Shown: positions 1-64,000 of the stretch, one piece after another
Layout: each line of letters begins with the position of its first letter
Position numbering within the stretch: the first letter of the stretch is position 1
Origin: Bacteroidia bacterium
GTDB lineage: Bacteria > Bacteroidota > Bacteroidia > Bacteroidales > GWA2-32-17
Assembly: GCA_016218155.1 (NCBI GenBank)
Contig: JACREQ010000032.1
Coordinates: 1 to 64,000, forward strand
Reading direction: 5' to 3'
DNA: 64,000 nucleotides
Program-made: the position numbers and the translations under genes
The notes under the pieces: model-generated
Told to the model about the DNA's origin: nothing
Databases searched by the model: none
The model's input: the letters and a program-made list of their open reading frames with translations, nothing else

Positions 1-3000
1 ACAACATATACAGTGACTGTAACAAATGCAGCAACATGTACAGCAACAGCTTCAAGAATCGTAACTGTAAATGCTTTACCAACCGCTGCAATAACTCCAG
101 CAAGTGCAACAATCTGCGCTGGTCAGAGTTCAACATTGACAGCTTCAGGTGGTACAAGTTACTTATGGAGTAATGCCGCAACAACAGCAGCAATAACTGT
201 TACCCCTGCCGCAACAACAACATATACAGTGACTGTAACAAATGCCGCAACATGTACAGCAATATCAAGTGCAACAGTAACTGTAAACGCAGCTCCAACC
301 GCTGCAATAACTCCAGCAAGTGCAACAATCTGTGCCGGTCAGAGTTCAACTTTGACAGCTTCAGGTGGTACAAGTTACTTATGGAGTAATGCTGCCACAA
401 CCGCTGCAATAACTGTTACGCCAGCAATAACAACAACATATACAGTAACTGTAACCAATGCAGCAACATGTACAGCAACTTCAAGTGCAGTAGTAACTGT
501 AAATACATTGCCAACAGCCGCAATAACTCCAGCAAGTGCAACAATTTGTGCCGGTCAGAGTTCAACTTTGACAGCTTCAGGTGGTGCCAGCTACTTATGG
601 AGTAATGCTGCAACAACCGCCGCAATAACTGTTACCCCAGCTGCTACAACAACATATACAGTGACTGTAACCAATGCAGCAACGTGTACAGCAATAGCAA
701 GTGCAGTAGTAGCTGTAAATGCAACACCTGTAGCAAATGCAGGCGTTGATCAGTCAATACCAAATGGAACATCAACCTCTCTTACCGGTTCGGCTTCAGG
801 TGGCTCAGGAACATATACATGGTTATGGTCTCCAGCCGGTCAGTTAGTATCTGCAAATGTTCAGAATCCAACAACTGTTAATTTAGGTACAACAACAACT
901 TATACTTTAACAGTAACAGATGCTGTTACATCATGTCAAGGCACTGATGTAGTAATTGTAACGATAACAGGAAGTCCTTTAAGTGTAACAACTTCTGCAA
1001 CTCCAACAGCGATATGTTTAGGAAGTTCAACACAACTTAATGCTTTAGCTTCAGGAGGTAGTGGAATCTATACATATTCATGGACATCAGTACCGGCAGG
1101 ATTTACTTCAACGATAGCAAATCCGGTGGTATCTCCTACAGTAAATACGACTTATAATGTAACTGTAAATGATGGTTCAAATAATGCAACAGGCAATGTG
1201 TCTGTAACTGTAAATGCAGTTCCGGTAGCTGCAATAACTCCAGCAAGTGCAACGATCTGTGCCGGTCAGAGTTCAACTTTGACAGCTTCAGGTGGTGCAA
1301 GTTATTTATGGAGTAATGCCGCAACAACAGCCGCAATAACTGTTACCCCTGCTGCTACAACAACATATACTGTGACTGTAACCAGTGCAGATGCTTGTAC
1401 AGCAACTTCAAGTGCAGTAGTAACTGTAAATTCATTACCAGTTGTTAATGCAGGTGCAGACCAGGTAGTTTGTTCAGGTACTCCTGTTATATTAACAGGT
1501 AGTGGTGCAACCTCATACACATGGGATAATGGAGTAACAGATGGAACTCCGTTTACTCCTGCTGTAGGTGCAATAACATATACTGTAACAGGAACAACAG
1601 GTGGTTGTTCAAATACCGATCAGGTAGTTGTAACAGTTAATGCTCTTCCAAATGTAAGTGCCGGTTCTGACCAAGTGGTTTGTGAAGGAACTTCTGTTAC
1701 TTTAACAGGTAGTGGAGCTACTTCATATACATGGGATAATGGAGTAATAGATGGAGCTTCATTTACACCAACAGTTGGAATAGTAACATATACTGTAACA
1801 GGCACATTAGGAAGTTGTTCAAATACCGATCAGGTTATTGTAACAGTAAATGCAATACCAAATGTAAATGCAGGTGCCGACCAGATAATATGTGAAGGCT
1901 TACAGATTACTTTAACAGGTAGTGGTGCAACTTCATACGTTTGGGATAATGGAGTAACTGATGGAACTCCGTTTACACAGGCAGTTGGAACTATTACATA
2001 TACTGTTACTGGAACTTCAAATGGTTGTTCTAATACCGATCAGATAATTGTAACAGTAAATGCATCTCCAATAGCATCAGCAACAAGTTTAAATGCATCA
2101 TGTGGTATCGCGGATGGATCTGCAACAGCTAGTGCTACAGGTGGAACAGGAGTTTATACATATCTATGGGATGTAGCAGCTGCTAGTCAGACTTCAGCTA
2201 CTGCAATAAATCTCGGAGTAGGTTCATATACTGTTTCTGTATTTGATGGAAATTGTACATCAACTGCAATAGCTTCTGTAAGTGAAAATGGTGCTCCAAC
2301 AATTACTGTGACTGTAACAAATAGTACAATTTGTGTTGGTCAAACAACAACATTAAATGCAACTGGTGCAGATACCTATTTATGGACACCTTCAACATAT
2401 TTAAGTGCTACAACAGGTAGTTCAGTTGATGCAACTCCACCAACAAGTATTACATATACTGTTCAAGGCACAACTGCAGGTTGTAGTTCTATCCAAACAA
2501 TAGATATAACAGTAGATGCATTACCTTTAGTGAATGCAGGAATTGACCAAGTAATATGTTTGGGTTCTGCTGTGACTTTATCTGGTAGTGGTGCAACTTC
2601 ATACACATGGGATAATGGTGTAACTGATGGAACTCCGTTTACTCCATCTATTGCAGGCGTAACAACTTATACAGTTACAGGAACAATCAATGGTTGTTCA
2701 AATACCGATCAGGTAGTTGTAACAGTAAACACAGCTCCAGTTGCCGGGTTTAGTTATATAGATAATGGTTTTGGTAATGTAACGTTTACCGATTTGTCAC
2801 AGGGAGCAAGTTCATGGACCTGGACATTTGGTGATGGCGGTATTGATTTTACTCAAAACCCAACTTATACTTACCTTGCTAATGGTACATATACAATAAC
2901 TCAGATTGTTCAGAGTCCATGTGGAACTAATTCTACATCACAAACAATTAATGTTATTATTGATAATGTTAATTTAGTGTCTGTGTCATCTCAACTAGAA

Positions 3001-3243
3001 GTATTTCCAAATCCAAGTAACGGACAATTTAACATTAAATACAGTTCAAATACCGGAAACAGTTTTGAAGTAAAAATAATTAGTGTTACTGGTGAAGTTG
3101 TAAGTTCAATTGAATATACAAAAACTTCTACATCCATGATAATTCCTGTAAACATTGAAAAACTTGCTAAAGGAATATATCAGATAAAAGTAACAAATGG
3201 CAATGAGGTAATGAACTCAAGAATAATAATTGACAGATATTAG
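1..3243 (+). CDS. Giant repeat surface protein, T9SS type A sorting domain (5' truncated)
   Basis: The frame is open from the first base, so the true start lies upstream; the GTG at 13 is an internal Val codon. About 1080 residues are visible. They comprise 72-residue Thr/Ala-rich Ig-like units (motif ICAGQSSTLTASGG), then 70-residue units (motif VTLTGSGATSYTWDNG), a PKD-like domain near residues 915-990 (WTFGDGG) and a C-terminal type A sorting domain (VFPNPSNGQFNI ... LAKGIYQIKVTNG). Such proteins cross the outer membrane through the type IX system, which removes the C-terminal domain and anchors or releases the product. An adhesin or matrix role is inferred from the architecture only. A strong terminator follows at once. 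The type of protein is clear; the ligand is unknown. Confidence 0.9.
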   Translation, partial: TTYTVTVTNAATCTATASRIVTVNALPTAAITPASATICAGQSSTLTASGGTSYLWSNAATTAAITVTPAATTTYTVTVTNAATCTAISSATVTVNAAPTAAITPASATICAGQSSTLTASGGTSYLWSNAATTAAITVTPAITTTYTVTVTNAATCTATSSAVVTVNTLPTAAITPASATICAGQSSTLTASGGASYLWSNAATTAAITVTPAATTTYTVTVTNAATCTAIASAVVAVNATPVANAGVDQSIPNGTSTSLTGSASGGSGTYTWLWSPAGQLVSANVQNPTTVNLGTTTTYTLTVTDAVTSCQGTDVVIVTITGSPLSVTTSATPTAICLGSSTQLNALASGGSGIYTYSWTSVPAGFTSTIANPVVSPTVNTTYNVTVNDGSNNATGNVSVTVNAVPVAAITPASATICAGQSSTLTASGGASYLWSNAATTAAITVTPAATTTYTVTVTSADACTATSSAVVTVNSLPVVNAGADQVVCSGTPVILTGSGATSYTWDNGVTDGTPFTPAVGAITYTVTGTTGGCSNTDQVVVTVNALPNVSAGSDQVVCEGTSVTLTGSGATSYTWDNGVIDGASFTPTVGIVTYTVTGTLGSCSNTDQVIVTVNAIPNVNAGADQIICEGLQITLTGSGATSYVWDNGVTDGTPFTQAVGTITYTVTGTSNGCSNTDQIIVTVNASPIASATSLNASCGIADGSATASATGGTGVYTYLWDVAAASQTSATAINLGVGSYTVSVFDGNCTSTAIASVSENGAPTITVTVTNSTICVGQTTTLNATGADTYLWTPSTYLSATTGSSVDATPPTSITYTVQGTTAGCSSIQTIDITVDALPLVNAGIDQVICLGSAVTLSGSGATSYTWDNGVTDGTPFTPSIAGVTTYTVTGTINGCSNTDQVVVTVNTAPVAGFSYIDNGFGNVTFTDLSQGASSWTWTFGDGGIDFTQNPTYTYLANGTYTITQIVQSPCGTNSTSQTINVIIDNVNLVSVSSQLEVFPNPSNGQFNIKYSSNTGNSFEVKIISVTGEVVSSIEYTKTSTSMIIPVNIEKLAKGIYQIKVTNGNEVMNSRIIIDRY
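79..726 (+). repeat. Tandem 216-bp coding repeats (3 full units)
   Basis: Three consecutive units of exactly 216 bp start at 79, 295 and 511 (measured at CCAACC/CCAACA). They are nearly identical at the DNA level, and the window opens inside a further unit. A dispersed fourth copy lies near 1222-1437. High nucleotide identity suggests recent expansion or gene conversion and makes assembly copy number uncertain. Confidence 0.9.
1441..2070 (+). repeat. Tandem 210-bp coding repeats (3 units plus one distant copy)
   Basis: Units start at 1441, 1651 and 1861 with a 210-bp period, each encoding a VNAGxDQ...TGSGATSYTWDNG...NTDQ module. A related unit occurs near 2527-2733. Each module holds two Cys residues (VVCSG and GCSN types), consistent with an intradomain disulphide in an exported protein; the disulphide is an inference. 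Confidence 0.85.
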
Positions 3244-3263
3244 TTAATATAAATAAACTGAAT

Positions 3264-3290
3264 AAAAACCCCGGTAAATCCGGGGTTTTT
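3264..3290. terminator. Bidirectional intrinsic terminator
   Basis: An 11-bp perfect stem AAAAACCCCGG / CCGGGGTTTTT with loop TAAAT lies between the convergent adhesin and response-regulator genes. The A and T flanks let it serve both strands. Confidence 0.9.
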
Positions 3291-3309
3291 ATTTTGATAT
3301 AGATTCTAT

Positions 3310-4002
3310 TTATTCAATAAATCGGTAACCAACACCTTTAATGGTTTGTATGAAGTTGTCGCCAATTTTTTCTCTTAGTTTTCTAATATGAACATCAATT
3401 GTTCTTTCACCTACAACAACATCATTTCCCCAAATGGTATTATAAATGTCATCACGTGTAAAAACTCTTTCAGGTTTTGATGCAAGCAAGACTAATAATT
3501 CAAATTCTTTTTTTGGTAAATTTATTTCTATTCCGTCCTTTGTTACACTATATTTTTCCTTATTAATTGATAAATTCTCGAAATTAATAATTGTATTAGT
3601 CGTTATTTTATTTTCCGAAAAATCAAATCTTTTTAACAACGCTTTAATTCTACTAATAAGTAATTTTGGTTTAATCGGCTTTGTGATATAATCATCAGCT
3701 CCGGCTTCAAAACCTGCGATTTGAGAATAATCTTCGCTACGTGCTGTTAAAAATGTTATAACAGTATTTGAAAGATTTTTATTTTTTTTAAGATTTTCAC
3801 AAACTTCAATGCCGTCCATTCCAGGCATCATAACATCAAGTACAATTAAATTTGGAATTTCTTTACCTGCAATGTTTATTGCCTCCATACCGTTACTGGC
3901 TAAAAATACATTATAGCCTTCTTTTATCAGATTATAACTTAAAAATTCAAGAATATCCGGTTCGTCATCAACAAGAAGAATTTTATAATTATTATTATCC
4001 AT
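3310..4002 (-). CDS. OmpR/PhoB-family response regulator
   Basis: 230 residues. The N-terminal receiver domain carries the acidic pair D12-D13, phosphoacceptor D56 (VLDVMMPGMDG), T86 and K108 (TKP). The C-terminal winged helix-turn-helix domain (about 135-230) ends in the family-typical GVGYRFIE. It should be a DNA-binding regulator phosphorylated by the kinase encoded 2 bp upstream on the same strand. The overall pattern is closest to PhoB/PhoP regulators; the regulon cannot be read from this window. It is not PorX, the T9SS regulator, because it has the wHTH output and no PglZ domain. Confidence 0.93.
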   Translation of the reverse strand: MDNNNYKILLVDDEPDILEFLSYNLIKEGYNVFLASNGMEAINIAGKEIPNLIVLDVMMPGMDGIEVCENLKKNKNLSNTVITFLTARSEDYSQIAGFEAGADDYITKPIKPKLLISRIKALLKRFDFSENKITTNTIINFENLSINKEKYSVTKDGIEINLPKKEFELLVLLASKPERVFTRDDIYNTIWGNDVVVGERTIDVHIRKLREKIGDNFIQTIKGVGYRFIE

Positions 4003-4004
4003 AC

Positions 4005-5051
4005 TTACTTTGAATTATTTGCTTTTTTTAAAGTAAAAGAAAATGCTGAGCCTTCACCAAAAGTACTTCTAACGTGTATGCTTTCTCCATGCACCTCTAA
4101 AATATGCTTAACAATTGCTAAACCAAGCCCAGTTCCTCCCTGATCACGCGACCTGCTTTTGTCAACTCTGTAAAATCTTTCAAATAAACGTGGAATGTAT
4201 TTTTCTTCAATACCAACTCCATTATCACTTATTTCAATTAAAATTTTATTATCCATGTCATAAAAAGAAATTGTAGTATTTCCATTATGTTTCCCATAAA
4301 TAATAGAGTTTACAATTAAATTGTTTATTACATCAGTAATTCTTTGTTTGTCGGCATTAACTAGTATTATTTTATCAGAACAATTTATTTGTACTTTAAT
4401 ACTTTTTTGGTTTGCACGCATTTCATGCATTTCAATAACTTCCTTTACTAATTGAATAATATTAAAGTCTTCGCGGATTAGTTCTAGTTCTCCTGATTCG
4501 AGTTTAGAAATTGATTCCAGATCCTGAACTATAGTAATTAATCTGTTTATACTTTGATCAGCTTTCTCAAGATATTTGTGATTAATGTTAGGATCATCAA
4601 TTCCACCATCCATAAGTGTAGAAATGTAGCCCTGAGCATTAAAAATTGGAGTTTTGAGTTCATGAGATACATTACCTAAGAATTCTCTTCTGTATTTTTC
4701 AAGTTTTTTTAATTTATCTATCTCACGGGTTTTAAGTTTAGCCCAATTTGCAACATCTTTACTTGTTTCGTTCACAATGTCTTTATCCTCATAAGTGTCA
4801 ACCTGACTCAAATCCAGATTGCTTGTTTTCTGAATAATTTTATAAATAGGAGTTATTTTATTTATTAAAACTTTTCTTAGAGTATAGAAAATTATCAAAT
4901 ATGTAACAATAAATACAGAAAGAATCTCTATACATAAATATTTCCAGATATTTGTACTCTCAATAAAAAAACTAAAAGCAGAAAAAATACCGGTAAATAG
5001 TGCAACAATTATTGAAACTATCAATGAAATATTTTTCGAAGAGTAGACCAT
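4005..5051 (-). CDS. Membrane sensor histidine kinase (PhoR-like)
   Basis: 348 residues from the ATG at 5051; an upstream in-frame TTG at 5054 is less likely. Two membrane helices (about 8-30 and 37-58) enclose a very short extracytoplasmic loop, so ligand sensing may be intramembrane or through a partner. The H box is NVSHELKTP (His near 130); the N box (INNLIVNSIIYG), G1 (DNGVGI), F (FERFYR) and G2 (GGTGLGLAIV) boxes are intact. I see no clear PAS or HAMP domain. Its stop codon is 2 bp before the regulator gene, so the two are co-transcribed as a two-component system. Confidence 0.92.
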   Translation of the reverse strand: MVYSSKNISLIVSIIVALFTGIFSAFSFFIESTNIWKYLCIEILSVFIVTYLIIFYTLRKVLINKITPIYKIIQKTSNLDLSQVDTYEDKDIVNETSKDVANWAKLKTREIDKLKKLEKYRREFLGNVSHELKTPIFNAQGYISTLMDGGIDDPNINHKYLEKADQSINRLITIVQDLESISKLESGELELIREDFNIIQLVKEVIEMHEMRANQKSIKVQINCSDKIILVNADKQRITDVINNLIVNSIIYGKHNGNTTISFYDMDNKILIEISDNGVGIEEKYIPRLFERFYRVDKSRSRDQGGTGLGLAIVKHILEVHGESIHVRSTFGEGSAFSFTLKKANNSK

Positions 5052-5129
5052 CAATTGGTTAAAATAAATTCTCCTAAAAATACAAAAGATTTTAGATAGA
5101 ACATAGTAGTTTTATTTATCACACATTTT

Positions 5130-5160
5130 TTTGAAATATGCGAAAAATTAGGTAGGTTTG
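5130..5160 (+). promoter_or_regulatory. Bacteroidetes sigma-ABfr-type promoter
   Basis: TTTG (5130-5133), 19-bp spacer, TAGGTTTG (5153-5160): an exact match to the -33/-7 consensus known from Bacteroidetes. Transcription would start near 5167. The in-frame TTG at 5158 lies inside the -7 box, which argues that the M24 peptidase starts at ATG 5185. Confidence 0.8.
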
Positions 5161-5184
5161 AATAAAATCAAAAAGATAGAGATT

Positions 5185-6579
5185 ATGTTCGATTCTATTG
5201 TATATCAAGACAGAAGAAACAAGTTGCGTTCAATGTTAAAAAGTGGGCTAATTATTTTACTAGGTAATAATGAATCGCCTATGAATTATCCGGCTAATAC
5301 ATATAAGTTTAGACAAGACAGCACTTTTTTATATTTTTTTGGATTATCAATGCCAGGTCTTGCTGGTGTTATTGATATTGATAACGGGAAAGATGTTGTT
5401 TTTGGTAACGACGTTGATATTGATGATATTATCTGGATGGGGCCTCAACCTTCAATAAAGGAATTATGCCAAAAATTTGCAGTAAATGAAACTTACCCGA
5501 TGGCAATGCTTTCAGAGTTAGTATCAGATGCAAATAAAAGAAAACGGACAATTCATTTTTTACCTCCCTACAGAGCTGAAAATAAACTTACACTTGAGAA
5601 ACTGCTTGTTATTCCATCAACTTCTTTAAAAGATAAAGCCTCAGTTGAATTAATAAAAGCAGTTGTTGCAATAAGATCTATTAAAGATAGTTTTGAGATT
5701 GCTCATCTTGATGATATTATGAGTGTAGGCTATCAAATGCACACAACCGCAATGAGGATGGCTCAATCAGGAGTTTATGAGCGTGAAATAGCCGGATTTA
5801 TTGAAGGTCTTGCATTGTCACATGGTGGTACTGTTTCATTTCCGGTAATATTATCTAAGCATGGAGAAACACTTCATAATCATAATCACAGTAATAAACT
5901 TGTTGCAGGTGATTTAATGATTTGTGATGCAGGTTTTGAATCAGAAATGGGTTATGCTACAGATCATACTAGGGTAGTACCAGTTGGTGGAAAATTTACA
6001 CAAAAACAAAAAGAAATTTATCAGATAGTTCTTGATACCAATAATGCTGCAATAAATGCAATTAAACCTGGGATAAACTATCGTGAAGTTCATTTATTGG
6101 CAGCTACTGTTATTACCGAGGGACTAAAAAATCTTGGTTTAATGAAAGGTGATACTAAAGAGGCTGTTGCTGCAGGAGCACATACAATGTTTTTTCCACA
6201 CGGATTAGGGCATATGATGGGAATTGATGTTCATGACATGGAAGATTTGGGTGAGAATTATGTCGGTTATGATGATAAAATAAAAAGAAGTGAACAATTT
6301 GGAACAGCATATTTAAGGCTTGGACGTAAACTTCAGACTGGTTTTGTTCTGACTGTTGAACCTGGCATTTATTTTATTCCGGCGCTTATTGATAAATGGA
6401 AAGAAGAAAGATTAAACTATAACTTTATTAATTTTGATAAAGTAAATCAATACAGAGATTTTGGTGGAATCAGACTGGAAGATGATATTCTGGTAACTGA
6501 AACCGGAAATCGTATTCTTGGAAAAAAGAGAATTCCTATAACAATTGACGAAGTAGAAAAAACTGTACAATCGAAATAG
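5185..6579 (+). CDS. Aminopeptidase P family (M24B) metallopeptidase
   Basis: 464 residues. The N-terminal aminopeptidase-P domain (about 1-170) is followed by a pita-bread catalytic domain. The five metal ligands are visible: D248 in CDAGFE, D in YATDHTR, H in HGLGHMMG, E in TVEPGIY and E in RLEDD. The family removes N-terminal residues before proline using two Mn or Co ions, usually in the cytoplasm; no signal peptide is seen. ATG 5185 is chosen because the longer TTG start at 5158 falls within the promoter. It is followed after 6 bp by an alpha/beta hydrolase gene, so they are probably co-transcribed. Confidence 0.93.
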   Translation: MFDSIVYQDRRNKLRSMLKSGLIILLGNNESPMNYPANTYKFRQDSTFLYFFGLSMPGLAGVIDIDNGKDVVFGNDVDIDDIIWMGPQPSIKELCQKFAVNETYPMAMLSELVSDANKRKRTIHFLPPYRAENKLTLEKLLVIPSTSLKDKASVELIKAVVAIRSIKDSFEIAHLDDIMSVGYQMHTTAMRMAQSGVYEREIAGFIEGLALSHGGTVSFPVILSKHGETLHNHNHSNKLVAGDLMICDAGFESEMGYATDHTRVVPVGGKFTQKQKEIYQIVLDTNNAAINAIKPGINYREVHLLAATVITEGLKNLGLMKGDTKEAVAAGAHTMFFPHGLGHMMGIDVHDMEDLGENYVGYDDKIKRSEQFGTAYLRLGRKLQTGFVLTVEPGIYFIPALIDKWKEERLNYNFINFDKVNQYRDFGGIRLEDDILVTETGNRILGKKRIPITIDEVEKTVQSK

Positions 6580-6585
6580 GTTTTT

Positions 6586-7377
6586 ATGACTGCTTCAATA
6601 GTTTATAAAGAAAAGCTATTGTCATATAATATAATTGGAGAAGGGTTTCCAATTGTATTTCTTCATGGTTATTTAGAAACAAATGAAATATGGTCTGATT
6701 TTGCTTTAAAGCTTTCAGAACAATATAAAGTAATTTGTCCTGATTTGCCTGGGCATGGTAAAAGCGAAGAGTTTGAACAACAAACAATAGAAATAATGGC
6801 TGAGGCTGTTAATTTTTTATTGAATCAGTTAAAAATCGAAAAAATATTTTTAGTTGGTCATTCAATGGGTGGCTATGTTACACTTGCTTTTGCCGAATTA
6901 TTTCCGGAAAAGATAAAAAGTTTTTGTCTTTTTCATTCACATCCTTTTGCCGATAATGAAGAAAAGAAAAATAACAGATTGCACGAAATAGAGCTGTTAA
7001 AAAAAGGAAAAAAGCATATTTTAATAAATATGGGAGTTCCTAAAATGTTTGCTCAAGAATATATAGATAAAAGAAAAGAACTGTTGGGGAAATCTTTGCA
7101 AATTGCTTCAAATATAACTGCAAGTGGTATGATCGCATGTTTAACTGCTATGATGAAGCGACCTGACAGATCTGTATTTTTGATGAATATTAATTTCCCT
7201 GTACTTTTAATATTAGGAAAACATGATGAATATTTTTCTTATAAAGATATTTCTGCATACTCAAATATTATTAAACAAATTAAAACAGTAGTGCTGGAAA
7301 AATCCGGACATTTGGGGATGTTTGAAGAGCCTGAAATTTCACTTCAGCTTTTATGCGATTTTGTTAAAAATAATTAG
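6586..7377 (+). CDS. Alpha/beta hydrolase fold protein
   Basis: 263 residues. Hydrolase-fold landmarks are present: the oxyanion-side HGYLET near residue 26, nucleophile elbow GHSMGGY (Ser near 92), acidic residue in LGKHDEYF and a terminal His in KSGHLGMFEEPE. The nucleophile, acid and His of a complete catalytic triad can be assigned. The substrate is unknown; family members include esterases, lipases and C-C hydrolases. No signal peptide is visible. It sits 6 bp after the M24 peptidase gene and most likely shares its promoter. Confidence 0.88.
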   Translation: MTASIVYKEKLLSYNIIGEGFPIVFLHGYLETNEIWSDFALKLSEQYKVICPDLPGHGKSEEFEQQTIEIMAEAVNFLLNQLKIEKIFLVGHSMGGYVTLAFAELFPEKIKSFCLFHSHPFADNEEKKNNRLHEIELLKKGKKHILINMGVPKMFAQEYIDKRKELLGKSLQIASNITASGMIACLTAMMKRPDRSVFLMNINFPVLLILGKHDEYFSYKDISAYSNIIKQIKTVVLEKSGHLGMFEEPEISLQLLCDFVKNN

Positions 7378-7467
7378 TTATTTGTTACCAATTTTTACCT
7401 TTTAACTTAGTATTTGGGTTAAGATTATTTTATTGAATATTGCAATAAGTTTTCGATATTTGCATAT

Positions 7468-8577
7468 ATGAGAGGTTTTAAAATAATAATTTGTATGGTT
7501 ATAATGGCATTTTTTATGTCAGCCTCTCTGATTGCACAAGATAAAAGGTATGTTGTTGTAAAGGGTGGTTTTGGTTTGCCATTTGGAGCATATGGATTAA
7601 ATGTTGAGTATAGATGGTATAATCTTGGTGGATATTTCGGAGCAGGATATATGAAGGCTCAAAACTATCGCGAAATAAATATTAAATCCACAATAAATTC
7701 GGCTTTGGGTTTAAAATATTATTTTTTTAAACCAGAAGATGGATGGAGACCAATTATTGGAATACATGCAGGATGGTTAAATAACTATTATCTTAATAAA
7801 ATTGGTACAATGCAATATAATCCGACAGTATATGGCTTAGCTGGTATCGTGGGATTTGAATTAAGTGAAAAAATTGTAAGCCTTGAAATGTCTTTAGTTT
7901 TTGATCCCGGGTTTGCTATATTAAAACCAGAAACACATCCATATTATAAAGGTAAAATATATGTTACTCCAACAATTGGTGTTGGTGTAAATCTTTATGC
8001 ATTAAAAAGATTTCTAAAAGGAGAAGATAAGAGCAAAACAATTAAAAATGTTGAGCCACAAGAATATGTTAACAGTAATTCGGTAGTGAAAAAACAGGCA
8101 GAAGAGAATCCTGTAACAAAATTGTTAGCTACAAAAATTGTTTCTGATTGTAATGATACACTAGGATTTAAAGCTGTAAAGAGTCTAATTCGGGATAAAC
8201 ATGGTAAATTACTTGCAGGAAAACAAATTGCAGAAGATTTGTATTTGTTTGTTCGTTTTCAACAAAACGGAGCAATTACAGGCCAGTCTTTGCAAATAAC
8301 ATATATAGATTCGACAAATAAATCAATTGAAGTGCAAATTGTTAAAACAAATAAACCAGAAGCTAATATTGAAAGTTTGTCAAGGTCGTTAGCTGCATAT
8401 GAAGATGTTTCCGGATCTAATTATAAGGTTATACAGGGTAAGGCAACTATTTTTTATTATGGTAATGAAAGAAATGAAATGTCAATTAGGCTAACTGACC
8501 TTATAATGAGTCAGCAAAATAAGAATCAGCTTTATTATGATGAGATACTAATATGTATTTTAGCTGAAAAAAAATAA
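7468..8577 (+). CDS. Predicted outer-membrane barrel protein with C-terminal extension
   Basis: 369 residues with a signal peptide (about 1-23, ending SASLIAQ). Residues 25-190 alternate glycine/aromatic strands (KGGFGLPFGAYGLNVEYRW, GAGYM) typical of small outer-membrane beta barrels. Residues 200-369 form a hydrophilic domain with no recognised motif, probably periplasmic. It converges with the next gene with only 1 bp between the stop codons and no visible terminator. Function unknown. Confidence 0.75.
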   Translation: MRGFKIIICMVIMAFFMSASLIAQDKRYVVVKGGFGLPFGAYGLNVEYRWYNLGGYFGAGYMKAQNYREINIKSTINSALGLKYYFFKPEDGWRPIIGIHAGWLNNYYLNKIGTMQYNPTVYGLAGIVGFELSEKIVSLEMSLVFDPGFAILKPETHPYYKGKIYVTPTIGVGVNLYALKRFLKGEDKSKTIKNVEPQEYVNSNSVVKKQAEENPVTKLLATKIVSDCNDTLGFKAVKSLIRDKHGKLLAGKQIAEDLYLFVRFQQNGAITGQSLQITYIDSTNKSIEVQIVKTNKPEANIESLSRSLAAYEDVSGSNYKVIQGKATIFYYGNERNEMSIRLTDLIMSQQNKNQLYYDEILICILAEKK

Positions 8578-8578
8578 G

Positions 8579-9253
8579 CTATTTGAAAGTTTCTGTTTTG
8601 TGAAGCTTCTTTTCTCCGTTTATTGTTATGAAAATATTATAAGTTCCGTTAGGTAATTTGCTTATATCTATGTCATAAAATCCAAATGCATTTGGTTTAG
8701 GATTTGCTAATGTTAATATATTTTCTTTTTTGCTATTTTCAAAAATTATTTCTGAAACACCATTTAAGCCTGTCGCATTTATTGAGTATTTTACTGATTT
8801 TTCTGAATCTTTACTTGTTGTGTTTTCAGTTTCATGCTTTCTTAAATCTGTATTATTACTTGAGTTTTTAATAATGTTATTGTTTTTGATTTTTTCGGTA
8901 TTTACATCAGCTACTATATTGTCTTTTTCGGTATTCTCAGAATTTATTGAAACAATAGCATTGTTACTGATTTTTTCAGATTCGTTATTTGTAATTTCTT
9001 TTTTTTCTGATATATTTTGATTTGTTATATTCTTTGTTCCAGTGTTATAATTATAGAAAATTAAGAACAAACCAAATATTAATACAGATAATCCTATTCC
9101 ACCAATAAAATATTTTAATAATGGATTAGTAACCGAATATTGTGGTATTTGTTTTTCGATGCTCTCCCACATCGAATCAGGAGGACTTTTTTCAAAGTTT
9201 TCTGTTCGGTTAACAAAAAAATCTCCTACATCTGTTTTAGTGAACTCGCTCAT
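8579..9253 (-). CDS. Anti-sigma-like single-pass membrane protein
   Basis: 224 residues. The cytoplasmic N-terminus (about 1-45, with PPDSMWESIEKQIP) is followed by one membrane helix (about 47-67), an Asn/Glu/Lys/Ser-rich periplasmic stretch and a C-terminal beta domain (about 160-224, LPNGTYNIFITINGEK). Its start overlaps the end of the ECF sigma gene by 17 bp, the usual arrangement for a sigma factor and its membrane-bound partner. The C-terminus resembles a T9SS type A sorting domain in pattern. The role as sigma antagonist is inferred from position and topology; no named anti-sigma domain is recognised. Confidence 0.7.
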   Translation of the reverse strand: MSEFTKTDVGDFFVNRTENFEKSPPDSMWESIEKQIPQYSVTNPLLKYFIGGIGLSVLIFGLFLIFYNYNTGTKNITNQNISEKKEITNNESEKISNNAIVSINSENTEKDNIVADVNTEKIKNNNIIKNSSNNTDLRKHETENTTSKDSEKSVKYSINATGLNGVSEIIFENSKKENILTLANPKPNAFGFYDIDISKLPNGTYNIFITINGEKKLHKTETFK

Positions 9254-9794
9254 AATTCTTAGTTTTTATACTATTTAACTGCTCTTGCAGTATTTTTTTT
9301 GCTTTACAATATTGTGATTTTGAAGTTGCAACTGAAATATTTAATTTCTCGGCAATTTCTTTATGACTATAGCCTTCGTATGCATATAAGTTGAAAATTA
9401 ATCTTTTACTGTCAGGTAATTCTTGAATCATTTTCATTAAATCTTCAACAGATAAATTTGATATTGTTTCATTCTCAACTATGTCAATATTTTCTGTAGT
9501 TTCTTCATTTAGTTCCTGAAAATGGGCTCCAAATTTTTTTATGTAATCAATTGCAGAATTAACAACAATGCGCTTAATCCATCCCTCTAATGATCCTTCA
9601 AAACGAAATTTTGAAAGATTCCCAAATACTCTGATAAATCCTTCCTGTAAAATATCTTCAGCCTGATTATTTTTTTGTGCAAACCTTAAGCAAATGCCAA
9701 ACATTTTAGATGCAAATTTTTTGTAAAGCATTTGTTGTGCTTCACGGTTATTTTGCAAACAGGCAGTTACTATTTCTTTATCAGTTAGCATCAT
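9237..9794 (-). CDS. ECF-type RNA polymerase sigma-70 factor
   Basis: 185 residues. The region 2 sequence (about 20-85, FASKMFGICLRFAQKNNQAEDILQE type) recognises the -10 element; region 4 (about 125-175, YEGYSHKEIAEKLNISVAT) is the helix-turn-helix for the -35 element. The length is normal for an ECF factor. Two ATG codons stand at the start; the first is used here. It overlaps the membrane partner gene and follows two small genes by 40 bp, suggesting one transcript. The stimulus is unknown. Confidence 0.93.
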   Translation of the reverse strand: MMLTDKEIVTACLQNNREAQQMLYKKFASKMFGICLRFAQKNNQAEDILQEGFIRVFGNLSKFRFEGSLEGWIKRIVVNSAIDYIKKFGAHFQELNEETTENIDIVENETISNLSVEDLMKMIQELPDSKRLIFNLYAYEGYSHKEIAEKLNISVATSKSQYCKAKKILQEQLNSIKTKNYERVH

Positions 9795-9834
9795 TAATTA
9801 AGTTTCTTACTTATACCTTTCTAATTCTAATAAG

Positions 9835-10017
9835 TTATATGTTATTTATCTCTATCATTGACTTTTTTTCAACAGGTCTCTTTGATTCTTTATAATTAAT
9901 ATAACGGCCTAACAAATAGTTTAAAAATTTGTAAAAAATTATTAATCCTAGAATTACTAAAATACCTAACATTATTTCAGTAACAGTCCATTTAATATTT
10001 AAGAGCTGCGATAACAT
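9835..10017 (-). CDS. Small single-pass membrane protein
   Basis: 60 residues: a membrane helix (about 15-36, MLGILVILGLIIFY) followed by a basic tail (KESKRPVEKK). There is no recognised family. It is considered real because it sits 3 bp downstream of one minus-strand gene and 40 bp upstream of the ECF sigma gene in the same direction, has an ATG, and reads as a coherent inner-membrane protein with a positively charged C-terminus. Confidence 0.5.
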   Translation of the reverse strand: MLSQLLNIKWTVTEIMLGILVILGLIIFYKFLNYLLGRYINYKESKRPVEKKSMIEINNI

Positions 10018-10020
10018 AAT

Positions 10021-10437
10021 TTAAATAGCATTTAATAAAACAGTTGGATTACATTTTGGGAAAATAAAGTTAGAATAAGATTCATTGTTAATGCTTATTA
10101 AGCCAAATGATTTTGCTTTATCTAAAGCAGTTTTCATTAGTTCATCAGAAATTTCTGCAATGTTTTTGCCTTCCGGTGTTGTTACTTTGCAGTTATATGA
10201 AGTTAAAAATGAGTTGTCTGATTCCTTTTCACAACGTATAGTTTCTGGTTCGGGCCATAAAATAAATTCTGAATCACAAATCTCAGTTAATCCAAGAATG
10301 TCGGAACTGTCAATCCTAATGCCTTCTGAGAATGCTAGTTTTAGCTGTTCATCAGAAACAGTTAACTTGTTTTTATCTCCTGCAATATTGCAGAAATAAA
10401 GACAAATTGTTATGGGTTTTATGATATTTGTTTTCAT
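10021..10437 (-). CDS. Hypothetical protein, 138 residues
   Basis: No family is recognised. The N-terminus is mildly hydrophobic (IIKPITICLYFCNIAG) but lacks a convincing signal peptide. The protein has six Cys residues, including pairs that could bind metal or form disulphides. It is 2 bp downstream of the sugar-phosphate transferase gene and 3 bp upstream of the 60-residue membrane protein, so translation is probably coupled. The overlapping plus-strand ORF at 10085-10399 has no independent support. Confidence 0.6.
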   Translation of the reverse strand: MKTNIIKPITICLYFCNIAGDKNKLTVSDEQLKLAFSEGIRIDSSDILGLTEICDSEFILWPEPETIRCEKESDNSFLTSYNCKVTTPEGKNIAEISDELMKTALDKAKSFGLISINNESYSNFIFPKCNPTVLLNAI

Positions 10438-10439
10438 TT

Positions 10440-11474
10440 CTAAAGTATTAACATTAATGTGCTTGTGAAAACCTTAATAGGAACAAAATAATTTATTGTA
10501 AATCCTATTAGTATAATAATTATGTTTATTGTTACTAATATATAAGTCACTTCACGTGGATGTAAACCTTTTTTTAACAATATATGATGAAGATGGTCTT
10601 TACCCGCAGTAAATGGCGATTTGTGTCGTATTATTCTTAATGCAAACACTCTTAAAGTGTCGAAAACAGGAAGAAACATTATACTTGAAATAGTGAAGAC
10701 CATATTCTGTGATGAGTAAAACTGAGTTTGAGTATTAATATTTAATTCTATAGCTTTAATACCTAAAACTACAGTCAAAAACCCAAGAATTAATGCGCCT
10801 GTATCGCCCATAAATATTTTTGCAGGATTAAAGTTATAAACTAAAAATCCAAGAATAGCTCCTGCTACAGCAAATGAAAGTAAAGCAAATGAAGTGTGTT
10901 GAAGAGAAAAAAACACATAACCCATAACTCCAAAGTTTACTATTCCAATTCCTCCGGCAAGACCGTCTAATCCGTCAATTAAATTATATGCGTTTATTAC
11001 TCCGACAATTACTATAATCGAAAAAATGTATTGAATTATAACAGGTAATTCGCCAATCCCTAGAAAATTATGAAATGAAGTAATTCTTATTCCGCCTGAT
11101 ACAACAATAAATGCAGCTATAATCTGAAGAACAAGTTTTCTTTTTGCTTTCATTCCTTTTATGTCATCAAAAATTCCTGTAACAAATAACACAATTGAAC
11201 CGATAGAAATATAAAGAAAGTCGGAATTATTAAAAAAGCGGTACCAAAATAAGGAAGCAATAATAAGTCCTAAAAAAATTGCAATTCCACCAAGATTGGG
11301 AACTGACCTGGAATGAATTTTTCTGCTATCAGGAACGTCAACATAACCAAACTTAATACTGTATCTTATAATTGGTGGAATTAATAACGAGGAAATTAAT
11401 ACTGCTGTACCAAAAGCAATCAGGTGTTTGTATTCAAGTATCCAGTTTGGTAATTGGCTTAGAATTTCTTTCAT
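10440..11474 (-). CDS. MraY/WecA-like undecaprenyl-phosphate sugar-1-phosphate transferase
   Basis: 344 residues with about ten membrane helices. Family motifs are in order: DVPDSRKIHSR and NLGGIAIF near residue 50, DDIKG near 105, the Asp-rich NLIDGLDGLAGG near 165, FMGDTGALILG near 220, and the cytoplasmic loop AGKDHLHHILL near 290. These enzymes move a UDP-activated GlcNAc-type phosphate onto undecaprenyl phosphate, starting envelope polysaccharide or teichoic-type glycan synthesis. The His-rich loop fits the WecA/TagO branch better than MraY. It is first in a run of minus-strand genes ending in the ECF sigma pair. Confidence 0.9.
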   Translation of the reverse strand: MKEILSQLPNWILEYKHLIAFGTAVLISSLLIPPIIRYSIKFGYVDVPDSRKIHSRSVPNLGGIAIFLGLIIASLFWYRFFNNSDFLYISIGSIVLFVTGIFDDIKGMKAKRKLVLQIIAAFIVVSGGIRITSFHNFLGIGELPVIIQYIFSIIVIVGVINAYNLIDGLDGLAGGIGIVNFGVMGYVFFSLQHTSFALLSFAVAGAILGFLVYNFNPAKIFMGDTGALILGFLTVVLGIKAIELNINTQTQFYSSQNMVFTISSIMFLPVFDTLRVFALRIIRHKSPFTAGKDHLHHILLKKGLHPREVTYILVTINIIIILIGFTINYFVPIKVFTSTLMLIL

Positions 11475-11640
11475 GGCTTTTTTAGCAGAAATGTGTTTCT
11501 AATCCAAAGACAGCAAAAAGTAAAAAAAGGTTTCCGTGAGTAATAATATTTTATAATATATTTTGGGAAATTGCTTATTATAAGCAAAATAAGAAAGCTG
11601 AGAGGTAGTTAGAAGAGGTGTCTTTTAATTTATTTGAATA

Positions 11641-12123
11641 CTATAATCTTCTAATCCCCATAAACCTTTTAGGATAAGCTGAATTTGAAAAATCTGTAAT
11701 TGTTACCCCCCAGTGATTCTTTGAAGAAGAAGAATGAATAAATTTTAAAGGTTCGCCAAAGTCAGAAATGATTATTCCAACATGTCCAACAGATTTTCGA
11801 CTATAATTTGTGCCGGTAAATAAAATTATATCTCCTTTTTTACAGCTGTCCTGAGAAATAGATTTCCCAAGTTTATAATAATCTCTGGCTCCGTGGGGAG
11901 TTGTTATTTGAAAATGCCTGAAAATAAAAGAAACAAATCCTGAGCAGTCAAATCCACCTGCCGAACTGCCACCCCATTTATATGGAGTTCCCAAAAAGCT
12001 TTTTGCATAATTTACAAGGCTATCAGCTTCAAACTTTTGATTTTCTTTATTCTGAGCAGTACTTTGTGAAATGAAAATAACAAAAAAGGTAAGCAAAATA
12101 AATATGTGCTTACCTTTAATCAT
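11641..12123 (-). CDS. Secreted NlpC/P60 cysteine peptidase (peptidoglycan hydrolase)
   Basis: 160 residues from ATG 12123. The longer TTG start at 12150 would overlap the upstream gene and give a less typical signal peptide. The signal peptide covers about 1-24 (ending SQSTAQ). The NlpC/P60 domain has the catalytic Cys in GGFDCSGFV, His in GHVGIII and a third polar residue (HSSSSKNHWGV). The family cleaves D-gamma-glutamyl-diaminopimelate bonds in stem peptides. No SH3 or LysM targeting domain is present. It is probably co-transcribed with the His-rich gene upstream. Confidence 0.9.
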   Translation of the reverse strand: MIKGKHIFILLTFFVIFISQSTAQNKENQKFEADSLVNYAKSFLGTPYKWGGSSAGGFDCSGFVSFIFRHFQITTPHGARDYYKLGKSISQDSCKKGDIILFTGTNYSRKSVGHVGIIISDFGEPLKFIHSSSSKNHWGVTITDFSNSAYPKRFMGIRRL

Positions 12124-12142
12124 ATTTTTAATATTTAGTTTA

Positions 12143-13066
12143 TTAAACAATTTTTCCGTTTACAGCTTTTATTTTTTTGAATAATCCAACTGAAACTTCT
12201 CCATTAAAAGGTTTTCCACCTTCGTAATATGCCTCATCACCTGTCATTGGTTTATTATCATGTTGTTCAATTACCAAAGTTCCTTCAGGAGTTTTATATT
12301 TTTTAAGATTTCCTGTTTTTGTAACTTTTCCTTCATTAAAAGTAAACCATTCTTCTTCTGTTGTATATTTCCCGTTTGCAAGTGGTTTTAAATTTACAAC
12401 TAAATTATCGCCAACTGAAATAACTGCAGTTTTATTTTCTGAATACAAGCTAGTTTGAGTGCCATCAGAAAGGGTTAATTTATGTACATGTTTTTTATGT
12501 ACAACTTTACTATCGTGAATTTCATAAATGAAATTAGAAGTTGAACTCTGATAAAAACCATCAGCAATAGGTTCAAGGTTACAGCTTACTTCCTGTCCCT
12601 GAGTTCCGATTGAATCTTCTGCATGACGTCTGTGAATCTCCATATCAAACCCTGCCGTAACATGAACCAGACTTAAGTGTAAATGTTTTGCAATAATGTT
12701 ATGTAAATATTGTTCAATATTTAAATCTTCAATTTGTTTTGGGTTTACAAAATATAGAAATGCGCTGTGGTTTAATTCTTTTTGTAAAACCACAATAGAT
12801 TTATCAATATAATTTATAAAATAAACTACAGCCTCGGGTTTATGAATGTGTAATTTATTTGAATCGTGAGCATAATCCCATTTAACAGTGGTTTTATTAT
12901 GGTCTTTATCAATAATAACTTCGCCATTCTCCTGAAAAGTATATTTTTCATCATCATCTTTACCATCAATCAAAATCCATGTATGCCCTTTTAAAAGGTT
13001 GTGAAATTCACCGTGATGGCTTATACTTTTTAATATTGGTGCTGCATTGGCTATAAACTGTTTCAT
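12143..13066 (-). CDS. Hypothetical His-rich cytoplasmic protein
   Basis: 307 residues with no signal peptide and no recognised family. It is unusually rich in His (LHIHKPEA, AKHLHLSLVHV, HKKHVHK) and built from beta-rich segments. The C-terminal third (GKYTTEEEWFTFNEGKVTKTGNLKKYKTPEG) reads like tandem beta hairpins. The NlpC/P60 gene follows in the same direction 19 bp after its stop, so they likely form a two-gene unit. Metal binding is possible but not shown. Confidence 0.7.
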   Translation of the reverse strand: MKQFIANAAPILKSISHHGEFHNLLKGHTWILIDGKDDDEKYTFQENGEVIIDKDHNKTTVKWDYAHDSNKLHIHKPEAVVYFINYIDKSIVVLQKELNHSAFLYFVNPKQIEDLNIEQYLHNIIAKHLHLSLVHVTAGFDMEIHRRHAEDSIGTQGQEVSCNLEPIADGFYQSSTSNFIYEIHDSKVVHKKHVHKLTLSDGTQTSLYSENKTAVISVGDNLVVNLKPLANGKYTTEEEWFTFNEGKVTKTGNLKKYKTPEGTLVIEQHDNKPMTGDEAYYEGGKPFNGEVSVGLFKKIKAVNGKIV

Positions 13067-13195
13067 AATAATTTAATTAAACGCAAGGTTCACTCCATGC
13101 GTGAACGTCAAAATTATAAAAAAAAATCAAAAATAATAGAAATTCAAACTGATAATTAAATCTTAAATAAAAACTGTATTTTTGAAAAAAAAATT

Positions 13196-14288
13196 ATGAT
13201 AACCACCGAACATTTAAGGGACCTGGTCGAAAGACGTGATGCTCTGAGGAGGTATCTTTGACATAGATAGCAAAACTATCGAAATAGAAGAAGAAGAACT
13301 TAAAACTCAATCGCCAGATTTTTGGGATAACCCGAAGGAAGCTGAAAAACAGCTTAAGAAAGTTGCAATTTTAAAAGTATGGACAAATAATTATAGTCAG
13401 GTAAATGCTGCTGTTGAAGATCTTCAGCTTATTTCTGATTTTTATAAATCTGGTGATGCTACCGAAGCCGATGTTGACGAACAATACGAAAAAACCTTAG
13501 CTTTATTAGAGGCTCTGGAACTGAAAAATATGCTTAGTGAGGAAGAAGATAAACTAAGTGCTATTGTTAAAATTAATTCTGGTGCAGGAGGTACAGAAAG
13601 TCTTGATTGGGCGGGTATGCTTATGCGAATGTATATGCGCTGGGGCGAGCAACATGATTATAAAATAAGGGAAATAGATTTTCAACCAGGCGATGAGGCA
13701 GGTGTAAAGTCCGTAACATTAGAGTTTGAAGGTGAATTTGCATATGGGTACTTAAAAAGCGAAACCGGAGTTCACCGTTTAGTACGTATTTCGCCATTTA
13801 ATGCTCAGGGAAAACGTCAGACAACCTTTGCATCTGTTTTTATCTCACCAGTTATTGATGATAGTATTGAAATAACTGTTAATGCTTCGGAATTAGAGTG
13901 GGATACTTTCAGATCCAGCGGACCGGGTGGACAAAATGTGAACAAAGTTGAAACAGGAGTCAGATTAAGACATATTCCTTCAGGTATTGTTGTTGAAAAT
14001 CAGGAGACACGTTCGCAGCTTAACAATAGGGAAAATGCAATTAAACTTTTAAAATCCCAGTTGTACGAAATAGAATTGCAAAAGCGTCGCGAGAAGCAAG
14101 CTGAGATTGAAGGGCAGAAGAAAAAAATTGAGTGGGGTTCACAAATTCGAAGCTATACTTTACATCCCTATAAACTTGTTAAAGATGTTCGCACCGATTT
14201 TGAAACCTCAGATGCTAACGGTGTTTTAGATGGTAAACTTGATGGTTTTATAAAATCGTACTTAATGGAGTTTGGCAGGAAACATTAG
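13196..14288 (+). CDS. prfB: Peptide chain release factor 2, with programmed +1 frameshift
   Basis: The gene is read in two frames: ATG 13196 for 21 codons to an in-frame TGA (13259-13261), then +1 from GAC at 13260 for 342 codons, giving 363 residues, normal for RF2. The second frame holds the stop-codon recognition tripeptide SPF (RISPFNAQ) and the catalytic GGQ loop (GPGGQNVNK). RF2 releases peptides at UGA and UAA. The slip site has a Shine-Dalgarno-like AGGAGG 3 bp before CTT TGA, the classical autoregulatory arrangement: low RF2 slows termination at the UGA and promotes the frameshift. Confidence 0.95.
13247..13261 (+). promoter_or_regulatory. prfB programmed +1 frameshift site
   Basis: AGGAGG (13247-13252), TAT, CTT (13256-13258), TGA (13259-13261), then C. 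The spacing and slippery CTT-T match the well-known RF2 recoding site. The ribosome slips from CUU to UUU and continues with GAC. Confidence 0.93.
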
Positions 14289-14339
14289 GATAAAAGCAAG
14301 AAAAGACAATTTTGTAAATAATAATATACGTTGTTATAT

Positions 14340-14912
14340 TTAATATAACTCGATATCATATTTATAAAGCAACCCTTGTATGCCATTTAAAGAAAATTTT
14401 GCTTTCTTCAACCGATTTATTTCCGGATCAATTAAATAATTATACGAAGTTCTGAAGTCAGTTTTTTCTAAATTCGTATTGTTGAAAATAGCGCGTGTCA
14501 GGTCGCAGTTGTCGAATATAGAATTACTTAAATTAGTTTCAGTAAAATCTACTTCGTTAAGTATAGAGTTTCTGAACGTTGTTTTTTTTAAGTTCAGTTT
14601 GTGAAAAGAGGAGAGGGTTAAGTTACAATCCTCAAATCTAAATGCAAGTAAAAACGGGTTGCAATTAGTGAAAATAATCCCTAACAATTTACAATTTTTA
14701 AATATAATATCACGAAAAGCCGTATTTGAGAATTTTACCAGACTAAAATTACAATCAATAAATTTGCATTCTGTAAAATTTATATTTGAAAAAAGTATAT
14801 CTGAGAAGTCACAGTTATTAAAAACACAGTTCTCGTATTCTCCTTTAATAAGCTCTGTTTCTTTAAAGTTTATTTTTTCAAAAGTTTTCGATTCAATGTA
14901 TACTTTTTCCAT
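14340..14912 (-). CDS. Pentapeptide repeat protein
   Basis: 190 residues. From about 15 to 165 the sequence follows the A(D/N)LXX-type pentapeptide pattern (FKNCKL, FTNCNP, FEDCNL, FRNSIL, FDNCDL, FNNTNL), predicted to form a right-handed quadrilateral beta helix. It has no signal peptide or membrane segment. The family includes DNA mimics that protect gyrase, but most members have no known role, and none is assigned here. The gene converges on prfB. Confidence 0.88.
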   Translation of the reverse strand: MEKVYIESKTFEKINFKETELIKGEYENCVFNNCDFSDILFSNINFTECKFIDCNFSLVKFSNTAFRDIIFKNCKLLGIIFTNCNPFLLAFRFEDCNLTLSSFHKLNLKKTTFRNSILNEVDFTETNLSNSIFDNCDLTRAIFNNTNLEKTDFRTSYNYLIDPEINRLKKAKFSLNGIQGLLYKYDIELY

Positions 14913-14950
14913 TTTGATGGTTTCTAAAATAGAAGATAAAATTTATGAAT

Positions 14951-15562
14951 TTATTTGTCAATAATTATTTTTCTGAATTGTTCTATCTTCTTGAATAGAT
15001 CCTCAATAATTTTCGTGTCTCTTATCCATGCTAACCTTGTATAGATTCCAAAATGTGATTTATTTTTAAATGCTGGTACAAAATCTAAATTAAACCCGTT
15101 TATTCCAACATTTATTCCGTGCTTTATGTTAAGACAGTCTAATATAAGTATTTGTGTGTAATTATTGTGAAAATATTTATCTACTATACTTTTATCATTG
15201 CCGGTAATAATAGTTTGAGAGTCAAAATCATCATTTTCTGTTTTAAAAATCTTTTGTTTTAATAAAGGATTTAGCTTATCAATAATATCTTTTTTCCGAA
15301 TACTAATTTTTATTGAATTTGATATTGAAATCGGAAAGAACACACCAAAATAAAGTTCATTTTCGTTAAAACTTTTTGAGTCATGATACCCTATAAGAAA
15401 ACTTTGTTCACTTGAGTTTTCAGGCATAAATAATATTCTCTTGTGAAATGTTTCCGTATTTATATTTGGACCCGGGTATTCTGTTTCGGAGGCATATATT
15501 TTTCTTTTAGTTTGCTCTGCAAATTCTGTAAGAAATTCAATTATTGAAATGTTTGTGTTCAT
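14951..15562 (-). CDS. Hypothetical protein, 203 residues
   Basis: A cytoplasmic protein with no recognised family. It is alternating alpha/beta, with segments such as YPGPNINTETFHKRILFMP and ILILDCLNIKHG. The downstream pentapeptide gene is 38 bp away and the upstream toroid gene 21 bp away, all on the minus strand, so the three may be one operon. Confidence 0.7.
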   Translation of the reverse strand: MNTNISIIEFLTEFAEQTKRKIYASETEYPGPNINTETFHKRILFMPENSSEQSFLIGYHDSKSFNENELYFGVFFPISISNSIKISIRKKDIIDKLNPLLKQKIFKTENDDFDSQTIITGNDKSIVDKYFHNNYTQILILDCLNIKHGINVGINGFNLDFVPAFKNKSHFGIYTRLAWIRDTKIIEDLFKKIEQFRKIIIDK

Positions 15563-15583
15563 TGTTATAGTAATTAATTTGTG

Positions 15584-16504
15584 TTATTTATAATATTTTA
15601 AAACTCTCAGTGCTCTTAATGTGTTCATCCGACTTGGCTTTCCTGGTTGTTCCATTTCAAAATGTATTTGTCCAGGATGGTGTGCAGCCAGATTCCACAA
15701 ACCGTCTTTATTTCTTTTGTTATAAATTATATTTATGGCGTCATTCATTCTGCTGTCATATTTTACTTTAGCATACTGGAAGTAATCTAATGCTTTAAGA
15801 ATATCGTAATACCAACGAGATGGATAATAAAGTTTAAGAAAATTTGGTTTAATAATATTTCCGGTCTTGTCCGATTTAAACAGCTTATGCATAAGTATAA
15901 ATTCTTCTGACTCTGATTTTGCTTTTTCTAATTCTTTTAATCTGTACTTATAACCTTTTATTTTATATTCATAAATTCCTTCAAGTACCGAAAGGGTAGA
16001 GTGCAATGAACTGTGTTTAGCCCCAATTCGATTATACTGACAATTAAATCCTCCATCACTCATTTTTTGAGCAAGGATACAGTCAACAACTGATTCTAAT
16101 AAATCTTCTTTTACTTTAAAATATGATGAGTAATTCAAAACCATTCCATTAACACAAACATCGGTTTTTTTTGTAGTTCCTATAGGCAGAATTCCGCCAT
16201 CCGGACCTTTTTCATTCTCGAAAATAATATCCAGAGTTTCTTTTATTAATTTGTTATCAGGCGAAACATTCAGGTTTTTTAAATCTAACAATGTGTAATG
16301 GCTGGATATCCATTTTGGCTGATAAAAACTTCTTCCCCAATGTCCGTTTGGTAAACGGTACGAAAGGTATTTTAACCCCCAACCCTGTGATTCTATCTTT
16401 TTTCTTAGTTGTGGTTTTTCAATGTTCAATAAATCCCTATAAACCTGAAACTGGATAGATACATCTCCATCAAGTAACCATGATATTATTTCTTTGTCCG
16501 TCAT
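15584..16504 (-). CDS. Alpha/alpha-toroid protein (prenyltransferase/squalene-oxidase-like repeats)
   Basis: 306 residues without signal peptide. Repeated helical hairpins carry the hallmark turns of terpene-cyclase and prenyltransferase toroids: LPNGHWG near 50, GPDGGILP near 100, MSDGGFNCQ near 150 and NKDGLWN near 275. No DXDD or DDXXD catalytic motif is seen, so I would not call it a cyclase. It is probably a stand-alone toroid binding a hydrophobic or peptide ligand. Upstream of two other unknown genes on the same strand. Confidence 0.7.
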   Translation of the reverse strand: MTDKEIISWLLDGDVSIQFQVYRDLLNIEKPQLRKKIESQGWGLKYLSYRLPNGHWGRSFYQPKWISSHYTLLDLKNLNVSPDNKLIKETLDIIFENEKGPDGGILPIGTTKKTDVCVNGMVLNYSSYFKVKEDLLESVVDCILAQKMSDGGFNCQYNRIGAKHSSLHSTLSVLEGIYEYKIKGYKYRLKELEKAKSESEEFILMHKLFKSDKTGNIIKPNFLKLYYPSRWYYDILKALDYFQYAKVKYDSRMNDAINIIYNKRNKDGLWNLAAHHPGQIHFEMEQPGKPSRMNTLRALRVLKYYK

Positions 16505-16565
16505 ATTTAATGTGATATATTATTGCACGGTGATATAATAGGTTGTGTAATGAACCGTTTATTTT

Positions 16566-18089
16566 TCAGTCCACAATTAATTTACCCGAAAGACTTTTTC
16601 CAGATTCTGTTTCTATGCGATAAAAATATATTCCTTTTACTAATTCTCCTTTTCTAATGTATGCTTTGTTTGAGTTAACTACGTTATCCGTTCTGATCAT
16701 TTCACCTATTGAGTTATACAAATTAATTAATTTTATCGATTCATTTATATTTTTCACTTCCAGGCAGGAGATTGTTTCAATTGGATTTGGGTATAACAAT
16801 AAAACAATTTGTTCCTTATTTAGTTCCTTTGTATTTAATAGGGTGCCGCAATTATAAGGTGTACCACATGTTTCAGTTCCTTTTTTATAATACACCAAGC
16901 TTAGGTGATTATATTCGTTAAACATCCAATCATCCTGATTATAATATCCACCACCACAACCATCAATATAGTAATAAGTCATCATGGGTGGAATTGTCCC
17001 ATTCATATAATAACAACCGTTACCTCCACTTTCGAAAGCCATATAACCTGGATGCCATTTTGTCGCTCTACTATAACAGCTTGCACGTAAATCATAATAA
17101 TCATAAAAATTATTAAAATAAAAGGTTTTATTAGGTAGCTCATCAAGCGGATTGTATTGATTTAATGGAAATACATAAGTATTTATGATGGTGTCATTGT
17201 AATATGTAAAGGCATGGTCAGTCTGAACAGTCCAGCTTTCCATTCTACCACATCTTTTAATTGAATAAACAATTGTGTCATGGTTCGGAGATTCAGTTTT
17301 ACTTACAATGGTTTTTATTAAATTTGTTATGGACTTTGTTCCTGGTCCAATTACAGTATACATTTGTTCTGTGTGAAATTCATCCCCAATATTAAAGTTG
17401 TAAATGTCTTTTGCTTTAAAATTTACAGTACCAACTGTCGGATTGGTTTTTCCTACTATGTTATAATCTGGTAAATAATAATCTGTATTAGGATCGTTAG
17501 TAGAAGTAACATCAGTAATTGAATCGTATGGGAACTCATAAAAATCAGGCATTCTGATAAAGCCATAATTTTTACTAATTACCATATCGGTTGGAAAATA
17601 ATCGACAGTGTCCCCGTTAATATCCTTTAACAGAAAACCGATAACTTTTATACTATCAGTTATACCTAGAAAATTAGCTGTATCAACTTCTTTAACCTGT
17701 GCTTCAATATAATAGTTGGTGGGGAACTTATAAAAAACCCAAGTTGCATTAAGTGGAGCTCTGGTATTTATTTTTATGGTATCGTTAACTTTATTAAAAA
17801 ACAAATTATAACCATCAGGTTTAAGTACTACTTTATTTCCTATCCACGATGGACCAAACAAATTGCCGCAGGTGTCTCCATGAACAGAATTTCTCATTGA
17901 TCGGAAATTATATAAAATGGTGTCATTTCCAATAATTTTGGTTGAGTCAATTTTTATTGCATTTATATCCCCGTAATTTGTACCTGTAGAGATATAATAA
18001 AATTCAGCATCAGATTTAATGGTTCTATAATTTTGTGCAAAAATATTGCAACAAATAAGCAAACTAGCCAATAATATTGTTATCTTCAT
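16566..18089 (-). CDS. Secreted protein with T9SS type A sorting domain
   Basis: 507 residues. A signal peptide (about 1-18, LICCNIFAQ) leads into a long beta-rich region of unknown fold with many Tyr, Asn and Asp residues. The C-terminal sorting domain (about 430-507) shows LLYPNPIETISCLEV, an IGEMI strand and LVKGIYFYRIETESGK. It should be exported by Sec and then type IX secretion. No catalytic motif is recognised. Seven or more Cys residues in the mature part may form disulphides. Confidence 0.82.
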   Translation of the reverse strand: MKITILLASLLICCNIFAQNYRTIKSDAEFYYISTGTNYGDINAIKIDSTKIIGNDTILYNFRSMRNSVHGDTCGNLFGPSWIGNKVVLKPDGYNLFFNKVNDTIKINTRAPLNATWVFYKFPTNYYIEAQVKEVDTANFLGITDSIKVIGFLLKDINGDTVDYFPTDMVISKNYGFIRMPDFYEFPYDSITDVTSTNDPNTDYYLPDYNIVGKTNPTVGTVNFKAKDIYNFNIGDEFHTEQMYTVIGPGTKSITNLIKTIVSKTESPNHDTIVYSIKRCGRMESWTVQTDHAFTYYNDTIINTYVFPLNQYNPLDELPNKTFYFNNFYDYYDLRASCYSRATKWHPGYMAFESGGNGCYYMNGTIPPMMTYYYIDGCGGGYYNQDDWMFNEYNHLSLVYYKKGTETCGTPYNCGTLLNTKELNKEQIVLLLYPNPIETISCLEVKNINESIKLINLYNSIGEMIRTDNVVNSNKAYIRKGELVKGIYFYRIETESGKSLSGKLIVD

Positions 18090-18283
18090 AGTGATAATAT
18101 ATAAATAAAGGTAAATTTTATAAGTGGTACATAACTAATGGTTAATCCTAACTATGATTGTTCCTCACATTTATAAATACTATAAACGATTACAAACAAT
18201 TAAACTCAAATATAAGCAATAACAGATTTAAAAACAAAATTTTAAATCATGTTATTGCAAAATGTTAAAATAGGAGGTGATAA

Positions 18284-19783
18284 TTATTTTATAATAATTT
18301 TACCTGTAGCAATGTTGTTATCCTTTGTATTAACCTGATAAAAGTAAATACCTTTAGCTTGTTTGCTAAAATCAATAGTTGATTGATTTGAATTTATTTC
18401 AGAAGAATAAATTGTTTCACCAATTACATTCATAATCTCTATTTTAGAAATTAATAATTCGGATTTTACTGAGAAAATACCATTTGATGGATTGGGGTAC
18501 AGAGTTACACTAACATCATTATTAAGCTCGTTAAGTGCTGTTAAGCCTGCAAATGAAATATCATCAACAAAAAATTCACTTCCCGGGAAAACGATTCCTG
18601 TTGGTGAAGGATCTCCGCACATTAACTGAATGCTTATTGTGTCGGGCGAATCAGGCATTCCATAGTTAAACAGATCGGTAATTTGCATATAGCTTGAAAC
18701 TGTTGATGTTATTGGATGCATTAATTGTCCTACAATATCTCTTTGGTGTGTAGTTGAATTCCATTTGCTTAATGTTACAAAAAAATAGAAGATATTTGGA
18801 CCGGTAATAGTGCCTTTTACCCAAGCACTAACTGAAGTTGGTCTTTGAGTAAATGGAAACCCCGGATAGTCCATGTTTGGGTCACCTAAAAACACATAAC
18901 CGGGTAAAGTATCTAATGAATTTGAGCCAAAAGGAGGAGGAACAACTGCAGTATCACTTATCATTCTTAATGCAAAATTTCCGGAATGAGCATCAATAGA
19001 TTTGAATGATAATGTTGGCACACCTATGAATGCAAAATTGTTAAATGATGACCAGCCAGAAGGGTTCTCGGCACCAGTAGAAACCAGATCCCAGTATTCA
19101 AAATCAAGATTAAGTAAACCGTTTGCAACAGCCGGAAAGTTGAATGTTACATCATCAATAAAATATTCGTTACCCGGCATAATTGTTCCTGTTGGAGAAG
19201 GGTCTCCTGCCATAATTTGTATATTTAATGTGTCGGGATTGTTTGGTGATGAATAATTAAATGCTGTAGTTATTTGAGTGTACGTAGCAAATGAATTAGA
19301 CATGGGATAAACTGCTTGTGCAACATTATCACGTTGATTTGTTACAGAATTCCATTTGCTTAATGTTGAAACTAAATAAATTGTACCACCTGGTACAACT
19401 GTACTTTTAACCCATGCACTTATTGAAATTGGTCTGTCCGTATATGGGGTTCCTGCATGATTCATGTCTAATCCGCCAATAAAAACATATCCGGTAACAG
19501 TATCAAGAGTATTTGTACCTAAAGGTGGCGGGATAATAGCTGTCTGACTAATTAACCTTAGTGCATAAGTTCCCGAATGAGAATCAGTAGTTTTAAAGGA
19601 TAATACCGGTGCACCTAAACTTACAAAGTTGTTAAAAGATGACCATCCTGTTGGGTTTGCCACACCAGTAGCAATTGAGTCCCATGATTCAAATCCTCCG
19701 TTCTGAGGTTGTGTCTGTGCTTTTGCAGTAAATCCAAATAAGGCAACTGCTAAAGTGAATGTTAAAAATAGTTTTGTTTTCAT
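18284..19783 (-). CDS. Secreted duplicated-domain protein with T9SS type A sorting domain
   Basis: 499 residues: signal peptide (about 1-22), two homologous domains of about 200 residues (about 25-215 and 220-410) and a sorting domain (about 425-499, VTLYPNPSNGIFSV ... KGIYFYQVNTKDN). The duplicated domains share NPxGWSSFNNF, SFKxxDxHSG, LSKWNS, QRD and GDPSPTG, and each ends near (Y/F)F(I/V)DD. The pattern resembles jelly-roll carbohydrate-binding modules often appended to T9SS cargo. A sugar-binding role is an inference; no enzyme domain is present. Confidence 0.85.
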   Translation of the reverse strand: MKTKLFLTFTLAVALFGFTAKAQTQPQNGGFESWDSIATGVANPTGWSSFNNFVSLGAPVLSFKTTDSHSGTYALRLISQTAIIPPPLGTNTLDTVTGYVFIGGLDMNHAGTPYTDRPISISAWVKSTVVPGGTIYLVSTLSKWNSVTNQRDNVAQAVYPMSNSFATYTQITTAFNYSSPNNPDTLNIQIMAGDPSPTGTIMPGNEYFIDDVTFNFPAVANGLLNLDFEYWDLVSTGAENPSGWSSFNNFAFIGVPTLSFKSIDAHSGNFALRMISDTAVVPPPFGSNSLDTLPGYVFLGDPNMDYPGFPFTQRPTSVSAWVKGTITGPNIFYFFVTLSKWNSTTHQRDIVGQLMHPITSTVSSYMQITDLFNYGMPDSPDTISIQLMCGDPSPTGIVFPGSEFFVDDISFAGLTALNELNNDVSVTLYPNPSNGIFSVKSELLISKIEIMNVIGETIYSSEINSNQSTIDFSKQAKGIYFYQVNTKDNNIATGKIIIK

Positions 19784-20130
19784 TGTTTGTTGCTTTAATA
19801 ATTCTTTAAAATCAAATTGGGTTTATAAAGTAGCATTGATTTCTAGTTAATTAAAAACAAATATATAAATATACATGTTGTAAAGCAAACTTTTTCGCTA
19901 ATTTTTAATCTAAATTGTTCTTTTCTCTACTAATCGTATTTTTCAACACACTTCATTGGCGCAAGCATTTGCTTGTGACATTACCTTACAAACCTATTGG
20001 CGCAAGCATCCCTCTACTAATCGTAGTTTTCAACTACGATTAAATATAAAAACCCCCAATTGACTCAATTATCTGCTGGTAACATTACCGTTACCGCAAG
20101 CACTAAAGTTTTTAATTATATTGCAAATTG
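19784..20130. other. Intergenic region with decayed repeats
   Basis: 347 bp without a credible gene. It holds paired copies of two short motifs (CTCTACTAATCGTA at 19925 and 20012; ATTGGCGCAAGCAT at 19955 and 19996) and a perfect 10-bp hairpin at 20019-20041. It looks like the remnant of an interspersed repeat between two minus-strand genes. Confidence 0.6.
20019..20041. repeat. Perfect hairpin in repeat remnant
   Basis: AATCGTAGTT, loop TTC, AACTACGATT: a 10-bp perfect inverted repeat. It is the right half of a duplicated motif whose left copy (19925-19947) has lost the second arm. Confidence 0.75.
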
Positions 20131-20766
20131 TTAAAATTCTACAAAAAATGCCAGAACACCTAAAATAACCAATACTATTCCGGTGAATAGTTTTTCGTGG
20201 TGTTCCAGAAAATGCGAATTAAATTTATTAATTCCTTTTAATCCCAGATATACCAAAGAAAACATTATTAATAATGTAACACACAAATATACAGAGGATA
20301 CGATAAAAATCCCAAGCCAACCAATTACACCAGCCTGAAAATAATATGCTTCAATTTCTATGCAAGGTGTTAGGAACATGGCAATGCTTAACGAAATAAG
20401 AATTGCCCACTTTGATTTTTTATTGTTGTTTATATTTATGTTTTCGTTAAAGTGATGATGATGATGGTGTGATGACCTTAAATCTAGAATTACATAGATA
20501 ATTCCTATTGCGCAAAGAATTACCGGAGCTGCAACTTTTGTTATATTGCTATAATTTTCTGTTAATTTATAACCTACTATACCAACTATAATCCCAATAG
20601 CAATGGTGCTTAAGGTATGAGCAACACCTGTAATAAATGTCGCAAATAGGGTTTCTTTAATTGTCCATTTCTCGGTTTTCGAAATTGCAATTAAAGGAAT
20701 CCAGTGGTTTGGAATTAATGCATGAATTATACTTAATACTAAGCTTCCAATAAATATTTGCCACAT
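20131..20766 (-). CDS. Polytopic membrane protein with His-rich loop, putative metal transporter
   Basis: 211 residues, about six membrane helices. Helix 1 contains HALIPNHW, and a GVAHTLS segment follows in helix 2; His-containing helices of this type occur in NicO/RcnA- and TauE-like transporters. A cytoplasmic or periplasmic loop near residue 100 has six consecutive His residues followed by a polar Asn-rich linker. TPCIEIEAYYF lies in helix 4. A role in transition-metal transport or export is plausible from the His loop; substrate and direction are unknown. The gene stands alone. Confidence 0.7.
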   Translation of the reverse strand: MWQIFIGSLVLSIIHALIPNHWIPLIAISKTEKWTIKETLFATFITGVAHTLSTIAIGIIVGIVGYKLTENYSNITKVAAPVILCAIGIIYVILDLRSSHHHHHHFNENININNNKKSKWAILISLSIAMFLTPCIEIEAYYFQAGVIGWLGIFIVSSVYLCVTLLIMFSLVYLGLKGINKFNSHFLEHHEKLFTGIVLVILGVLAFFVEF

Positions 20767-20862
20767 AATTTTATTGCTTAATCATATATTTAAAATATTT
20801 TCAAATATAGACATTCTGAAATGTAAAACAAAAAAATGCTATTGTACATAATGTTAATATAT

Positions 20863-21333
20863 TTAATATGGTCCTATTATACACGCAATAATTGCATATT
20901 TGTATATTCCGTCAATTGTAACAAGACAATCAGAATAACTTGTGGAATTTCCAGTGTAAACTTTGTTGTTGTCAAATGTATAAAGGCAATCCGAGTAGCT
21001 TGTGGAATTTGTTTTATAAACCTTATCGTTAGAAATAGTATATAAACAGTCACTATAACTTGTAGAATTTTGTTTGTATACTTTATCATTATCAATAGTA
21101 AATAGGCAATCAGAATAACTGGTGGAATTGCCAGTGTAAACTTTGTTGTCCGAAATAGTGTATTGGCAGTCCGAATAGCTGGTAGAGTTTCCTTTGTAAA
21201 CTTTATTGTCGCTGATAGTAAATAAACAGTCAGAATAACTTGTAGAATTGCCTTTGTAAATCTTTGTTTGAGAAAACGATACAGAATTAATTGCAAATGA
21301 TGCCATTAAAACTAAAAATAAATATTTTGTCAT
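20863..21333 (-). CDS. Secreted protein of six 20-residue Cys-containing repeats
   Basis: 156 residues: signal peptide (about 1-22, SVSFSQ), then six near-identical units (residues 24-142) with consensus KVYKGNSTSYSDCLYTISDN, and a short hydrophobic tail (IYKYAIIACIIGPY). Each unit has one Cys at the same position. The regular period and alternating pattern suggest a beta-solenoid or beta-flower array with stacked Cys and Tyr. I cannot name a family with confidence. The second minus-strand frame (20877-21296) is a shadow created by the 60-bp period. Confidence 0.8.
   Translation of the reverse strand: MTKYLFLVLMASFAINSVSFSQTKIYKGNSTSYSDCLFTISDNKVYKGNSTSYSDCQYTISDNKVYTGNSTSYSDCLFTIDNDKVYKQNSTSYSDCLYTISNDKVYKTNSTSYSDCLYTFDNNKVYTGNSTSYSDCLVTIDGIYKYAIIACIIGPY
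20908..21264 (-). repeat. Six tandem 60-bp coding repeats
   Basis: The units are 60 bp long (the last is 57 bp) and encode the 20-residue modules above. The protein sequence of the core GNSTSYSDC is more uniform than the DNA, which differs at many synonymous sites, so the amino-acid sequence appears to be under selection. Confidence 0.88.
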
Positions 21334-21415
21334 ACGAATTAAATTTATTGTCTTCTATTGTTTTCAAATATATGAAATATAGACTAAAAAAACTATTTGA
21401 TATATTAAAAAATTA

Positions 21416-21423
21416 TAGCTTTG
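21416..21423 (+). promoter_or_regulatory. Putative -7 promoter element
   Basis: TAGCTTTG matches TAnnTTTG, 18 bp before the start codon of the membrane protein at 21441. A TTTG lies 16 bp upstream (21396-21399), slightly close for a -33 box. Confidence 0.4.
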
Positions 21424-21440
21424 CTAAATATACAGGTTAA

Positions 21441-22412
21441 ATGGATTTCTTTAAAAAATATGGGTTTCAAATTCTGAAATGGATAATATTTGCAGGATCG
21501 CTTATCTTTCTTGCAGAAAGAATTATTTTCCATCAGGAATTCAGAGCAGTTTTTTCCAATTTTAGTGTATATAAGTCGTCGGGTTTGCTTTATTTATTAG
21601 TTGCATTGTGTTTAATGTTATTAAATTGGGGACTTGAGGCAGCTAAATGGAAATACGCAATAAAGGATATCGCAAAAATTTCTTTTTTAAAGGCATATGC
21701 AGCAGTTTTTGCAGGCACTTCGGTTTCGCTTTTTATGCCTAATCGTACAGGTGAATTTGTTGGAAGAATATTTGCTATACCGTCAAATGAAAGGGCAAAA
21801 GCAATATTTGCTTCGATCGCTTCAAGTTTATCCCAGTTAATTGTTACAATTATTACAGGAACGGTTGCAATAATTGTTTTTTTATATCAGTTCCCGGAAA
21901 ATACATTAATTGATGAAAATCTGAAGACATTGGTTCAATTATTTGCAGTATTTATAGCAGTTTTAAGTTTAGTATTTTATTTCAAAATAAACTGGTTTAC
22001 ATATTTATTTGATAATTGGAAATTATTAAATAAACTATCAAAAACGGCACAAATACTTAAATCTTTTAATGCGAAAATATTATTAAATTTCCTATTGTTA
22101 AGTTTTTTTAGATATATTGTTTTTGTAGCTCAGTTTTATTGTCTTATTATTTTTTTCGGGATTGAAATATCTATGCTGAACTGCATTCTGGCGTCAGTGT
22201 TGACTTTTTATGTTGTTACAGTTATTCCAACATTTACACTTGCAGAAATTGGAATAAGAGGGTCGGTTGCCGTTATTTTCTTTGGTGTTTTTAGCCAAAT
22301 GTATGCTGAAATAATATCAGCATCAACATTATTATGGATAATAAATGTAGGTATTCCGGCTTTAATCGGAAATGTTTTTGTTGCTGGTTTTAAAGAAACT
22401 GAAAAGAATTAA
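21441..22412 (+). CDS. Lysylphosphatidylglycerol synthase-like transmembrane protein
   Basis: 323 residues with about eight membrane helices. Family-typical segments include LVALCLMLLNWGLEAAKW near 55, the conserved SLFMPNRTGEFVGR near 95 and the C-terminal AEIGIRGSVAVIFFG near 270. It corresponds to the flippase/membrane half of MprF-like proteins (UPF0104/AglD group), without the cytosolic aminoacyl-transferase domain. A role in moving lipid-linked molecules is inferred. Its stop overlaps the convergent fabI stop by 4 bp. Confidence 0.85.
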   Translation: MDFFKKYGFQILKWIIFAGSLIFLAERIIFHQEFRAVFSNFSVYKSSGLLYLLVALCLMLLNWGLEAAKWKYAIKDIAKISFLKAYAAVFAGTSVSLFMPNRTGEFVGRIFAIPSNERAKAIFASIASSLSQLIVTIITGTVAIIVFLYQFPENTLIDENLKTLVQLFAVFIAVLSLVFYFKINWFTYLFDNWKLLNKLSKTAQILKSFNAKILLNFLLLSFFRYIVFVAQFYCLIIFFGIEISMLNCILASVLTFYVVTVIPTFTLAEIGIRGSVAVIFFGVFSQMYAEIISASTLLWIINVGIPALIGNVFVAGFKETEKN

Positions 22413-23227
22413 ATATCTTTATCAATTGCTTCCATTGCTCTTAAACTCATTCCCATACTGGAGAATCCGCCATCATGAAATAAATTCTGCATTGTTACTT
22501 TTCGTGTTAAATCACTGAATAATGTTACGCAATAATCGGCACATTCATCAGCTGAAGCATTGCCCAAAGGTGACATTCTATCTGTGAAATCCAATAGGCT
22601 GTCAAAACCTTTTACGCCGCTACCTGCAGTTGTTGCAGTTGGGGATTGAGAGATAGTATTTATTCTGATTTTTTTGTCACGCCCGTACATATAACCAAAG
22701 CTACGTGCAATTGATTCAAGTAAAGCTTTTGCTTCCGACATGTCATTGTAACGATAAAAAGTACGTTGAGCTGCAATATATGATAATGCAACAACTGAAC
22801 CCCAGTCATTTATAGCGTCTAATTTTCGTGCAACCTGCAACATTCTGTGAAATGAAACTCCCGAAATATCTAAAGTTTTCATTAAATAATCATAATTAAG
22901 ATTATCAAAAGGGAGACTTTTCCTAACGTTCATCGACATACCAATAGAATGAAGGAAGAAATCTATTTTACCACCAAAATGATCCATTGATTGTTGAAAT
23001 ACACTTTCTATTTCTGCAAAACTTGTTGCATCAGCAGGATAAATAGGTGCATTGCATTCTTCTGAAAGTTGTTTAAGAGTTCCAAGTCTTAATGCCATTG
23101 GAGTGTTTGACAAAGTAATTTCTGCACCTTCTTCAACAGCGCGTTTTGCGATTTTCCATGCAAGAGATTGTTCGTTTAAGGCACCGAAAATAATACCTTT
23201 TTTGCCTTTTAGTAAGTTATAAGCCAT
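22409..23227 (-). CDS. fabI: Enoyl-[acyl-carrier-protein] reductase (NADH)
   Basis: 272 residues from ATG 23227. It catalyses the last reduction of each fatty-acid elongation cycle. The atypical SDR nucleotide-binding motif GALNEQSLAWKIA is at about 15-27, and the FabI catalytic signature Y-x6-Y-x6-K is in SYIAAQRTFYRYNDMSEAKA (about 145-165). The frame extends to 23266, but that start lies upstream of the predicted transcription start (a -7 box at 23254-23261) and adds 13 unusual residues. The enzyme is the target of triclosan-type inhibitors in other bacteria. Confidence 0.94.
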   Translation of the reverse strand: MAYNLLKGKKGIIFGALNEQSLAWKIAKRAVEEGAEITLSNTPMALRLGTLKQLSEECNAPIYPADATSFAEIESVFQQSMDHFGGKIDFFLHSIGMSMNVRKSLPFDNLNYDYLMKTLDISGVSFHRMLQVARKLDAINDWGSVVALSYIAAQRTFYRYNDMSEAKALLESIARSFGYMYGRDKKIRINTISQSPTATTAGSGVKGFDSLLDFTDRMSPLGNASADECADYCVTLFSDLTRKVTMQNLFHDGGFSSMGMSLRAMEAIDKDI

Positions 23228-23253
23228 GAATTTTAAAATTTGAAATTTAGGTA

Positions 23254-23261
23254 CAAAGATA
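23254..23261 (-). promoter_or_regulatory. Putative fabI -7 promoter element
   Basis: On the minus strand the sequence reads TATCTTTG, matching TAnnTTTG; transcription would begin near 23247, 20 bp before ATG 23227. No good TTTG is at the -33 distance. Confidence 0.5.
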
Positions 23262-23290
23262 CTCAAATCTCATTTTAAATAAAAATTCAT

Positions 23291-23325
23291 AAAAAAAGGG
23301 AATAAGATTTAAGCTTATTCCCTTT
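23291..23325 (-). terminator. Intrinsic terminator of the metallopeptidase gene
   Basis: On the minus strand AAAGGGAATAAG, a 7-base loop and CTTATTCCCTTT form a 12-bp perfect stem followed by a T run, 19 bp after the metallopeptidase stop and upstream of fabI. Confidence 0.85.
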
Positions 23326-23343
23326 GCTTCAATATTAAGAATT

Positions 23344-25398
23344 TTATTTTACTTTTTTTAGTGCTTCGGTTGTGGCTTCTAACATAGGTTGAATAGAAAC
23401 TTCTTTTCCAACGGCTTCTTTCATCCAAACTTGTGGTATGAGTCTGCCTTGTGTGTATATTCTCTGAATTTCACTTGCGAAATTCTTTCCATCAATTTGT
23501 TTCTCAATCTGAAAATCGATAAGATGTCCAACCGGATAAGCTGAAAGGTAAAGAGGAGCATCAATCATATGAGAATAAATTGCAAGTATAGGCTCATCCT
23601 TTGAACCAAATACCGGAGCATAATATTTATTCCATACATCTTTTGCAATAATAATTACTTGTTCTTTTAATTGTGCAGGAGTTGCATCAGGATTAGCATA
23701 TAACCATTTCCAAACCTGCATGTCAACTAAAGAAACCCCCATGATTTCGTAGCAAGCCCAGAAATTATCCAATGCCAACATGTCCTTTTTTAATGGATCT
23801 GAATTCTTTATTCCAATTAATTCAAGATCGCGTTTTTGAAAAATGAAAGCTAACGCCTCTGTAAATGCTGTATTGGGAACACCTTTCATCGTATAATAAT
23901 CCATGTCGTATAAAGAAAGGGTTTGCTCAACTGTATGCCCGAATTCGTGTACGGCAATATTATATCCTTTGTAATCCATTCCGTCTTTGCCAACTCTGGT
24001 ACGTAAATGAGCATTATCTCCGCGCATTTCGCTGCCCCATGCATGACCTGCACCACGTGAAGCATCTACGTTAATTCTGCTTGAAATTTCATTTGCTTTT
24101 TCGGGTGTAAATTCAAGTTTCTGAAGTATTAATGGTAAATCCTGCTGGAATTTTTCTTTTGTTGGGTACTTTGTTTTAACAACGTCTGTAAGTTCTGTCT
24201 CTGAAATTGTACTGCGTGATTTAAATCCGTCATACCAGATGTCAAATGGCTGTAGGTCGCGTCCTAGTCTGCTTTTTATTAAGGCTGCAACTTCTTTTAC
24301 CTGAGGTGAACTGATAAATTCAATAAATAATTTTTCAACTTCTTCCTGAGACATTTCCATTTCTCCATCAAATTTTCTTTGTATATAAGTCGGGTATTGT
24401 GGACTATAAGCATCTATTTTTTTGTTTGCAAGAAAAACATTTAACAAATGTTCATAACGAGTATCAGGTTCCGGTTTGAATTTAATTTCAGCATTGTTTT
24501 GTGTAAGTTTGTTTGATTTAGGGTTCCATTGGTATTTGTCGCTATTAATTACATCAGAAGGAATTTCCTGTGTAATTATTTTTTTCATAACTTCATAAAT
24601 CATTTTTTGTTTTTCGAGCCCAGCATCACCCTGATAATTTGATTTTAGTTCATCTCTTAAACCCCAGTGAGTAATAAGTTTCAGGTCTTTTGGAAATAAT
24701 GTTTTATTGTTATCATCAACAAGATTACCCATAAAAATATTGTATTCGCTTATATAAGTATCAGCAGCAGTAATTGTTTCGCTGATTTTTTGAATTAAGT
24801 CAGCAGGTACTCTGCTCGAAAAAATATCACCTAAACGTGCATATGCCCATTGTAATCTGCTCCATGAAGCTGCTGATTCATTCTTTTCTTTTAATGTATA
24901 TGCTGGGAAATTTAATATTGTAACAAAAGCAATTTTGTTAGCAAAAAAATCGTCGGCTAAATGTGAACTAACACTATAGCTACCAAACATTTCATCAATA
25001 GGTAAAAGCTCGTCGTTACCAAGATGAAGTGGTTCCATTAATCCTATTGTTATTCTGTTAAAGTTTCCATTCAGAATTTCCAGCTGGTGCTGAATTTTAA
25101 TAAAAACTGCTTCACGCATTAAATCAGTTCCAAGATAATTTTCCTTACAGAAATTTTTAAAATCATCGGCAGTTCCATCACTTTCAAACCATAAAGCAGC
25201 TGCCTGACTCACACCTTTATTAATTAATTCTTTTCGGTCTTCACCGTACATTGTTACGAGTGTATCTACTGCTTGTTTAATTGTTGCTTCGGTAATGCTT
25301 GATTTTTTCACTTGTTCTGAATTGTCATCCGAACAGTTCTTACATTGTTGTAATCCAATCATTAATGGAAGAATTAAGTAAATAATTGATTTTTTCAT
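23344..25398 (-). CDS. Putative zinc metallopeptidase lipoprotein (HExxH)
   Basis: 684 residues. The N-terminus looks like a lipoprotein signal (LPLMIGLQQC, Cys near 19). The zinc motif HEFGH lies in NIAVHEFGHTVEQ near residue 460, and a Glu in TEALAFIF about 35 residues on could be the third ligand, the spacing of gluzincins such as the M3 oligopeptidases. The helical N-terminal 400 residues fit an M3-like clam-shell enzyme. It probably degrades peptides in the periplasm or at the outer membrane. Peptidase family assignment is tentative. A strong terminator follows. Confidence 0.75.
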   Translation of the reverse strand: MKKSIIYLILPLMIGLQQCKNCSDDNSEQVKKSSITEATIKQAVDTLVTMYGEDRKELINKGVSQAAALWFESDGTADDFKNFCKENYLGTDLMREAVFIKIQHQLEILNGNFNRITIGLMEPLHLGNDELLPIDEMFGSYSVSSHLADDFFANKIAFVTILNFPAYTLKEKNESAASWSRLQWAYARLGDIFSSRVPADLIQKISETITAADTYISEYNIFMGNLVDDNNKTLFPKDLKLITHWGLRDELKSNYQGDAGLEKQKMIYEVMKKIITQEIPSDVINSDKYQWNPKSNKLTQNNAEIKFKPEPDTRYEHLLNVFLANKKIDAYSPQYPTYIQRKFDGEMEMSQEEVEKLFIEFISSPQVKEVAALIKSRLGRDLQPFDIWYDGFKSRSTISETELTDVVKTKYPTKEKFQQDLPLILQKLEFTPEKANEISSRINVDASRGAGHAWGSEMRGDNAHLRTRVGKDGMDYKGYNIAVHEFGHTVEQTLSLYDMDYYTMKGVPNTAFTEALAFIFQKRDLELIGIKNSDPLKKDMLALDNFWACYEIMGVSLVDMQVWKWLYANPDATPAQLKEQVIIIAKDVWNKYYAPVFGSKDEPILAIYSHMIDAPLYLSAYPVGHLIDFQIEKQIDGKNFASEIQRIYTQGRLIPQVWMKEAVGKEVSIQPMLEATTEALKKVK

Positions 25399-25415
25399 AG
25401 TTGGTATTTTTAAGT

Positions 25416-26360
25416 TTAGGTTAAAGATTTCTTAACAAAATCACTAACCTGTAATAGTTGGTTTTCGAAAGTAAAAGTTTCTTTAAGGCTATAATTAAAT
25501 TCTTTTAATCCGTTTGAATAATAAAGTTTTATAATTATTTCAGATTTATTAAAAACATTAATGTTTTCGTAGTTTACAAATATTTTTGCCTCAAGTATAT
25601 TGCAAATCTCATTTTGAAAAACGGATTGACGATTTGGAACTGAGAAAACAGAATATCTTCCTTCTATTCTGTTAAAATAATTCTGCATTGCCGAAAACAA
25701 AGAATCATGAAACTCAGAAGGCAGCCATAGTTCAAATTTAAAATTACTTTCAACAGCACTTCCCGAATTTTTAACAAGAAATTTAGGGTAAAAATTAATG
25801 TTAAGAATTTTCCCGTTTTCTAATGTTGGCACTCCCTGAGTATTTACTATCCCAATAAATTCCATGTTAGAAACAGAGGCAACATTATACATTTCTCTTA
25901 CATGTTGTTCTAACATCATTTCTGTTTTATTGCCAACCCTGAAATAATACCTGTTGTCTAATGCCATATGCGGGCGGACATTGCTTTTGGGAATATTAAC
26001 AACTATTACTCCTTTATTGGAATTTTGGGTGTTCTGAATCTCGTAAACTTCAACATTTTCAATTTTAGGATAAATTTCGTTTTCAATTAAATTTTTAAGC
26101 CAGAAATCTGAAACAGTATTAAAATTAATTTCATCAAGTTCATTTGCTCTTTCTTTTAACTTTTTAATTCCAAAGATTATTGTTCCACCGCCTGAGTTTG
26201 CAAAAGCAGAAAAATATTTTGAAAGCCATAGTTCTTTTTTGTCATCTCCGGGAATAAGGTAATTTGCCTGACAAAAATTAATAGCACCTGTCTGCTTTAT
26301 CTTATTTGAAATAAAGAGAGTTATGTCATTAAAATTGTATCTTGGTTTTGTGTTCTGCAT
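25416..26360 (-). CDS. AlbA_2/Schlafen-type ATP-binding or nucleic-acid-binding protein
   Basis: 314 residues. The N-terminal domain (about 15-150) matches the AlbA_2 (divergent AAA) fold, with the signature AFANSGGGTIIFGI near 50-63 and the later RVGNKTEMMLEQ. Members occur as transcription regulators or as parts of defence and stress systems. The C-terminal 150 residues are beta-rich and unassigned. It precedes the metallopeptidase gene by 17 bp on the same strand, so the two may be co-transcribed; a functional link is not obvious. Confidence 0.78.
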   Translation of the reverse strand: MQNTKPRYNFNDITLFISNKIKQTGAINFCQANYLIPGDDKKELWLSKYFSAFANSGGGTIIFGIKKLKERANELDEINFNTVSDFWLKNLIENEIYPKIENVEVYEIQNTQNSNKGVIVVNIPKSNVRPHMALDNRYYFRVGNKTEMMLEQHVREMYNVASVSNMEFIGIVNTQGVPTLENGKILNINFYPKFLVKNSGSAVESNFKFELWLPSEFHDSLFSAMQNYFNRIEGRYSVFSVPNRQSVFQNEICNILEAKIFVNYENINVFNKSEIIIKLYYSNGLKEFNYSLKETFTFENQLLQVSDFVKKSLT

Positions 26361-26458
26361 TTTTCAATTTAAACTTTAAAGATAATTAAATGAATATTCT
26401 AATCAAGAAAAAAAATAATGAAATATGATGTCAAAAAGCAGAAAGAATTTATGCAACC

Positions 26459-26466
26459 TATTTTTG
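26459..26466 (+). promoter_or_regulatory. Putative -7 promoter element of the LVIVD pair
   Basis: TATTTTTG matches TAnnTTTG, 35 bp before ATG 26502. No convincing -33 TTTG is seen. Confidence 0.4.
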
Positions 26467-26501
26467 AAAAGTTGGTCTATCGTCTATAAAACTAATAAAA
26501 T

Positions 26502-27023
26502 ATGAGAGCAAAAATAATTTTGGGACTCTTTCTTTTAACTCTGCTTTTTGGTGCAGGAAAAGGCAAAGACTTTATTGTAGAAGGGATGAAACCTTTATAT
26601 GTAGATAAAAATACAGCACATTTGATAAGTTTTAATGGTGCTCAGCCATTAAACAAGACCGGTAAAATTTATATTTATGGTGAATATGTGTTTATCAACG
26701 AGCAATATAAAGGAATACATGTAATTGATAATCATGACAAAACAAATCCTCAGAATGTAGCTTTTTTTAGTATTCCTGGTAACATAGACTTAGCGATAAA
26801 AAACGGGTTCATTTATGCGGATAATTACAATGACCTTGTTGTAATTGATATAAATACTCTTGCTACGCCTGTATTGGTTAAGAGATTGCCAAATGTTTAC
26901 TCTAATATTACTCAAATGTATCCTGAAGATACCTATGGCTACTTTGAATGTGTTGATACCAGTCGTGGATATGTTACAGGTTGGATTAAACAAACTCTTG
27001 TTAACCCTAAATGCAGAAGATAA
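26502..27023 (+). CDS. LVIVD-repeat protein, N-terminal half
   Basis: 173 residues: a signal peptide (about 1-20, MRAKIILGLFLLTLLFGAG) followed by two LVIVD-like beta-propeller units (KIYIYGEYVFINEQYKGIHVID and IKNGFIYADNYNDLVVIDI). It ends abruptly at GWIKQTLVNPKCRR. In Bacteroidetes LVIVD lipoproteins as I know them, this segment is the first half of a single chain of about 430 residues. The second half is encoded next door in another frame with its own start and lipoprotein signal. So the gene is either split or a natural two-subunit form. Function of the family is unknown. Confidence 0.75.
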   Translation: MRAKIILGLFLLTLLFGAGKGKDFIVEGMKPLYVDKNTAHLISFNGAQPLNKTGKIYIYGEYVFINEQYKGIHVIDNHDKTNPQNVAFFSIPGNIDLAIKNGFIYADNYNDLVVIDINTLATPVLVKRLPNVYSNITQMYPEDTYGYFECVDTSRGYVTGWIKQTLVNPKCRR

Positions 27024-27024
27024 T

Positions 27025-27768
27025 ATGAGAGCAACAATAATTTTAGCAGCAATTATAATTTCATCAGTTTTTATCTCCTGTTCAAAAGAGGGTACTGATG
27101 CAATTAACAGTAAAGGTAAAGGCGGATCAATGGCTCGTTTTACTGTTTGTGGTGATTATCTGTATTCTGTTGACAATACTTCATTAAAAGTTTTCGATAT
27201 TGCAACACCTACAGCAACTACCCTTGTAAATACCGTGAATATTGGTTTTGGAATAGAAACGATTTTCCCATTTAATAATTATTTGTTTATCGGTTCTCAA
27301 GATGGAATGTATATTTATGATATAACAAATCCTTCTGTACCTAGTTATATTGCAAAGTCGGAACATATTTTATCCTGCGATCCGGTGGTTGCAAATGATA
27401 GTCTGGCCTTTGTTACATTAAGAAGCGGTTCTCTCTGTAGAAATACAAATGTTAACAGATTAGATATACTGGATATTAAAAATATTTCTGATCCTGTTCT
27501 GATTAGAAGTCATTTTATGACAAGTCCCTTTGGACTGGGATTAGACAGTACTTATCTGTTTGTTTGTAATGGTACAAACGGACTTGATTTGTACGATGTT
27601 AGAAATCCTTATAACATATTGCCGATGAGTCATATTGATGGAATTACAACATATGATATTATTTTGTATAATAAAACGATGTTTGTTATTGGTGAAACAG
27701 GATTTTATCAATACGATTATTCGGATATAAACAATATTACTCTGTTATCGCAAATATTAAAAGAGTAA
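27025..27768 (+). CDS. LVIVD-repeat lipoprotein, C-terminal half
   Basis: 247 residues from ATG 27025, 1 bp after the previous stop; the frame extends back to 26860, but that part only shadows the upstream gene. The N-terminus (MRATIILAAIIISSVFISC) is a lipoprotein signal with Cys near 19. It is followed by GGSMARFTVCGDYLYSVD and four to five propeller-type repeats (IETIFPFNNYLFIGSQDGMYIYDI, GLGLDSTYLFVCNGTNGLDLYDV). The first residues copy those of the upstream gene at DNA level (ATGAGAGCAA-AATAATTTT), suggesting that the export signal was duplicated. Confidence 0.78.
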   Translation: MRATIILAAIIISSVFISCSKEGTDAINSKGKGGSMARFTVCGDYLYSVDNTSLKVFDIATPTATTLVNTVNIGFGIETIFPFNNYLFIGSQDGMYIYDITNPSVPSYIAKSEHILSCDPVVANDSLAFVTLRSGSLCRNTNVNRLDILDIKNISDPVLIRSHFMTSPFGLGLDSTYLFVCNGTNGLDLYDVRNPYNILPMSHIDGITTYDIILYNKTMFVIGETGFYQYDYSDINNITLLSQILKE

Positions 27769-27791
27769 GAAACAATAAAATTTATAATGTA

Positions 27792-28457
27792 ATGAGATTT
27801 TTTAAAATATTATTGTTATTTGTTATATTGTTTAGCTCAAACATCATTTATGCTAATTTTATTCATAATCAAGATTCAATATGGCCTAACAGAAAAATTA
27901 TTTTAAGGCTTAATTTTGTTAATATAATGGATCCTTATATTCCGGCAATTCAAGTTGGAGCAGAGTATTCCATCAGAAAACGGCTTTCTTTATATCATGA
28001 GTTGGGTTATATTAATTCTGGATTGTCGCCCGATGGTTCTTTTGATAAAGAAATAAAAGGATTTAAGTTTATTAATACTTTAAAATTTTATCCTTTTGAA
28101 TTTAGTAAATATGCCAAGCATTTTGTTGGACTCGAATTAGGAATAAATAAATATAATGCAAAAAGTGAGATTTGGGTTGATATGGGCCCATATAGCATGG
28201 CTAAACCCAAAACAACAAATGTGAGTTCTTATTATGCTAATTTGTTAACCGGATTTAATATTCATATAAAACCCTGGTATCGCCTGTGTATTGATTATTA
28301 TGTTGGTATTGGCATAAGATATAGAAATGTTAAATCAGATATTGATGAAGAACAGGAATTTCGAGGATCTTTTTATGATCCTCTAAGATCACAAAATGAA
28401 TGGATGCCAGGTTTTACATATGGCTTTAGGATAGGATATCTGCTTAAAAAGAATTAG
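27792..28457 (+). CDS. Predicted small outer-membrane barrel protein
   Basis: 221 residues with a signal peptide (about 1-21, SSNIIYA). Alternating hydrophobic strands with Tyr/Gly turns (VGAEYSIRKRLSLYHELGY, FVGLELGINKYNA, YYVGIGIRYRNV) and a final barrel-like strand (GFTYGFRIGYLLKKN) suggest an eight-stranded barrel. It follows the LVIVD pair by 23 bp and may be co-transcribed. No specific function. Confidence 0.72.
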   Translation: MRFFKILLLFVILFSSNIIYANFIHNQDSIWPNRKIILRLNFVNIMDPYIPAIQVGAEYSIRKRLSLYHELGYINSGLSPDGSFDKEIKGFKFINTLKFYPFEFSKYAKHFVGLELGINKYNAKSEIWVDMGPYSMAKPKTTNVSSYYANLLTGFNIHIKPWYRLCIDYYVGIGIRYRNVKSDIDEEQEFRGSFYDPLRSQNEWMPGFTYGFRIGYLLKKN

Positions 28458-28796
28458 TTTAATAATGTTTTAGAAAAGTTTTGAATTTCAAAACGATCAT
28501 TAAAAATTATATTAATATGATTTTTCCACCTCTTGATCTCGATACGCTTTTGTAGAACATATTTCAACCTTAGGCATTTAATTAAAAAGCTACTCGATAT
28601 GACAACCCGCAAAAACCCTTATCAGTCAGGTCGAGTAATTCGTCTCTGTTTAAAGAGTCGAATTGTATCGAGACCTACACACATGATAATTCTAAGATTA
28701 AACTCAAAACTTTTTTTTAATTTCAGTAAATTTTTTTTCTTTTTTATTTAGTAGAAAGTTTATTTATGTTTGTATTTATTATTGCCCAATTAACCC
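28458..28796. other. Intergenic region with nested inverted repeats
   Basis: 339 bp. The open frame at 28533-28751 has no coding character. The stretch 28537-28673 carries outer 9-bp inverted repeats (TCTCGATAC / GTATCGAGA) and inner 7-bp ones (TACTCGA 28591-28597 / TCGAGTA 28631-28637), as expected of a worn interspersed element. Confidence 0.6.
28537..28673. repeat. Decayed palindromic interspersed element
   Basis: Outer arms TCTCGATAC (28537-28545) and GTATCGAGA (28665-28673) are perfect reverse complements, and a second pair lies inside. No transposase is present. The CGATAC/GTATCG core also occurs in the element at 45741-45915. Confidence 0.6.
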
Positions 28797-29645
28797 ATGA
28801 ATTACGAAGACAATCCAAATAGCATTAAATATTATGTAAAGCAATATTTGTTAGCTAATAAAGTAAGGTTTAGTAATAAAATTATTGTTGATTTTCCTGC
28901 AGGAAATGGGGTTACTTCAAACATTTTAAAAAATATTGGTGCGGTTCCTCTGGCATTTGATTTATTTCCCGAATACTTTAATGTTGAAAATCTTACATGC
29001 ACCAGAGCAGAAATTGCAAAGGGAATTCCATTGCAAAATAATTCTGCCGATGCATTAATTTGTCAGGAGGGAATTGAGCATTTTCAGGATCAGTTTAATG
29101 CTTTGCGTGAGTTTAACAGAGTGCTTAAGATAAATGGCACGTTGTTAATTACTACCCCTAACTATTCTAACCTTAGAGCCAAGTTTAGTTATTTGTTAAC
29201 CGAAAGTGAGCGTTTCCATTCAATAATGCCGCCTAATGAGCTTGATAGTATCTGGATGTCTGAAAAAAATATTTCTGATGAAATTTATTTTGGACATATA
29301 TTTTTAATAGGAATACAAAAGCTAAGAGTATTGGCAAAACTATCTGGTTTTAAAATAAAAAAAGTACATCCAACAAAAGTAAAAACTACATCGTTACTGC
29401 TTTTTATTTTACACTATCCTTTAATTTATATCTCTTCATTTATTACTTATCGTAAAAATATAAGAAAAAATAAACTTTTTGATTCTGTAACAAAAAGAAA
29501 AGTTTATAAAGAAATATTTAAACTTAATACATGTTTTAAGGTTCTTACAAATAGTCATTTAATGATTGAATTTGAGAAAGAAGCAGAATGTGCCGAAGTA
29601 GGTAAAAATTTTAAAAGCCAGCATAAGGAGTTTGGGGTAACCTAA
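28797..29645 (+). CDS. Class I SAM-dependent methyltransferase
   Basis: 282 residues. The SAM-binding motif I is a variant (VDFPAGNGVTSNIL near 35-48, with Pro-Ala before GNG), followed by the acidic end of strand 2 (FDLFPEYF), the motif II area ADALICQEGIEHF and motif III LKINGTLLITTPN near 115. This is the common Methyltransf_11 arrangement. The C-terminal 100 residues are basic and include a hydrophobic segment (LLLFILHYPLIYISSFIT) that may touch the membrane. The substrate is unknown; genes of this sort often act on lipids, quinones or glycans. Confidence 0.8.
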   Translation: MNYEDNPNSIKYYVKQYLLANKVRFSNKIIVDFPAGNGVTSNILKNIGAVPLAFDLFPEYFNVENLTCTRAEIAKGIPLQNNSADALICQEGIEHFQDQFNALREFNRVLKINGTLLITTPNYSNLRAKFSYLLTESERFHSIMPPNELDSIWMSEKNISDEIYFGHIFLIGIQKLRVLAKLSGFKIKKVHPTKVKTTSLLLFILHYPLIYISSFITYRKNIRKNKLFDSVTKRKVYKEIFKLNTCFKVLTNSHLMIEFEKEAECAEVGKNFKSQHKEFGVT

Positions 29646-29650
29646 AGAAA

Positions 29651-29713
29651 GTGCCTAAAGTGCCTAAAGTGCCTAAAGTGCCTAAAGTGTCTAAAGTGTC
29701 TAAAGTGTTTATA
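29651..29713 (+). repeat. 9-bp tandem repeat (about 7 units)
   Basis: Four copies of GTGCCTAAA, two of GTGTCTAAA and a degenerate last copy, starting 5 bp after the methyltransferase stop codon. It is outside any gene and likely varies in copy number between strains. Confidence 0.92.
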
Positions 29714-29788
29714 GTTCTTGCAGTAATCCCTAACAGATTGATATTATTTTGTTTTTAATTTGTTATTATATATATTTGATTCTAATTA

Positions 29789-29818
29789 TTTGTTAGAAAA
29801 TTATAAATATTAAATTTG
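29789..29818 (+). promoter_or_regulatory. Sigma-ABfr-type promoter for the gene at 29858
   Basis: TTTG (29789-29792), 18-bp spacer, TAAATTTG (29811-29818). The start would be near 29825, leaving a leader of about 33 bases that contains the motif ATAGCGATTAGT (29832-29843). Confidence 0.65.
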
Positions 29819-29857
29819 TTTAGAGTTAGAAATAGCGATTAGTAAACACGTATTATT

Positions 29858-30463
29858 ATGAATAAAGAAGAAAACAAAGAGAGTCTTTTTAGACAAATGT
29901 ATGTTACGCAAACATTAGGTTTCATAGACATCTCAAAGAAAAGACAATTTTGGAGTGAACTTGCAAAAGACCTTAATGGAGTTTTTAAAATTAAACAAAC
30001 AGTATCTAGGGACTTAGAATTATTATGCTTGCAAATTCCTTATCAGGATTTTAATATCGAATTTACAGAATCCGACACTCATCCACTAAAAATTAATTGT
30101 ATTATAAAAGTTAAACAAAAGCTTGAATTTTCATTAACATATGAAGATTCCATTGAAAAACTTTTTAAATTTTTTGGACAGCAGGATATTATTTTAAATG
30201 ATGAATTATTCGACAAGAAATATTTAATTCAAGGACAAAATATTGAAATAATAAAAAATGTACTGGACATTGCTAACATTAAAAATATTTTGCTTAAAAA
30301 TAATGTCTTTTCTTTCATATGTAACTATCAAGAAAAAGAATCAACAATAAATCTCACAAGTTTAGTAAGTAGGACTGTAAATTCTAAAGCTGAATTGCTT
30401 GATTTATACAAACTATTTTGTTTAACAATAGACAAATTTAAAGAATTAAATATAACAAATTAA
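29858..30463 (+). CDS. Hypothetical cytoplasmic protein
   Basis: 201 residues with no signal peptide, membrane helix or recognised domain. It is rich in Lys, Glu, Ile and Asn, with predicted mixed alpha/beta structure. It is unrelated in sequence to its neighbours and has its own promoter. The 12-bp motif ATAGCGATTAGT precedes both this gene and the next. It is likely an accessory gene. Confidence 0.65.
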   Translation: MNKEENKESLFRQMYVTQTLGFIDISKKRQFWSELAKDLNGVFKIKQTVSRDLELLCLQIPYQDFNIEFTESDTHPLKINCIIKVKQKLEFSLTYEDSIEKLFKFFGQQDIILNDELFDKKYLIQGQNIEIIKNVLDIANIKNILLKNNVFSFICNYQEKESTINLTSLVSRTVNSKAELLDLYKLFCLTIDKFKELNITN

Positions 30464-30579
30464 ATAATACGATTAATATATAGCAGACTATTCATTAAAT
30501 GTAAATGCTTATAAATATTTATACTATATGGAGTGGGGTATAGCGATTAGTTAGGCAAAATGCTTAAAAAAAACAAAAT

Positions 30580-31461
30580 ATGACATTTCTTAAAGATTAT
30601 TCACCCGAAGCACAAGCTGCAATTATTGCTGCTTTTACTGCAATCATAACAACTTTACTTTCTTTCTTGACTAAAAGTTGGATCGAAAAAAGAATACATC
30701 TTAACAAATTAGAAAATGAACATAAATATGAGCAACAAAAAATATTAAAGACATTACTTGCAAAAAATAAAATGCAATTATTAAATATTGCAGAACAATT
30801 AAACCATAGATTGTGGAACTTCAGTGAGAATTATAAAGAGAATTGGCTTAATGTTAATGGAAAATATGATCAAGGAAATTATTTTAAAAGTTTTGTCTAT
30901 CGCTTTGTGACTTTCTTTGCATATATAAGAAAAATTGAAGGTGAACTTATATTTATTGACTCAACTTTTGCTTCAAAAAAAGATTTAGAATTTATTAAAT
31001 TCTTAAGGACTTTTCCACAAATATTTTGCGACGTAAAATTTTTTGAAGGATTTAAATATGATAAAAGTATTGCTAGAGATCATTTTTTTAGAAATAATTT
31101 TGAAAAAATGGTTGAGTCCTTTATTAGACAGGATAAAGTAATAAGTTATAATGACTATAATGAAGAATTATACTTATATAACGATTCTATTGCTCAAATT
31201 TGTATCTTTTTTGACGGAATGACCCCAGAAGAGGAAAGATATAGATGGGATTTGATTCAAACTTTTCATTTGACTTTAATTGGTTTCCTTAATTCATATG
31301 GATTTGACTTTCAGTATACTTCAACTGATAAAATAAATCATATAATTATTACACCTCGAAAATCAAAACTTTTAGCAAACTATAAAAACATCATGACACG
31401 TTACAAACTTGATTCAAATAAAGAGTTTAAAAAGATATTAGAAACAAAGCACTTTGCCTAA
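30580..31461 (+). CDS. Orphan single-pass membrane protein, cassette-like gene
   Basis: 293 residues. One membrane helix near the N-terminus (about 8-30, AQAAIIAAFTAIITTLLSFL) is followed by a short basic coiled segment and a large cytoplasmic domain with no recognised family. The gene is bracketed by GTTAGGC (30550-30556) and GCCTAAC (31456-31462), and its stop codon lies inside the latter, as in integron gene cassettes. No integrase gene is in the window. N-terminal anchor plus soluble domain recalls many small accessory or defence effectors, but no function can be claimed. Confidence 0.68.
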   Translation: MTFLKDYSPEAQAAIIAAFTAIITTLLSFLTKSWIEKRIHLNKLENEHKYEQQKILKTLLAKNKMQLLNIAEQLNHRLWNFSENYKENWLNVNGKYDQGNYFKSFVYRFVTFFAYIRKIEGELIFIDSTFASKKDLEFIKFLRTFPQIFCDVKFFEGFKYDKSIARDHFFRNNFEKMVESFIRQDKVISYNDYNEELYLYNDSIAQICIFFDGMTPEEERYRWDLIQTFHLTLIGFLNSYGFDFQYTSTDKINHIIITPRKSKLLANYKNIMTRYKLDSNKEFKKILETKHFA

Positions 31462-31571
31462 CACCATCTACGAAAACAACGTGCAGCTATGGGCAACTTG
31501 ATAACTTTAACATTAAATAAAATTCTTAGCGGTTTAACACCGACTGCACGAAAATGCTTGTCGTTAATTAG
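31456..31571 (+). repeat. Possible attC-like palindromic element
   Basis: It begins with GCCTAAC (overlapping the stop codon) and ends with GTTAATTAGC. Inner arms CGTGCAG (31480-31486) and CTGCACG (31544-31550) are reverse complements at similar distances from the ends. The length (about 115 bp) is within the attC range, but the right-hand core departs from GTTRRRY, so the call is tentative. Confidence 0.4.
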
Positions 31572-31629
31572 CTTCAATAATTATATGAAAAAGACAAGAT
31601 AAAACTACTAATCAAATAAACATTTATTT

Positions 31630-32145
31630 ATGAAAGCTATCAAGAAGATTTTGTTGATTATTTTATTGTCAAACTTCTCAAATTTAATTTTTTCGCAAAC
31701 AGATAATCTTTTAACTGAATTGCCCGATTCTACAAGAGAGGCTTTTATTAAAAGCGAGAAACAGCTTTTAAATACCATTAATTGGCTTAACAATACACCA
31801 ATTAATAAAGATGTTGATTTTAGAAGAACGCAAATGGCATTATTGTATGCGTGGTTAGTTAACTCGCCTACGGTTACTATTGAAATTGATTATAGTGTGT
31901 TACCATTTACCAAAAAGAATCCGGAGTTATTGGCAACCTTTTTTGGTGGATGGGCAAAATATTCAATTGAAAATTCTTATTCGGAGGATCTGATTAAATG
32001 TAATTTAGCTGGAATTAGAAGTGCTGTTTCATTTTATAAAAAAGGCAATGGATTAAAAAGCGATAAGAAAATGGATGAAATAATTGAATTAGAAAACAAG
32101 AACGAACTTGAAAATTGGGTGAAAAAACAATTAAAAAAGAAATAA
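31630..32145 (+). CDS. Hypothetical secreted protein
   Basis: 171 residues with a signal peptide (about 1-22, LSNFSNLIFSQ). The mature part is largely helical with no recognised domain (WLNNTPINKDVDFRRTQMALLYAWL). It ends in a Lys/Glu-rich helix. It lies 46 bp before the parvulin gene on the same strand. Confidence 0.68.
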   Translation: MKAIKKILLIILLSNFSNLIFSQTDNLLTELPDSTREAFIKSEKQLLNTINWLNNTPINKDVDFRRTQMALLYAWLVNSPTVTIEIDYSVLPFTKKNPELLATFFGGWAKYSIENSYSEDLIKCNLAGIRSAVSFYKKGNGLKSDKKMDEIIELENKNELENWVKKQLKKK

Positions 32146-32191
32146 TAGGAATAATAGTTTTAAAACATTGTGCAGTAATGGTGGTTTTATA

Positions 32192-32812
32192 ATGAAAATA
32201 AATATAAGTAAAATTTTAATTGTTTGCCTGTTGTTTCTTAATGTTGCTACATTTGGACAGAGTATACAAGAAAGCATAATAAAAATTAACACAATTGATG
32301 AAGCAAATAATTTTATAAAAACAAATTCAACTTATGAAAGTGAGTTGCTAACAATTTCATCAGATGTTGACTCTTCGGAAATATCCAAGATACTTTTTGA
32401 GAAGAAGAAAGGTGAAATTATTACTTTCAAAAATTATATTTATAAAATAATTGAATCTTCATCTTCATTAACTTTTAGAGTAAGTTATATTTATTTAAAT
32501 GGAGATGAGTTAACTAAAATGAAGATTGATAGTTTGAGAGATGTAATTATTAAAAAATATAATGATGGAGTTTCATTCAAAAAATTAGTTAAGCAATATA
32601 ATATGGACAACAATAAAACCTTTGGTGACTTAGGTTGGTTTTCTGAAGGTATGATGGTAAAAGATTTTGAAACAGCTGTAAAAAAACACAGGCAGAATGA
32701 TCTTTTTACTGTTGATATTCCTGATCATAAATGGTATTATGTTGTTTTAAAAACTTTTGATGATAGGGTTAAGTCAACTTTAGTAATATTACAAGTGAAA
32801 AATAATAAATAA
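32192..32812 (+). CDS. Secreted parvulin-type peptidyl-prolyl isomerase
   Basis: 206 residues from ATG 32192; an earlier ATG at 32168 would add eight residues before a good signal peptide (KILIVCLLFLNVATFGQ). The C-terminal half is a PpiC-type rotamase domain: YNDGVSFKKLVKQYN, then the diagnostic FGDLGWFSEGMMVKDFETAV and a final WYYVVLKTFD strand. The family speeds proline isomerisation in folding proteins. The N-terminal region (about 20-100) is unassigned. It probably acts in the periplasm. Confidence 0.8.
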   Translation: MKINISKILIVCLLFLNVATFGQSIQESIIKINTIDEANNFIKTNSTYESELLTISSDVDSSEISKILFEKKKGEIITFKNYIYKIIESSSSLTFRVSYIYLNGDELTKMKIDSLRDVIIKKYNDGVSFKKLVKQYNMDNNKTFGDLGWFSEGMMVKDFETAVKKHRQNDLFTVDIPDHKWYYVVLKTFDDRVKSTLVILQVKNNK

Positions 32813-33068
32813 ACTTTAACTAAAAGTTATTACATAAACAATTAGGTGCTTCGTTTATTACAAAATAACAATGTTCAAATATAGAGTTGTAACTTATTTT
32901 ACAATCACAATATCTCCAACTCCTCTAATCTTTTTATTAATGGTTTTGCTATCAATATTCAAATAATATTGTAAATAAAATAGTCAATATCTTTATTAAA
33001 ACTATGATGGCCTAAAATAGTTTGAGATATTTTTATTTATATTTTTACAAATCTTAAAAAAACAAATT

Positions 33069-34430
33069 ATGAATGTTCATTTTATTGCAATAGGCGGGAG
33101 TGCAATGCACAATCTGGCACTTGCCTTACATAAAAAAGAAAATTATACAATTACAGGTAGCGATGATGAAATTTTTGAACCTTCAAAATCAAGATTGGCT
33201 GCATGTAATTTATTGCCCGAAAAACAAGGCTGGTTTCCCGAAAAAATTCATAATGGTCTGGATGCTGTAATACTTGGTATGCATGCCCGTGGTGATAATC
33301 CTGAACTGATAAGAGCAAAAGAGTTAGGGTTAAAGGTTTATTCATACCCTGAATATTTGTACGAACAATCTAAAGATAAAATCAGAATTGTAATTGGTGG
33401 CAGTCATGGAAAAACTACTATTACATCAATGATAATGCATGTTATGCGTGAGTCGGGTAGAGCATTTGATTATATGGTTGGTGCACAGGTGCAGGGTTTT
33501 GATACTATGGTCGCTCTTTCAAAAGATGCAAAATATATGATAATTGAAGGCGATGAATATCTTTCTTCACCTGATGATTTAAGGCCAAAATTTCATTTAT
33601 ATCATCCGCACTATGCTTTGTTGAGTGGTATTGCATGGGATCATATTAATGTTTTTCCAACATTTGAAAATTATATAGAACAGTTTTCGATTTTTGCAGG
33701 AATGATAGAAGATAACGGTGCGTTGGTATGGTACAAAGGCGATATTGAATTAGAAAAACTTTCTAAAAATTTAAAAGCAGGTATTAAGAATATTTCTTAC
33801 GGAGTGCATGACCACAGAACCGAAAATAATAAAACCATATTAAAAACTGATTCCGGTGAAATTTCAATAGAGGTTTTTGGCAAGCATAATTTAGAAAATA
33901 TAAGCGGAGCAAAAGAGATTTGTAAACTGGCCGGAATTTCTGATAGCGAATTTTACTCGGCAATTTCAACTTTTAAAGGAGCAAATAAACGTTTACAAAA
34001 GTTAGGTGAAACAGAAAATACCACAATATTTCTTGATTTTGCACATTCACCGTCAAAAGTTAAAGCTACAATTGATGCAGTAAAAGAGCAGTTTACAAAT
34101 AGAAAATTAGTTGCCTGTCTTGAACTACACACATTCAGTAGCTTGAAAAAAGAGTTTCTACCTCAATATGAAAAATCTATGGAGGCAGCTGATGAGGCAA
34201 TTGTTTATTATAATCATCATACTATAGAGCACAAAAGGCTTGAGCAGATTTCTGTTGAAGAGGTTATGAATGCATTTGGTAAAAAAGGATTAAAAATTTT
34301 TACAGATTCAAGGCAACTTATCGACTATCTATTATCGTCTGAATACAATAATAAAGTTTTATTAATGATGAGCTCAGGAAATTTTGATGGGATACAATTT
34401 AATGAATTTGCAAAAAAAATTCTTTATTAA
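33069..34430 (+). CDS. mpl: Mpl-like Mur ligase (peptidoglycan recycling)
   Basis: 453 residues in three Mur-ligase domains. The N-terminal Rossmann-type UDP-binding domain starts IAIGGSAMHNLAL; the P-loop GGSHGKTTITSM is near 113-124; the central domain has EGDEYLSSP and WDHINVFP; the C-terminal domain has DFAHSPSKVKATIDA near 325. The family joins the recycled tripeptide L-Ala-D-Glu-meso-DAP to UDP-MurNAc using ATP. Against MurC, the GGSAMHNLAL start and the overall pattern favour Mpl. The gene is monocistronic, with a 256-bp gap before it that holds nothing I recognise. Confidence 0.85.
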   Translation: MNVHFIAIGGSAMHNLALALHKKENYTITGSDDEIFEPSKSRLAACNLLPEKQGWFPEKIHNGLDAVILGMHARGDNPELIRAKELGLKVYSYPEYLYEQSKDKIRIVIGGSHGKTTITSMIMHVMRESGRAFDYMVGAQVQGFDTMVALSKDAKYMIIEGDEYLSSPDDLRPKFHLYHPHYALLSGIAWDHINVFPTFENYIEQFSIFAGMIEDNGALVWYKGDIELEKLSKNLKAGIKNISYGVHDHRTENNKTILKTDSGEISIEVFGKHNLENISGAKEICKLAGISDSEFYSAISTFKGANKRLQKLGETENTTIFLDFAHSPSKVKATIDAVKEQFTNRKLVACLELHTFSSLKKEFLPQYEKSMEAADEAIVYYNHHTIEHKRLEQISVEEVMNAFGKKGLKIFTDSRQLIDYLLSSEYNNKVLLMMSSGNFDGIQFNEFAKKILY

Positions 34431-34446
34431 AATGAAAAAATCATTG

Positions 34447-34454
34447 TAGATTTG
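34447..34454 (+). promoter_or_regulatory. Putative promoter of the T9SS surface module
   Basis: TAGATTTG fits the -7 box; TTTA lies 20 bp upstream (34423-34426), one mismatch from the -33 TTTG. The leader would be only about 8 bases long. Confidence 0.4.
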
Positions 34455-34468
34455 TTTTACAATAAAAA

Positions 34469-36757
34469 ATGAAATATTATTATTTACATATCGCTTCAAT
34501 TATACTAATATTATTAGTTTCTATTAGTATTAATTCATATTCTCAAAGTACTTTAAAGCAAAGCAAAGCAATTACAAATAATAATATTGATAAATATAAA
34601 ATTCTTTGCGGCACATCACTTTCATTGCCAATAACCGGAACTATGCCATTAGGAGTAGGTGCCATTGTTAAATTTAAGTGGATAAAAAGTTTAGATACTT
34701 TATCAAATATCTGGAATGTAATATCATTAACAGATACTTTTCCGCAGTATCAACCACCAAATCCAGGTGCTACGCAAAATTTTTATAAAAGAATTGTAAT
34801 TTCCGATGGGTTTACCGATACAAGTAATGTGTGTGTTGTTAAAGTTATTCCTGGATCAACAAATTTTTCTGCAAATATAGTTAATCCACCTACTCAGAGT
34901 ATTCACATAGGTATTATTCCATCGCAATTTAATGGGACACTAATTACCGGCGGAACTTTAACAGATACAATAAAATTTTTATGGTTAAAATCGCAAAATC
35001 CAAATTTTACTGTAACATTTCCGGCAACTGAAGGTACATATTTAAATCAGAATTTAATTTTTTCTGAAGGTGCCGACACTACTTTTTATTATGACAGATT
35101 CGCATACATACTTCTTCCTTCTTCTGAACTGGCTTGTGTTTCATATAGTAATCCGGTAAAAGTTCTTTTACTTGACAGTAATGTTATTGTTAGTCCTGAT
35201 ACTATAATCTGTAGTGGTATGGGCTCTTCTATAAATGGTAATTCTGAGATTAATTATACATACCAATGGCAATTTTTTAATGGTACAATATGGGAAGATA
35301 TATCAGGTGCTACAAATGCAAATTATAATCCTTTAAATATTCTTACTACAAAAAAATTCAGAAGAATAGTAATTGTAAATGGATTAAATGTAATAATAAG
35401 TAATGTGATTACTATTCATGTTACTCCTCCAATACAAAATAACATTATATACACTACAACACTTAGCACTACGGGTATCTCAGTGAATTATGGTACAACA
35501 ACAAATATTGGCAATACAAATTCACCAACAGGAGGAAATGGTACATATGAATTTTTGTGGCGATATAGTAATGATAATATAACATTTTCAACTGCAACAA
35601 TGCCAAATACTTTTTATTGGTATATTTCATACGCAGCATATGATACTTTGTATTATAAAAGAATTGTAAATTCCGGTTTTTGTACGAGCGTTAGTAATAC
35701 ATTGGCAGTATATCCGATTTATCCGGCAAATACTATTTCAATTGCAAATAGTACTGCTTGTAATGGCACTGCTTTGGATACTATTAAAGGTACTAGCGGA
35801 ACACCACCTGTAGGGGCTACTTTTACCTGGGAAATGAAATCAGGTACTTCAACTGTTTGGCAGGTTATTCCAGGTGTTACCAGTGAGAATTATGTTCCAA
35901 CAGGTATTACAGATTCTGCATCCTTTAGAAGAATAATACATTTAGTTTCTAATTCTTATCCAAGTAATATTGTAACAATTTACTCAATATCTTTTACTCT
36001 TTCAGCTACAAGTCCAATAATTGTTTGTGGAAATAATGCTATTATGGATGCAACTCCTGTAACTACTGGTAATGGCTGGTGGACAGCACCAGCATTAGTG
36101 AGTTTTGTAACATCAAATGTCCTATATAATTCTGAAATCTCTGTTCCTTCTTTTTCTACTAATTCTTTTTCGTATTCACTTTATTGGCATGCACAAAACT
36201 TAATTTGTGAAGATAGTGTTCATGTATCGGTAATTTTTTATCATGCAATAAGTCCACCAAACGCTGGAATTGATATTTCTTTAGTAAATGAAAACTCTAC
36301 TCCTTTAAGTGCAACACCTCCTCCTTATGGAACAGGATATTGGTCGGTTGTTATGGGAAGTGCTAGTTTTGTGTATTCTAATGATGCTCATACGGTAGCA
36401 AGTGCTATATCTACCGGGGAAAATATTTTCAAATGGACTGTCTCAAATGGACCATGTGGGCCTTTATCAGATGAGGTTAAAATTACTGTAACAAATTCCA
36501 AAATTCCTGAAGGTTTTTCGCCTAATGGTGATGGTGTGAACGATTATTTTGAAGTTACCGGAATTGAGAATTATCCGGGTTCTGAATTAGTCGTTTTTAA
36601 CAGATGGGGAACAGAGGTTTTTAGAATGAGACCATATGATAACAAATGGGATGGCAAAACTTCCGGTGGTATTATTTTGCCAGAAGATACATATTTCTAT
36701 ATTCTGAAATATGATAACTCAGAAACCAAAAAGGGATACATAATAATAAAACGGTAA
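34469..36757 (+). CDS. Surface protein with T9SS type B (gliding-motility-associated, CHU_C) C-terminus
   Basis: 762 residues: signal peptide (about 1-25, INSYSQ), five to six Ig-like beta domains with recurrent WKxxSG-type strands and paired Cys residues, and a C-terminal type B domain (about 675-762). Hallmarks of the latter are IPEGFSPNGDGVNDYFEV, LVVFNRWGTEVF and WDGKTSGG, ending in KKGYIIIKR. Type B cargo is usually secreted with the help of an SprF/PorP partner, which is encoded 4 bp downstream. This is a compact adhesin compared with the giant SprB. Confidence 0.9.
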   Translation: MKYYYLHIASIILILLVSISINSYSQSTLKQSKAITNNNIDKYKILCGTSLSLPITGTMPLGVGAIVKFKWIKSLDTLSNIWNVISLTDTFPQYQPPNPGATQNFYKRIVISDGFTDTSNVCVVKVIPGSTNFSANIVNPPTQSIHIGIIPSQFNGTLITGGTLTDTIKFLWLKSQNPNFTVTFPATEGTYLNQNLIFSEGADTTFYYDRFAYILLPSSELACVSYSNPVKVLLLDSNVIVSPDTIICSGMGSSINGNSEINYTYQWQFFNGTIWEDISGATNANYNPLNILTTKKFRRIVIVNGLNVIISNVITIHVTPPIQNNIIYTTTLSTTGISVNYGTTTNIGNTNSPTGGNGTYEFLWRYSNDNITFSTATMPNTFYWYISYAAYDTLYYKRIVNSGFCTSVSNTLAVYPIYPANTISIANSTACNGTALDTIKGTSGTPPVGATFTWEMKSGTSTVWQVIPGVTSENYVPTGITDSASFRRIIHLVSNSYPSNIVTIYSISFTLSATSPIIVCGNNAIMDATPVTTGNGWWTAPALVSFVTSNVLYNSEISVPSFSTNSFSYSLYWHAQNLICEDSVHVSVIFYHAISPPNAGIDISLVNENSTPLSATPPPYGTGYWSVVMGSASFVYSNDAHTVASAISTGENIFKWTVSNGPCGPLSDEVKITVTNSKIPEGFSPNGDGVNDYFEVTGIENYPGSELVVFNRWGTEVFRMRPYDNKWDGKTSGGIILPEDTYFYILKYDNSETKKGYIIIKR

Positions 36758-36761
36758 TGAA

Positions 36762-37682
36762 ATGAAAAAAATAATTCTTATTGTTACTGTTTTTTTGTTT
36801 ACTGGTAATTTATTTGCTCAGTACTATCATCACTTTAGTCAGTATATGTCAAACGGGCAGGCAATAAATCCAGCATATACAGGAAGTAGAGAAGTTTTAA
36901 GTACTTCTTTACTATACAGGGATCAATGGGTAGGTTTTAACGGAGCACCAAGAACAATGACATTTAGCGCACATACTCCTCTTAATCAAATGAGTTCTGC
37001 TGTTGGTTTACAACTGTTCTCTGATAGAATCGGAGTATCTAAACATAATGGTATTTTTATCAGCTATGCATATCGTATTCGTTTTAAGAAAAATCATCGA
37101 ACTTTAGCTTTTGGACTAGGTGGTGGTTTAAATATGTTTCGTTCAAACTTAAATTCGGTATTAACAAATACCACTGGTGATGCAAGTTTTGAAGGTCAGT
37201 ATTTAAAGAGCAATCGACCGGATTTTAGCTTAGGCACATATTATTATTCGAATAGATTATATGTAGGTTTATCAGTACCTTCAATTTTACATTATGGTTA
37301 TGATGTTTTTGGAAAAACTCCTGATTCATTAAAAGCAAATGCAAGAAATGTTTTTTTTACAGCAGGTTATGTCTTTAAATTAAATAAGGATATTAAGTTT
37401 ATTCCATCTTGTTTAATAAAGTCATATCCAGGCTTACAAACTCAAATGGATTTAAATTTAGGTTTAAGTATATATGATGCTTTAGGAATGTCAGTGTCTT
37501 TGAGATTTGGTGATGCAATGATATGGATAATTGATTATAAAATAAACAATCAGTTTAAAATTGGTTATTCTCACGATTTTTCAACTTCTATGCTTAACCG
37601 GTATGCTCATGGCACAAATGAGTTTATGTTAAGGTATGAGTTCGCATATAAAACTAATGCCGAATCAATAAAATTATTTTGA
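36762..37682 (+). CDS. PorP/SprF-family type IX secretion outer-membrane protein
   Basis: 306 residues with a signal peptide (about 1-19, TGNLFAQ). The family N-terminus is clear: YYHHFSQYMSNGQAINPAYTG, then LLYRDQWVGFNGAPRTMTFS. The remainder is amphipathic strands of a barrel. SprF-like proteins work with a particular type B cargo, here the gene 4 bp upstream, in outer-membrane transfer or attachment. The ATG lies in the sequence TAATGAAATGA after the cargo stop, so translation is probably coupled. Confidence 0.92.
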   Translation: MKKIILIVTVFLFTGNLFAQYYHHFSQYMSNGQAINPAYTGSREVLSTSLLYRDQWVGFNGAPRTMTFSAHTPLNQMSSAVGLQLFSDRIGVSKHNGIFISYAYRIRFKKNHRTLAFGLGGGLNMFRSNLNSVLTNTTGDASFEGQYLKSNRPDFSLGTYYYSNRLYVGLSVPSILHYGYDVFGKTPDSLKANARNVFFTAGYVFKLNKDIKFIPSCLIKSYPGLQTQMDLNLGLSIYDALGMSVSLRFGDAMIWIIDYKINNQFKIGYSHDFSTSMLNRYAHGTNEFMLRYEFAYKTNAESIKLF

Positions 37683-37687
37683 TTTAC

Positions 37688-39085
37688 ATGAGCTTTAAAT
37701 ATTCCATATCATTGTTTATTGTTGTATTGCTAAGTATAAACGCATTAGCACAGTCATTTATAGAAATTAAGAATATAAGACAGAGCACCCGTGATTATAG
37801 TGAATTAGGTGCGTCATATTTTGGAAATGGATTTTTTTATTGTTCAAATTCAAGAGAGAATATAATTATTAGCAAACAAGGTGCAGATAATTTGTCTTTC
37901 TATAATGTTTATTTTTCACCGTTAAATAAATTTGCCCAGAAAGAAGAGGCTGAAGCATTATTGCAAATTATAAATACTGACTATAATGATGGTCCTCTTT
38001 CAACAAATGGTAAAATACTAGTTTTCTCAAAAAACTATGAACCAAAGAAAAATGCAAGAAAAGAAAAAACTAATGTAGGGCTTTTTATTTGTAGTAAAGT
38101 GAGTGATATCTGGCAAAGCCCAATTCCATTTCCGTATAATGATGAAAAATATAATTTTGGTCATCCTTCTATAAATGATGAGGGAAATACTTTGTATTTT
38201 ACCTCTGATAAACCTGGTGGCTTCGGAAAATATGATATTTATGTTTCGTATTTAAGAAATGGTAGTTGGACAAGTCCGAAAAATCTTGGAAAAGAAATAA
38301 ACAGTACAGCAAGTGAGTTATTTCCTTTTGTTTTTCAGAATTCCAGGCTATATTTTTCAAATAATTATGATAGTATTTATAATTACGATATATTTTATTC
38401 AGATTTTCAGGATGGAATCTGGTCAAAGCCTGTTCGACTAAATGAACCGATAAACACAAAGTATAACGATTTTGGTTTTATTTGTGATAACACAACGGAG
38501 AATGGTTTTTTTACATCTGACAGAAATGGGAATGATGATATTTATAAATTTTATTCTACACTTCCCGCATTTGAAAATTGTGATACATTAGTTGAAAGAA
38601 ATTATTGTTATCATTTTGTTGAAGGAAAAACAGTTGATTTGGATACAATTCCGGTTGTTTATGAATGGGATTTTGGCGATAGCACTAAAGAAAAAACTTT
38701 TGAAGCCGATCATTGTTTTCCGGGACCAGGTGCATATAATGTTTCGTTAAATATGATAGATACTTTAACAGGCGATGTCTATAAAATGATAGCTTCTTAC
38801 TTGTTATCTGTAGAAGATCCAGCAGGACCATATATAATTTGTAACGATAAAGTAAAGGTTGGTGAAATAGTTGAATTTGACGGAAGTCAGTCAAATATGC
38901 CTGATAAAAAAATAGACCAGTTTATTTGGTCGTTTTCTGATAATAAAAAATTTGTTGGTCAAAAAATTAGCAGAACATTCGATAAACCCGGTACTTATCA
39001 GTTAAATTTAGGTGTAACATTTGACAAGGATAAATCCGGAACATTTCAAAAACAATGTGTGTTTAAAGAGATAATAGTTGAGTAA
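37688..39085 (+). CDS. PD40-propeller and PKD-domain exported protein of the T9SS module
   Basis: 465 residues from ATG 37688, 5 bp after the SprF-like stop; an in-frame TTG at 37679 is less likely. Signal peptide (about 1-21, INALAQ); WD40-like (PD40) propeller blades with FTSDKPGGFGKYDIYVS and FTSDRNGNDDIYKFYS; then two PKD-like domains (YEWDFGDSTKEKTF near 330 and FIWSFSD near 415). In related loci the third gene often ends in an OmpA peptidoglycan-binding domain; none is present here. Probably a periplasmic or surface partner of the adhesin. Confidence 0.82.
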   Translation: MSFKYSISLFIVVLLSINALAQSFIEIKNIRQSTRDYSELGASYFGNGFFYCSNSRENIIISKQGADNLSFYNVYFSPLNKFAQKEEAEALLQIINTDYNDGPLSTNGKILVFSKNYEPKKNARKEKTNVGLFICSKVSDIWQSPIPFPYNDEKYNFGHPSINDEGNTLYFTSDKPGGFGKYDIYVSYLRNGSWTSPKNLGKEINSTASELFPFVFQNSRLYFSNNYDSIYNYDIFYSDFQDGIWSKPVRLNEPINTKYNDFGFICDNTTENGFFTSDRNGNDDIYKFYSTLPAFENCDTLVERNYCYHFVEGKTVDLDTIPVVYEWDFGDSTKEKTFEADHCFPGPGAYNVSLNMIDTLTGDVYKMIASYLLSVEDPAGPYIICNDKVKVGEIVEFDGSQSNMPDKKIDQFIWSFSDNKKFVGQKISRTFDKPGTYQLNLGVTFDKDKSGTFQKQCVFKEIIVE

Positions 39086-39090
39086 TTATC

Positions 39091-39651
39091 TTATTCGCCC
39101 CATTTATATGTATTGTCAGTGTAACCTAATCTGCTTAAAATTCTCTCGGTAATAGTATTTACAAGTTCATTAACCGACTTAGGTTTACTGTAAAAAGAAG
39201 GTGATGCTGGAATAATTTCGGCACCTGCAAGAAGAACTGTTTCCAAATTTCTTATATGAATAAGATTATACGGACTTTCTCGTGGTACTATTATTAATTG
39301 TCTTTTTTCTTTTAACATTACATCTGCAGCACGAATAATTAAATTATCTGAAGTTCCTGATGCTATTCTGCCTATTGTTCCCATTGAGCAGGGTACTATA
39401 ATCATTGAATTATATCCTGCAGAACCACTTGCTACAGCTGAAAAAAAATCGTTTGCCGGAAATATTTTAATTTTGCTTTCGTCTAATTCTTGGTTATCAA
39501 GTTCAAAGTTCCAAACTTTTTTTCCGTTATCTGAAAAAATAACTGCGATTTCTGGTTGTAATGGTAATAATAATAATTTGTCTAGCAATTGCTTTGCATA
39601 AACAGAGCCACTTGCACCTGTAATAGCTATTATTATTTTATTTGCTTTCAA
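39091..39651 (-). CDS. ubiX: UbiX-family flavin prenyltransferase
   Basis: 186 residues. The start is TTG 39651: an in-frame stop lies at 39700-39702 and no ATG, GTG or TTG occurs between, while the protein begins right at strand 1. The FMN-binding ITGASGSVYAKQLL is at about 10-23; PCSMGTIGRIASG near 90 and the conserved PRESPYNLIHIRN near 125 are typical. UbiX attaches a dimethylallyl group to FMN, making the prenyl-FMN cofactor for UbiD decarboxylases. No ubiD is in the window. It converges with the T9SS module after 5 bp. Confidence 0.9.
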   Translation of the reverse strand: MKANKIIIAITGASGSVYAKQLLDKLLLLPLQPEIAVIFSDNGKKVWNFELDNQELDESKIKIFPANDFFSAVASGSAGYNSMIIVPCSMGTIGRIASGTSDNLIIRAADVMLKEKRQLIIVPRESPYNLIHIRNLETVLLAGAEIIPASPSFYSKPKSVNELVNTITERILSRLGYTDNTYKWGE

Positions 39652-39662
39652 AATTATAATTA

Positions 39663-40274
39663 TTAAAAATGCAAAAACATTCCAAATGATAACAAATTGT
39701 TATACTGTCCTCTGTTAAAATACCAGGTCTGATTTCCGGGATGATTTCTAATTGCTAACATTGAGTAAGAATATCTGAAATCAATATGAAATTTATCGAA
39801 TGGGTAATAGCAGAAACCAAAAACAAATGGCACATCAAATTTTTTAAACTGAGGAGTTGGTTCCATAAAGCCATTACCATCTGTATCTTCACGGGCTCTG
39901 AATAAATATGAAAAACCTGCACCTAATTCAAGCATAAATTTCTTTTTCATATAGAAGTTAAACATAAACGGAACTTCTACATAGTTTAATCTGAGTTTAT
40001 AGTACCTGTTGTTTTGTGGATTAATACTGTCAATATGATTTACCGAACTACCCTTTTGAATATATTTCATTTCAATGGTAATACCTGTTTTTTTATTGAA
40101 CTTATTTACAACAAAAACACCTGCCTGAGCTCCACCTTTGTAATAACCTTCTAATCTGTCGCCATCAACTTGTGAAGCAACAGCACCTAATAACAAACCA
40201 CCTTTAAATCCTTCCTGTGCAAAAAGTAAATTAGTAGCAAGTACTAATACCAGAATATAAAGGGTTAGTCTCAT
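39663..40274 (-). CDS. PorT-like outer-membrane barrel protein
   Basis: 203 residues from ATG 40274; the longer frame uses a TTG at 40289 and overlaps serS. Signal peptide (about 1-19, ATNLLFAQ) is followed by barrel strands typical of the Bacteroidetes outer-membrane beta-barrel family (GGLLGAVASQVDGD, LNYVEVPFMFNFYMKKKFMLELGAGFSYLF) and a final aromatic strand ending FGMFLHF. It lies between serS and ubiX on the same strand. The role is unknown. Confidence 0.8.
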   Translation of the reverse strand: MRLTLYILVLVLATNLLFAQEGFKGGLLLGAVASQVDGDRLEGYYKGGAQAGVFVVNKFNKKTGITIEMKYIQKGSSVNHIDSINPQNNRYYKLRLNYVEVPFMFNFYMKKKFMLELGAGFSYLFRAREDTDGNGFMEPTPQFKKFDVPFVFGFCYYPFDKFHIDFRYSYSMLAIRNHPGNQTWYFNRGQYNNLLSFGMFLHF

Positions 40275-40281
40275 TTTGTAA

Positions 40282-41556
40282 CTAGTCAATAAATTTAAAG
40301 CCAGTGTATGATGTTAAAATCTCAGGAACTTTTATTCCTTCTGGAGTTTGGTTATTTTCTAATAATGCTGCAACAATTCTTGGTAATGCCAAGGCACTTC
40401 CATTTAAGGTATGAGCAAGTTGGTTCTTTTTAGTAGCTTCGTCTTTGTATCTTAATTTTAACCGATTAGCCTGAAATGATTCGAAATTTGAAACAGAGCT
40501 AACTTCTAACCAACGTTTTTGTGCTTCGCTATAAACTTCAAAATCATAAGTTAAGGCAGAGGTGAAACTCATATCGCCACCGCAAAGCTTCAATATTCTG
40601 TATGGTAATTCAAGTTTTAACAATAAATTCTCAACATGACTAACCATTTTCTCCAGTTGGTCATAAGAGTCTTTTGGATTAGCTACAACAACAATTTCTA
40701 CTTTGTCAAACTGATGTAAACGGTTTAATCCTCTTACTTCTTTTCCATAAGAACCAGCTTCACGTCTGAAACATGGAGAGTAAGCAGTATATTTTACAGG
40801 AAATTCTGATTCATTTAAAACTACATCGCGAAAAATATTTGTAACCGGAACTTCTGCTGTTGGAATTAAAAATAAATTATCTGTTGCATCGTGATACATT
40901 TGTCCCTCTTTATCTGGTAACTGTCCTGTGCCAAATCCCGAATCTTCATTTACCATGTAAGGAGGAATTACTTCACGGAAACCTGCATTTGTAGCTTCAT
41001 CCAAAAAGAAACTTATAAGTGAACGTTGAAATTTTGCTCCTTTTCCTTTATAAACTGGGAAACCAGCTCCAGTAATTTTATTTCCAAGGTCAAAATCAAT
41101 GATGTCATATTTTTTTGCAAGATCCCAATGAGGAACCATTTTGTCATCCTCTTTAATTGCAGGTCCGCCAGATCTTACTATCTCGTTATCTTCTGGAGTT
41201 TTTCCGACTGGTACTGATGAATGAGGAAGATTTGGTAATGTTACCAAAACGTCATGAAGTTGCTTTTCGGTATCGGCCAATTTTTGACCAAGTATGCTGA
41301 TTTCTTCTTTTAAACTAACAGTAACTTGTTTAGCTTTTTCGGCATCTTCTTTTTGTCCCGATTTCATAAGCTGACCAATTTGCTGAGAGACTTTATTAAG
41401 TTCAGCAAGTTTGTTATCAGATTGATTTTGAAAACTTCTGCGTTGGTTATCGAATTCAATAATTTTTTCTACTGTTTCGCTTACGTTTTTATTTTTGACT
41501 GCAAGACGTTCAATAACAAACTCTTTATTTTCCTGGATAAGCTTTAATGTCAACAT
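40282..41556 (-). CDS. serS: Serine--tRNA ligase
   Basis: 424 residues. The N-terminal coiled-coil arm (about 1-105), which grips the long variable arm of tRNA-Ser, precedes a class II catalytic core: motif 1 area, motif 2 FRREAGSYGKEVRGLNRLHQF near 265-285 and motif 3 GSALALPRIVAALLEN near 395. The TAEVPV serine-binding segment is present near 232. Length and order are normal. It lies just downstream of the rpmA terminator and has its own start. Confidence 0.96.
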   Translation of the reverse strand: MLTLKLIQENKEFVIERLAVKNKNVSETVEKIIEFDNQRRSFQNQSDNKLAELNKVSQQIGQLMKSGQKEDAEKAKQVTVSLKEEISILGQKLADTEKQLHDVLVTLPNLPHSSVPVGKTPEDNEIVRSGGPAIKEDDKMVPHWDLAKKYDIIDFDLGNKITGAGFPVYKGKGAKFQRSLISFFLDEATNAGFREVIPPYMVNEDSGFGTGQLPDKEGQMYHDATDNLFLIPTAEVPVTNIFRDVVLNESEFPVKYTAYSPCFRREAGSYGKEVRGLNRLHQFDKVEIVVVANPKDSYDQLEKMVSHVENLLLKLELPYRILKLCGGDMSFTSALTYDFEVYSEAQKRWLEVSSVSNFESFQANRLKLRYKDEATKKNQLAHTLNGSALALPRIVAALLENNQTPEGIKVPEILTSYTGFKFID

Positions 41557-41572
41557 AATTTTATCTTTTTAC

Positions 41573-41611
41573 AAAAAAAACTCCCGATTTTTGACAAGCA
41601 AAAACCGGGAG
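41573..41611 (-). terminator. Intrinsic terminator of the rplU-rpmA operon
   Basis: On the minus strand CTCCCGGTTTTTG pairs with CAAAAATCGGGAG (one G-T step) around a 5-base loop and is followed by eight T residues (41573-41580). Confidence 0.88.
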
Positions 41612-41634
41612 AAAATATGAATTAAAAAAAATAT

Positions 41635-41898
41635 CTATTCTGCCGGAAGAGCTTCAACAGAAACGTATGATTTTTCGTTTCTTTTTCTTTTGAAAACTAC
41701 TCTGCCATCTGTAAGTGCAAAAAGAGTATGATCTCTACCCATGCCTACATTTTCGCCTGCATTATGAACTGTACCTCTTTGGCGAACGATAATATTTCCT
41801 GCAACTGCAAGTTGTCCACCGTATATTTTTACACCAAGTCTTTTGCTATGCGATTCACGACCGTTATGCGAACTACCCGCACCTTTTTTATGTGCCAT
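41635..41898 (-). CDS. rpmA: 50S ribosomal protein L27
   Basis: 87 residues. The N-terminus [22 protein letters not shown] and the core [23 protein letters not shown] are diagnostic. No N-terminal extension needing proteolytic removal is present, unlike in Firmicutes. It follows rplU by 18 bp, the usual L21-L27 operon. Confidence 0.97.
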
Positions 41899-41916
41899 AT
41901 TCGGAAATTTTTATTG

Positions 41917-42228
41917 TTAAACTTTAATATTTTCAATTTCTACCTGTGTAAGATACTGGCGATGACCGTTCATCTTCTGGTATCCTTTACGTCTTTTTTT
42001 CTTGAAAACTAGAACTTTATCACCTTTTAAGTGAGAAAGAACTTTAGCAGAAACTGAAGCACCTTTTACTGTAGGAGCGCCAACTTTTACTTTACCGTTA
42101 TCATCAAGAAGAAGAACTTTTTCGAACTCCAAAGAGCTACCTTCTGTGGCATCTAGGCGGTGAACGTACAATTTCTTGCCTTTCTCCACTTTAAACTGTT
42201 GCCCTGCAATGTCAACTATAGCGTACAT
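41917..42228 (-). CDS. rplU: 50S ribosomal protein L21
   Basis: 103 residues. [17 protein letters not shown] at the start and [20 protein letters not shown] near the C-terminus are the family signatures. It is first in the rplU-rpmA operon, with a -7 promoter box 32 bp upstream of its start. Confidence 0.97.
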
Positions 42229-42259
42229 TTTGTAATAAATTAATTTTTTCTTGGGAGTG

Positions 42260-42267
42260 CAAAGGTA
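42260..42267 (-). promoter_or_regulatory. rplU -7 promoter element
   Basis: On the minus strand TACCTTTG matches TAnnTTTG exactly. The -33 position is only T-rich. The leader would be about 25 bases. Confidence 0.55.
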
Positions 42268-42448
42268 TAAAAATTATTTAAAAGAAATACTATTGCTATA
42301 TTTTTTTATTCTCAATTTCAAAACAATTGATTAAAAAGATAAATAAAGGTATGGAAATGCTAATAAGTTTAAGTTTTATTTAAAAATTTCGTTAAAAACT
42401 CGGTTAATAATCATTTAATTATTTGGAGGAAAAAATCGGACAAAACAT

Positions 42449-42456
42449 TATATTTG
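42449..42456 (+). promoter_or_regulatory. Putative promoter of the nuclease-domain gene
   Basis: TATATTTG fits the -7 box, with TTTG at 42422-42425, a 23-bp spacer (longer than usual). The leader to ATG 42500 would be about 37 bases. Confidence 0.45.
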
Positions 42457-42499
42457 TTAATTCGTGAGGATTTATAAGGTATAAGGATAAAAAACATAT

Positions 42500-43129
42500 A
42501 TGGAGAAAGTTAGACTATCAGTTTTAGGATTATCATATAGTGAAACACAATCAGGAGCTTATGCGCTGGTACTTGCTGAAGAAGATGGAGACAGAAGAAT
42601 CCCAATTATTATTGGAGCTTTTGAAGCACAAGCAATAGCAATTGAACTTGAGGGATTAAAGCCACCCCGTCCACTTACACATGACTTGTTTTTACAATTT
42701 GCTGTATCATACCATATAGATTTATTAGAAGTAAATATTTTTAAATTAGAAGAAGGAGTGTTTTTTTCTAATCTGGTGTTTAATCATCAAAAAGAAAATG
42801 TTATAGTTGATTCCCGTACATCTGATGCAGTTGCTCTTGCACTCAGATTTAAATGTCCGATATATACCACTAAAGAAGTTATTGAAAAAGCAGGAATTAT
42901 AATTGAATTTGGCAAAGACAAAGAAAAGGAACAGTCAAAAGAAATAAATGTTTTTGACGAAGATGATAGCAGTTCAAAAAGCGGATCAAAAAAATCTTCA
43001 AAACAACAGTCTTTCTCAAAGTTTGAATTAAAAGATCTGGACTTAATGCTTAAAGAAGCAATTCGGGATGAAGATTACGAAAAAGCATCTCGAATTAGAG
43101 ACGAAATAAAGCGCAGGAATCAAGATTGA
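42500..43129 (+). CDS. Bifunctional-nuclease-domain protein with UVR motif
   Basis: 209 residues. The N-terminal BFN/DUF151 domain (about 1-135) has the family signature GAYALVLAEEDGDRRIPIIIGAFEAQAIAIELE and DSRTSDAVALALRFKCPIY. A Ser/Lys-rich linker (about 150-175) leads to a UvrB/UvrC motif (KEAIRDEDYEKASRIRDEIKRR). This architecture is common in Bacteroidetes and Actinobacteria. Plant homologues have nuclease activity; the bacterial role is uncertain. It is probably the first gene of a run with the transporter, thyA and ogt. Confidence 0.9.
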   Translation: MEKVRLSVLGLSYSETQSGAYALVLAEEDGDRRIPIIIGAFEAQAIAIELEGLKPPRPLTHDLFLQFAVSYHIDLLEVNIFKLEEGVFFSNLVFNHQKENVIVDSRTSDAVALALRFKCPIYTTKEVIEKAGIIIEFGKDKEKEQSKEINVFDEDDSSSKSGSKKSSKQQSFSKFELKDLDLMLKEAIRDEDYEKASRIRDEIKRRNQD

Positions 43130-43162
43130 TTTTCATTATTTTCAAGCAAAAAATTAAATATT

Positions 43163-44425
43163 ATGGGTATTAAGCTACGTCTTACATTGATGAATTTTCT
43201 CCAGTTTTTTATATGGGGATCATGGTTAATTACAATAGCAAATTATTGGTTTGGTACGAAAGGCTGGGGACCTGATGGTTTCGGAATGATATTTATGACC
43301 CTTGGAATCGCATCTATTATAATGCCTACATTAATCGGGATTTTAGCTGACAGGTGGGTTAATGCAGAAAAAGTATATGGATTAATTCATATTCTTAGTG
43401 GTATTGCTGTTTTTTGTCTTTCTATGGCAAATTCCCCTTCCCAGTTTTTCTGGATAATGTTAGCGGCAATGCTTTTTTATATGCCAACAATAGCTCTTAC
43501 TAATTCAATTGCATATAATGCATTGAAAAAAAATGGTTATGATGTGGTTAAAGATTTTCCTTCAATAAGGGTTTGGGGTACTATAGGTTTTATTGCAGCA
43601 ATGTGGGTAACAAATCTTACTGGAAATAAAGCTACTGAAGTTCAGTTTTACATTTCAGCAGCAGCAGCACTTGTTTTAGGCATTTATTCTTTTACATTAC
43701 CAAAATGTCCGCCACAAAAACAAAGTGCAGAAAAACAATCATTTGTTAAACTTTGGGGTTTAGATGCATTTAAATTATTTGCAAACTATAAAATGTTTCT
43801 ATTCTTTGTTTTCTCAATGTTTTTGGGTGCCGCATTACAGCTTACGAATATGTACGGAGATGTGTTTTTAGATGAATTCAAGAATATTCCGGAATTTGCT
43901 TCGTCATTTGTTGTTAAATATTCAACAATAATAATGTCTATTTCTCAAATTTCAGAAACATTATTTATCCTTGCAATTCCTTTTTTTCTTAGAAGATTTG
44001 GAATTAAAAAGGTAATGTTAATGAGTATGATAGCATGGTTTTTAAGATTTGGTTTATTCTCATTTGGAAACCCTGGCGATCTTTTGTGGATGATAATATT
44101 ATCAAATATTATTTATGGAATGGCGTTCGATTTCTTTAATATTTCAGGTTCTTTATTTGTTGAAACACAATGTAAGCCCGAAATCAGATCCAGTTCTCAG
44201 GGATTGTTTATGATGATGACAAATGGTTTGGGATCAATAATTGGATCATTGGTATCTGGTTTAATAATAAATTCCTTTTTTATGTCAGAATCGGGAGAAA
44301 AAGATTGGCATGGAATATGGCTCGCATTCGCAATTTATTCGCTAATTGTAGCGATATTATTTGCTGTATTTTTTAAACATAAACATGTGCCAGCTGATGT
44401 AAATGCTCAATCAATAAATCATTAA
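43163..44425 (+). CDS. MFS nucleoside transporter (NupG-like)
   Basis: 420 residues, 12 membrane helices. The N-terminus LRLTLMNFLQFFIWGSWLITIANYWF and the internal YGMAFDFFNISGSLFVE near 320-336 are typical of nucleoside:H+ symporters of the NHS family. It stands 33 bp after the nuclease-domain gene and 25 bp before thyA, which fits a nucleoside-salvage context. Substrate specificity cannot be told from sequence alone. Confidence 0.88.
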   Translation: MGIKLRLTLMNFLQFFIWGSWLITIANYWFGTKGWGPDGFGMIFMTLGIASIIMPTLIGILADRWVNAEKVYGLIHILSGIAVFCLSMANSPSQFFWIMLAAMLFYMPTIALTNSIAYNALKKNGYDVVKDFPSIRVWGTIGFIAAMWVTNLTGNKATEVQFYISAAAALVLGIYSFTLPKCPPQKQSAEKQSFVKLWGLDAFKLFANYKMFLFFVFSMFLGAALQLTNMYGDVFLDEFKNIPEFASSFVVKYSTIIMSISQISETLFILAIPFFLRRFGIKKVMLMSMIAWFLRFGLFSFGNPGDLLWMIILSNIIYGMAFDFFNISGSLFVETQCKPEIRSSSQGLFMMMTNGLGSIIGSLVSGLIINSFFMSESGEKDWHGIWLAFAIYSLIVAILFAVFFKHKHVPADVNAQSINH

Positions 44426-44450
44426 TTATAAACTCTGATAACACTAACAC

Positions 44451-45245
44451 ATGAAGCAATATCTTGATTTATTAGATCATGTTATAAAAAACGGAAATGT
44501 AAAAGAAGACCGTACAGGAACCGGTACATATAGTATCTTCGGTCATCAGATGAGGTTTGATTTAAGTAAAGGCTTTCCGCTTGTTACAACAAAAAAGGTA
44601 CATCTTAAATCAATTATTTACGAATTGTTATGGTTTTTAAACGGCGACACTAATATTAAATATTTAAATGATAATGGTGTAAATATCTGGAATGAGTGGG
44701 CAGATATGGATGGAAACTTAGGACCAGTTTATGGACACCAGTGGCGCTCATGGAATAATTATGAAGGTAAAGCAATTGATCAGATTACACAAGTTGTTGA
44801 ATCGATAAAAAATAATCCCGATTCCCGCAGACATCTTGTTAGTGCTTGGAATGTAGGTGAAATAAATAATATGGCATTGCCTCCTTGTCACATTATTTTT
44901 CAGTTTTATGTTGCTGGGGGAAAATTATCATGTCAGCTTTATCAGAGAAGTGCCGATTTATTTTTGGGGGTTCCTTTTAATATTGCCTCCTATGCTTTGT
45001 TAACAATGATGATTGCACAGGTTACTGATTTAAAACCCGGAGACTTTGTACATACATTTGGTGATGCTCATATTTATAAAAATCATATCGACCAGGTTAA
45101 ACTTCAAATGTCAAGAGAAATAAGACCTTTACCAAAAATGAAGATAAACCCGCATGTGAAAAATATTTTCAGTTTTAAGTATTCAGATTTTACATTAGAA
45201 GGTTATGATCCGCATCCTTTAATAAAAGGTGAGGTAGCGGTTTAA
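44451..45245 (+). CDS. thyA: Thymidylate synthase
   Basis: 264 residues, the same length as the E. coli enzyme. It methylates dUMP with methylene-tetrahydrofolate. The catalytic Cys lies in [12 protein letters not shown] near 148, phosphate-binding RRHLVSAWN near 127, the [21 protein letters not shown] block near 165-185 and the C-terminal [12 protein letters not shown] closes the active site. Dihydrofolate reductase, a frequent neighbour, is not next to it; an alkyltransferase gene follows after 7 bp. Confidence 0.97.
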
Positions 45246-45252
45246 AAATAAA

Positions 45253-45744
45253 ATGTCTACAGATCAGATTTTTACAAGTTATCTGAAATGCCCAATTGGT
45301 ATTATTGAGATAAAAGCATTTGCTGAAGCATTGTTTTCTGTTAAAATATTGTCAGAAGACTCTATAATTAATTTTCAAGAGGCTAATGAAGTAGAAATAA
45401 TTGAAATTGCTAAAATGCAATTAGATGAGTATTTTAACAAAGTGCGCAAACATTTTGATTTACCTTTGGTTTATGAAGGCACTGAATTTCAACAGAAAGT
45501 GTGGAAAGAAGTAGGGAAAATTCCTTTTGGAAAAACAAAATCATATGGGCAACTTGCAATAGAACTTGGAAAAAAAGAATTAACAAGGGCAGTTGGTGCT
45601 GCAAACGGAAAAAATCCTTTGTGGATAATTGTTCCATGTCACAGAGTTGTTGGAAGCAATAATGAACTTGTAGGATATGCAGGTGGAATGTGGCGAAAAC
45701 AGTGGCTTCTGGAACATGAAGATGCTCAATCAAGATTATTTTAA
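45253..45744 (+). CDS. ogt: Methylated-DNA--protein-cysteine methyltransferase
   Basis: 163 residues. It removes alkyl groups from O6-alkylguanine by suicide transfer to Cys. The active-site motif IVPCHRVV is near 130; the helix-turn-helix segment with KSYGQLAIELGK and RAVGAANGKNP and the YAGGMWRKQWLLEHE tail are canonical. The stop codon TAA (45742-45744) lies inside the left arm of the inverted-repeat element. It is 7 bp after thyA and probably translated from the same message. Confidence 0.94.
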   Translation: MSTDQIFTSYLKCPIGIIEIKAFAEALFSVKILSEDSIINFQEANEVEIIEIAKMQLDEYFNKVRKHFDLPLVYEGTEFQQKVWKEVGKIPFGKTKSYGQLAIELGKKELTRAVGAANGKNPLWIIVPCHRVVGSNNELVGYAGGMWRKQWLLEHEDAQSRLF

Positions 45745-45915
45745 TTAACGTGAGTTCGAAATAAGAAAACGATGCTAGTTTGAGTGAAATTCTTTCAGAA
45801 TTTCGTATCGAAAACAAGTCGTTTTGTTCATTTCGATACAAATTTTCTTCGAAAATCCACTCAATGTAACAAAACTAGGTATTCTATTATTTTATATCGA
45901 ACTCACGTTAATTAA
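45741..45915. mobile_element. MITE-like palindromic element, 175 bp
   Basis: Perfect 19-bp terminal inverted repeats (TTAATTAACGTGAGTTCGA at 45741-45759; its reverse complement at 45897-45915) enclose nested palindromes: GAAATTCT/AGAATTTC (45786-45804) and GTATCGAAA/TTTCGATAC (45805-45813/45831-45839). It encodes no protein. Because TTAATTAA is itself palindromic, a TA-rich target duplication cannot be told from the repeat ends. The left end overlaps the ogt stop codon. Confidence 0.72.
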
Positions 45916-45951
45916 TAAACCCTGAACTGTTTAAGCAATTCAGGGTTTATT
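45914..45951. terminator. Bidirectional intrinsic terminator
   Basis: AATAAACCCTGAA / TTCAGGGTTTATT, a 13-bp perfect stem with a 12-base loop, placed between ogt (plus) and the small minus-strand ORF. It abuts the palindromic element. Confidence 0.82.
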
Positions 45952-45972
45952 ATAAATGAAAATATTTTATGT

Positions 45973-46146
45973 CTAGTTCTTGTTGATTTTAAATCCTGAG
46001 ACTTTAAAATCTGGAAATACTTTCATAAATACTTTGTTAGAACGTGTTGAAAAATAGTTGCTAATAACAACATGATAAACACTGTGCTTTGATTTGTCGA
46101 TGTCTTTTACAAGAGTAATGTCGATGTTTTTTTCTTTCTGTTCCAT
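45973..46146 (-). CDS. Small hypothetical protein, 57 residues
   Basis: Starts at ATG 46146 (MEQKEKNIDITLV); the frame extends to 46167 but that part is less protein-like. It is hydrophilic with a central beta-like stretch (SVYHVVISNYFSTRSNKVFMKVFPDFKVSGF) and no Cys. A terminator lies 22 bp beyond its stop on the same strand, and an AT-rich 150-bp region stands before it. No family is recognised. Confidence 0.5.
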   Translation of the reverse strand: MEQKEKNIDITLVKDIDKSKHSVYHVVISNYFSTRSNKVFMKVFPDFKVSGFKINKN

Positions 46147-46296
46147 TTTAATTTCTTTTTTGTACAAAGGTATGGCTCTAAATTGATTTAGTTCGAATAG
46201 TTTGATAATCGACTATATTTTATTTACGAAATAGATTTAATTTCTTGCAAAAGAAAACTATGTTGGATAAAAGTAGATTTTATTAGGATGAAAAAA

Positions 46297-47268
46297 CTAG
46301 TTTAAAATATCTTCGATAACCTTTGTTAAAAGTTCTGTCATGCTAATACCGTAAACTCTGCCTTGTTGAGGAATAATACTTGCTTCACTCATTCCCGGAA
46401 TAGTATTTATTTCAAGAAAATATAATTTTTCATCTCTTATTATATAATCAACTCTGACTATTCCTTTACAACCAAAGAATTCATAAACAGCAAGTGAAAG
46501 GCGGTGGCATTCTTTTGCTACATGATCTGGTATGCGTGCAGGTGTAATTTCTTCACTCATGCCAGGTGTGTACTTTGCTTCGTAATCAAAAAAATCATTT
46601 TTTGTTACTATTTCAGTTGCTGGAAACAAAAATGTTTTTTCTTTTGTTTTTAAAACCCCGCATGAAATTTCAGTACCTTTAATAAATTCTTCGATAATAA
46701 TTTCATTATCTTCTTTAAAAGCAAAATCAAGTGCTGCAGGTATCTCTTCAATAGTTTTTGCTTTTGAAGTGCCACAACTCGAGCCTCCTGCATTTGGTTT
46801 AATAAAGCAAGGTAAGCCAACTGCTTTTACAATTTCTTCAGGTGTTATTTTCTGATTCTTTTTAACCAGAATAGCTTTTGCCATTAACAAATCAATATCA
46901 CGGAGTGCCAGTTTACAAAAATATTTGTCGAATGTTAGTGAAGAAACAAGGGTGTTACATGTTGAGTGGGGAATTCCAAGTAATTCAAAATATCCAGCCA
47001 TTAATCCGTTTTCGCCCGGAGTTCCATGAACAATAATATATGCAAAATCGAATTTAATTTTTTCGCCATCTACAATAACACTAAAGTCGGTTTTATTTAT
47101 TACAGGACCCCCTTCATCACCAAGTGTCCACCTTGTTCCCATAATTATTATGGGGTAAACATCGAATTTTTCCTTATCTATCCAATTTACTACTTGTCTG
47201 CCACTTTTTATGGAAATCTCTGCTTCTGAGGAGTTTCCTCCTGAAAGAACTGCAATTTTTAGTTTCAT
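46297..47268 (-). CDS. ddl: D-alanine--D-alanine ligase
   Basis: 323 residues, ATP-grasp fold. The N-terminal GGNSSEAEISIKSG, the HGTPGENG loop near 88, GGSSCGTSKA near 165, EEFIKGTEISCGV near 200 and the Mg-binding FLEINTIPGMSEASIIPQQ near 290 are all present. It makes the D-Ala-D-Ala dipeptide for peptidoglycan. An 11-bp perfect hairpin (47268-47294) stands directly before the start codon and could influence initiation. Confidence 0.95.
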   Translation of the reverse strand: MKLKIAVLSGGNSSEAEISIKSGRQVVNWIDKEKFDVYPIIIMGTRWTLGDEGGPVINKTDFSVIVDGEKIKFDFAYIIVHGTPGENGLMAGYFELLGIPHSTCNTLVSSLTFDKYFCKLALRDIDLLMAKAILVKKNQKITPEEIVKAVGLPCFIKPNAGGSSCGTSKAKTIEEIPAALDFAFKEDNEIIIEEFIKGTEISCGVLKTKEKTFLFPATEIVTKNDFFDYEAKYTPGMSEEITPARIPDHVAKECHRLSLAVYEFFGCKGIVRVDYIIRDEKLYFLEINTIPGMSEASIIPQQGRVYGISMTELLTKVIEDILN

Positions 47269-47294
47269 TTTTGCTGTTTTTTTAACAGCAAAAA
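47268..47294 (-). promoter_or_regulatory. Hairpin at the ddl translation start
   Basis: TTTTTGCTGTT (47268-47278) and AACAGCAAAAA (47284-47294) are perfect reverse complements around a 5-base loop. On the minus strand the second arm runs into the A of the ATG start codon, covering the ribosome-binding region. Confidence 0.5.
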
Positions 47295-47435
47295 ATTAAT
47301 GCATATCAAAACATATACATATCTATCAAGTGAAAAGATATGAACGAAATATTGCTCATTACTTTTGAAGTAGAAAGTCAAAAAAAATCTAAAGCGAAAA
47401 GTAGAATATTATAGGAATAAATAACAGTTTATTAA

Positions 47436-47960
47436 TTATTCACCTTCAAATTCTACCATCGAAAAAATTTTGTGTCCTTTAATTTTTTCGCGACCCTTTA
47501 ACTCGGGTAATTCAACTACAAATGCACATTCTACAACTTCGCCACCAAGTTTTTCTACTAATTTGATAGCAGCGTTAACCGTTCCACCTGTAGCGATTAA
47601 ATCATCAACTATAACAATGCGTTCGCCCTTAGAAATTGCATCAGAATGAAGTTCAAGTTCAGCAGTACCATATTCCAAATCGTATTTTTCAGAAATAGTT
47701 TTAAAAGGAAGTTTACCTTTTTTTCTGACAGGAATAAAACCTATTCCCAATTGCTTTGCCAATACAGCACCAAATACAAAACCTCTTGCATCTATGCCGG
47801 CAATTTTATCAATCTTTTGATCTTTATACCTTTCGTAAAAGCGATTACATGCTTCATTAAATCCTTCCGGGTCCTGCATTAATGTAGTAATATCTCTGAA
47901 TGTTACTGACTCAATAGGCCAGTGAGGTATTGAACGGATTTTATCTTTTAAATTTATCAT
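47436..47960 (-). CDS. apt: Adenine phosphoribosyltransferase
   Basis: 174 residues. It converts adenine and PRPP to AMP. The type I PRTase loop VIVDDLIATGGTVNAAIKL is near 118-136; N-terminal IRSIPHWPIESVTFRDIT and the IDARGFVFGAVLAKQL and VPVRKKGKLP-like (IPVRKKGKLP) segments are typical. It sits 25 bp after the TPR-cyclase gene on the same strand; AMP salvage and adenylate cyclase could both touch the adenylate pool, but the link is speculative. Confidence 0.96.
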   Translation of the reverse strand: MINLKDKIRSIPHWPIESVTFRDITTLMQDPEGFNEACNRFYERYKDQKIDKIAGIDARGFVFGAVLAKQLGIGFIPVRKKGKLPFKTISEKYDLEYGTAELELHSDAISKGERIVIVDDLIATGGTVNAAIKLVEKLGGEVVECAFVVELPELKGREKIKGHKIFSMVEFEGE

Positions 47961-47985
47961 ATTATTATTTTAATGTTTAGCAAAC

Positions 47986-49842
47986 TTAGCTTTTTTCTAC
48001 AAAATACATTTTAATTTTTCCTTTATTTTTTGCTTCAATTTCGCCTCTGTATATTGTTTTTAAATCTGAAGCTAAATTATCTTTAATCAATTCGTAGGTA
48101 GAGCCAGAAATATTTACTTTTCCTGGTTCACCGCTTGATTCCATTCTTGAAGCAGTATTTACTGTGTCGCCCCAAATATCATAAGCAAATTTTTTAATTC
48201 CAACAACTCCTGCAACAACTGGTCCGGTATGAACACCAATTCTGATTTGCCATTGATTAGTCTCAGTGTTGTTAGTGTTAATTGTTAAATGTTTGTTCAT
48301 ATATTCCTGAATATCCAGTGCTGCCTTTATTACATCCATTGGATTAGTTGTATTCGCTGTTGGAAGTCCACCGGCACACATATAGGCATCGCCAATAGTT
48401 TTTATTTTTTCTATAGGATATTTAGAAATAATCTTATCAAATTCAGAAAAAATTAAATTAAGTTCATTTACTAATTCATCAGCAGTCATTTTTTCGGCAA
48501 TTTTGGTAAACCCTTTAAAATCGGTAAAAAGTACAGTTACCAAATCGAATTGTTTAGGTTTTGCACTGCCTGTTGTTTTTAATTCTTCTGCTGTTTCATG
48601 CGGTAGAATGTTAAGTAGTAATTCATCTGAACGATGTTTTTCTTTCTTAATAATATTTTTTTGTCTTACAGCAAAAATTGCAAATACACTAACTACAATC
48701 ATTCCAACCAAAACAAAAATTAAAATCAATAGTTGTTTGTTTTTTTCTGATTCAGCTATTAAATCTTTTTTATCCTGCTCTGCTTTTTCAGTAGCCTGAA
48801 TTTTCTCAAATTCGTATTTCATTTCAAGTCGCAAAGAATTTTGTGTTGTTTGAATATTAGTAATGCTATCCTTAATTGCTTTAAATCTTTTAAAGTGATA
48901 CAGTGCTTTTGCCTGATTATTTGTTTTTTCATATAATTCACTCAGATTTTTATGCCAGTTGTCAATCATATCTACTGCACCAATGCTATCAGAAAGTGTA
49001 ATTGCTCGTTTAAGATATTTTTCGGCCTCGGCAAATTTTCTCATTAGAATATATAAGGTGCCAAGGTTTCCAAGTTTAATTGCAATTCCAAGTTTTCTTC
49101 CAAGTTCTTCATCTATTTTAATTGCATCTAGGTAATAGTTTGCAGCAATATTATAAAGGCTATCGCTTTGTTTTGTGGTATTAGAAGAATCTTCACCAAG
49201 TTTGAAATAAACATTCCCAATATTTCCAAGATTCATAGAAATATCTCTTTTGTTTTTAATTTCACGATTAATTATTAAAGCTTTTGTATAAGATTCAATT
49301 GCTTTTTCGTAATTTCCTTCTGACATATAAATTATTCCAAGGTTACTGATATCAGAAGCGATCCATTTTTTGTTATTTGTTTTTTGATCAATAGTTAAAG
49401 CTCTGGTATAATATTCCCGTGCTTTTTTAAAGTTTTTTTGATTTAGATAAACCGAACCAATATTTCCAAGTGCAGTTGACATATTTTTAAAATCCTGACA
49501 GTTCTCATAAATCTTAAGTGCTTCTAAAAAATTATCAAGTGCTGTAGTGTAATTTCCCGAAACATAATAAGCCCAACCTAATTCTGTTGATGCATTTGCT
49601 ATGTATGACTGGTTTTTAATTCTTTTGGCAAGTACTTTAGCCCGTTTACCAAATAATATTGCAGAATCAGAATTCTGAAAAGAGTATAAATCGGTAAGAG
49701 TTAGTAAAGTTTTTATTCTAACAGTATCAATTTTAGTATTGGAATTTATTTCTAGTAAAGAATCAATTTTTGATTGTTGAGAAAAGGCAACTATTGAAAA
49801 TTGAAAAATAAAGAACCAAATAAACAGAAACAGAGATCTCAT
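47986..49842 (-). CDS. TPR-repeat class III adenylate cyclase
   Basis: 618 residues: signal peptide (about 1-22), seven or eight tetratricopeptide repeats (about 50-330), a Lys/Glu-rich coiled coil, a membrane helix (about 376-396) and a cytoplasmic class III cyclase domain (about 430-618). Metal-binding Asp residues are in LFTDFKGF and IGDAYM. The Lys in EKIKTIGDAY and Asp in AYDIWGDTVN are the residues that favour ATP over GTP. The N-terminal TPRs face the periplasm, so it may sense a protein or envelope signal and make cAMP. A good promoter lies just upstream. Confidence 0.9.
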   Translation of the reverse strand: MRSLFLFIWFFIFQFSIVAFSQQSKIDSLLEINSNTKIDTVRIKTLLTLTDLYSFQNSDSAILFGKRAKVLAKRIKNQSYIANASTELGWAYYVSGNYTTALDNFLEALKIYENCQDFKNMSTALGNIGSVYLNQKNFKKAREYYTRALTIDQKTNNKKWIASDISNLGIIYMSEGNYEKAIESYTKALIINREIKNKRDISMNLGNIGNVYFKLGEDSSNTTKQSDSLYNIAANYYLDAIKIDEELGRKLGIAIKLGNLGTLYILMRKFAEAEKYLKRAITLSDSIGAVDMIDNWHKNLSELYEKTNNQAKALYHFKRFKAIKDSITNIQTTQNSLRLEMKYEFEKIQATEKAEQDKKDLIAESEKNKQLLILIFVLVGMIVVSVFAIFAVRQKNIIKKEKHRSDELLLNILPHETAEELKTTGSAKPKQFDLVTVLFTDFKGFTKIAEKMTADELVNELNLIFSEFDKIISKYPIEKIKTIGDAYMCAGGLPTANTTNPMDVIKAALDIQEYMNKHLTINTNNTETNQWQIRIGVHTGPVVAGVVGIKKFAYDIWGDTVNTASRMESSGEPGKVNISGSTYELIKDNLASDLKTIYRGEIEAKNKGKIKMYFVEKS

Positions 49843-49866
49843 TTATTAATTTGTTAGTTGATATTT

Positions 49867-49896
49867 CAAAAGTATAAAAAACATAATGATTTCAAA
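49867..49896 (-). promoter_or_regulatory. Sigma-ABfr-type promoter of the cyclase gene
   Basis: Minus strand: TTTG (49893-49896), 18-bp spacer, TACTTTTG (49867-49874), 24 bp before the start codon. Probably also drives apt. Confidence 0.7.
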
Positions 49897-49956
49897 ATAT
49901 AGAATTACATTAATAATTTAACAGGTATTTTTAACTTTGAAGATTATTAAACTGCT

Positions 49957-50832
49957 TTGAAAAAATTATTAGTTGTATTAAATCCTATAGCTGGGGCAAG
50001 GAAAAAAATTAACCTTGAATTGAAACTTAAGGAATGGATTGGTTCCAGCGTTGAAATTTCTTTTCAATATTGGGAGAGTCCTCAATTTGATATAACAGAT
50101 GCAATAAAGAAGAGAATAAAAGAAGATCATTTTGATATTGTTGTAGCTGCAGGTGGAGATGGTACAGTAAACAGAACTGCTCGTGCATTGGTAAATTCAA
50201 ATATTTCATTTGCAATTTTACCCCTTGGGTCGGGAAATGGTTTAGCCAGACATTTTAAAATTCCAATGAATTTAGAAAAGGCAGCAAAAATTATAATTTA
50301 TGGTAGAACTATTAATATGGATAGCTGTCTTATTAATAATGAAAATTTCTTTTGTACAGCAGGTACCGGATTTGATGCTCAGATTGGTCACTTGTTTGCA
50401 ACTGCAGGAAAACGTGGGTTTAAGACTTACACAAGAATTGTTGGTCGTGAGTTTAGAAATTATAAACCTTCAAATTATAAGATAGTAGCGGATGGTAAAG
50501 AAATAAATATTGATGCTTTTCTGGTTACTGTTGCAAATGCAAATCAATATGGTAATAATGTTTATATTTCACCAGATGCTGATATAACTGATGGGTTAAT
50601 GAATGTTGTAATATTAAAACCGTTTGGATTAATTCACGCTCCTGCACTTGCCAGTCGTTTATTTTTAAAAAATATGAATAAAGCTACTTTGGTTGAAACA
50701 TTTGTAGCAAAAGAAGTTGATATATACAGGCAGGAATCAGGTGCAGTTCATTTTGACGGAGAACCTGCGGTTATGGATAAGTGTCTTAGATTCAGATTAT
50801 CTGAGAATTCAATAAGAATTATTATTCCATAA
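49957..50832 (+). CDS. Diacylglycerol/lipid kinase family protein
   Basis: 291 residues. Start is TTG 49957: an in-frame TAA at 49948-49950 leaves no other start, and the protein begins exactly at the first strand (KKLLVVLNPIAGA). The nucleotide-binding GGDGTVNRTA near 64 and PLGSGNGLARH near 88 are the DGK/YegS/sphingosine-kinase signatures; the C-terminal domain holds VHFDGEPAVM. It phosphorylates a lipid hydroxyl; the substrate (diacylglycerol, sphingoid base or other) is unknown. Sphingolipids occur in many Bacteroidetes. Confidence 0.9.
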   Translation: MKKLLVVLNPIAGARKKINLELKLKEWIGSSVEISFQYWESPQFDITDAIKKRIKEDHFDIVVAAGGDGTVNRTARALVNSNISFAILPLGSGNGLARHFKIPMNLEKAAKIIIYGRTINMDSCLINNENFFCTAGTGFDAQIGHLFATAGKRGFKTYTRIVGREFRNYKPSNYKIVADGKEINIDAFLVTVANANQYGNNVYISPDADITDGLMNVVILKPFGLIHAPALASRLFLKNMNKATLVETFVAKEVDIYRQESGAVHFDGEPAVMDKCLRFRLSENSIRIIIP

Positions 50833-50865
50833 AAAAAAGGCCAACATTAATGTTGACCTTTTTTT
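50832..50865. terminator. Bidirectional intrinsic terminator
   Basis: AAAAAAAGG-c-CAACA, loop TTAA, TGTTG-a-CCTTTTTTT: a long stem with one mismatch, beginning in the lipid-kinase stop codon and shared with the convergent lipoprotein gene. Confidence 0.85.
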
Positions 50866-50884
50866 AATGCTTTTGGCTGAATTA

Positions 50885-51142
50885 TTATTTCTTGCCTTTT
50901 TTAGCACCAGCAGCAGCAATTGAATCAAGTTTAGCTTGTTCTAAAGCAGCAGCTTCAGCAGCAGCGATTGAATCAGCTTGAGCTTGAGCAGCAGCAGCAG
51001 CAGCAGCTTCAACTTTAGCAATAGAATCAGCTTTTAAAGAGTCAGCTTTTGCTTGCTCAGCAGCTAATTGTTCAGCACTTGGTCCACATGCAACGAATGA
51101 CATCATTCCTGCAATCATTAAAAGTCCAAAAAGTTTTTTCAT
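50885..51142 (-). CDS. Small Ala-rich lipoprotein
   Basis: 85 residues. The lipoprotein signal has lipobox SFVAC (Cys near 19). The mature part is almost entirely Ala, Gln, Asp, Ser, Lys and Glu in a helical, heptad-like array with repeated ADSIA(A/K) blocks, ending in KKGKK. This recalls the helical murein lipoprotein Lpp in size and style, but similarity is compositional only. A strong promoter and a terminator make it a stand-alone, possibly highly expressed gene. Confidence 0.8.
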   Translation of the reverse strand: MKKLFGLLMIAGMMSFVACGPSAEQLAAEQAKADSLKADSIAKVEAAAAAAAQAQADSIAAAEAAALEQAKLDSIAAAGAKKGKK

Positions 51143-51168
51143 AGAGGTTTAAATGTTTATTTACGGTG

Positions 51169-51201
51169 CAAATTTATATTAATAGTTTTTTAATTCTCAA
51201 A
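51169..51201 (-). promoter_or_regulatory. Sigma-ABfr-type promoter of the Ala-rich lipoprotein
   Basis: Minus strand: TTTG (51198-51201), 21-bp spacer, TAAATTTG (51169-51176), 26 bp before the start codon. Confidence 0.7.
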
Positions 51202-51241
51202 AAAAAATAAAAAATTTATTATTTTTATAAACAATAGAAGT

Positions 51242-52276
51242 TTAATTACTTGCAGCGAATTCTCTCCATTTGTTAATTAAATCTGCCATGTCGGAAGGTA
51301 GTTCAGAGTCGAAAAAAAGCCTTTTTTTTGTTAAAGGATGATAAAATCCTAAAGATTTTGCATGAAGTGCTTGTCGTGGACAAATATTAAAGCAATTTTC
51401 AACAAATTGAGTGTATTTTGCAAAGTTATTTCCTTTAATAATTTTATTACCACCGTACATTAAGTCGCTGAATAAAGGGTGTTTAATGTATTCAAAATGT
51501 GCTCTTATCTGATGAGTTCGTCCGGTTTCAAGTTTACATTCAATAAGAGAACAATATCTGAATTCATCAATAACTTTATAATGTGTAACCGCATGTTTTC
51601 CGGAATCGCCATCTGGGAAAATTGTCATTTTTTTTCTGTCGCGGGGAGACCTTCCAATATTTCCGTTTATAGTTCCTGACTTGTTATCAAATGTACCCCA
51701 CACAAATGCTAAATATGTTCTTTCTGTTGTTTTATCAAAAAATTGTTTTGCAAGTTTTGAGTGTGCCAGTTCATTCTTTGCAACAACAAGTAATCCAGAA
51801 GTATCCTTATCAATACGATGAACTAAACCTGGTCTGATTTGCCCTGTATTAAAAAGTGGAAGATCTTTAAAATGCCATAGTAATGCATTGACCAATGTTC
51901 CTGTATAATTCCCTTTTGCAGGGTGTACAACCATTCCGGCTGGTTTATTAATTATAACCAATTCATTGTCTTCGTATACGATCTCAATCGGAATGTTTTC
52001 TGCCAGTACCTCATGTTCATTTGGTGGATAAGGTAAAACAACTGAAATTACATCAAATGGTTTTACCTTGTAATTTGATTTTACAGGGTTGTTGTTAACT
52101 AAAATACAATTAGAAATAGCTGCATTTTGAATTCTGTTTCTTGAGATATTTTCTAAACGTAATCCTAAAAATTTGTCAATACGAAGTAGCGATTGTCCTT
52201 TATCTACAATTATTTTAAAATGTTCAAAAAGGTCGCTAGATTCTTCGTTTAATAAAATATCTTCTTCCTCGTGCAT
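51242..52276 (-). CDS. RluA-family pseudouridine synthase
   Basis: 344 residues. An N-terminal S4 RNA-binding domain (about 28-90, RIDKFLGLRLENISRNRIQNA) precedes the catalytic domain with HRIDKDTSGLLVVAK (catalytic Asp near 155), RPGLVHR, and LETGRTHQIRAHF near 245. It isomerises uridines, most likely in 23S rRNA as RluD does, but RluA, RluC and RluD cannot be separated by sight. Its start codon overlaps the preceding stop by 1 base (TAATG), so translation is coupled to the T9SS cargo gene. Confidence 0.92.
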   Translation of the reverse strand: MHEEEDILLNEESSDLFEHFKIIVDKGQSLLRIDKFLGLRLENISRNRIQNAAISNCILVNNNPVKSNYKVKPFDVISVVLPYPPNEHEVLAENIPIEIVYEDNELVIINKPAGMVVHPAKGNYTGTLVNALLWHFKDLPLFNTGQIRPGLVHRIDKDTSGLLVVAKNELAHSKLAKQFFDKTTERTYLAFVWGTFDNKSGTINGNIGRSPRDRKKMTIFPDGDSGKHAVTHYKVIDEFRYCSLIECKLETGRTHQIRAHFEYIKHPLFSDLMYGGNKIIKGNNFAKYTQFVENCFNICPRQALHAKSLGFYHPLTKKRLFFDSELPSDMADLINKWREFAASN

Positions 52277-54369
52277 TACCTATTAATAATAAGTTTTCGA
52301 GTGAATTGCGATTTCCCGTCAGATCCTCTTAATATGTATACACCTGAAGGTATAGTTGAAACGTTAATTTGCTCATTCTCAGTTTTTGTTTGTAATACTA
52401 CTCTTCCTGTAATATCAAAAATCTGAAAATTATATGCAGAACTAACATTTATGTTGATATAATCTGATGCAGGATTAGGATAAATGCTTATCTCTTTGTT
52501 TATTACAGATTCGTTAATGTTAACAAATGGCATAGTGCTAAAAACAGGTCTCATCATAGGCGTACCTGCATATGGAATATTTTGCCAGTTTCCAGAAATA
52601 TTATAAAAAACCTTTGAAGAATTATCGCTGTTTAAATCAAATCCCATATTTAATAAGTCCTGAGTAGTTTGAATCCAGCCAACAAAAAAGGTGTCAGTTA
52701 TAAATATTGAAGTGTCTAAACTGTAATAGTGAAATTCATTTAAACCATGAAATTGAGGTTTTTCTCCCATTTGGCTGTAAATGATTTGACTTGGTCTTCC
52801 GTTTGCTGCACTCCATATTGTTAAATAAAAGAATTTTTGATTTGCATCATTAAGGGCTCTATTAAAAAACATATACACACCCCTGATTGTGTCTGGCTTT
52901 AATGTGTAAAATTTAAATGCTACTTTTCCATTCTGAGTATTGTTACCTGCTAAACCAAAACCATATTCTGCAGTTCCGTCATCATAAGCATAGTGGCTCT
53001 CGAATTTTTGATAGAATTTTAAGGTGTCGTTCCAGCGATAAGGAGCATGAATATCTAAGGTGCTGAATGTTTGGCTAATTCTTACTTCAAAATTTGCCTG
53101 ATTATCCGAATTAAATGGAAAATAATTTGCAGTATCTTTTCTTATAAAATAATAATCTGTAAAAGCTGTGTCATTTTCATTTCCAAGTGAACGATCGAAA
53201 ATAACAGTATTATTAGTTTTATTTGTTATTTTATATCTGCATTGAACATTTCTTAAAGTATCACTTAAATTTCTGTAAAAAAACTTTAATGTGTCTTTCT
53301 TTTGATTTGTAACACTTTTATAATGAGCCCATGGAACAGAGTAGAAATTTTTAATAAATGGACCGGCATTATAAACAAATGCAACGTCATTTGGTATAGT
53401 ATCAAACTGATTTCTATTTTTTCCAATTTTAACGTAATCAATATTCCACATATCAACATTACTAGCAAAACTTGGAATTGTTGAAGTTCCAATACTTGCA
53501 TAATTTTTAAACCTGAACTGAAATCCCTTTATAAAATATGTCGAAACTGTTAAGGGAATTAATACTTGTTTAAAAGCATGATTTGCAGAGCCTGGTTTTG
53601 ACCAGATATGTTTCCAGGAGTTACCCGGAACTTTAAACTCAAGAACTAATGAGTCTGCTGCTTCGGGAGCGTTACCACCAATTCCTTGTGGTTGATAATA
53701 GAAGCTTAAGTACAATGAATCGGAAGGATTAATGTTATATGTTATGGTTTTATCTATATGAGTATAAGTGCTTGTTGATGAGTCGTACGTGTATAAAGAG
53801 TCGCTTACTACTAAATTGCCATAATATATGAAGTAATTTATATTATAAGTAACAGGCTCGGTCATGCAATTATGAACTGTTCCTCCACTTACATATGAAA
53901 GTGAATCTGCAGGGTAGTAAATTTGATTACCTGTATGATAAAATAATAAAGTGGATGAAATCAAAATCGGATTTGTAATAATATGAGTAAGTAAATTTAT
54001 AGGTTTTGATGTAAGTGTATCACTAATAAATCCGTTTGATGTGGCATTTGAATGAAGTTGTCCTGCAAAATTTAAAGCATCAAAAGTAGCAACTCCAATT
54101 GATGGAGGGTTATCTCCGTATGACTGATTTACAAATACTGAATTGTCTAGCCAGTTTGATTGGTCGGGGTAAACTGAATATTTTGAAAAATCGTCGAAAA
54201 AGGGAAATGATATTGTATCATTTGAAAGAAGATTTTTTGGGTTATCTGTATTTTCTTTAATGTATTTTTCAATAACCGGGTTACTTTCAAGTGGTACTAA
54301 TACAACTTGTGCATTAGTAATACTTACGATGAAAGTAATTAAAAAAGTAAAAAATATTTTATAAGCCAT
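52276..54369 (-). CDS. Large secreted protein with T9SS type A sorting domain
   Basis: 697 residues: signal peptide (about 1-20, VSITNAQ), a long beta-rich region of unknown fold with many aromatic and Asn residues, and a sorting domain (about 620-697, ISIYPNPASDYINI ... STIPSGVYILRG). Segments such as SFPFFDDFS near 50 and RGVYMFFNRALND are familiar in conserved Bacteroidetes cell-surface proteins placed between PASTA and RluA genes, though no function is established. It overlaps the PASTA gene by 11 bp and the pseudouridine-synthase gene by 1 bp, which indicates a tightly coupled operon. Confidence 0.82.
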   Translation of the reverse strand: MAYKIFFTFLITFIVSITNAQVVLVPLESNPVIEKYIKENTDNPKNLLSNDTISFPFFDDFSKYSVYPDQSNWLDNSVFVNQSYGDNPPSIGVATFDALNFAGQLHSNATSNGFISDTLTSKPINLLTHIITNPILISSTLLFYHTGNQIYYPADSLSYVSGGTVHNCMTEPVTYNINYFIYYGNLVVSDSLYTYDSSTSTYTHIDKTITYNINPSDSLYLSFYYQPQGIGGNAPEAADSLVLEFKVPGNSWKHIWSKPGSANHAFKQVLIPLTVSTYFIKGFQFRFKNYASIGTSTIPSFASNVDMWNIDYVKIGKNRNQFDTIPNDVAFVYNAGPFIKNFYSVPWAHYKSVTNQKKDTLKFFYRNLSDTLRNVQCRYKITNKTNNTVIFDRSLGNENDTAFTDYYFIRKDTANYFPFNSDNQANFEVRISQTFSTLDIHAPYRWNDTLKFYQKFESHYAYDDGTAEYGFGLAGNNTQNGKVAFKFYTLKPDTIRGVYMFFNRALNDANQKFFYLTIWSAANGRPSQIIYSQMGEKPQFHGLNEFHYYSLDTSIFITDTFFVGWIQTTQDLLNMGFDLNSDNSSKVFYNISGNWQNIPYAGTPMMRPVFSTMPFVNINESVINKEISIYPNPASDYININVSSAYNFQIFDITGRVVLQTKTENEQINVSTIPSGVYILRGSDGKSQFTRKLIINR

Positions 54370-55177
54370 CGGGTGGTGTATTTTCTGTTGATACCTCGGG
54401 AATTAAATCATTATCTAATGTTAGCCAAATGTCAATATAACTGCCTAGTTTAATGTCATTGTCATTACCTGATTTAGGATGTTGTTTCCAGATTCTTGCT
54501 CTTGTTGAATCTTTAGTAGTTTTAACAGTTTCGTCATAATCTGCAACCCCAATATTTAACGAAAGTGAAGAAAGTTTTAATTCTGCTTCGTCATTTGTTA
54601 ATCCTAAAACATTTGGAATAAATGTATTCTCGTTACTTTCGCCTTTACCAACTACTAAGTCAATTGTTGATCCTTTTATAATAAGAGTGTTTGCTTTAAT
54701 TGGTTTTCCTTTAAAATTTTGTTCAAGAACTGTTGTCGAAATATCAGGCACGTATCTTAGTTTCCCTATTTTTAATCCGAATATCTCAGCATCTGAAGTT
54801 GCTTGTCTTACCGAAATTCCTGTTAAATCAGGCATTGGAACTTTTTCAGGTTCCTGACCATTAATAATTAGATATATTGTTCTTCCTGTTTTTACCTTGC
54901 TGTCGGCTGTTGGAACCTGTGAAACAACAGTTCCTTTTTCTTTTTCCTGAAAATGTACAGAGTCAGAAATTTCAACTTTAAAATCTTTGTCTTCAGCCAT
55001 TCTTTGAGCCTGCTCAAATGTTAAACCGCTAAAATCCGGCACCGATATCGCTTCACCATGATGTGTGTAAAAATTAATAGAGAAAAAACTAAGTGTTAGT
55101 AAAAGTATAGTAATACCTATAGCTAAACCAAGATGCTTAAAAAAAACACGACTTTTTATAAATTGAAATAGACTCAT
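54359..55177 (-). CDS. PASTA-domain single-pass membrane protein
   Basis: 272 residues. A cytoplasmic N-terminus and one membrane helix (about 14-36) are followed by three PASTA domains (about 43-110, 112-182 and 185-258), with patterns such as VPDFSGLTFEQAQRMAED, MPDLTGISVRQATSDAE and IPNVLGLTNDEAELKL. PASTA domains bind muropeptides or peptidoglycan in penicillin-binding proteins and Ser/Thr kinases; here there is no kinase or transpeptidase domain. It heads the operon with the T9SS cargo and pseudouridine-synthase genes. Confidence 0.9.
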   Translation of the reverse strand: MSLFQFIKSRVFFKHLGLAIGITILLLTLSFFSINFYTHHGEAISVPDFSGLTFEQAQRMAEDKDFKVEISDSVHFQEKEKGTVVSQVPTADSKVKTGRTIYLIINGQEPEKVPMPDLTGISVRQATSDAEIFGLKIGKLRYVPDISTTVLEQNFKGKPIKANTLIIKGSTIDLVVGKGESNENTFIPNVLGLTNDEAELKLSSLSLNIGVADYDETVKTTKDSTRARIWKQHPKSGNDNDIKLGSYIDIWLTLDNDLIPEVSTENTPPDGL

Positions 55178-55199
55178 TTTAGATGCTGTAACGTAAAGA

Positions 55200-55207
55200 C
55201 AAAAATA
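55200..55207 (-). promoter_or_regulatory. Putative -7 promoter element of the PASTA operon
   Basis: Minus strand TATTTTTG matches TAnnTTTG, 22 bp before the start; the nearest TTTG (55232-55235) is 24 bp away, rather far. Confidence 0.4.
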
Positions 55208-55304
55208 AAATTATATTTCGGTAGTAGAAAACAAATTTTTTAATAAGTTCGCCGTTATCTATATTTATTAAATGTTAATATTTAGAAACATAAAGCTAAC
55301 AATT

Positions 55305-56150
55305 ATGAAAATAACATTATTTGCATTTTTGTTTTTGGTAATTTCAAACTTAAATGCGCAGAAAAATGATTTAATTTTTACTTATAAATCAATTAACAAA
55401 AACTATGTTAAGGTTGATTCAATGCTTTATTGCAATGTTTATGAAACCACAAATGTAGAATATCGCGATTTTTTATCAGAGTTAAAACAAAGCGGAAAAA
55501 TTGAAGAATATAAAGTTGCATTGCCCGATACTAATGGCTGGAAAAGTAAAAATGCTTATAATGAACCTTATGTTGAATTATATTTTCGCCATCCTGCTTA
55601 TCAGAATTATCCTTTGGTAAATGTTTCCTACGATCAGGCAATAAAATATTGCGACTGGCTGACTCAAAAATATAATTCTCAGGCAAAAAGAAAGTTTAAA
55701 AAAGTTGTTTTCAGATTGCCGAATAAAACTGAATGGGAAAATGCTGCACATGGCGGGTTAAAAGAAAATGTTTATCCTTGGGGTGGGTATTATTTAGTAA
55801 ATAATAAAGGCGGAAAAGCGTGTAATTATTTAAGCATTGGTGACGAGGGAATTACTTTCGATACAATAAATAAAAAGTTTATTCTTGTAAACTCAATTTT
55901 GTCTAATAAACCAGTTTCTTTAAAAGAAATTGAGGCATTGACCATGCCCGCAATGTATTATGAGCCAAACGGATTTGGAGTGTATAATATTGCTGGTAAT
56001 GCTTCTGAAATGATAAAGGAAAAAGGAATTGCAAAAGGTGGTAGTTGGATTAGTCCTGGTTATGATGTCAGAATTGAATCAGAGGAATTTTATTCCCATT
56101 CATCAAATCATATGGGGTTTAGAGTTTTTATGCAGGTATTGGAGCAATAA
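55305..56150 (+). CDS. Formylglycine-generating-enzyme-fold (SUMF1-like) secreted protein
   Basis: 281 residues from ATG 55305, giving a standard signal peptide (MKITLFAFLFLVISNLNAQ); the ATG at 55272 would add 11 residues. The FGE-sulfatase domain has NVYETTNVEYRDFL near 50, YPLVNVSYDQAIKYCDWL near 105, FRLPNKTEWENAAHGG near 140 and AKGGSWISPGY and HMGFRVFM at the end. The paired active-site Cys residues of true formylglycine generators are not evident, so it is probably a non-enzymatic member like the GldJ/GldK gliding proteins. Confidence 0.85.
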   Translation: MKITLFAFLFLVISNLNAQKNDLIFTYKSINKNYVKVDSMLYCNVYETTNVEYRDFLSELKQSGKIEEYKVALPDTNGWKSKNAYNEPYVELYFRHPAYQNYPLVNVSYDQAIKYCDWLTQKYNSQAKRKFKKVVFRLPNKTEWENAAHGGLKENVYPWGGYYLVNNKGGKACNYLSIGDEGITFDTINKKFILVNSILSNKPVSLKEIEALTMPAMYYEPNGFGVYNIAGNASEMIKEKGIAKGGSWISPGYDVRIESEEFYSHSSNHMGFRVFMQVLEQ

Positions 56151-56152
56151 TT

Positions 56153-56644
56153 TTAAAAACTACCAATGTTTACAACCTTAGGTGTTGTTATTGTTGCATG
56201 CCCTTCGGGAACCATTATCGAAACAGGGGCAGCTGGTCCGGCAACTCCATTGTTTTTTGCAATCCATATTTTATAAACCTGACCTTTTATTGCGCTTGCA
56301 CCAAAACCTTGTAATCCCGAAACTGATTTGTTTACTCTTGTAATTTCAACTGGTTGTTTGTAAAATTTAATATCGTCGTGATCTTTTTTTAATGAATATG
56401 GTTTAATTGTAGTTCTTAAAGTTTTACCATCGTCGTTTACTAAACCACCACCGGCAATTTCGCAGAATTTTACTGCACAATCATCAAGGTTTGTAATATT
56501 CAGTATTTCAACATATTTATCAAGGGTCTGCTTAACATTTGCGGGTAAATCTGATGAAGGAATGTCGTTTAATTTTGATTGAGCCGATAAAAAATTCGGA
56601 ATCTGTACAAGTGTGAGCAATACAACAAATGCAATTGTTTTCAT
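56153..56644 (-). CDS. Hypothetical secreted protein
   Basis: 163 residues with a signal peptide (about 1-21, QIPNFLSAQ). The mature protein has two close Cys residues (DDCAVKFCEIAGG) and a basic middle part (KPYSLKKDHDDIKFYKQPVEITRV). No family is recognised. It converges on the FGE-like gene, the stop codons being 2 bp apart. Confidence 0.7.
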   Translation of the reverse strand: MKTIAFVVLLTLVQIPNFLSAQSKLNDIPSSDLPANVKQTLDKYVEILNITNLDDCAVKFCEIAGGGLVNDDGKTLRTTIKPYSLKKDHDDIKFYKQPVEITRVNKSVSGLQGFGASAIKGQVYKIWIAKNNGVAGPAAPVSIMVPEGHATITTPKVVNIGSF

Positions 56645-56777
56645 ATCTATATTAGTGTTTAATTTAAAAATAAAGATAGTTATATTTTATTTATTGCACA
56701 TCAAATTTATAGTCATAAATTTTACTAAAGGTTGAAAAAAATTCTGCTGAAAATGGTAATAAATATTTTTTTATCGG

Positions 56778-56785
56778 TAGGTTTG
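56778..56785 (+). promoter_or_regulatory. Putative bcp -7 promoter element
   Basis: TAGGTTTG, identical to the -7 box of the M24 peptidase promoter, ends 17 bp before ATG 56803. No TTTG lies at the -33 distance. Confidence 0.5.
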
Positions 56786-56802
56786 TTGAAAACATAATTA
56801 TT

Positions 56803-57270
56803 ATGTCAGAAATAATAGAAGGTGCGAAAGCACCGCAGTTCAGTGGCGTTGATCAGCATGGAAAAACAATTTCATTAGCTGGCTTTAAGGGAAAAAAAGT
56901 TGTACTATATTTTTACCCAAAAGATAATACTCCGGGTTGTACTGTTGAGGCATGTAATCTTCGCGATCACGAGGGATTATTTAAGAAATCGGGTTATCAG
57001 ATTATTGGTGTAAGTGCAGACAGTGTTGCTTCACACGAAAAATTTGCAACACGGTTTGGTTTGCCTTTTCCATTGATTGCTGATACTGAAAAAGTCATAT
57101 GTAATTTATATGGCGTTTGGGGTGAAAAAAAATTTTTAGGCAAAACTTTTAATGGAATTAAAAGAACTACCTTTGTTATTGATGAAAATGGAATTATAGA
57201 AAAAATCATTACAAAAGTCAATACCAGTGCACATACCTCACAAATTCTTGATCAAAAAATAATTAAATAA
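56803..57270 (+). CDS. bcp: Thioredoxin-dependent peroxiredoxin (BCP type)
   Basis: 155 residues. It reduces hydrogen and alkyl peroxides. The peroxidatic Cys is in [17 protein letters not shown] near 45; a second Cys five residues later is the usual resolving Cys of the BCP/PrxQ group. [17 protein letters not shown] and [10 protein letters not shown] are typical. recA follows after 10 bp, so the two may be co-transcribed, pairing oxidative defence and DNA repair. Confidence 0.95.
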
Positions 57271-57280
57271 CAAATATAAA

Positions 57281-58309
57281 ATGGAAAGTAAGAAAGAACA
57301 AAAAGACCAATCTCTTTTGAAGGAAAAAATGAAAGCCCTTCAATCAACTTTAGAAAAAATTGAAAAAGATTACGGTAAAGGTACCATTATGAAAATGGGT
57401 GACCAGATTATTAGTGATATTGCAACTATTCCTTCCGGATCAATTGCTCTTGATATAGCTCTTGGTATTGGAGGTTATCCACGTGGAAGAGTTGTTGAAA
57501 TATACGGTCCAGAGTCATCTGGTAAAACCACTTTAGCAATACATGCAATTGCAGAAGCACAAAAAGCAGGTGGTATTGCTGCTTATATTGATGCAGAGCA
57601 TGCTTTCGACAGAACATATGCAGAAAAACTAGGTGTTGATGTTGAAAATTTATATATTTCTCAACCCGACAATGGTGAGCAGGCTTTAGAGGTTACAGAT
57701 AATTTAATTCGCTCAGGAGCAATTGATATTATTGTTATCGACTCAGTGGCTGCACTTACTCCAAAAGCTGAAATAGAAGGTGAAATGGGTGATTCAAAAA
57801 TGGGATTACAGGCTCGTTTAATGTCACAGGCATTAAGAAAATTAACCGGAAATATTAGCCGCACAAACACCTGTTGTATTTTTATTAATCAGCTTCGCGA
57901 TAAAATCGGAGTTATGTTTGGAAGTCCTGAAACAACAACCGGTGGAAATGCTTTAAAATTCTATTCTTCAGTTCGTTTAGATATTCGTAAAATTTCTCAG
58001 TTAAAAGAAGGCGAAGAAGCTTTTGGAAACAGAGTTAGAGTTAAAGTTGTAAAGAATAAAATGGCTCCACCTTTCCGTAAAGCTGAATTTGATGTGGTTT
58101 TTGGTGAAGGTATCTCAAGAATTGGTGAGATTATTGACTTAAGTGTAGATAACAATATAATTAAGAAAAGCGGTTCATGGTTCTCTTATGGCGAAACCAA
58201 GCTTGGACAAGGAAGAGACGCTGTTAAACAAATTTTAACAGATAATCTGGAACTTACCGAAGAGCTTGTTGCGAAAATCAGAGAAAAGCTTGCAGTTGTA
58301 ACAAAGTAA
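57281..58309 (+). CDS. recA: Recombinase RecA
   Basis: 342 residues. It binds single-stranded DNA with ATP, drives strand exchange and triggers LexA self-cleavage. Walker [10 protein letters not shown] is near 77-85, the catalytic segment YIDAEHAFD near 105, Walker [13 protein letters not shown] near 148, loop L1 [22 protein letters not shown] and loop L2 [16 protein letters not shown] follow. No intein or insertion is seen. It is followed by a strong terminator. Confidence 0.97.
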
Positions 58310-58323
58310 AATTTTAAATCAAT

Positions 58324-58358
58324 ATGCCTGAAATTATTTTCAGGCATTTATTTTTTAT
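58324..58358 (+). terminator. recA intrinsic terminator
   Basis: ATGCCTGAAA, loop TTAT, TTTCAGGCAT (58324-58347) and a T-rich tail. It contains the upstream candidate start (58324) of the next frame, ruling that start out. Confidence 0.85.
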
Positions 58359-58362
58359 TGTA

Positions 58363-59379
58363 ATGAGAAAATATATTGTATATATTGTTATTCTAATTGG
58401 ATTTATTTATGCTTGTGATACAAATTCTGAAAGCACACAGGTTATATTGAATAAATCCTTAGATTCGTTAAGCATACCAGAAATATCAAATGCAATTAGA
58501 AAAACTCCAAAAAATGCTGAGCTTTTCATGCGTCGTGCAGAGCTTTATTTTAATAAAATGGATCTTGATAGTGCAATAAACGATGCAATAATTTCAACAA
58601 GATTAGATTCGCTAAATGCAAAGTATTTTATACGGTTAAGTGAGTTTTATATAACAAACGGTAAATCAGAAGAATCAAAGCTGATATTGGAAAAATGTAA
58701 TCGAATTAATCCAAATAATGACGATGTTTTGGTTAAGCTGGGTACACTTTATTTTTATGTTAAAGATTATAAAAAAGCAACCGAATATCTTGATCTTGCT
58801 GCAACTGTAAATTCAAATAATGCAACAATGTTCTTTGTTCGAGGCATGATTCATCGTGATAAAAAGGAAAATAATGCTGCAATTCTGAATTTTCAGAAAG
58901 CTGCCGAAAATAATGCCGAATATTTTGAAGCGTACATGATGTTAGGAATGTTATTTTCTGAATTAAAAGATTCAATAGCAATTCAATATTATAAAACTGC
59001 TATTAATCTTAATCCAAAGGATATTCAGCCACACTATAATCTTGGTATGTTTTATCAGGAAAATGAAAGATATGATGAAGCTTTGAGGGAATACCAATAT
59101 ATTTTACGCAATTTAGATAAATCATATTGTTATGCCTATTTTAATCAGGGTTATGTGAATATGATTTATGCTTTGGATTACGAGGAAGCTATTAAATATT
59201 TCGATTCTACTTTGGCTTCAAAACCAGATTATGTTGAAGCAGTATATAATAAAGGATATTGTTATGAGAAAATGAAAAATAAAGATAAAGCAAGAGAATT
59301 CTATACTCAGGCTAAAAATATGGTAACTAATTACCAACTCGCTATTGATGGATTGAATAGGTTAGACAAGAAAAAATAA
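58363..59379 (+). CDS. TPR-repeat lipoprotein
   Basis: 338 residues from ATG 58363, chosen because the longer start lies in the recA terminator. The lipoprotein signal is MRKYIVYIVILIGFIYAC (Cys near 18). Six to seven tetratricopeptide repeats follow (for example VLVKLGTLYFYVKDYKKATEYL and PHYNLGMFYQENERYDEALREY), forming a protein-binding superhelix. It is likely in the periplasm, attached to a membrane. It is 16 bp upstream of the S9 peptidase gene, with which it may share a transcript. Confidence 0.85.
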   Translation: MRKYIVYIVILIGFIYACDTNSESTQVILNKSLDSLSIPEISNAIRKTPKNAELFMRRAELYFNKMDLDSAINDAIISTRLDSLNAKYFIRLSEFYITNGKSEESKLILEKCNRINPNNDDVLVKLGTLYFYVKDYKKATEYLDLAATVNSNNATMFFVRGMIHRDKKENNAAILNFQKAAENNAEYFEAYMMLGMLFSELKDSIAIQYYKTAINLNPKDIQPHYNLGMFYQENERYDEALREYQYILRNLDKSYCYAYFNQGYVNMIYALDYEEAIKYFDSTLASKPDYVEAVYNKGYCYEKMKNKDKAREFYTQAKNMVTNYQLAIDGLNRLDKKK

Positions 59380-59395
59380 ATTAATAATTGTAATA

Positions 59396-61540
59396 ATGAA
59401 AAAATCAATTTATGTAATTGTTGTTATTCTGATATTTGTTATTGGAATATTTTTAGGGAAGTATAATTTTAGTTTCAAAACCGGAAATGCTGATTCTGTT
59501 TCTGAATCTGCAACTTCTTCTTTAGTATTTGATTCTTTGGCAAGTCAGCCAATTAATGAAACAAAGGTAAGCCCGGAACTATTATGGAAATTCGGAAGAA
59601 TAGGTGAAATAAAACTATCGCCCGATGGTAAAACTATTGTGTATTCTGTTACACGACATTCGATTTCTGCTAATCGTGGTTATACCGATTTATTTTCTGT
59701 ACCTGCGGCTGGTGGCGAAGCAAAGCATTTAACAACTTTTGCAGGTTCTGAATTTAATCCGAGATGGAAACCGGATGGTTCGAAAATAGGCTTTATTGCT
59801 GATGAAGATGGAACTACGCAAATATGGGAGATGAATATAGATGGTACAGATCAAATTAAAATTTCTGATATTCCAGATGGAATCAATAGTTTTGAGTATT
59901 CTCCTGATGGAACAATGGTTCTTTATTGTAAAGATGTAAAAGTAAGACAAACACCTCAGGATATTCATGCAGATTTACCAAAAACAGAAGTTTACATGGC
60001 GACAGAACTTATGTATCGTCATTGGAATCATTGGGAAGATGCAAATGTAAGTCATGTGTTTTATAGTGTAATAAAAGACGGAAAAATTTCAGCCGGAAAA
60101 GATATCATGGAAGGTGAACCTTATGATTCTCCACTTTCACCATATTTTGAAGGTGAAGAAATTAGCTGGAGTTCAAATAGCAAAGGTATTGCATATACAT
60201 GTAAGAAAATGACTCCAAACGAATACTCTATAAGTACAAATAGTGATGTATATTATTATAACATCGAGACGGGCAAAACAGAAAATCTTTCAGAGGGAAT
60301 GCCAGGTTATGATAAATATCCTTCATTCTCGCCTGATGGAAAATTTATGGCATGGCAAAGTATGCCTACCCCAGGCTATGAATCTGATAAACAAAGATTA
60401 TTTTTAATAAATTTATCTACTAAAGAAAAGAAAGATTTAAGTCAGAATTTTGATCAGAATGCAACATCTTTTCAGTGGAGTGCAGATAGTAAAAAGATTT
60501 ATTTTATAAGTGGAATTCGTGCAACAGAACAGGTTTATTCTGTAGATTTAGAAACAAATTTTGTAAAACAGATTACTTTTGGAAAGCATGACTATACTAC
60601 TATCGGGTTGGTTGGAGATATTATGATCGGTGGCAAAATGTCAATTGCAATGGCTACAGAGATTTATAATATTAATTTGAGTGACGGAAAAGAAACTCAG
60701 CTAACTTTTACAAATAAAAATATTTACGATAAAGTTAAAATGGGTGAGTCAAAAGAACATTGGATTACAACAACAGACAATAAAAAAATGTTAGTATGGT
60801 ATATTTACCCACCTGATTTTGATTCAACAAAAAAATACCCTGCTTTGCTTTATTGCCAAGGTGGTCCGCAAAGTACCGTAAGCCAGTTTTTTAGTTACAG
60901 ATGGAATTTTCAGATTATGGCTGCTAATGAATATATTATTATTGCTCCAAACCGTCGTGGTGTTCCATCATTTGGTCAGGAGTGGAATGCTCAAATTTCC
61001 GGTGATTACGGTGGTCAGAATATGAAAGATTATTTATCTGCAATAGACGAAGCAAAAAAGGAAAGTTATATCGATGGAGAACGTTTGGGGTGTATTGGTG
61101 CTAGTTATGGCGGGTTCTCTGTTTATTGGTTAGCTGGTCATCACCAGAAAAGATTTAAAGCATTTATTGCACATTGTGGCATGTTTAATTTGGAAAGTCA
61201 ATACGCTGAGACTGAAGAAGAGTTTTTTACAAACCACGATTTAGGTGGACCATTCTGGGATAAAAATAACAAAGTAGCTCAGAATACTTATGCAAACAGT
61301 CCTCACAAATTTGTGCAAAACTGGGATACTCCAATAATGATGATATCCGGAGGAAACGATTTTAGAATTCCATATACTGAAAGTATGCAGGCTTATAATT
61401 GTGCTCAATTAAGAGGAATTCCAAGCAAGCTTTTAATTTTTCCAAATGAAACACATTTTGTACTTAAACCACAGAATAGCATTTTATGGCAACGTGAGTT
61501 CTTTGGTTGGTTAGATAAATGGCTAAAGCCATCAAAATAA
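59396..61540 (+). CDS. S9-family prolyl-oligopeptidase-like serine peptidase
   Basis: 714 residues. An N-terminal signal anchor or signal peptide (about 4-22, VIVVILIFVIGIFLG) leads to a seven-bladed propeller (about 55-440, with SPDGKTIVYSV and KPDGSKIGFIADED blades) and an alpha/beta hydrolase domain. The catalytic triad is visible: Ser in GASYGGFSVYW near 573, Asp in SGGNDFRIPYTE near 655 and His in ETHFVLKP near 688. The family cleaves dipeptides or acylated residues from peptides, here in the periplasm. A strong terminator follows. Confidence 0.92.
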   Translation: MKKSIYVIVVILIFVIGIFLGKYNFSFKTGNADSVSESATSSLVFDSLASQPINETKVSPELLWKFGRIGEIKLSPDGKTIVYSVTRHSISANRGYTDLFSVPAAGGEAKHLTTFAGSEFNPRWKPDGSKIGFIADEDGTTQIWEMNIDGTDQIKISDIPDGINSFEYSPDGTMVLYCKDVKVRQTPQDIHADLPKTEVYMATELMYRHWNHWEDANVSHVFYSVIKDGKISAGKDIMEGEPYDSPLSPYFEGEEISWSSNSKGIAYTCKKMTPNEYSISTNSDVYYYNIETGKTENLSEGMPGYDKYPSFSPDGKFMAWQSMPTPGYESDKQRLFLINLSTKEKKDLSQNFDQNATSFQWSADSKKIYFISGIRATEQVYSVDLETNFVKQITFGKHDYTTIGLVGDIMIGGKMSIAMATEIYNINLSDGKETQLTFTNKNIYDKVKMGESKEHWITTTDNKKMLVWYIYPPDFDSTKKYPALLYCQGGPQSTVSQFFSYRWNFQIMAANEYIIIAPNRRGVPSFGQEWNAQISGDYGGQNMKDYLSAIDEAKKESYIDGERLGCIGASYGGFSVYWLAGHHQKRFKAFIAHCGMFNLESQYAETEEEFFTNHDLGGPFWDKNNKVAQNTYANSPHKFVQNWDTPIMMISGGNDFRIPYTESMQAYNCAQLRGIPSKLLIFPNETHFVLKPQNSILWQREFFGWLDKWLKPSK

Positions 61541-61550
61541 TAAATTGTAT

Positions 61551-61590
61551 AAACCTAACAGAAATTAAGAATCTGTTAGGTTTATTTATT
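61551..61590 (+). terminator. Intrinsic terminator of the S9 peptidase gene
   Basis: AAACCTAACAGA, 9-base loop, TCTGTTAGGTTT (12-bp perfect stem), then ATTTATT. Confidence 0.85.
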
Positions 61591-61672
61591 TACTGAATTA
61601 AATCGAAATTTGTTTATAATAAGGAATATTAATTTTATGATATATGTATTAAAATCTTGAATACATATATAC

Positions 61673-61680
61673 TAATTTTG
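61673..61680 (+). promoter_or_regulatory. Putative -7 promoter element of the DUF2721 gene
   Basis: TAATTTTG fits TAnnTTTG, ending 17 bp before ATG 61698; no -33 box at the right distance. Confidence 0.4.
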
Positions 61681-61697
61681 CTAAAAATATTTTTGTT

Positions 61698-62174
61698 ATG
61701 AATATAGATATTTCAATTGTAAACATAATTCAGGCAATGCTTGCACCAGGAATTATGATCTCAGCCTGCGCTCTTTTACTTCTTGGAATGGGAAATAAAT
61801 ATTCCGCAACTGTAGCCAGAATAAGAGTTTTAAACGAAGAAAGAAGGAAGCTTTTGCTTCATGCAAAAGAAACTAAGGTAATTTACGAAGAGGGTATAAG
61901 GATGCATAGTATAAATGCACAATTAATAAGATTTCAAAGACGTTTGCGACTTGTTAGGGATGCTGTAGTTTTTTATTCTTTAGGAGTTGCTTTTTTTATA
62001 TTATCATCGTTATTTATCGGATTAAAAATTCTTGTAGAGTATGATTATAGCCAATATGTTATTCTATCTTTGTTTTTAATAGGGATGATGTTCGTTCTTT
62101 CGGGAGTTATTTTAGCTGCAGTAGAAGTAGTTAAAGGTTTTAAGATTATTAAAATCGAAATTCTCGATATTTAA
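61698..62174 (+). CDS. DUF2721-family membrane protein
   Basis: 158 residues with three membrane helices (about 8-30, 80-105, 112-140). The N-terminal IIQAMLAPGIMISACALLLLGMGNKYSATVARIRVLNEERRKLL is the family signature, and the central cytoplasmic segment (about 38-75) is strongly basic and helical. The function of this family is not known. The gene is flanked on both sides by terminators that share the same stem sequence, so it is monocistronic. Confidence 0.85.
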   Translation: MNIDISIVNIIQAMLAPGIMISACALLLLGMGNKYSATVARIRVLNEERRKLLLHAKETKVIYEEGIRMHSINAQLIRFQRRLRLVRDAVVFYSLGVAFFILSSLFIGLKILVEYDYSQYVILSLFLIGMMFVLSGVILAAVEVVKGFKIIKIEILDI

Positions 62175-62197
62175 TGTATTTCATAAAATGTATTATG

Positions 62198-62235
62198 AAA
62201 CCTAACTGGCTTTTTAGACCTGTTAGGTTTTTTTA
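62198..62235 (+). terminator. Intrinsic terminator of the DUF2721 gene
   Basis: AAACCTAAC (62198-62206) pairs with GTTAGGTTT (62222-62230), followed by TTTTA. The same arms occur in the terminator at 61551. Confidence 0.8.
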
Positions 62236-62250
62236 TAACAAATTATAAAT

Positions 62251-63057
62251 TTATCCTTGTTTAATAACTCCTGTATTGTAATCTAACTGTGATCCGAACA
62301 TACTATGAGGTATACTATATACTACTAAAGTAAGTATAGCTGCAAAAATAATCCAGCCTCGGCGTTCTTTATTCCAGTTTGCTCCAACTGCAAAAAGCCA
62401 TCCTGTAAACCCAATAAGTGTTTTGTTATCTGTTAAATCCCAGCCAAAAGGAACACCTGTCCATAATTCGCCAAATGCAAATTTTTGTACTACCGGACCT
62501 AAAAACAAACCTCCAATGATCATAACTAATAGAGTTATTAATGCCCATTTCTTTTGTTTAGCTCCTCTTCCAATTGCTAGTAAACCCGTGAAATTTGAAA
62601 AAAACATAGCTAGAAACATAAAGAATATATGTGGAATTAGAACCCACATTGGTACACTACCTTTAAATCTTACTACTACAGGAGGTTCAGTTTCGAGTTT
62701 GTCATTAGGATGTAATTTTAACCTAACAATATACTGTAATTTTCCTGCTGCAGGTTGTGATGGCATTGATGCGGTTAATGTATCACTGTGATTTTTCATT
62801 TCTAATATTGTCCATTTATCAGGAGTATTGAAACGTTTATAATACAAATATCCACTAGCTTCTTTCCCAACTGCGGGAATATTTATGGCAAGATCTTTAC
62901 CTGTATCAGATGAGCGAATAAGTTTGAACTTTACAATTTCATTGCCTGTTTGTATTTTACAACGTTTAGGGTAGGTTGGACCTGTAATGCGTTGATAATA
63001 GGCCGCAGATAATGTTATAATAAAAGCTAGTATCCAAAATATCCAAGTTTTTTTCAT
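62251..63057 (-). CDS. Hypothetical polytopic membrane protein
   Basis: 268 residues from ATG 63057 (MKKTWIFWILAFI); the frame extends to 63102 but those residues are untypical. One N-terminal helix, a periplasmic beta-rich domain (about 25-125, with PAVGKEASGYLYYKRFNT) and then four or five helices (about 130-250) that include IPHIFFMFLAMFFSNFTGLLA, WALITLLVMIIGGLFLGPVV and FGWDLTDNKTLIGFTGWLFA. No family is recognised. The multiheme cytochrome lies just upstream on the same strand, separated by a terminator; a redox or respiratory link is possible. Confidence 0.75.
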   Translation of the reverse strand: MKKTWIFWILAFIITLSAAYYQRITGPTYPKRCKIQTGNEIVKFKLIRSSDTGKDLAINIPAVGKEASGYLYYKRFNTPDKWTILEMKNHSDTLTASMPSQPAAGKLQYIVRLKLHPNDKLETEPPVVVRFKGSVPMWVLIPHIFFMFLAMFFSNFTGLLAIGRGAKQKKWALITLLVMIIGGLFLGPVVQKFAFGELWTGVPFGWDLTDNKTLIGFTGWLFAVGANWNKERRGWIIFAAILTLVVYSIPHSMFGSQLDYNTGVIKQG

Positions 63058-63110
63058 AAAATTATTTTTTTGTAAAAATAAAGAAAAAACATAGCTAAGC
63101 AAATTGTATA

Positions 63111-63142
63111 AAAAAAGGGTTGCCGTATGGCAACCCTTTTTT
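63111..63142. terminator. Intrinsic terminator of the cytochrome gene
   Basis: AAAAAAGGGTTGCC, loop GTAT, GGCAACCCTTTTTT: a perfect 14-bp stem 20 bp after the cytochrome stop codon on the minus strand, with T runs on both strands. Confidence 0.92.
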
Positions 63143-63162
63143 GTTATTTTTTAAGCAATAGC

Positions 63163-64000
63163 TTACCAAGCAGAAAGTGAATTGGTTAATAAAGTTGTAA
63201 CATAGTTTGTATTGTGAATACCTAAACTATATTCTCTTAAAGCTAACTGGAAGTTAATAATTGTTCCCCACTGAGCATTTGTTAAACTTGGGAAACGATC
63301 TGTAGTTCCAGATGTCTTATAGAATCCACCAGGATTTGAAGAAGCATTATAGATGTTTAAATAACCATCATAATTGCCAGTTGATAAACCTAACCATAAG
63401 TTAGTTTCAGTAGCATCAACTTGTAAAATTGGATTTGTACCGTTACCTAAAGTGTTAATTTTAGTAGCTAACTGATCTAATAAAGATTTAATAGCAGCTT
63501 TTGTTCCAGTATAATCAGTGTTTGTTGAACTCATTCCTGTATGGCAATCAGTTGTATTACAACCGTTGAAATTTCCTTTAGCAACAAATGTATGTCCACC
63601 TGAACCATTTAATCTTGTAGCCATGTGACAATCCTGACATGAAGCATTGTTTGTATGGAATGAATTTGAATAACCAGTACCAAATTCAATACCACCCATA
63701 CCTGCATAAATAGCTCCAACTGAACCGTAATGGTTTCCAGATCTGAAACTTAAAGAAACTTTATTTGTTGAACTTGTGTATCTGCTGTAGAAAGTATCGT
63801 TTGGAGCAGAAACAAGAGCAGCATAATCCATTACATTACCTAAACCTGTTGAAGTTGTAGAAGTAGTAATTGGACGAGGTTGGTGACATTTAACACATAA
63901 GTTACTGATACCGTTATCAGCTGTTAAATTGATAGTTTTTGAACCACCATACATAGTCATTGGAACAGCAGCTGTTGTTGTTAAAGCTGGTAAATCTGTA
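63163..64000 (-). CDS. Multiheme cytochrome c-type protein (5' truncated)
   Basis: The frame stays open to the window end; the ATG at 63960 is internal, as protein-like sequence (TDLPALTTTAAVP) continues before it. About 279 residues are visible. Three heme-binding motifs are seen: CVKCH, CQDCH and the unusual CNTTDCH (CX4CH). Additional His residues (HTNNAS, GGHTF) could be distal ligands. The C-terminal 100 residues have no heme motif. It is probably a periplasmic or surface electron carrier with more hemes in the missing part. Confidence 0.85.
   Translation of the reverse strand, partial: TDLPALTTTAAVPMTMYGGSKTINLTADNGISNLCVKCHQPRPITTSTTSTGLGNVMDYAALVSAPNDTFYSRYTSSTNKVSLSFRSGNHYGSVGAIYAGMGGIEFGTGYSNSFHTNNASCQDCHMATRLNGSGGHTFVAKGNFNGCNTTDCHTGMSSTNTDYTGTKAAIKSLLDQLATKINTLGNGTNPILQVDATETNLWLGLSTGNYDGYLNIYNASSNPGGFYKTSGTTDRFPSLTNAQWGTIINFQLALREYSLGIHNTNYVTTLLTNSLSAW

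Follow-up and report, generated by a model that had tools for sequence, protein, structure and literature searches.

Adjacent genes for two parts of an LVIVD-repeat protein recur in Bacteroidota and may encode a two-chain propeller

Introduction

Propellers can be completed in trans, as in Sec13 with Nup145C or Sec31 (single-blade insertion) and in the trimeric bacterial lectins, whose subunits are identical. BamB, an outer-membrane lipoprotein propeller, consists of one chain with eight blades. The nearest comparison for the locus described here is with the single-chain LVIVD lipoproteins of Bacteroidota and their neighbors (Pfam family PF08309), which have the same blades and the motifs GKIY, GGSMARF, and CDPVV on one chain. 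LVIVD has been named as a 42-residue repeat (PMC2447325).

Here, we analyzed a window of 64,000 nucleotides from a member of the Bacteroidales (GenBank assembly GCA_016218155.1, contig JACREQ010000032.1, positions 1 to 64,000), in which such a protein is encoded by two adjacent genes. In the split form, the linker of the single-chain proteins gives way to a stop, a start, and another export signal. The split was not described in the titles and abstract openings of the literature that we searched on LVIVD, propellers, and gene fission, a search that lay mostly outside the subscription literature. Judged from the loci compared here, the split is not an error and is not confined to this genome, but recurs in many Bacteroidota, often beside a barrel gene. 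As in Sec13 and the trimeric lectins, the ring that we propose would be closed by more than one chain; unlike in those systems, one ancestral chain apparently became a 2 + 5 pair of independently exported parts. A propeller closes via its first and last blades, and a 2 + 5 division on two exported chains would therefore be unusual.

Results

The N-half gene (26502 to 27023, + strand) encodes 173 amino acids, comprising an export signal, blades 1 and 2, and a Cys-bracketed C-terminal tail, and the C-half gene (27025 to 27768, + strand) encodes a lipoprotein of 247 amino acids with blades 3 to 7. Both were delimited from the open reading frames (ORFs), PF08309, and the split homologues. As the earlier note had it, a single base pair separates the two ORFs, and their frames differ. 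Both products exceed the curated PF08309 cutoff of 20.2 bits (N half, 31.2 bits; C half, 36.7 bits), and both align to the first and second parts, respectively, of single open frames elsewhere, mostly of 390 to 470 residues. These matches and alignments, a check that the note had proposed, confirm its view that the adjacent genes are complementary parts of one LVIVD protein. In our grouping, single-chain proteins have all blades in one frame, and the window form, with two ORFs, falls outside that group. Searches of the window's own genome returned one match per half (E ≤ 0.001) and one match to the LVIVD family, and therefore no single-chain spare was found.

The mechanically called C-half ORF opens at a TTG at 26860. 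We chose the ATG at 27025 as the start because a complete lipoprotein signal begins there (27025 to 27081, + strand); it ends at the lipobox Cys19, and the C half is a lipoprotein by this N-terminal signal with its lipobox Cys. Lipoproteins were called with a lipobox pattern of our own and no trained predictor. The second gene thus has its own start and a full lipoprotein signal, as had been claimed. At the start of the N half lies a hydrophobic export signal without a lipobox Cys (approximately 26502 to 26561, + strand; from the sequence and a simple hydrophobicity scan). The idea that the halves are exported separately is therefore upheld insofar as each has an export signal, with the lipobox restricted to the second product.

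Two genes on the other strand precede the pair. Directly upstream is a divergent Schlafen AlbA_2 gene (25416 to 26360, − strand; PF04326, 63.8 bits). Beyond it, a 684-amino-acid protein (23344 to 25398, − strand) with a lipoprotein-like start, an HEFGH motif, and no Pfam match over the cutoff is possibly an unassigned metallopeptidase lipoprotein.

The fold was approached through a single-chain homologue, L144, which was modeled with its sequence unchanged (80 rows; pLDDT, 87.6; pTM, 0.85). By our count, the model is a closed propeller in which a disordered linker separates the first two blades from the remaining five. Model confidence is under 50 for residues 151 to 182, and this low-confidence linker maps onto the window junction plus the second signal peptide. 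When the L144 strands were transferred through alignment A4, with blades assigned by us, blades 1 and 2 fell at 26667 to 26888 and blades 3 to 7 at 27139 to 27759 (both + strand). With blades 1 and 2 in one product and 3 to 7 in the other, neither window chain has a complete ring. From the single-chain homologue's model, we infer that the window pair would form a two-chain seven-bladed propeller.

Foldseek placed BamB first by E value for the L144 model (about 3e−8; TM score, 0.5 to 0.6), a likeness confined to the fold of this model, with 8 to 10% identity; no BamB model appeared among the NCBIfam matches (E up to 1) of the N half, the C half, or the homologue L095. VIA-align, used as a second look at Foldseek's own matches, aligned the L144 model to chains of CIA1, beta-TrCP, and Cdc20 with Z scores of 25.4 to 25.8 and root mean square deviations of 2.4 to 2.6 Å over 262 to 266 residues. 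The match covers L144 residues 27 to 393, and thus both halves. These chains, which form seven-bladed propellers, resemble the model in WD40-type ring geometry at about 10% identity; neither half matched a WD40 model in Pfam (E up to 1). Among solved structures, sequence matches (E up to 1) to the C half were seven chains of Cake, a designed propeller, and a plexin; the N half matched one uncharacterized protein. Nothing passed an NCBIfam cutoff for the four proteins scanned. The choice-of-anchor B family (TIGR04312; cutoff, 100 bits) matched the C half weakly at 14.6 bits, which fails for membership, and L095 at 24.0 bits; the N half was not among its matches.

To the window's own locus, 120 fetched regions were added, giving 121 loci; after L092 and L094 were dropped, 119 homologous loci were classified, all with an N half and a C half present. 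At 61 of them the protein is split at the same point, with N and C in different ORFs, and 58 are single-chain. These proportions come from a nonrandom sample, because split candidates were picked by frame length. The C half was found in 115 of 393 genomes of the same order (E ≤ 1e−20) and in 57 of 395 genomes of a phylum sample (E ≤ 1e−10), with the window's own genome counted in both. By our count, the same-order search gave 124 matches, namely, 46 split (spanning 33 family codes), 76 single-chain, and 2 fragments (in G092 and G056, not among the fetched regions). The split matches comprise 45 fetched loci and the window. The single-chain matches comprise 34 that were fetched and classified (L092 is cut by a contig end) and 42 called by open-frame length alone. 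In one of the 46, L094, the C half itself occupies two overlapping frames, owing either to a frameshift in this 73% complete genome or to a further break.

A named set (the best 80 of at least 536 loci) contained 24 split, 55 single-chain, and 1 cut locus, and its split members include the isolates Pontibacter ummariensis, Pontibacter sp. FD36, P. aquaedesilientis, and Larkinella soli. Both forms occur together in ten genomes with fetched and classified loci (G080, G127, G176, G268, G336, G586, G763, G622, G686, and G608). Closer to the window, neither half was found in any of four same-genus genomes searched (one 74% complete), and the five genomes searched elsewhere in the family include one with a split pair (G006), which belongs to the other subclade. 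The same split that the earlier note suggested seeking in related genomes is thus present at 61 of the 119 classified loci, isolates included. We found no sign of close relatives with two independent, noncomplementary LVIVD genes, the arrangement that the note had named as counterevidence.

The split loci share a compact layout. N and C lie on one strand in all 61, and the assigned distance between them ranges from −19 to 165 bp (median, 11 bp; 10 overlaps). The C gene is in the same frame as N in 15 of the 61, and therefore the frame difference seen in the window is not a constant feature. Of the 60 N halves whose start is complete, 59 open with a hydrophobic stretch and 34 show the lipobox pattern; for the C halves, the counts are 61/61 and 56/61, respectively. 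These calls come from simple rules of ours that also pick the start codons, with no trained predictor. The five C halves outside the pattern still have a Cys near the end of the hydrophobic stretch. At the split position, single-chain proteins have a variable linker of 27 to 98 amino acids, and no relic of an internal signal was seen by eye in 58 such linkers. Three single-chain proteins with short linkers (L155, L157, and L162; 27 to 32 amino acids) have no recognized barrel neighbor.

The window N chain ends in a Cys150-Cys171 bracket (FEC ... NPKC; 26949 to 27014, + strand). Within the stretch examined, this tail is present in 24/24 loci of the window's subclade A, in 0/37 other split loci (B), and in 0/58 single-chain loci, by a pattern (C, 9 to 13 residues, W, 7 to 13 residues, C) that was written after the A tails had been seen. 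Subclade A was taken from a 119-row quick tree as 20 rows of one branch plus the adjoining L128, L132, L139, and L141. On the strength of these sequences, a disulfide probably secures the C terminus of the N chain in subclade A.

A third gene (27792 to 28457, + strand) follows 23 bp past the C half and encodes a 221-amino-acid predicted eight-stranded barrel of the outer-membrane type. It matches PF12099 (DUF3575) at 27.7 bits against a cutoff of 21.1, and its model (17 rows) has eight strands (pLDDT, 86.5; pTM, 0.76). The best fold match was an outer-membrane protein of Thermus thermophilus (E = 5e−4), followed by weak matches to OmpW, OmpA, and NspA (E = 0.003 to 0.004); L051, a homologue of this barrel, had no Pfam match at E up to 0.1. 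Barrel neighbors were recognized at 45/58 single-chain and 41/61 split loci, the latter a lower bound because the barrel of L084 was missed in that count but found in another survey. Among the 20 split loci with no recognized barrel, at least L061, L063, L083, and L089 stop at contig ends.

At split loci, all recognized barrel genes are found 3' of the C gene and share its strand. At single-chain loci, 21 barrels are downstream, 12 are upstream and divergent, and 11 precede the LVIVD gene on its own strand. The A and B barrels are homologous to each other (hhalign probability, 98.2; E = 2.9e−14), and the single-chain type scored 69.2 against B and 14.7 against A. L156, a single-chain locus, has a type-B barrel downstream; the other 44 of the 45 single-chain barrels are of another type. 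In the subclade B operons of L065, L066, L068, L070, L075, L078, L080, and L085, the first barrel gene is followed by another in tandem.

The earlier note had observed that the C-gene start copies the N-gene start, and this is correct: the 20-bp ATGAGAGCAANAATAATTTT (26502 to 26521 and 27025 to 27044, both + strand) has exact matches only at these two starts in the 4.78-Mb genome, with 7 more places at two mismatches. Start comparisons took in 45 of the 61 split loci. Over the first 21 bases, N and C genes of these 45 pairs share 11.0 bases within pairs versus 10.4 between pairs (permutation P = 0.009; base composition uncontrolled), and over 30 and 60 bases, 0 of 5,000 permutations reached the within-pair similarity, again with base composition uncontrolled. 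The window is an outlier, with 19 of 21 bases shared, above all 1,980 between-pair comparisons; over 60 bases, L058 (37 shared) exceeds it (34 shared). We rejected the copy as a trace of fission, as relatives with the same split have no such copy; it is local to this genome and therefore no record of the fission. On this comparison of gene starts, the copy is either due to chance or postdates the fission, having arisen in this genome, for example, through a short conversion tract.

A careful tree was built from 49 hand-picked rows, with L176, L180, L137, and L190 left out, and rooted on one Kapaibacterium row. In it, all of the split rows group with L155 and L156 in a single clade nested among single chains (support, 96/92; 96% of 200 bootstrap trees). 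This clade was named after a quick tree of 53 hand-picked rows including outgroups had been seen, in which the same clade has a support of 92. The outgroup-bearing trees combine named loci with rows from Kapaibacteria, Ignavibacteria, and Balneolota, which in the careful tree are all single-chain and outside the split clade; samplings with fewer outgroups failed to unite all split rows. L155 is single-chain yet falls inside the split clade, with an ambiguous placement. L156 (2959 to 4125), a single chain inside the split clade with its type-B barrel, is probably a natural re-fusion.

Discussion

We consider it probable that an old fission in the linker gave two chains that are produced from one operon, exported separately, and assembled into one seven-bladed propeller. 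A single-chain LVIVD lipoprotein propeller would have been split long ago in the disordered linker between blades 2 and 3, with the C-terminal part acquiring its own lipoprotein signal and the two genes kept adjacent ever since. One operon, presumably cotranscribed, would yield the two-blade N chain and the lipid-anchored five-blade C chain; after separate export, the chains would assemble outside the inner membrane into one ring. The propeller, anchored by the C chain, would probably sit at the outer membrane beside the barrel encoded by the third gene and work with it.

If a 2 + 5 propeller has been kept across the phylum, it would amount to a natural system of protein complementation, and an unusual one, outside the cytoplasm, and the split pair ties an uncharacterized lipoprotein to an outer-membrane barrel. 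Split and single-chain forms coexist, even in one genome, and at least one re-fusion is likely; thus, the cost or use of the fission is directly testable. A more speculative extension, to which we give little weight, is that the propeller can open: the two- and five-blade chains would close round, or let go of, a ligand or the neighboring barrel at the outer membrane, with closure as the regulated step. If so, the continued separation of the genes would be explained, as would the presence of an N-chain lipobox in some lineages only and the addition of a Cys-bracketed end in subclade A.

That the halves lie in different frames 1 bp apart is what a frameshift, an assembly error, or a decaying gene might leave, but the second ORF opens with a complete lipoprotein signal, the window N half has a Cys tail and stop of the type seen at the other subclade A loci, and split pairs are present at 61 loci, as well as in Pontibacter and Larkinella isolates. 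On this recurrence and the common tail and stop, we rejected frameshift or sequencing error, in agreement with the earlier note's argument against a simple frameshift, and the whole class of error and decay has a negligible probability. It is unlikely, though far less so, that the C chain closes as a smaller propeller of its own, leaving the N chain with a different role. Propellers of five and six blades are known, and N halves are less alike than C halves in split loci (mean distance, 0.643 versus 0.600). However, the N part is also the less conserved in single chains (0.569 versus 0.548), the N half aligns to two blades only, its invariant residues are common to split and single-chain forms (26 rows), and the two genes stay within 165 bp of each other in all 61 split loci. 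N and C distances also correlate in split pairs nearly as they do in single chains (r = 0.631 versus 0.72; 58 loci each, shared phylogeny not removed), which fits contact between the chains without demonstrating it.

A propeller divided between two chains could also have arisen more than once or have been divided from the outset. The rooted tree favors a single old fission from a single chain. Independent splits at the same linker in lineages A and B appear somewhat unlikely to us: a 119-row quick tree has two state changes, with A (including the window) and B separated by single-chain rows; a 38-row set that includes L156 speaks against all split rows as one side (p-AU = 0.017); and only 12% of the bootstrap trees from a 36-row set show one side. 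Yet in that 36-row set, from which L156 and L139 were removed, the one-clade tree is not worse (p-AU = 0.524), the outgroup-bearing trees unite the split rows with L155 and L156, and the A and B barrels are homologous, with every recognized one at a split locus 3' of the C gene. An ancestral split, with the single chain a later fusion, is very unlikely. L156 does resemble such a fusion, and L188, from a metagenome-assembled genome titled Chlorobiota, is split, but L188 lies deep inside subclade A and the single-chain outgroup rows fall outside the split clade, the root being one Kapaibacterium row. Of the earlier note's proposal of a true fission with duplication of the export signal, the fission is thus favored, and the shared start as its trace is unsupported.

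Two loci have taxonomic labels at odds with their positions in the tree. The split pair of L188 is close to that of L055, from the window's order, pointing to transfer or misbinning. L176, recorded as Desulfobulbaceae, is almost identical in the tree to L177 of the Ignavibacteriae and is probably a misbinned contig.
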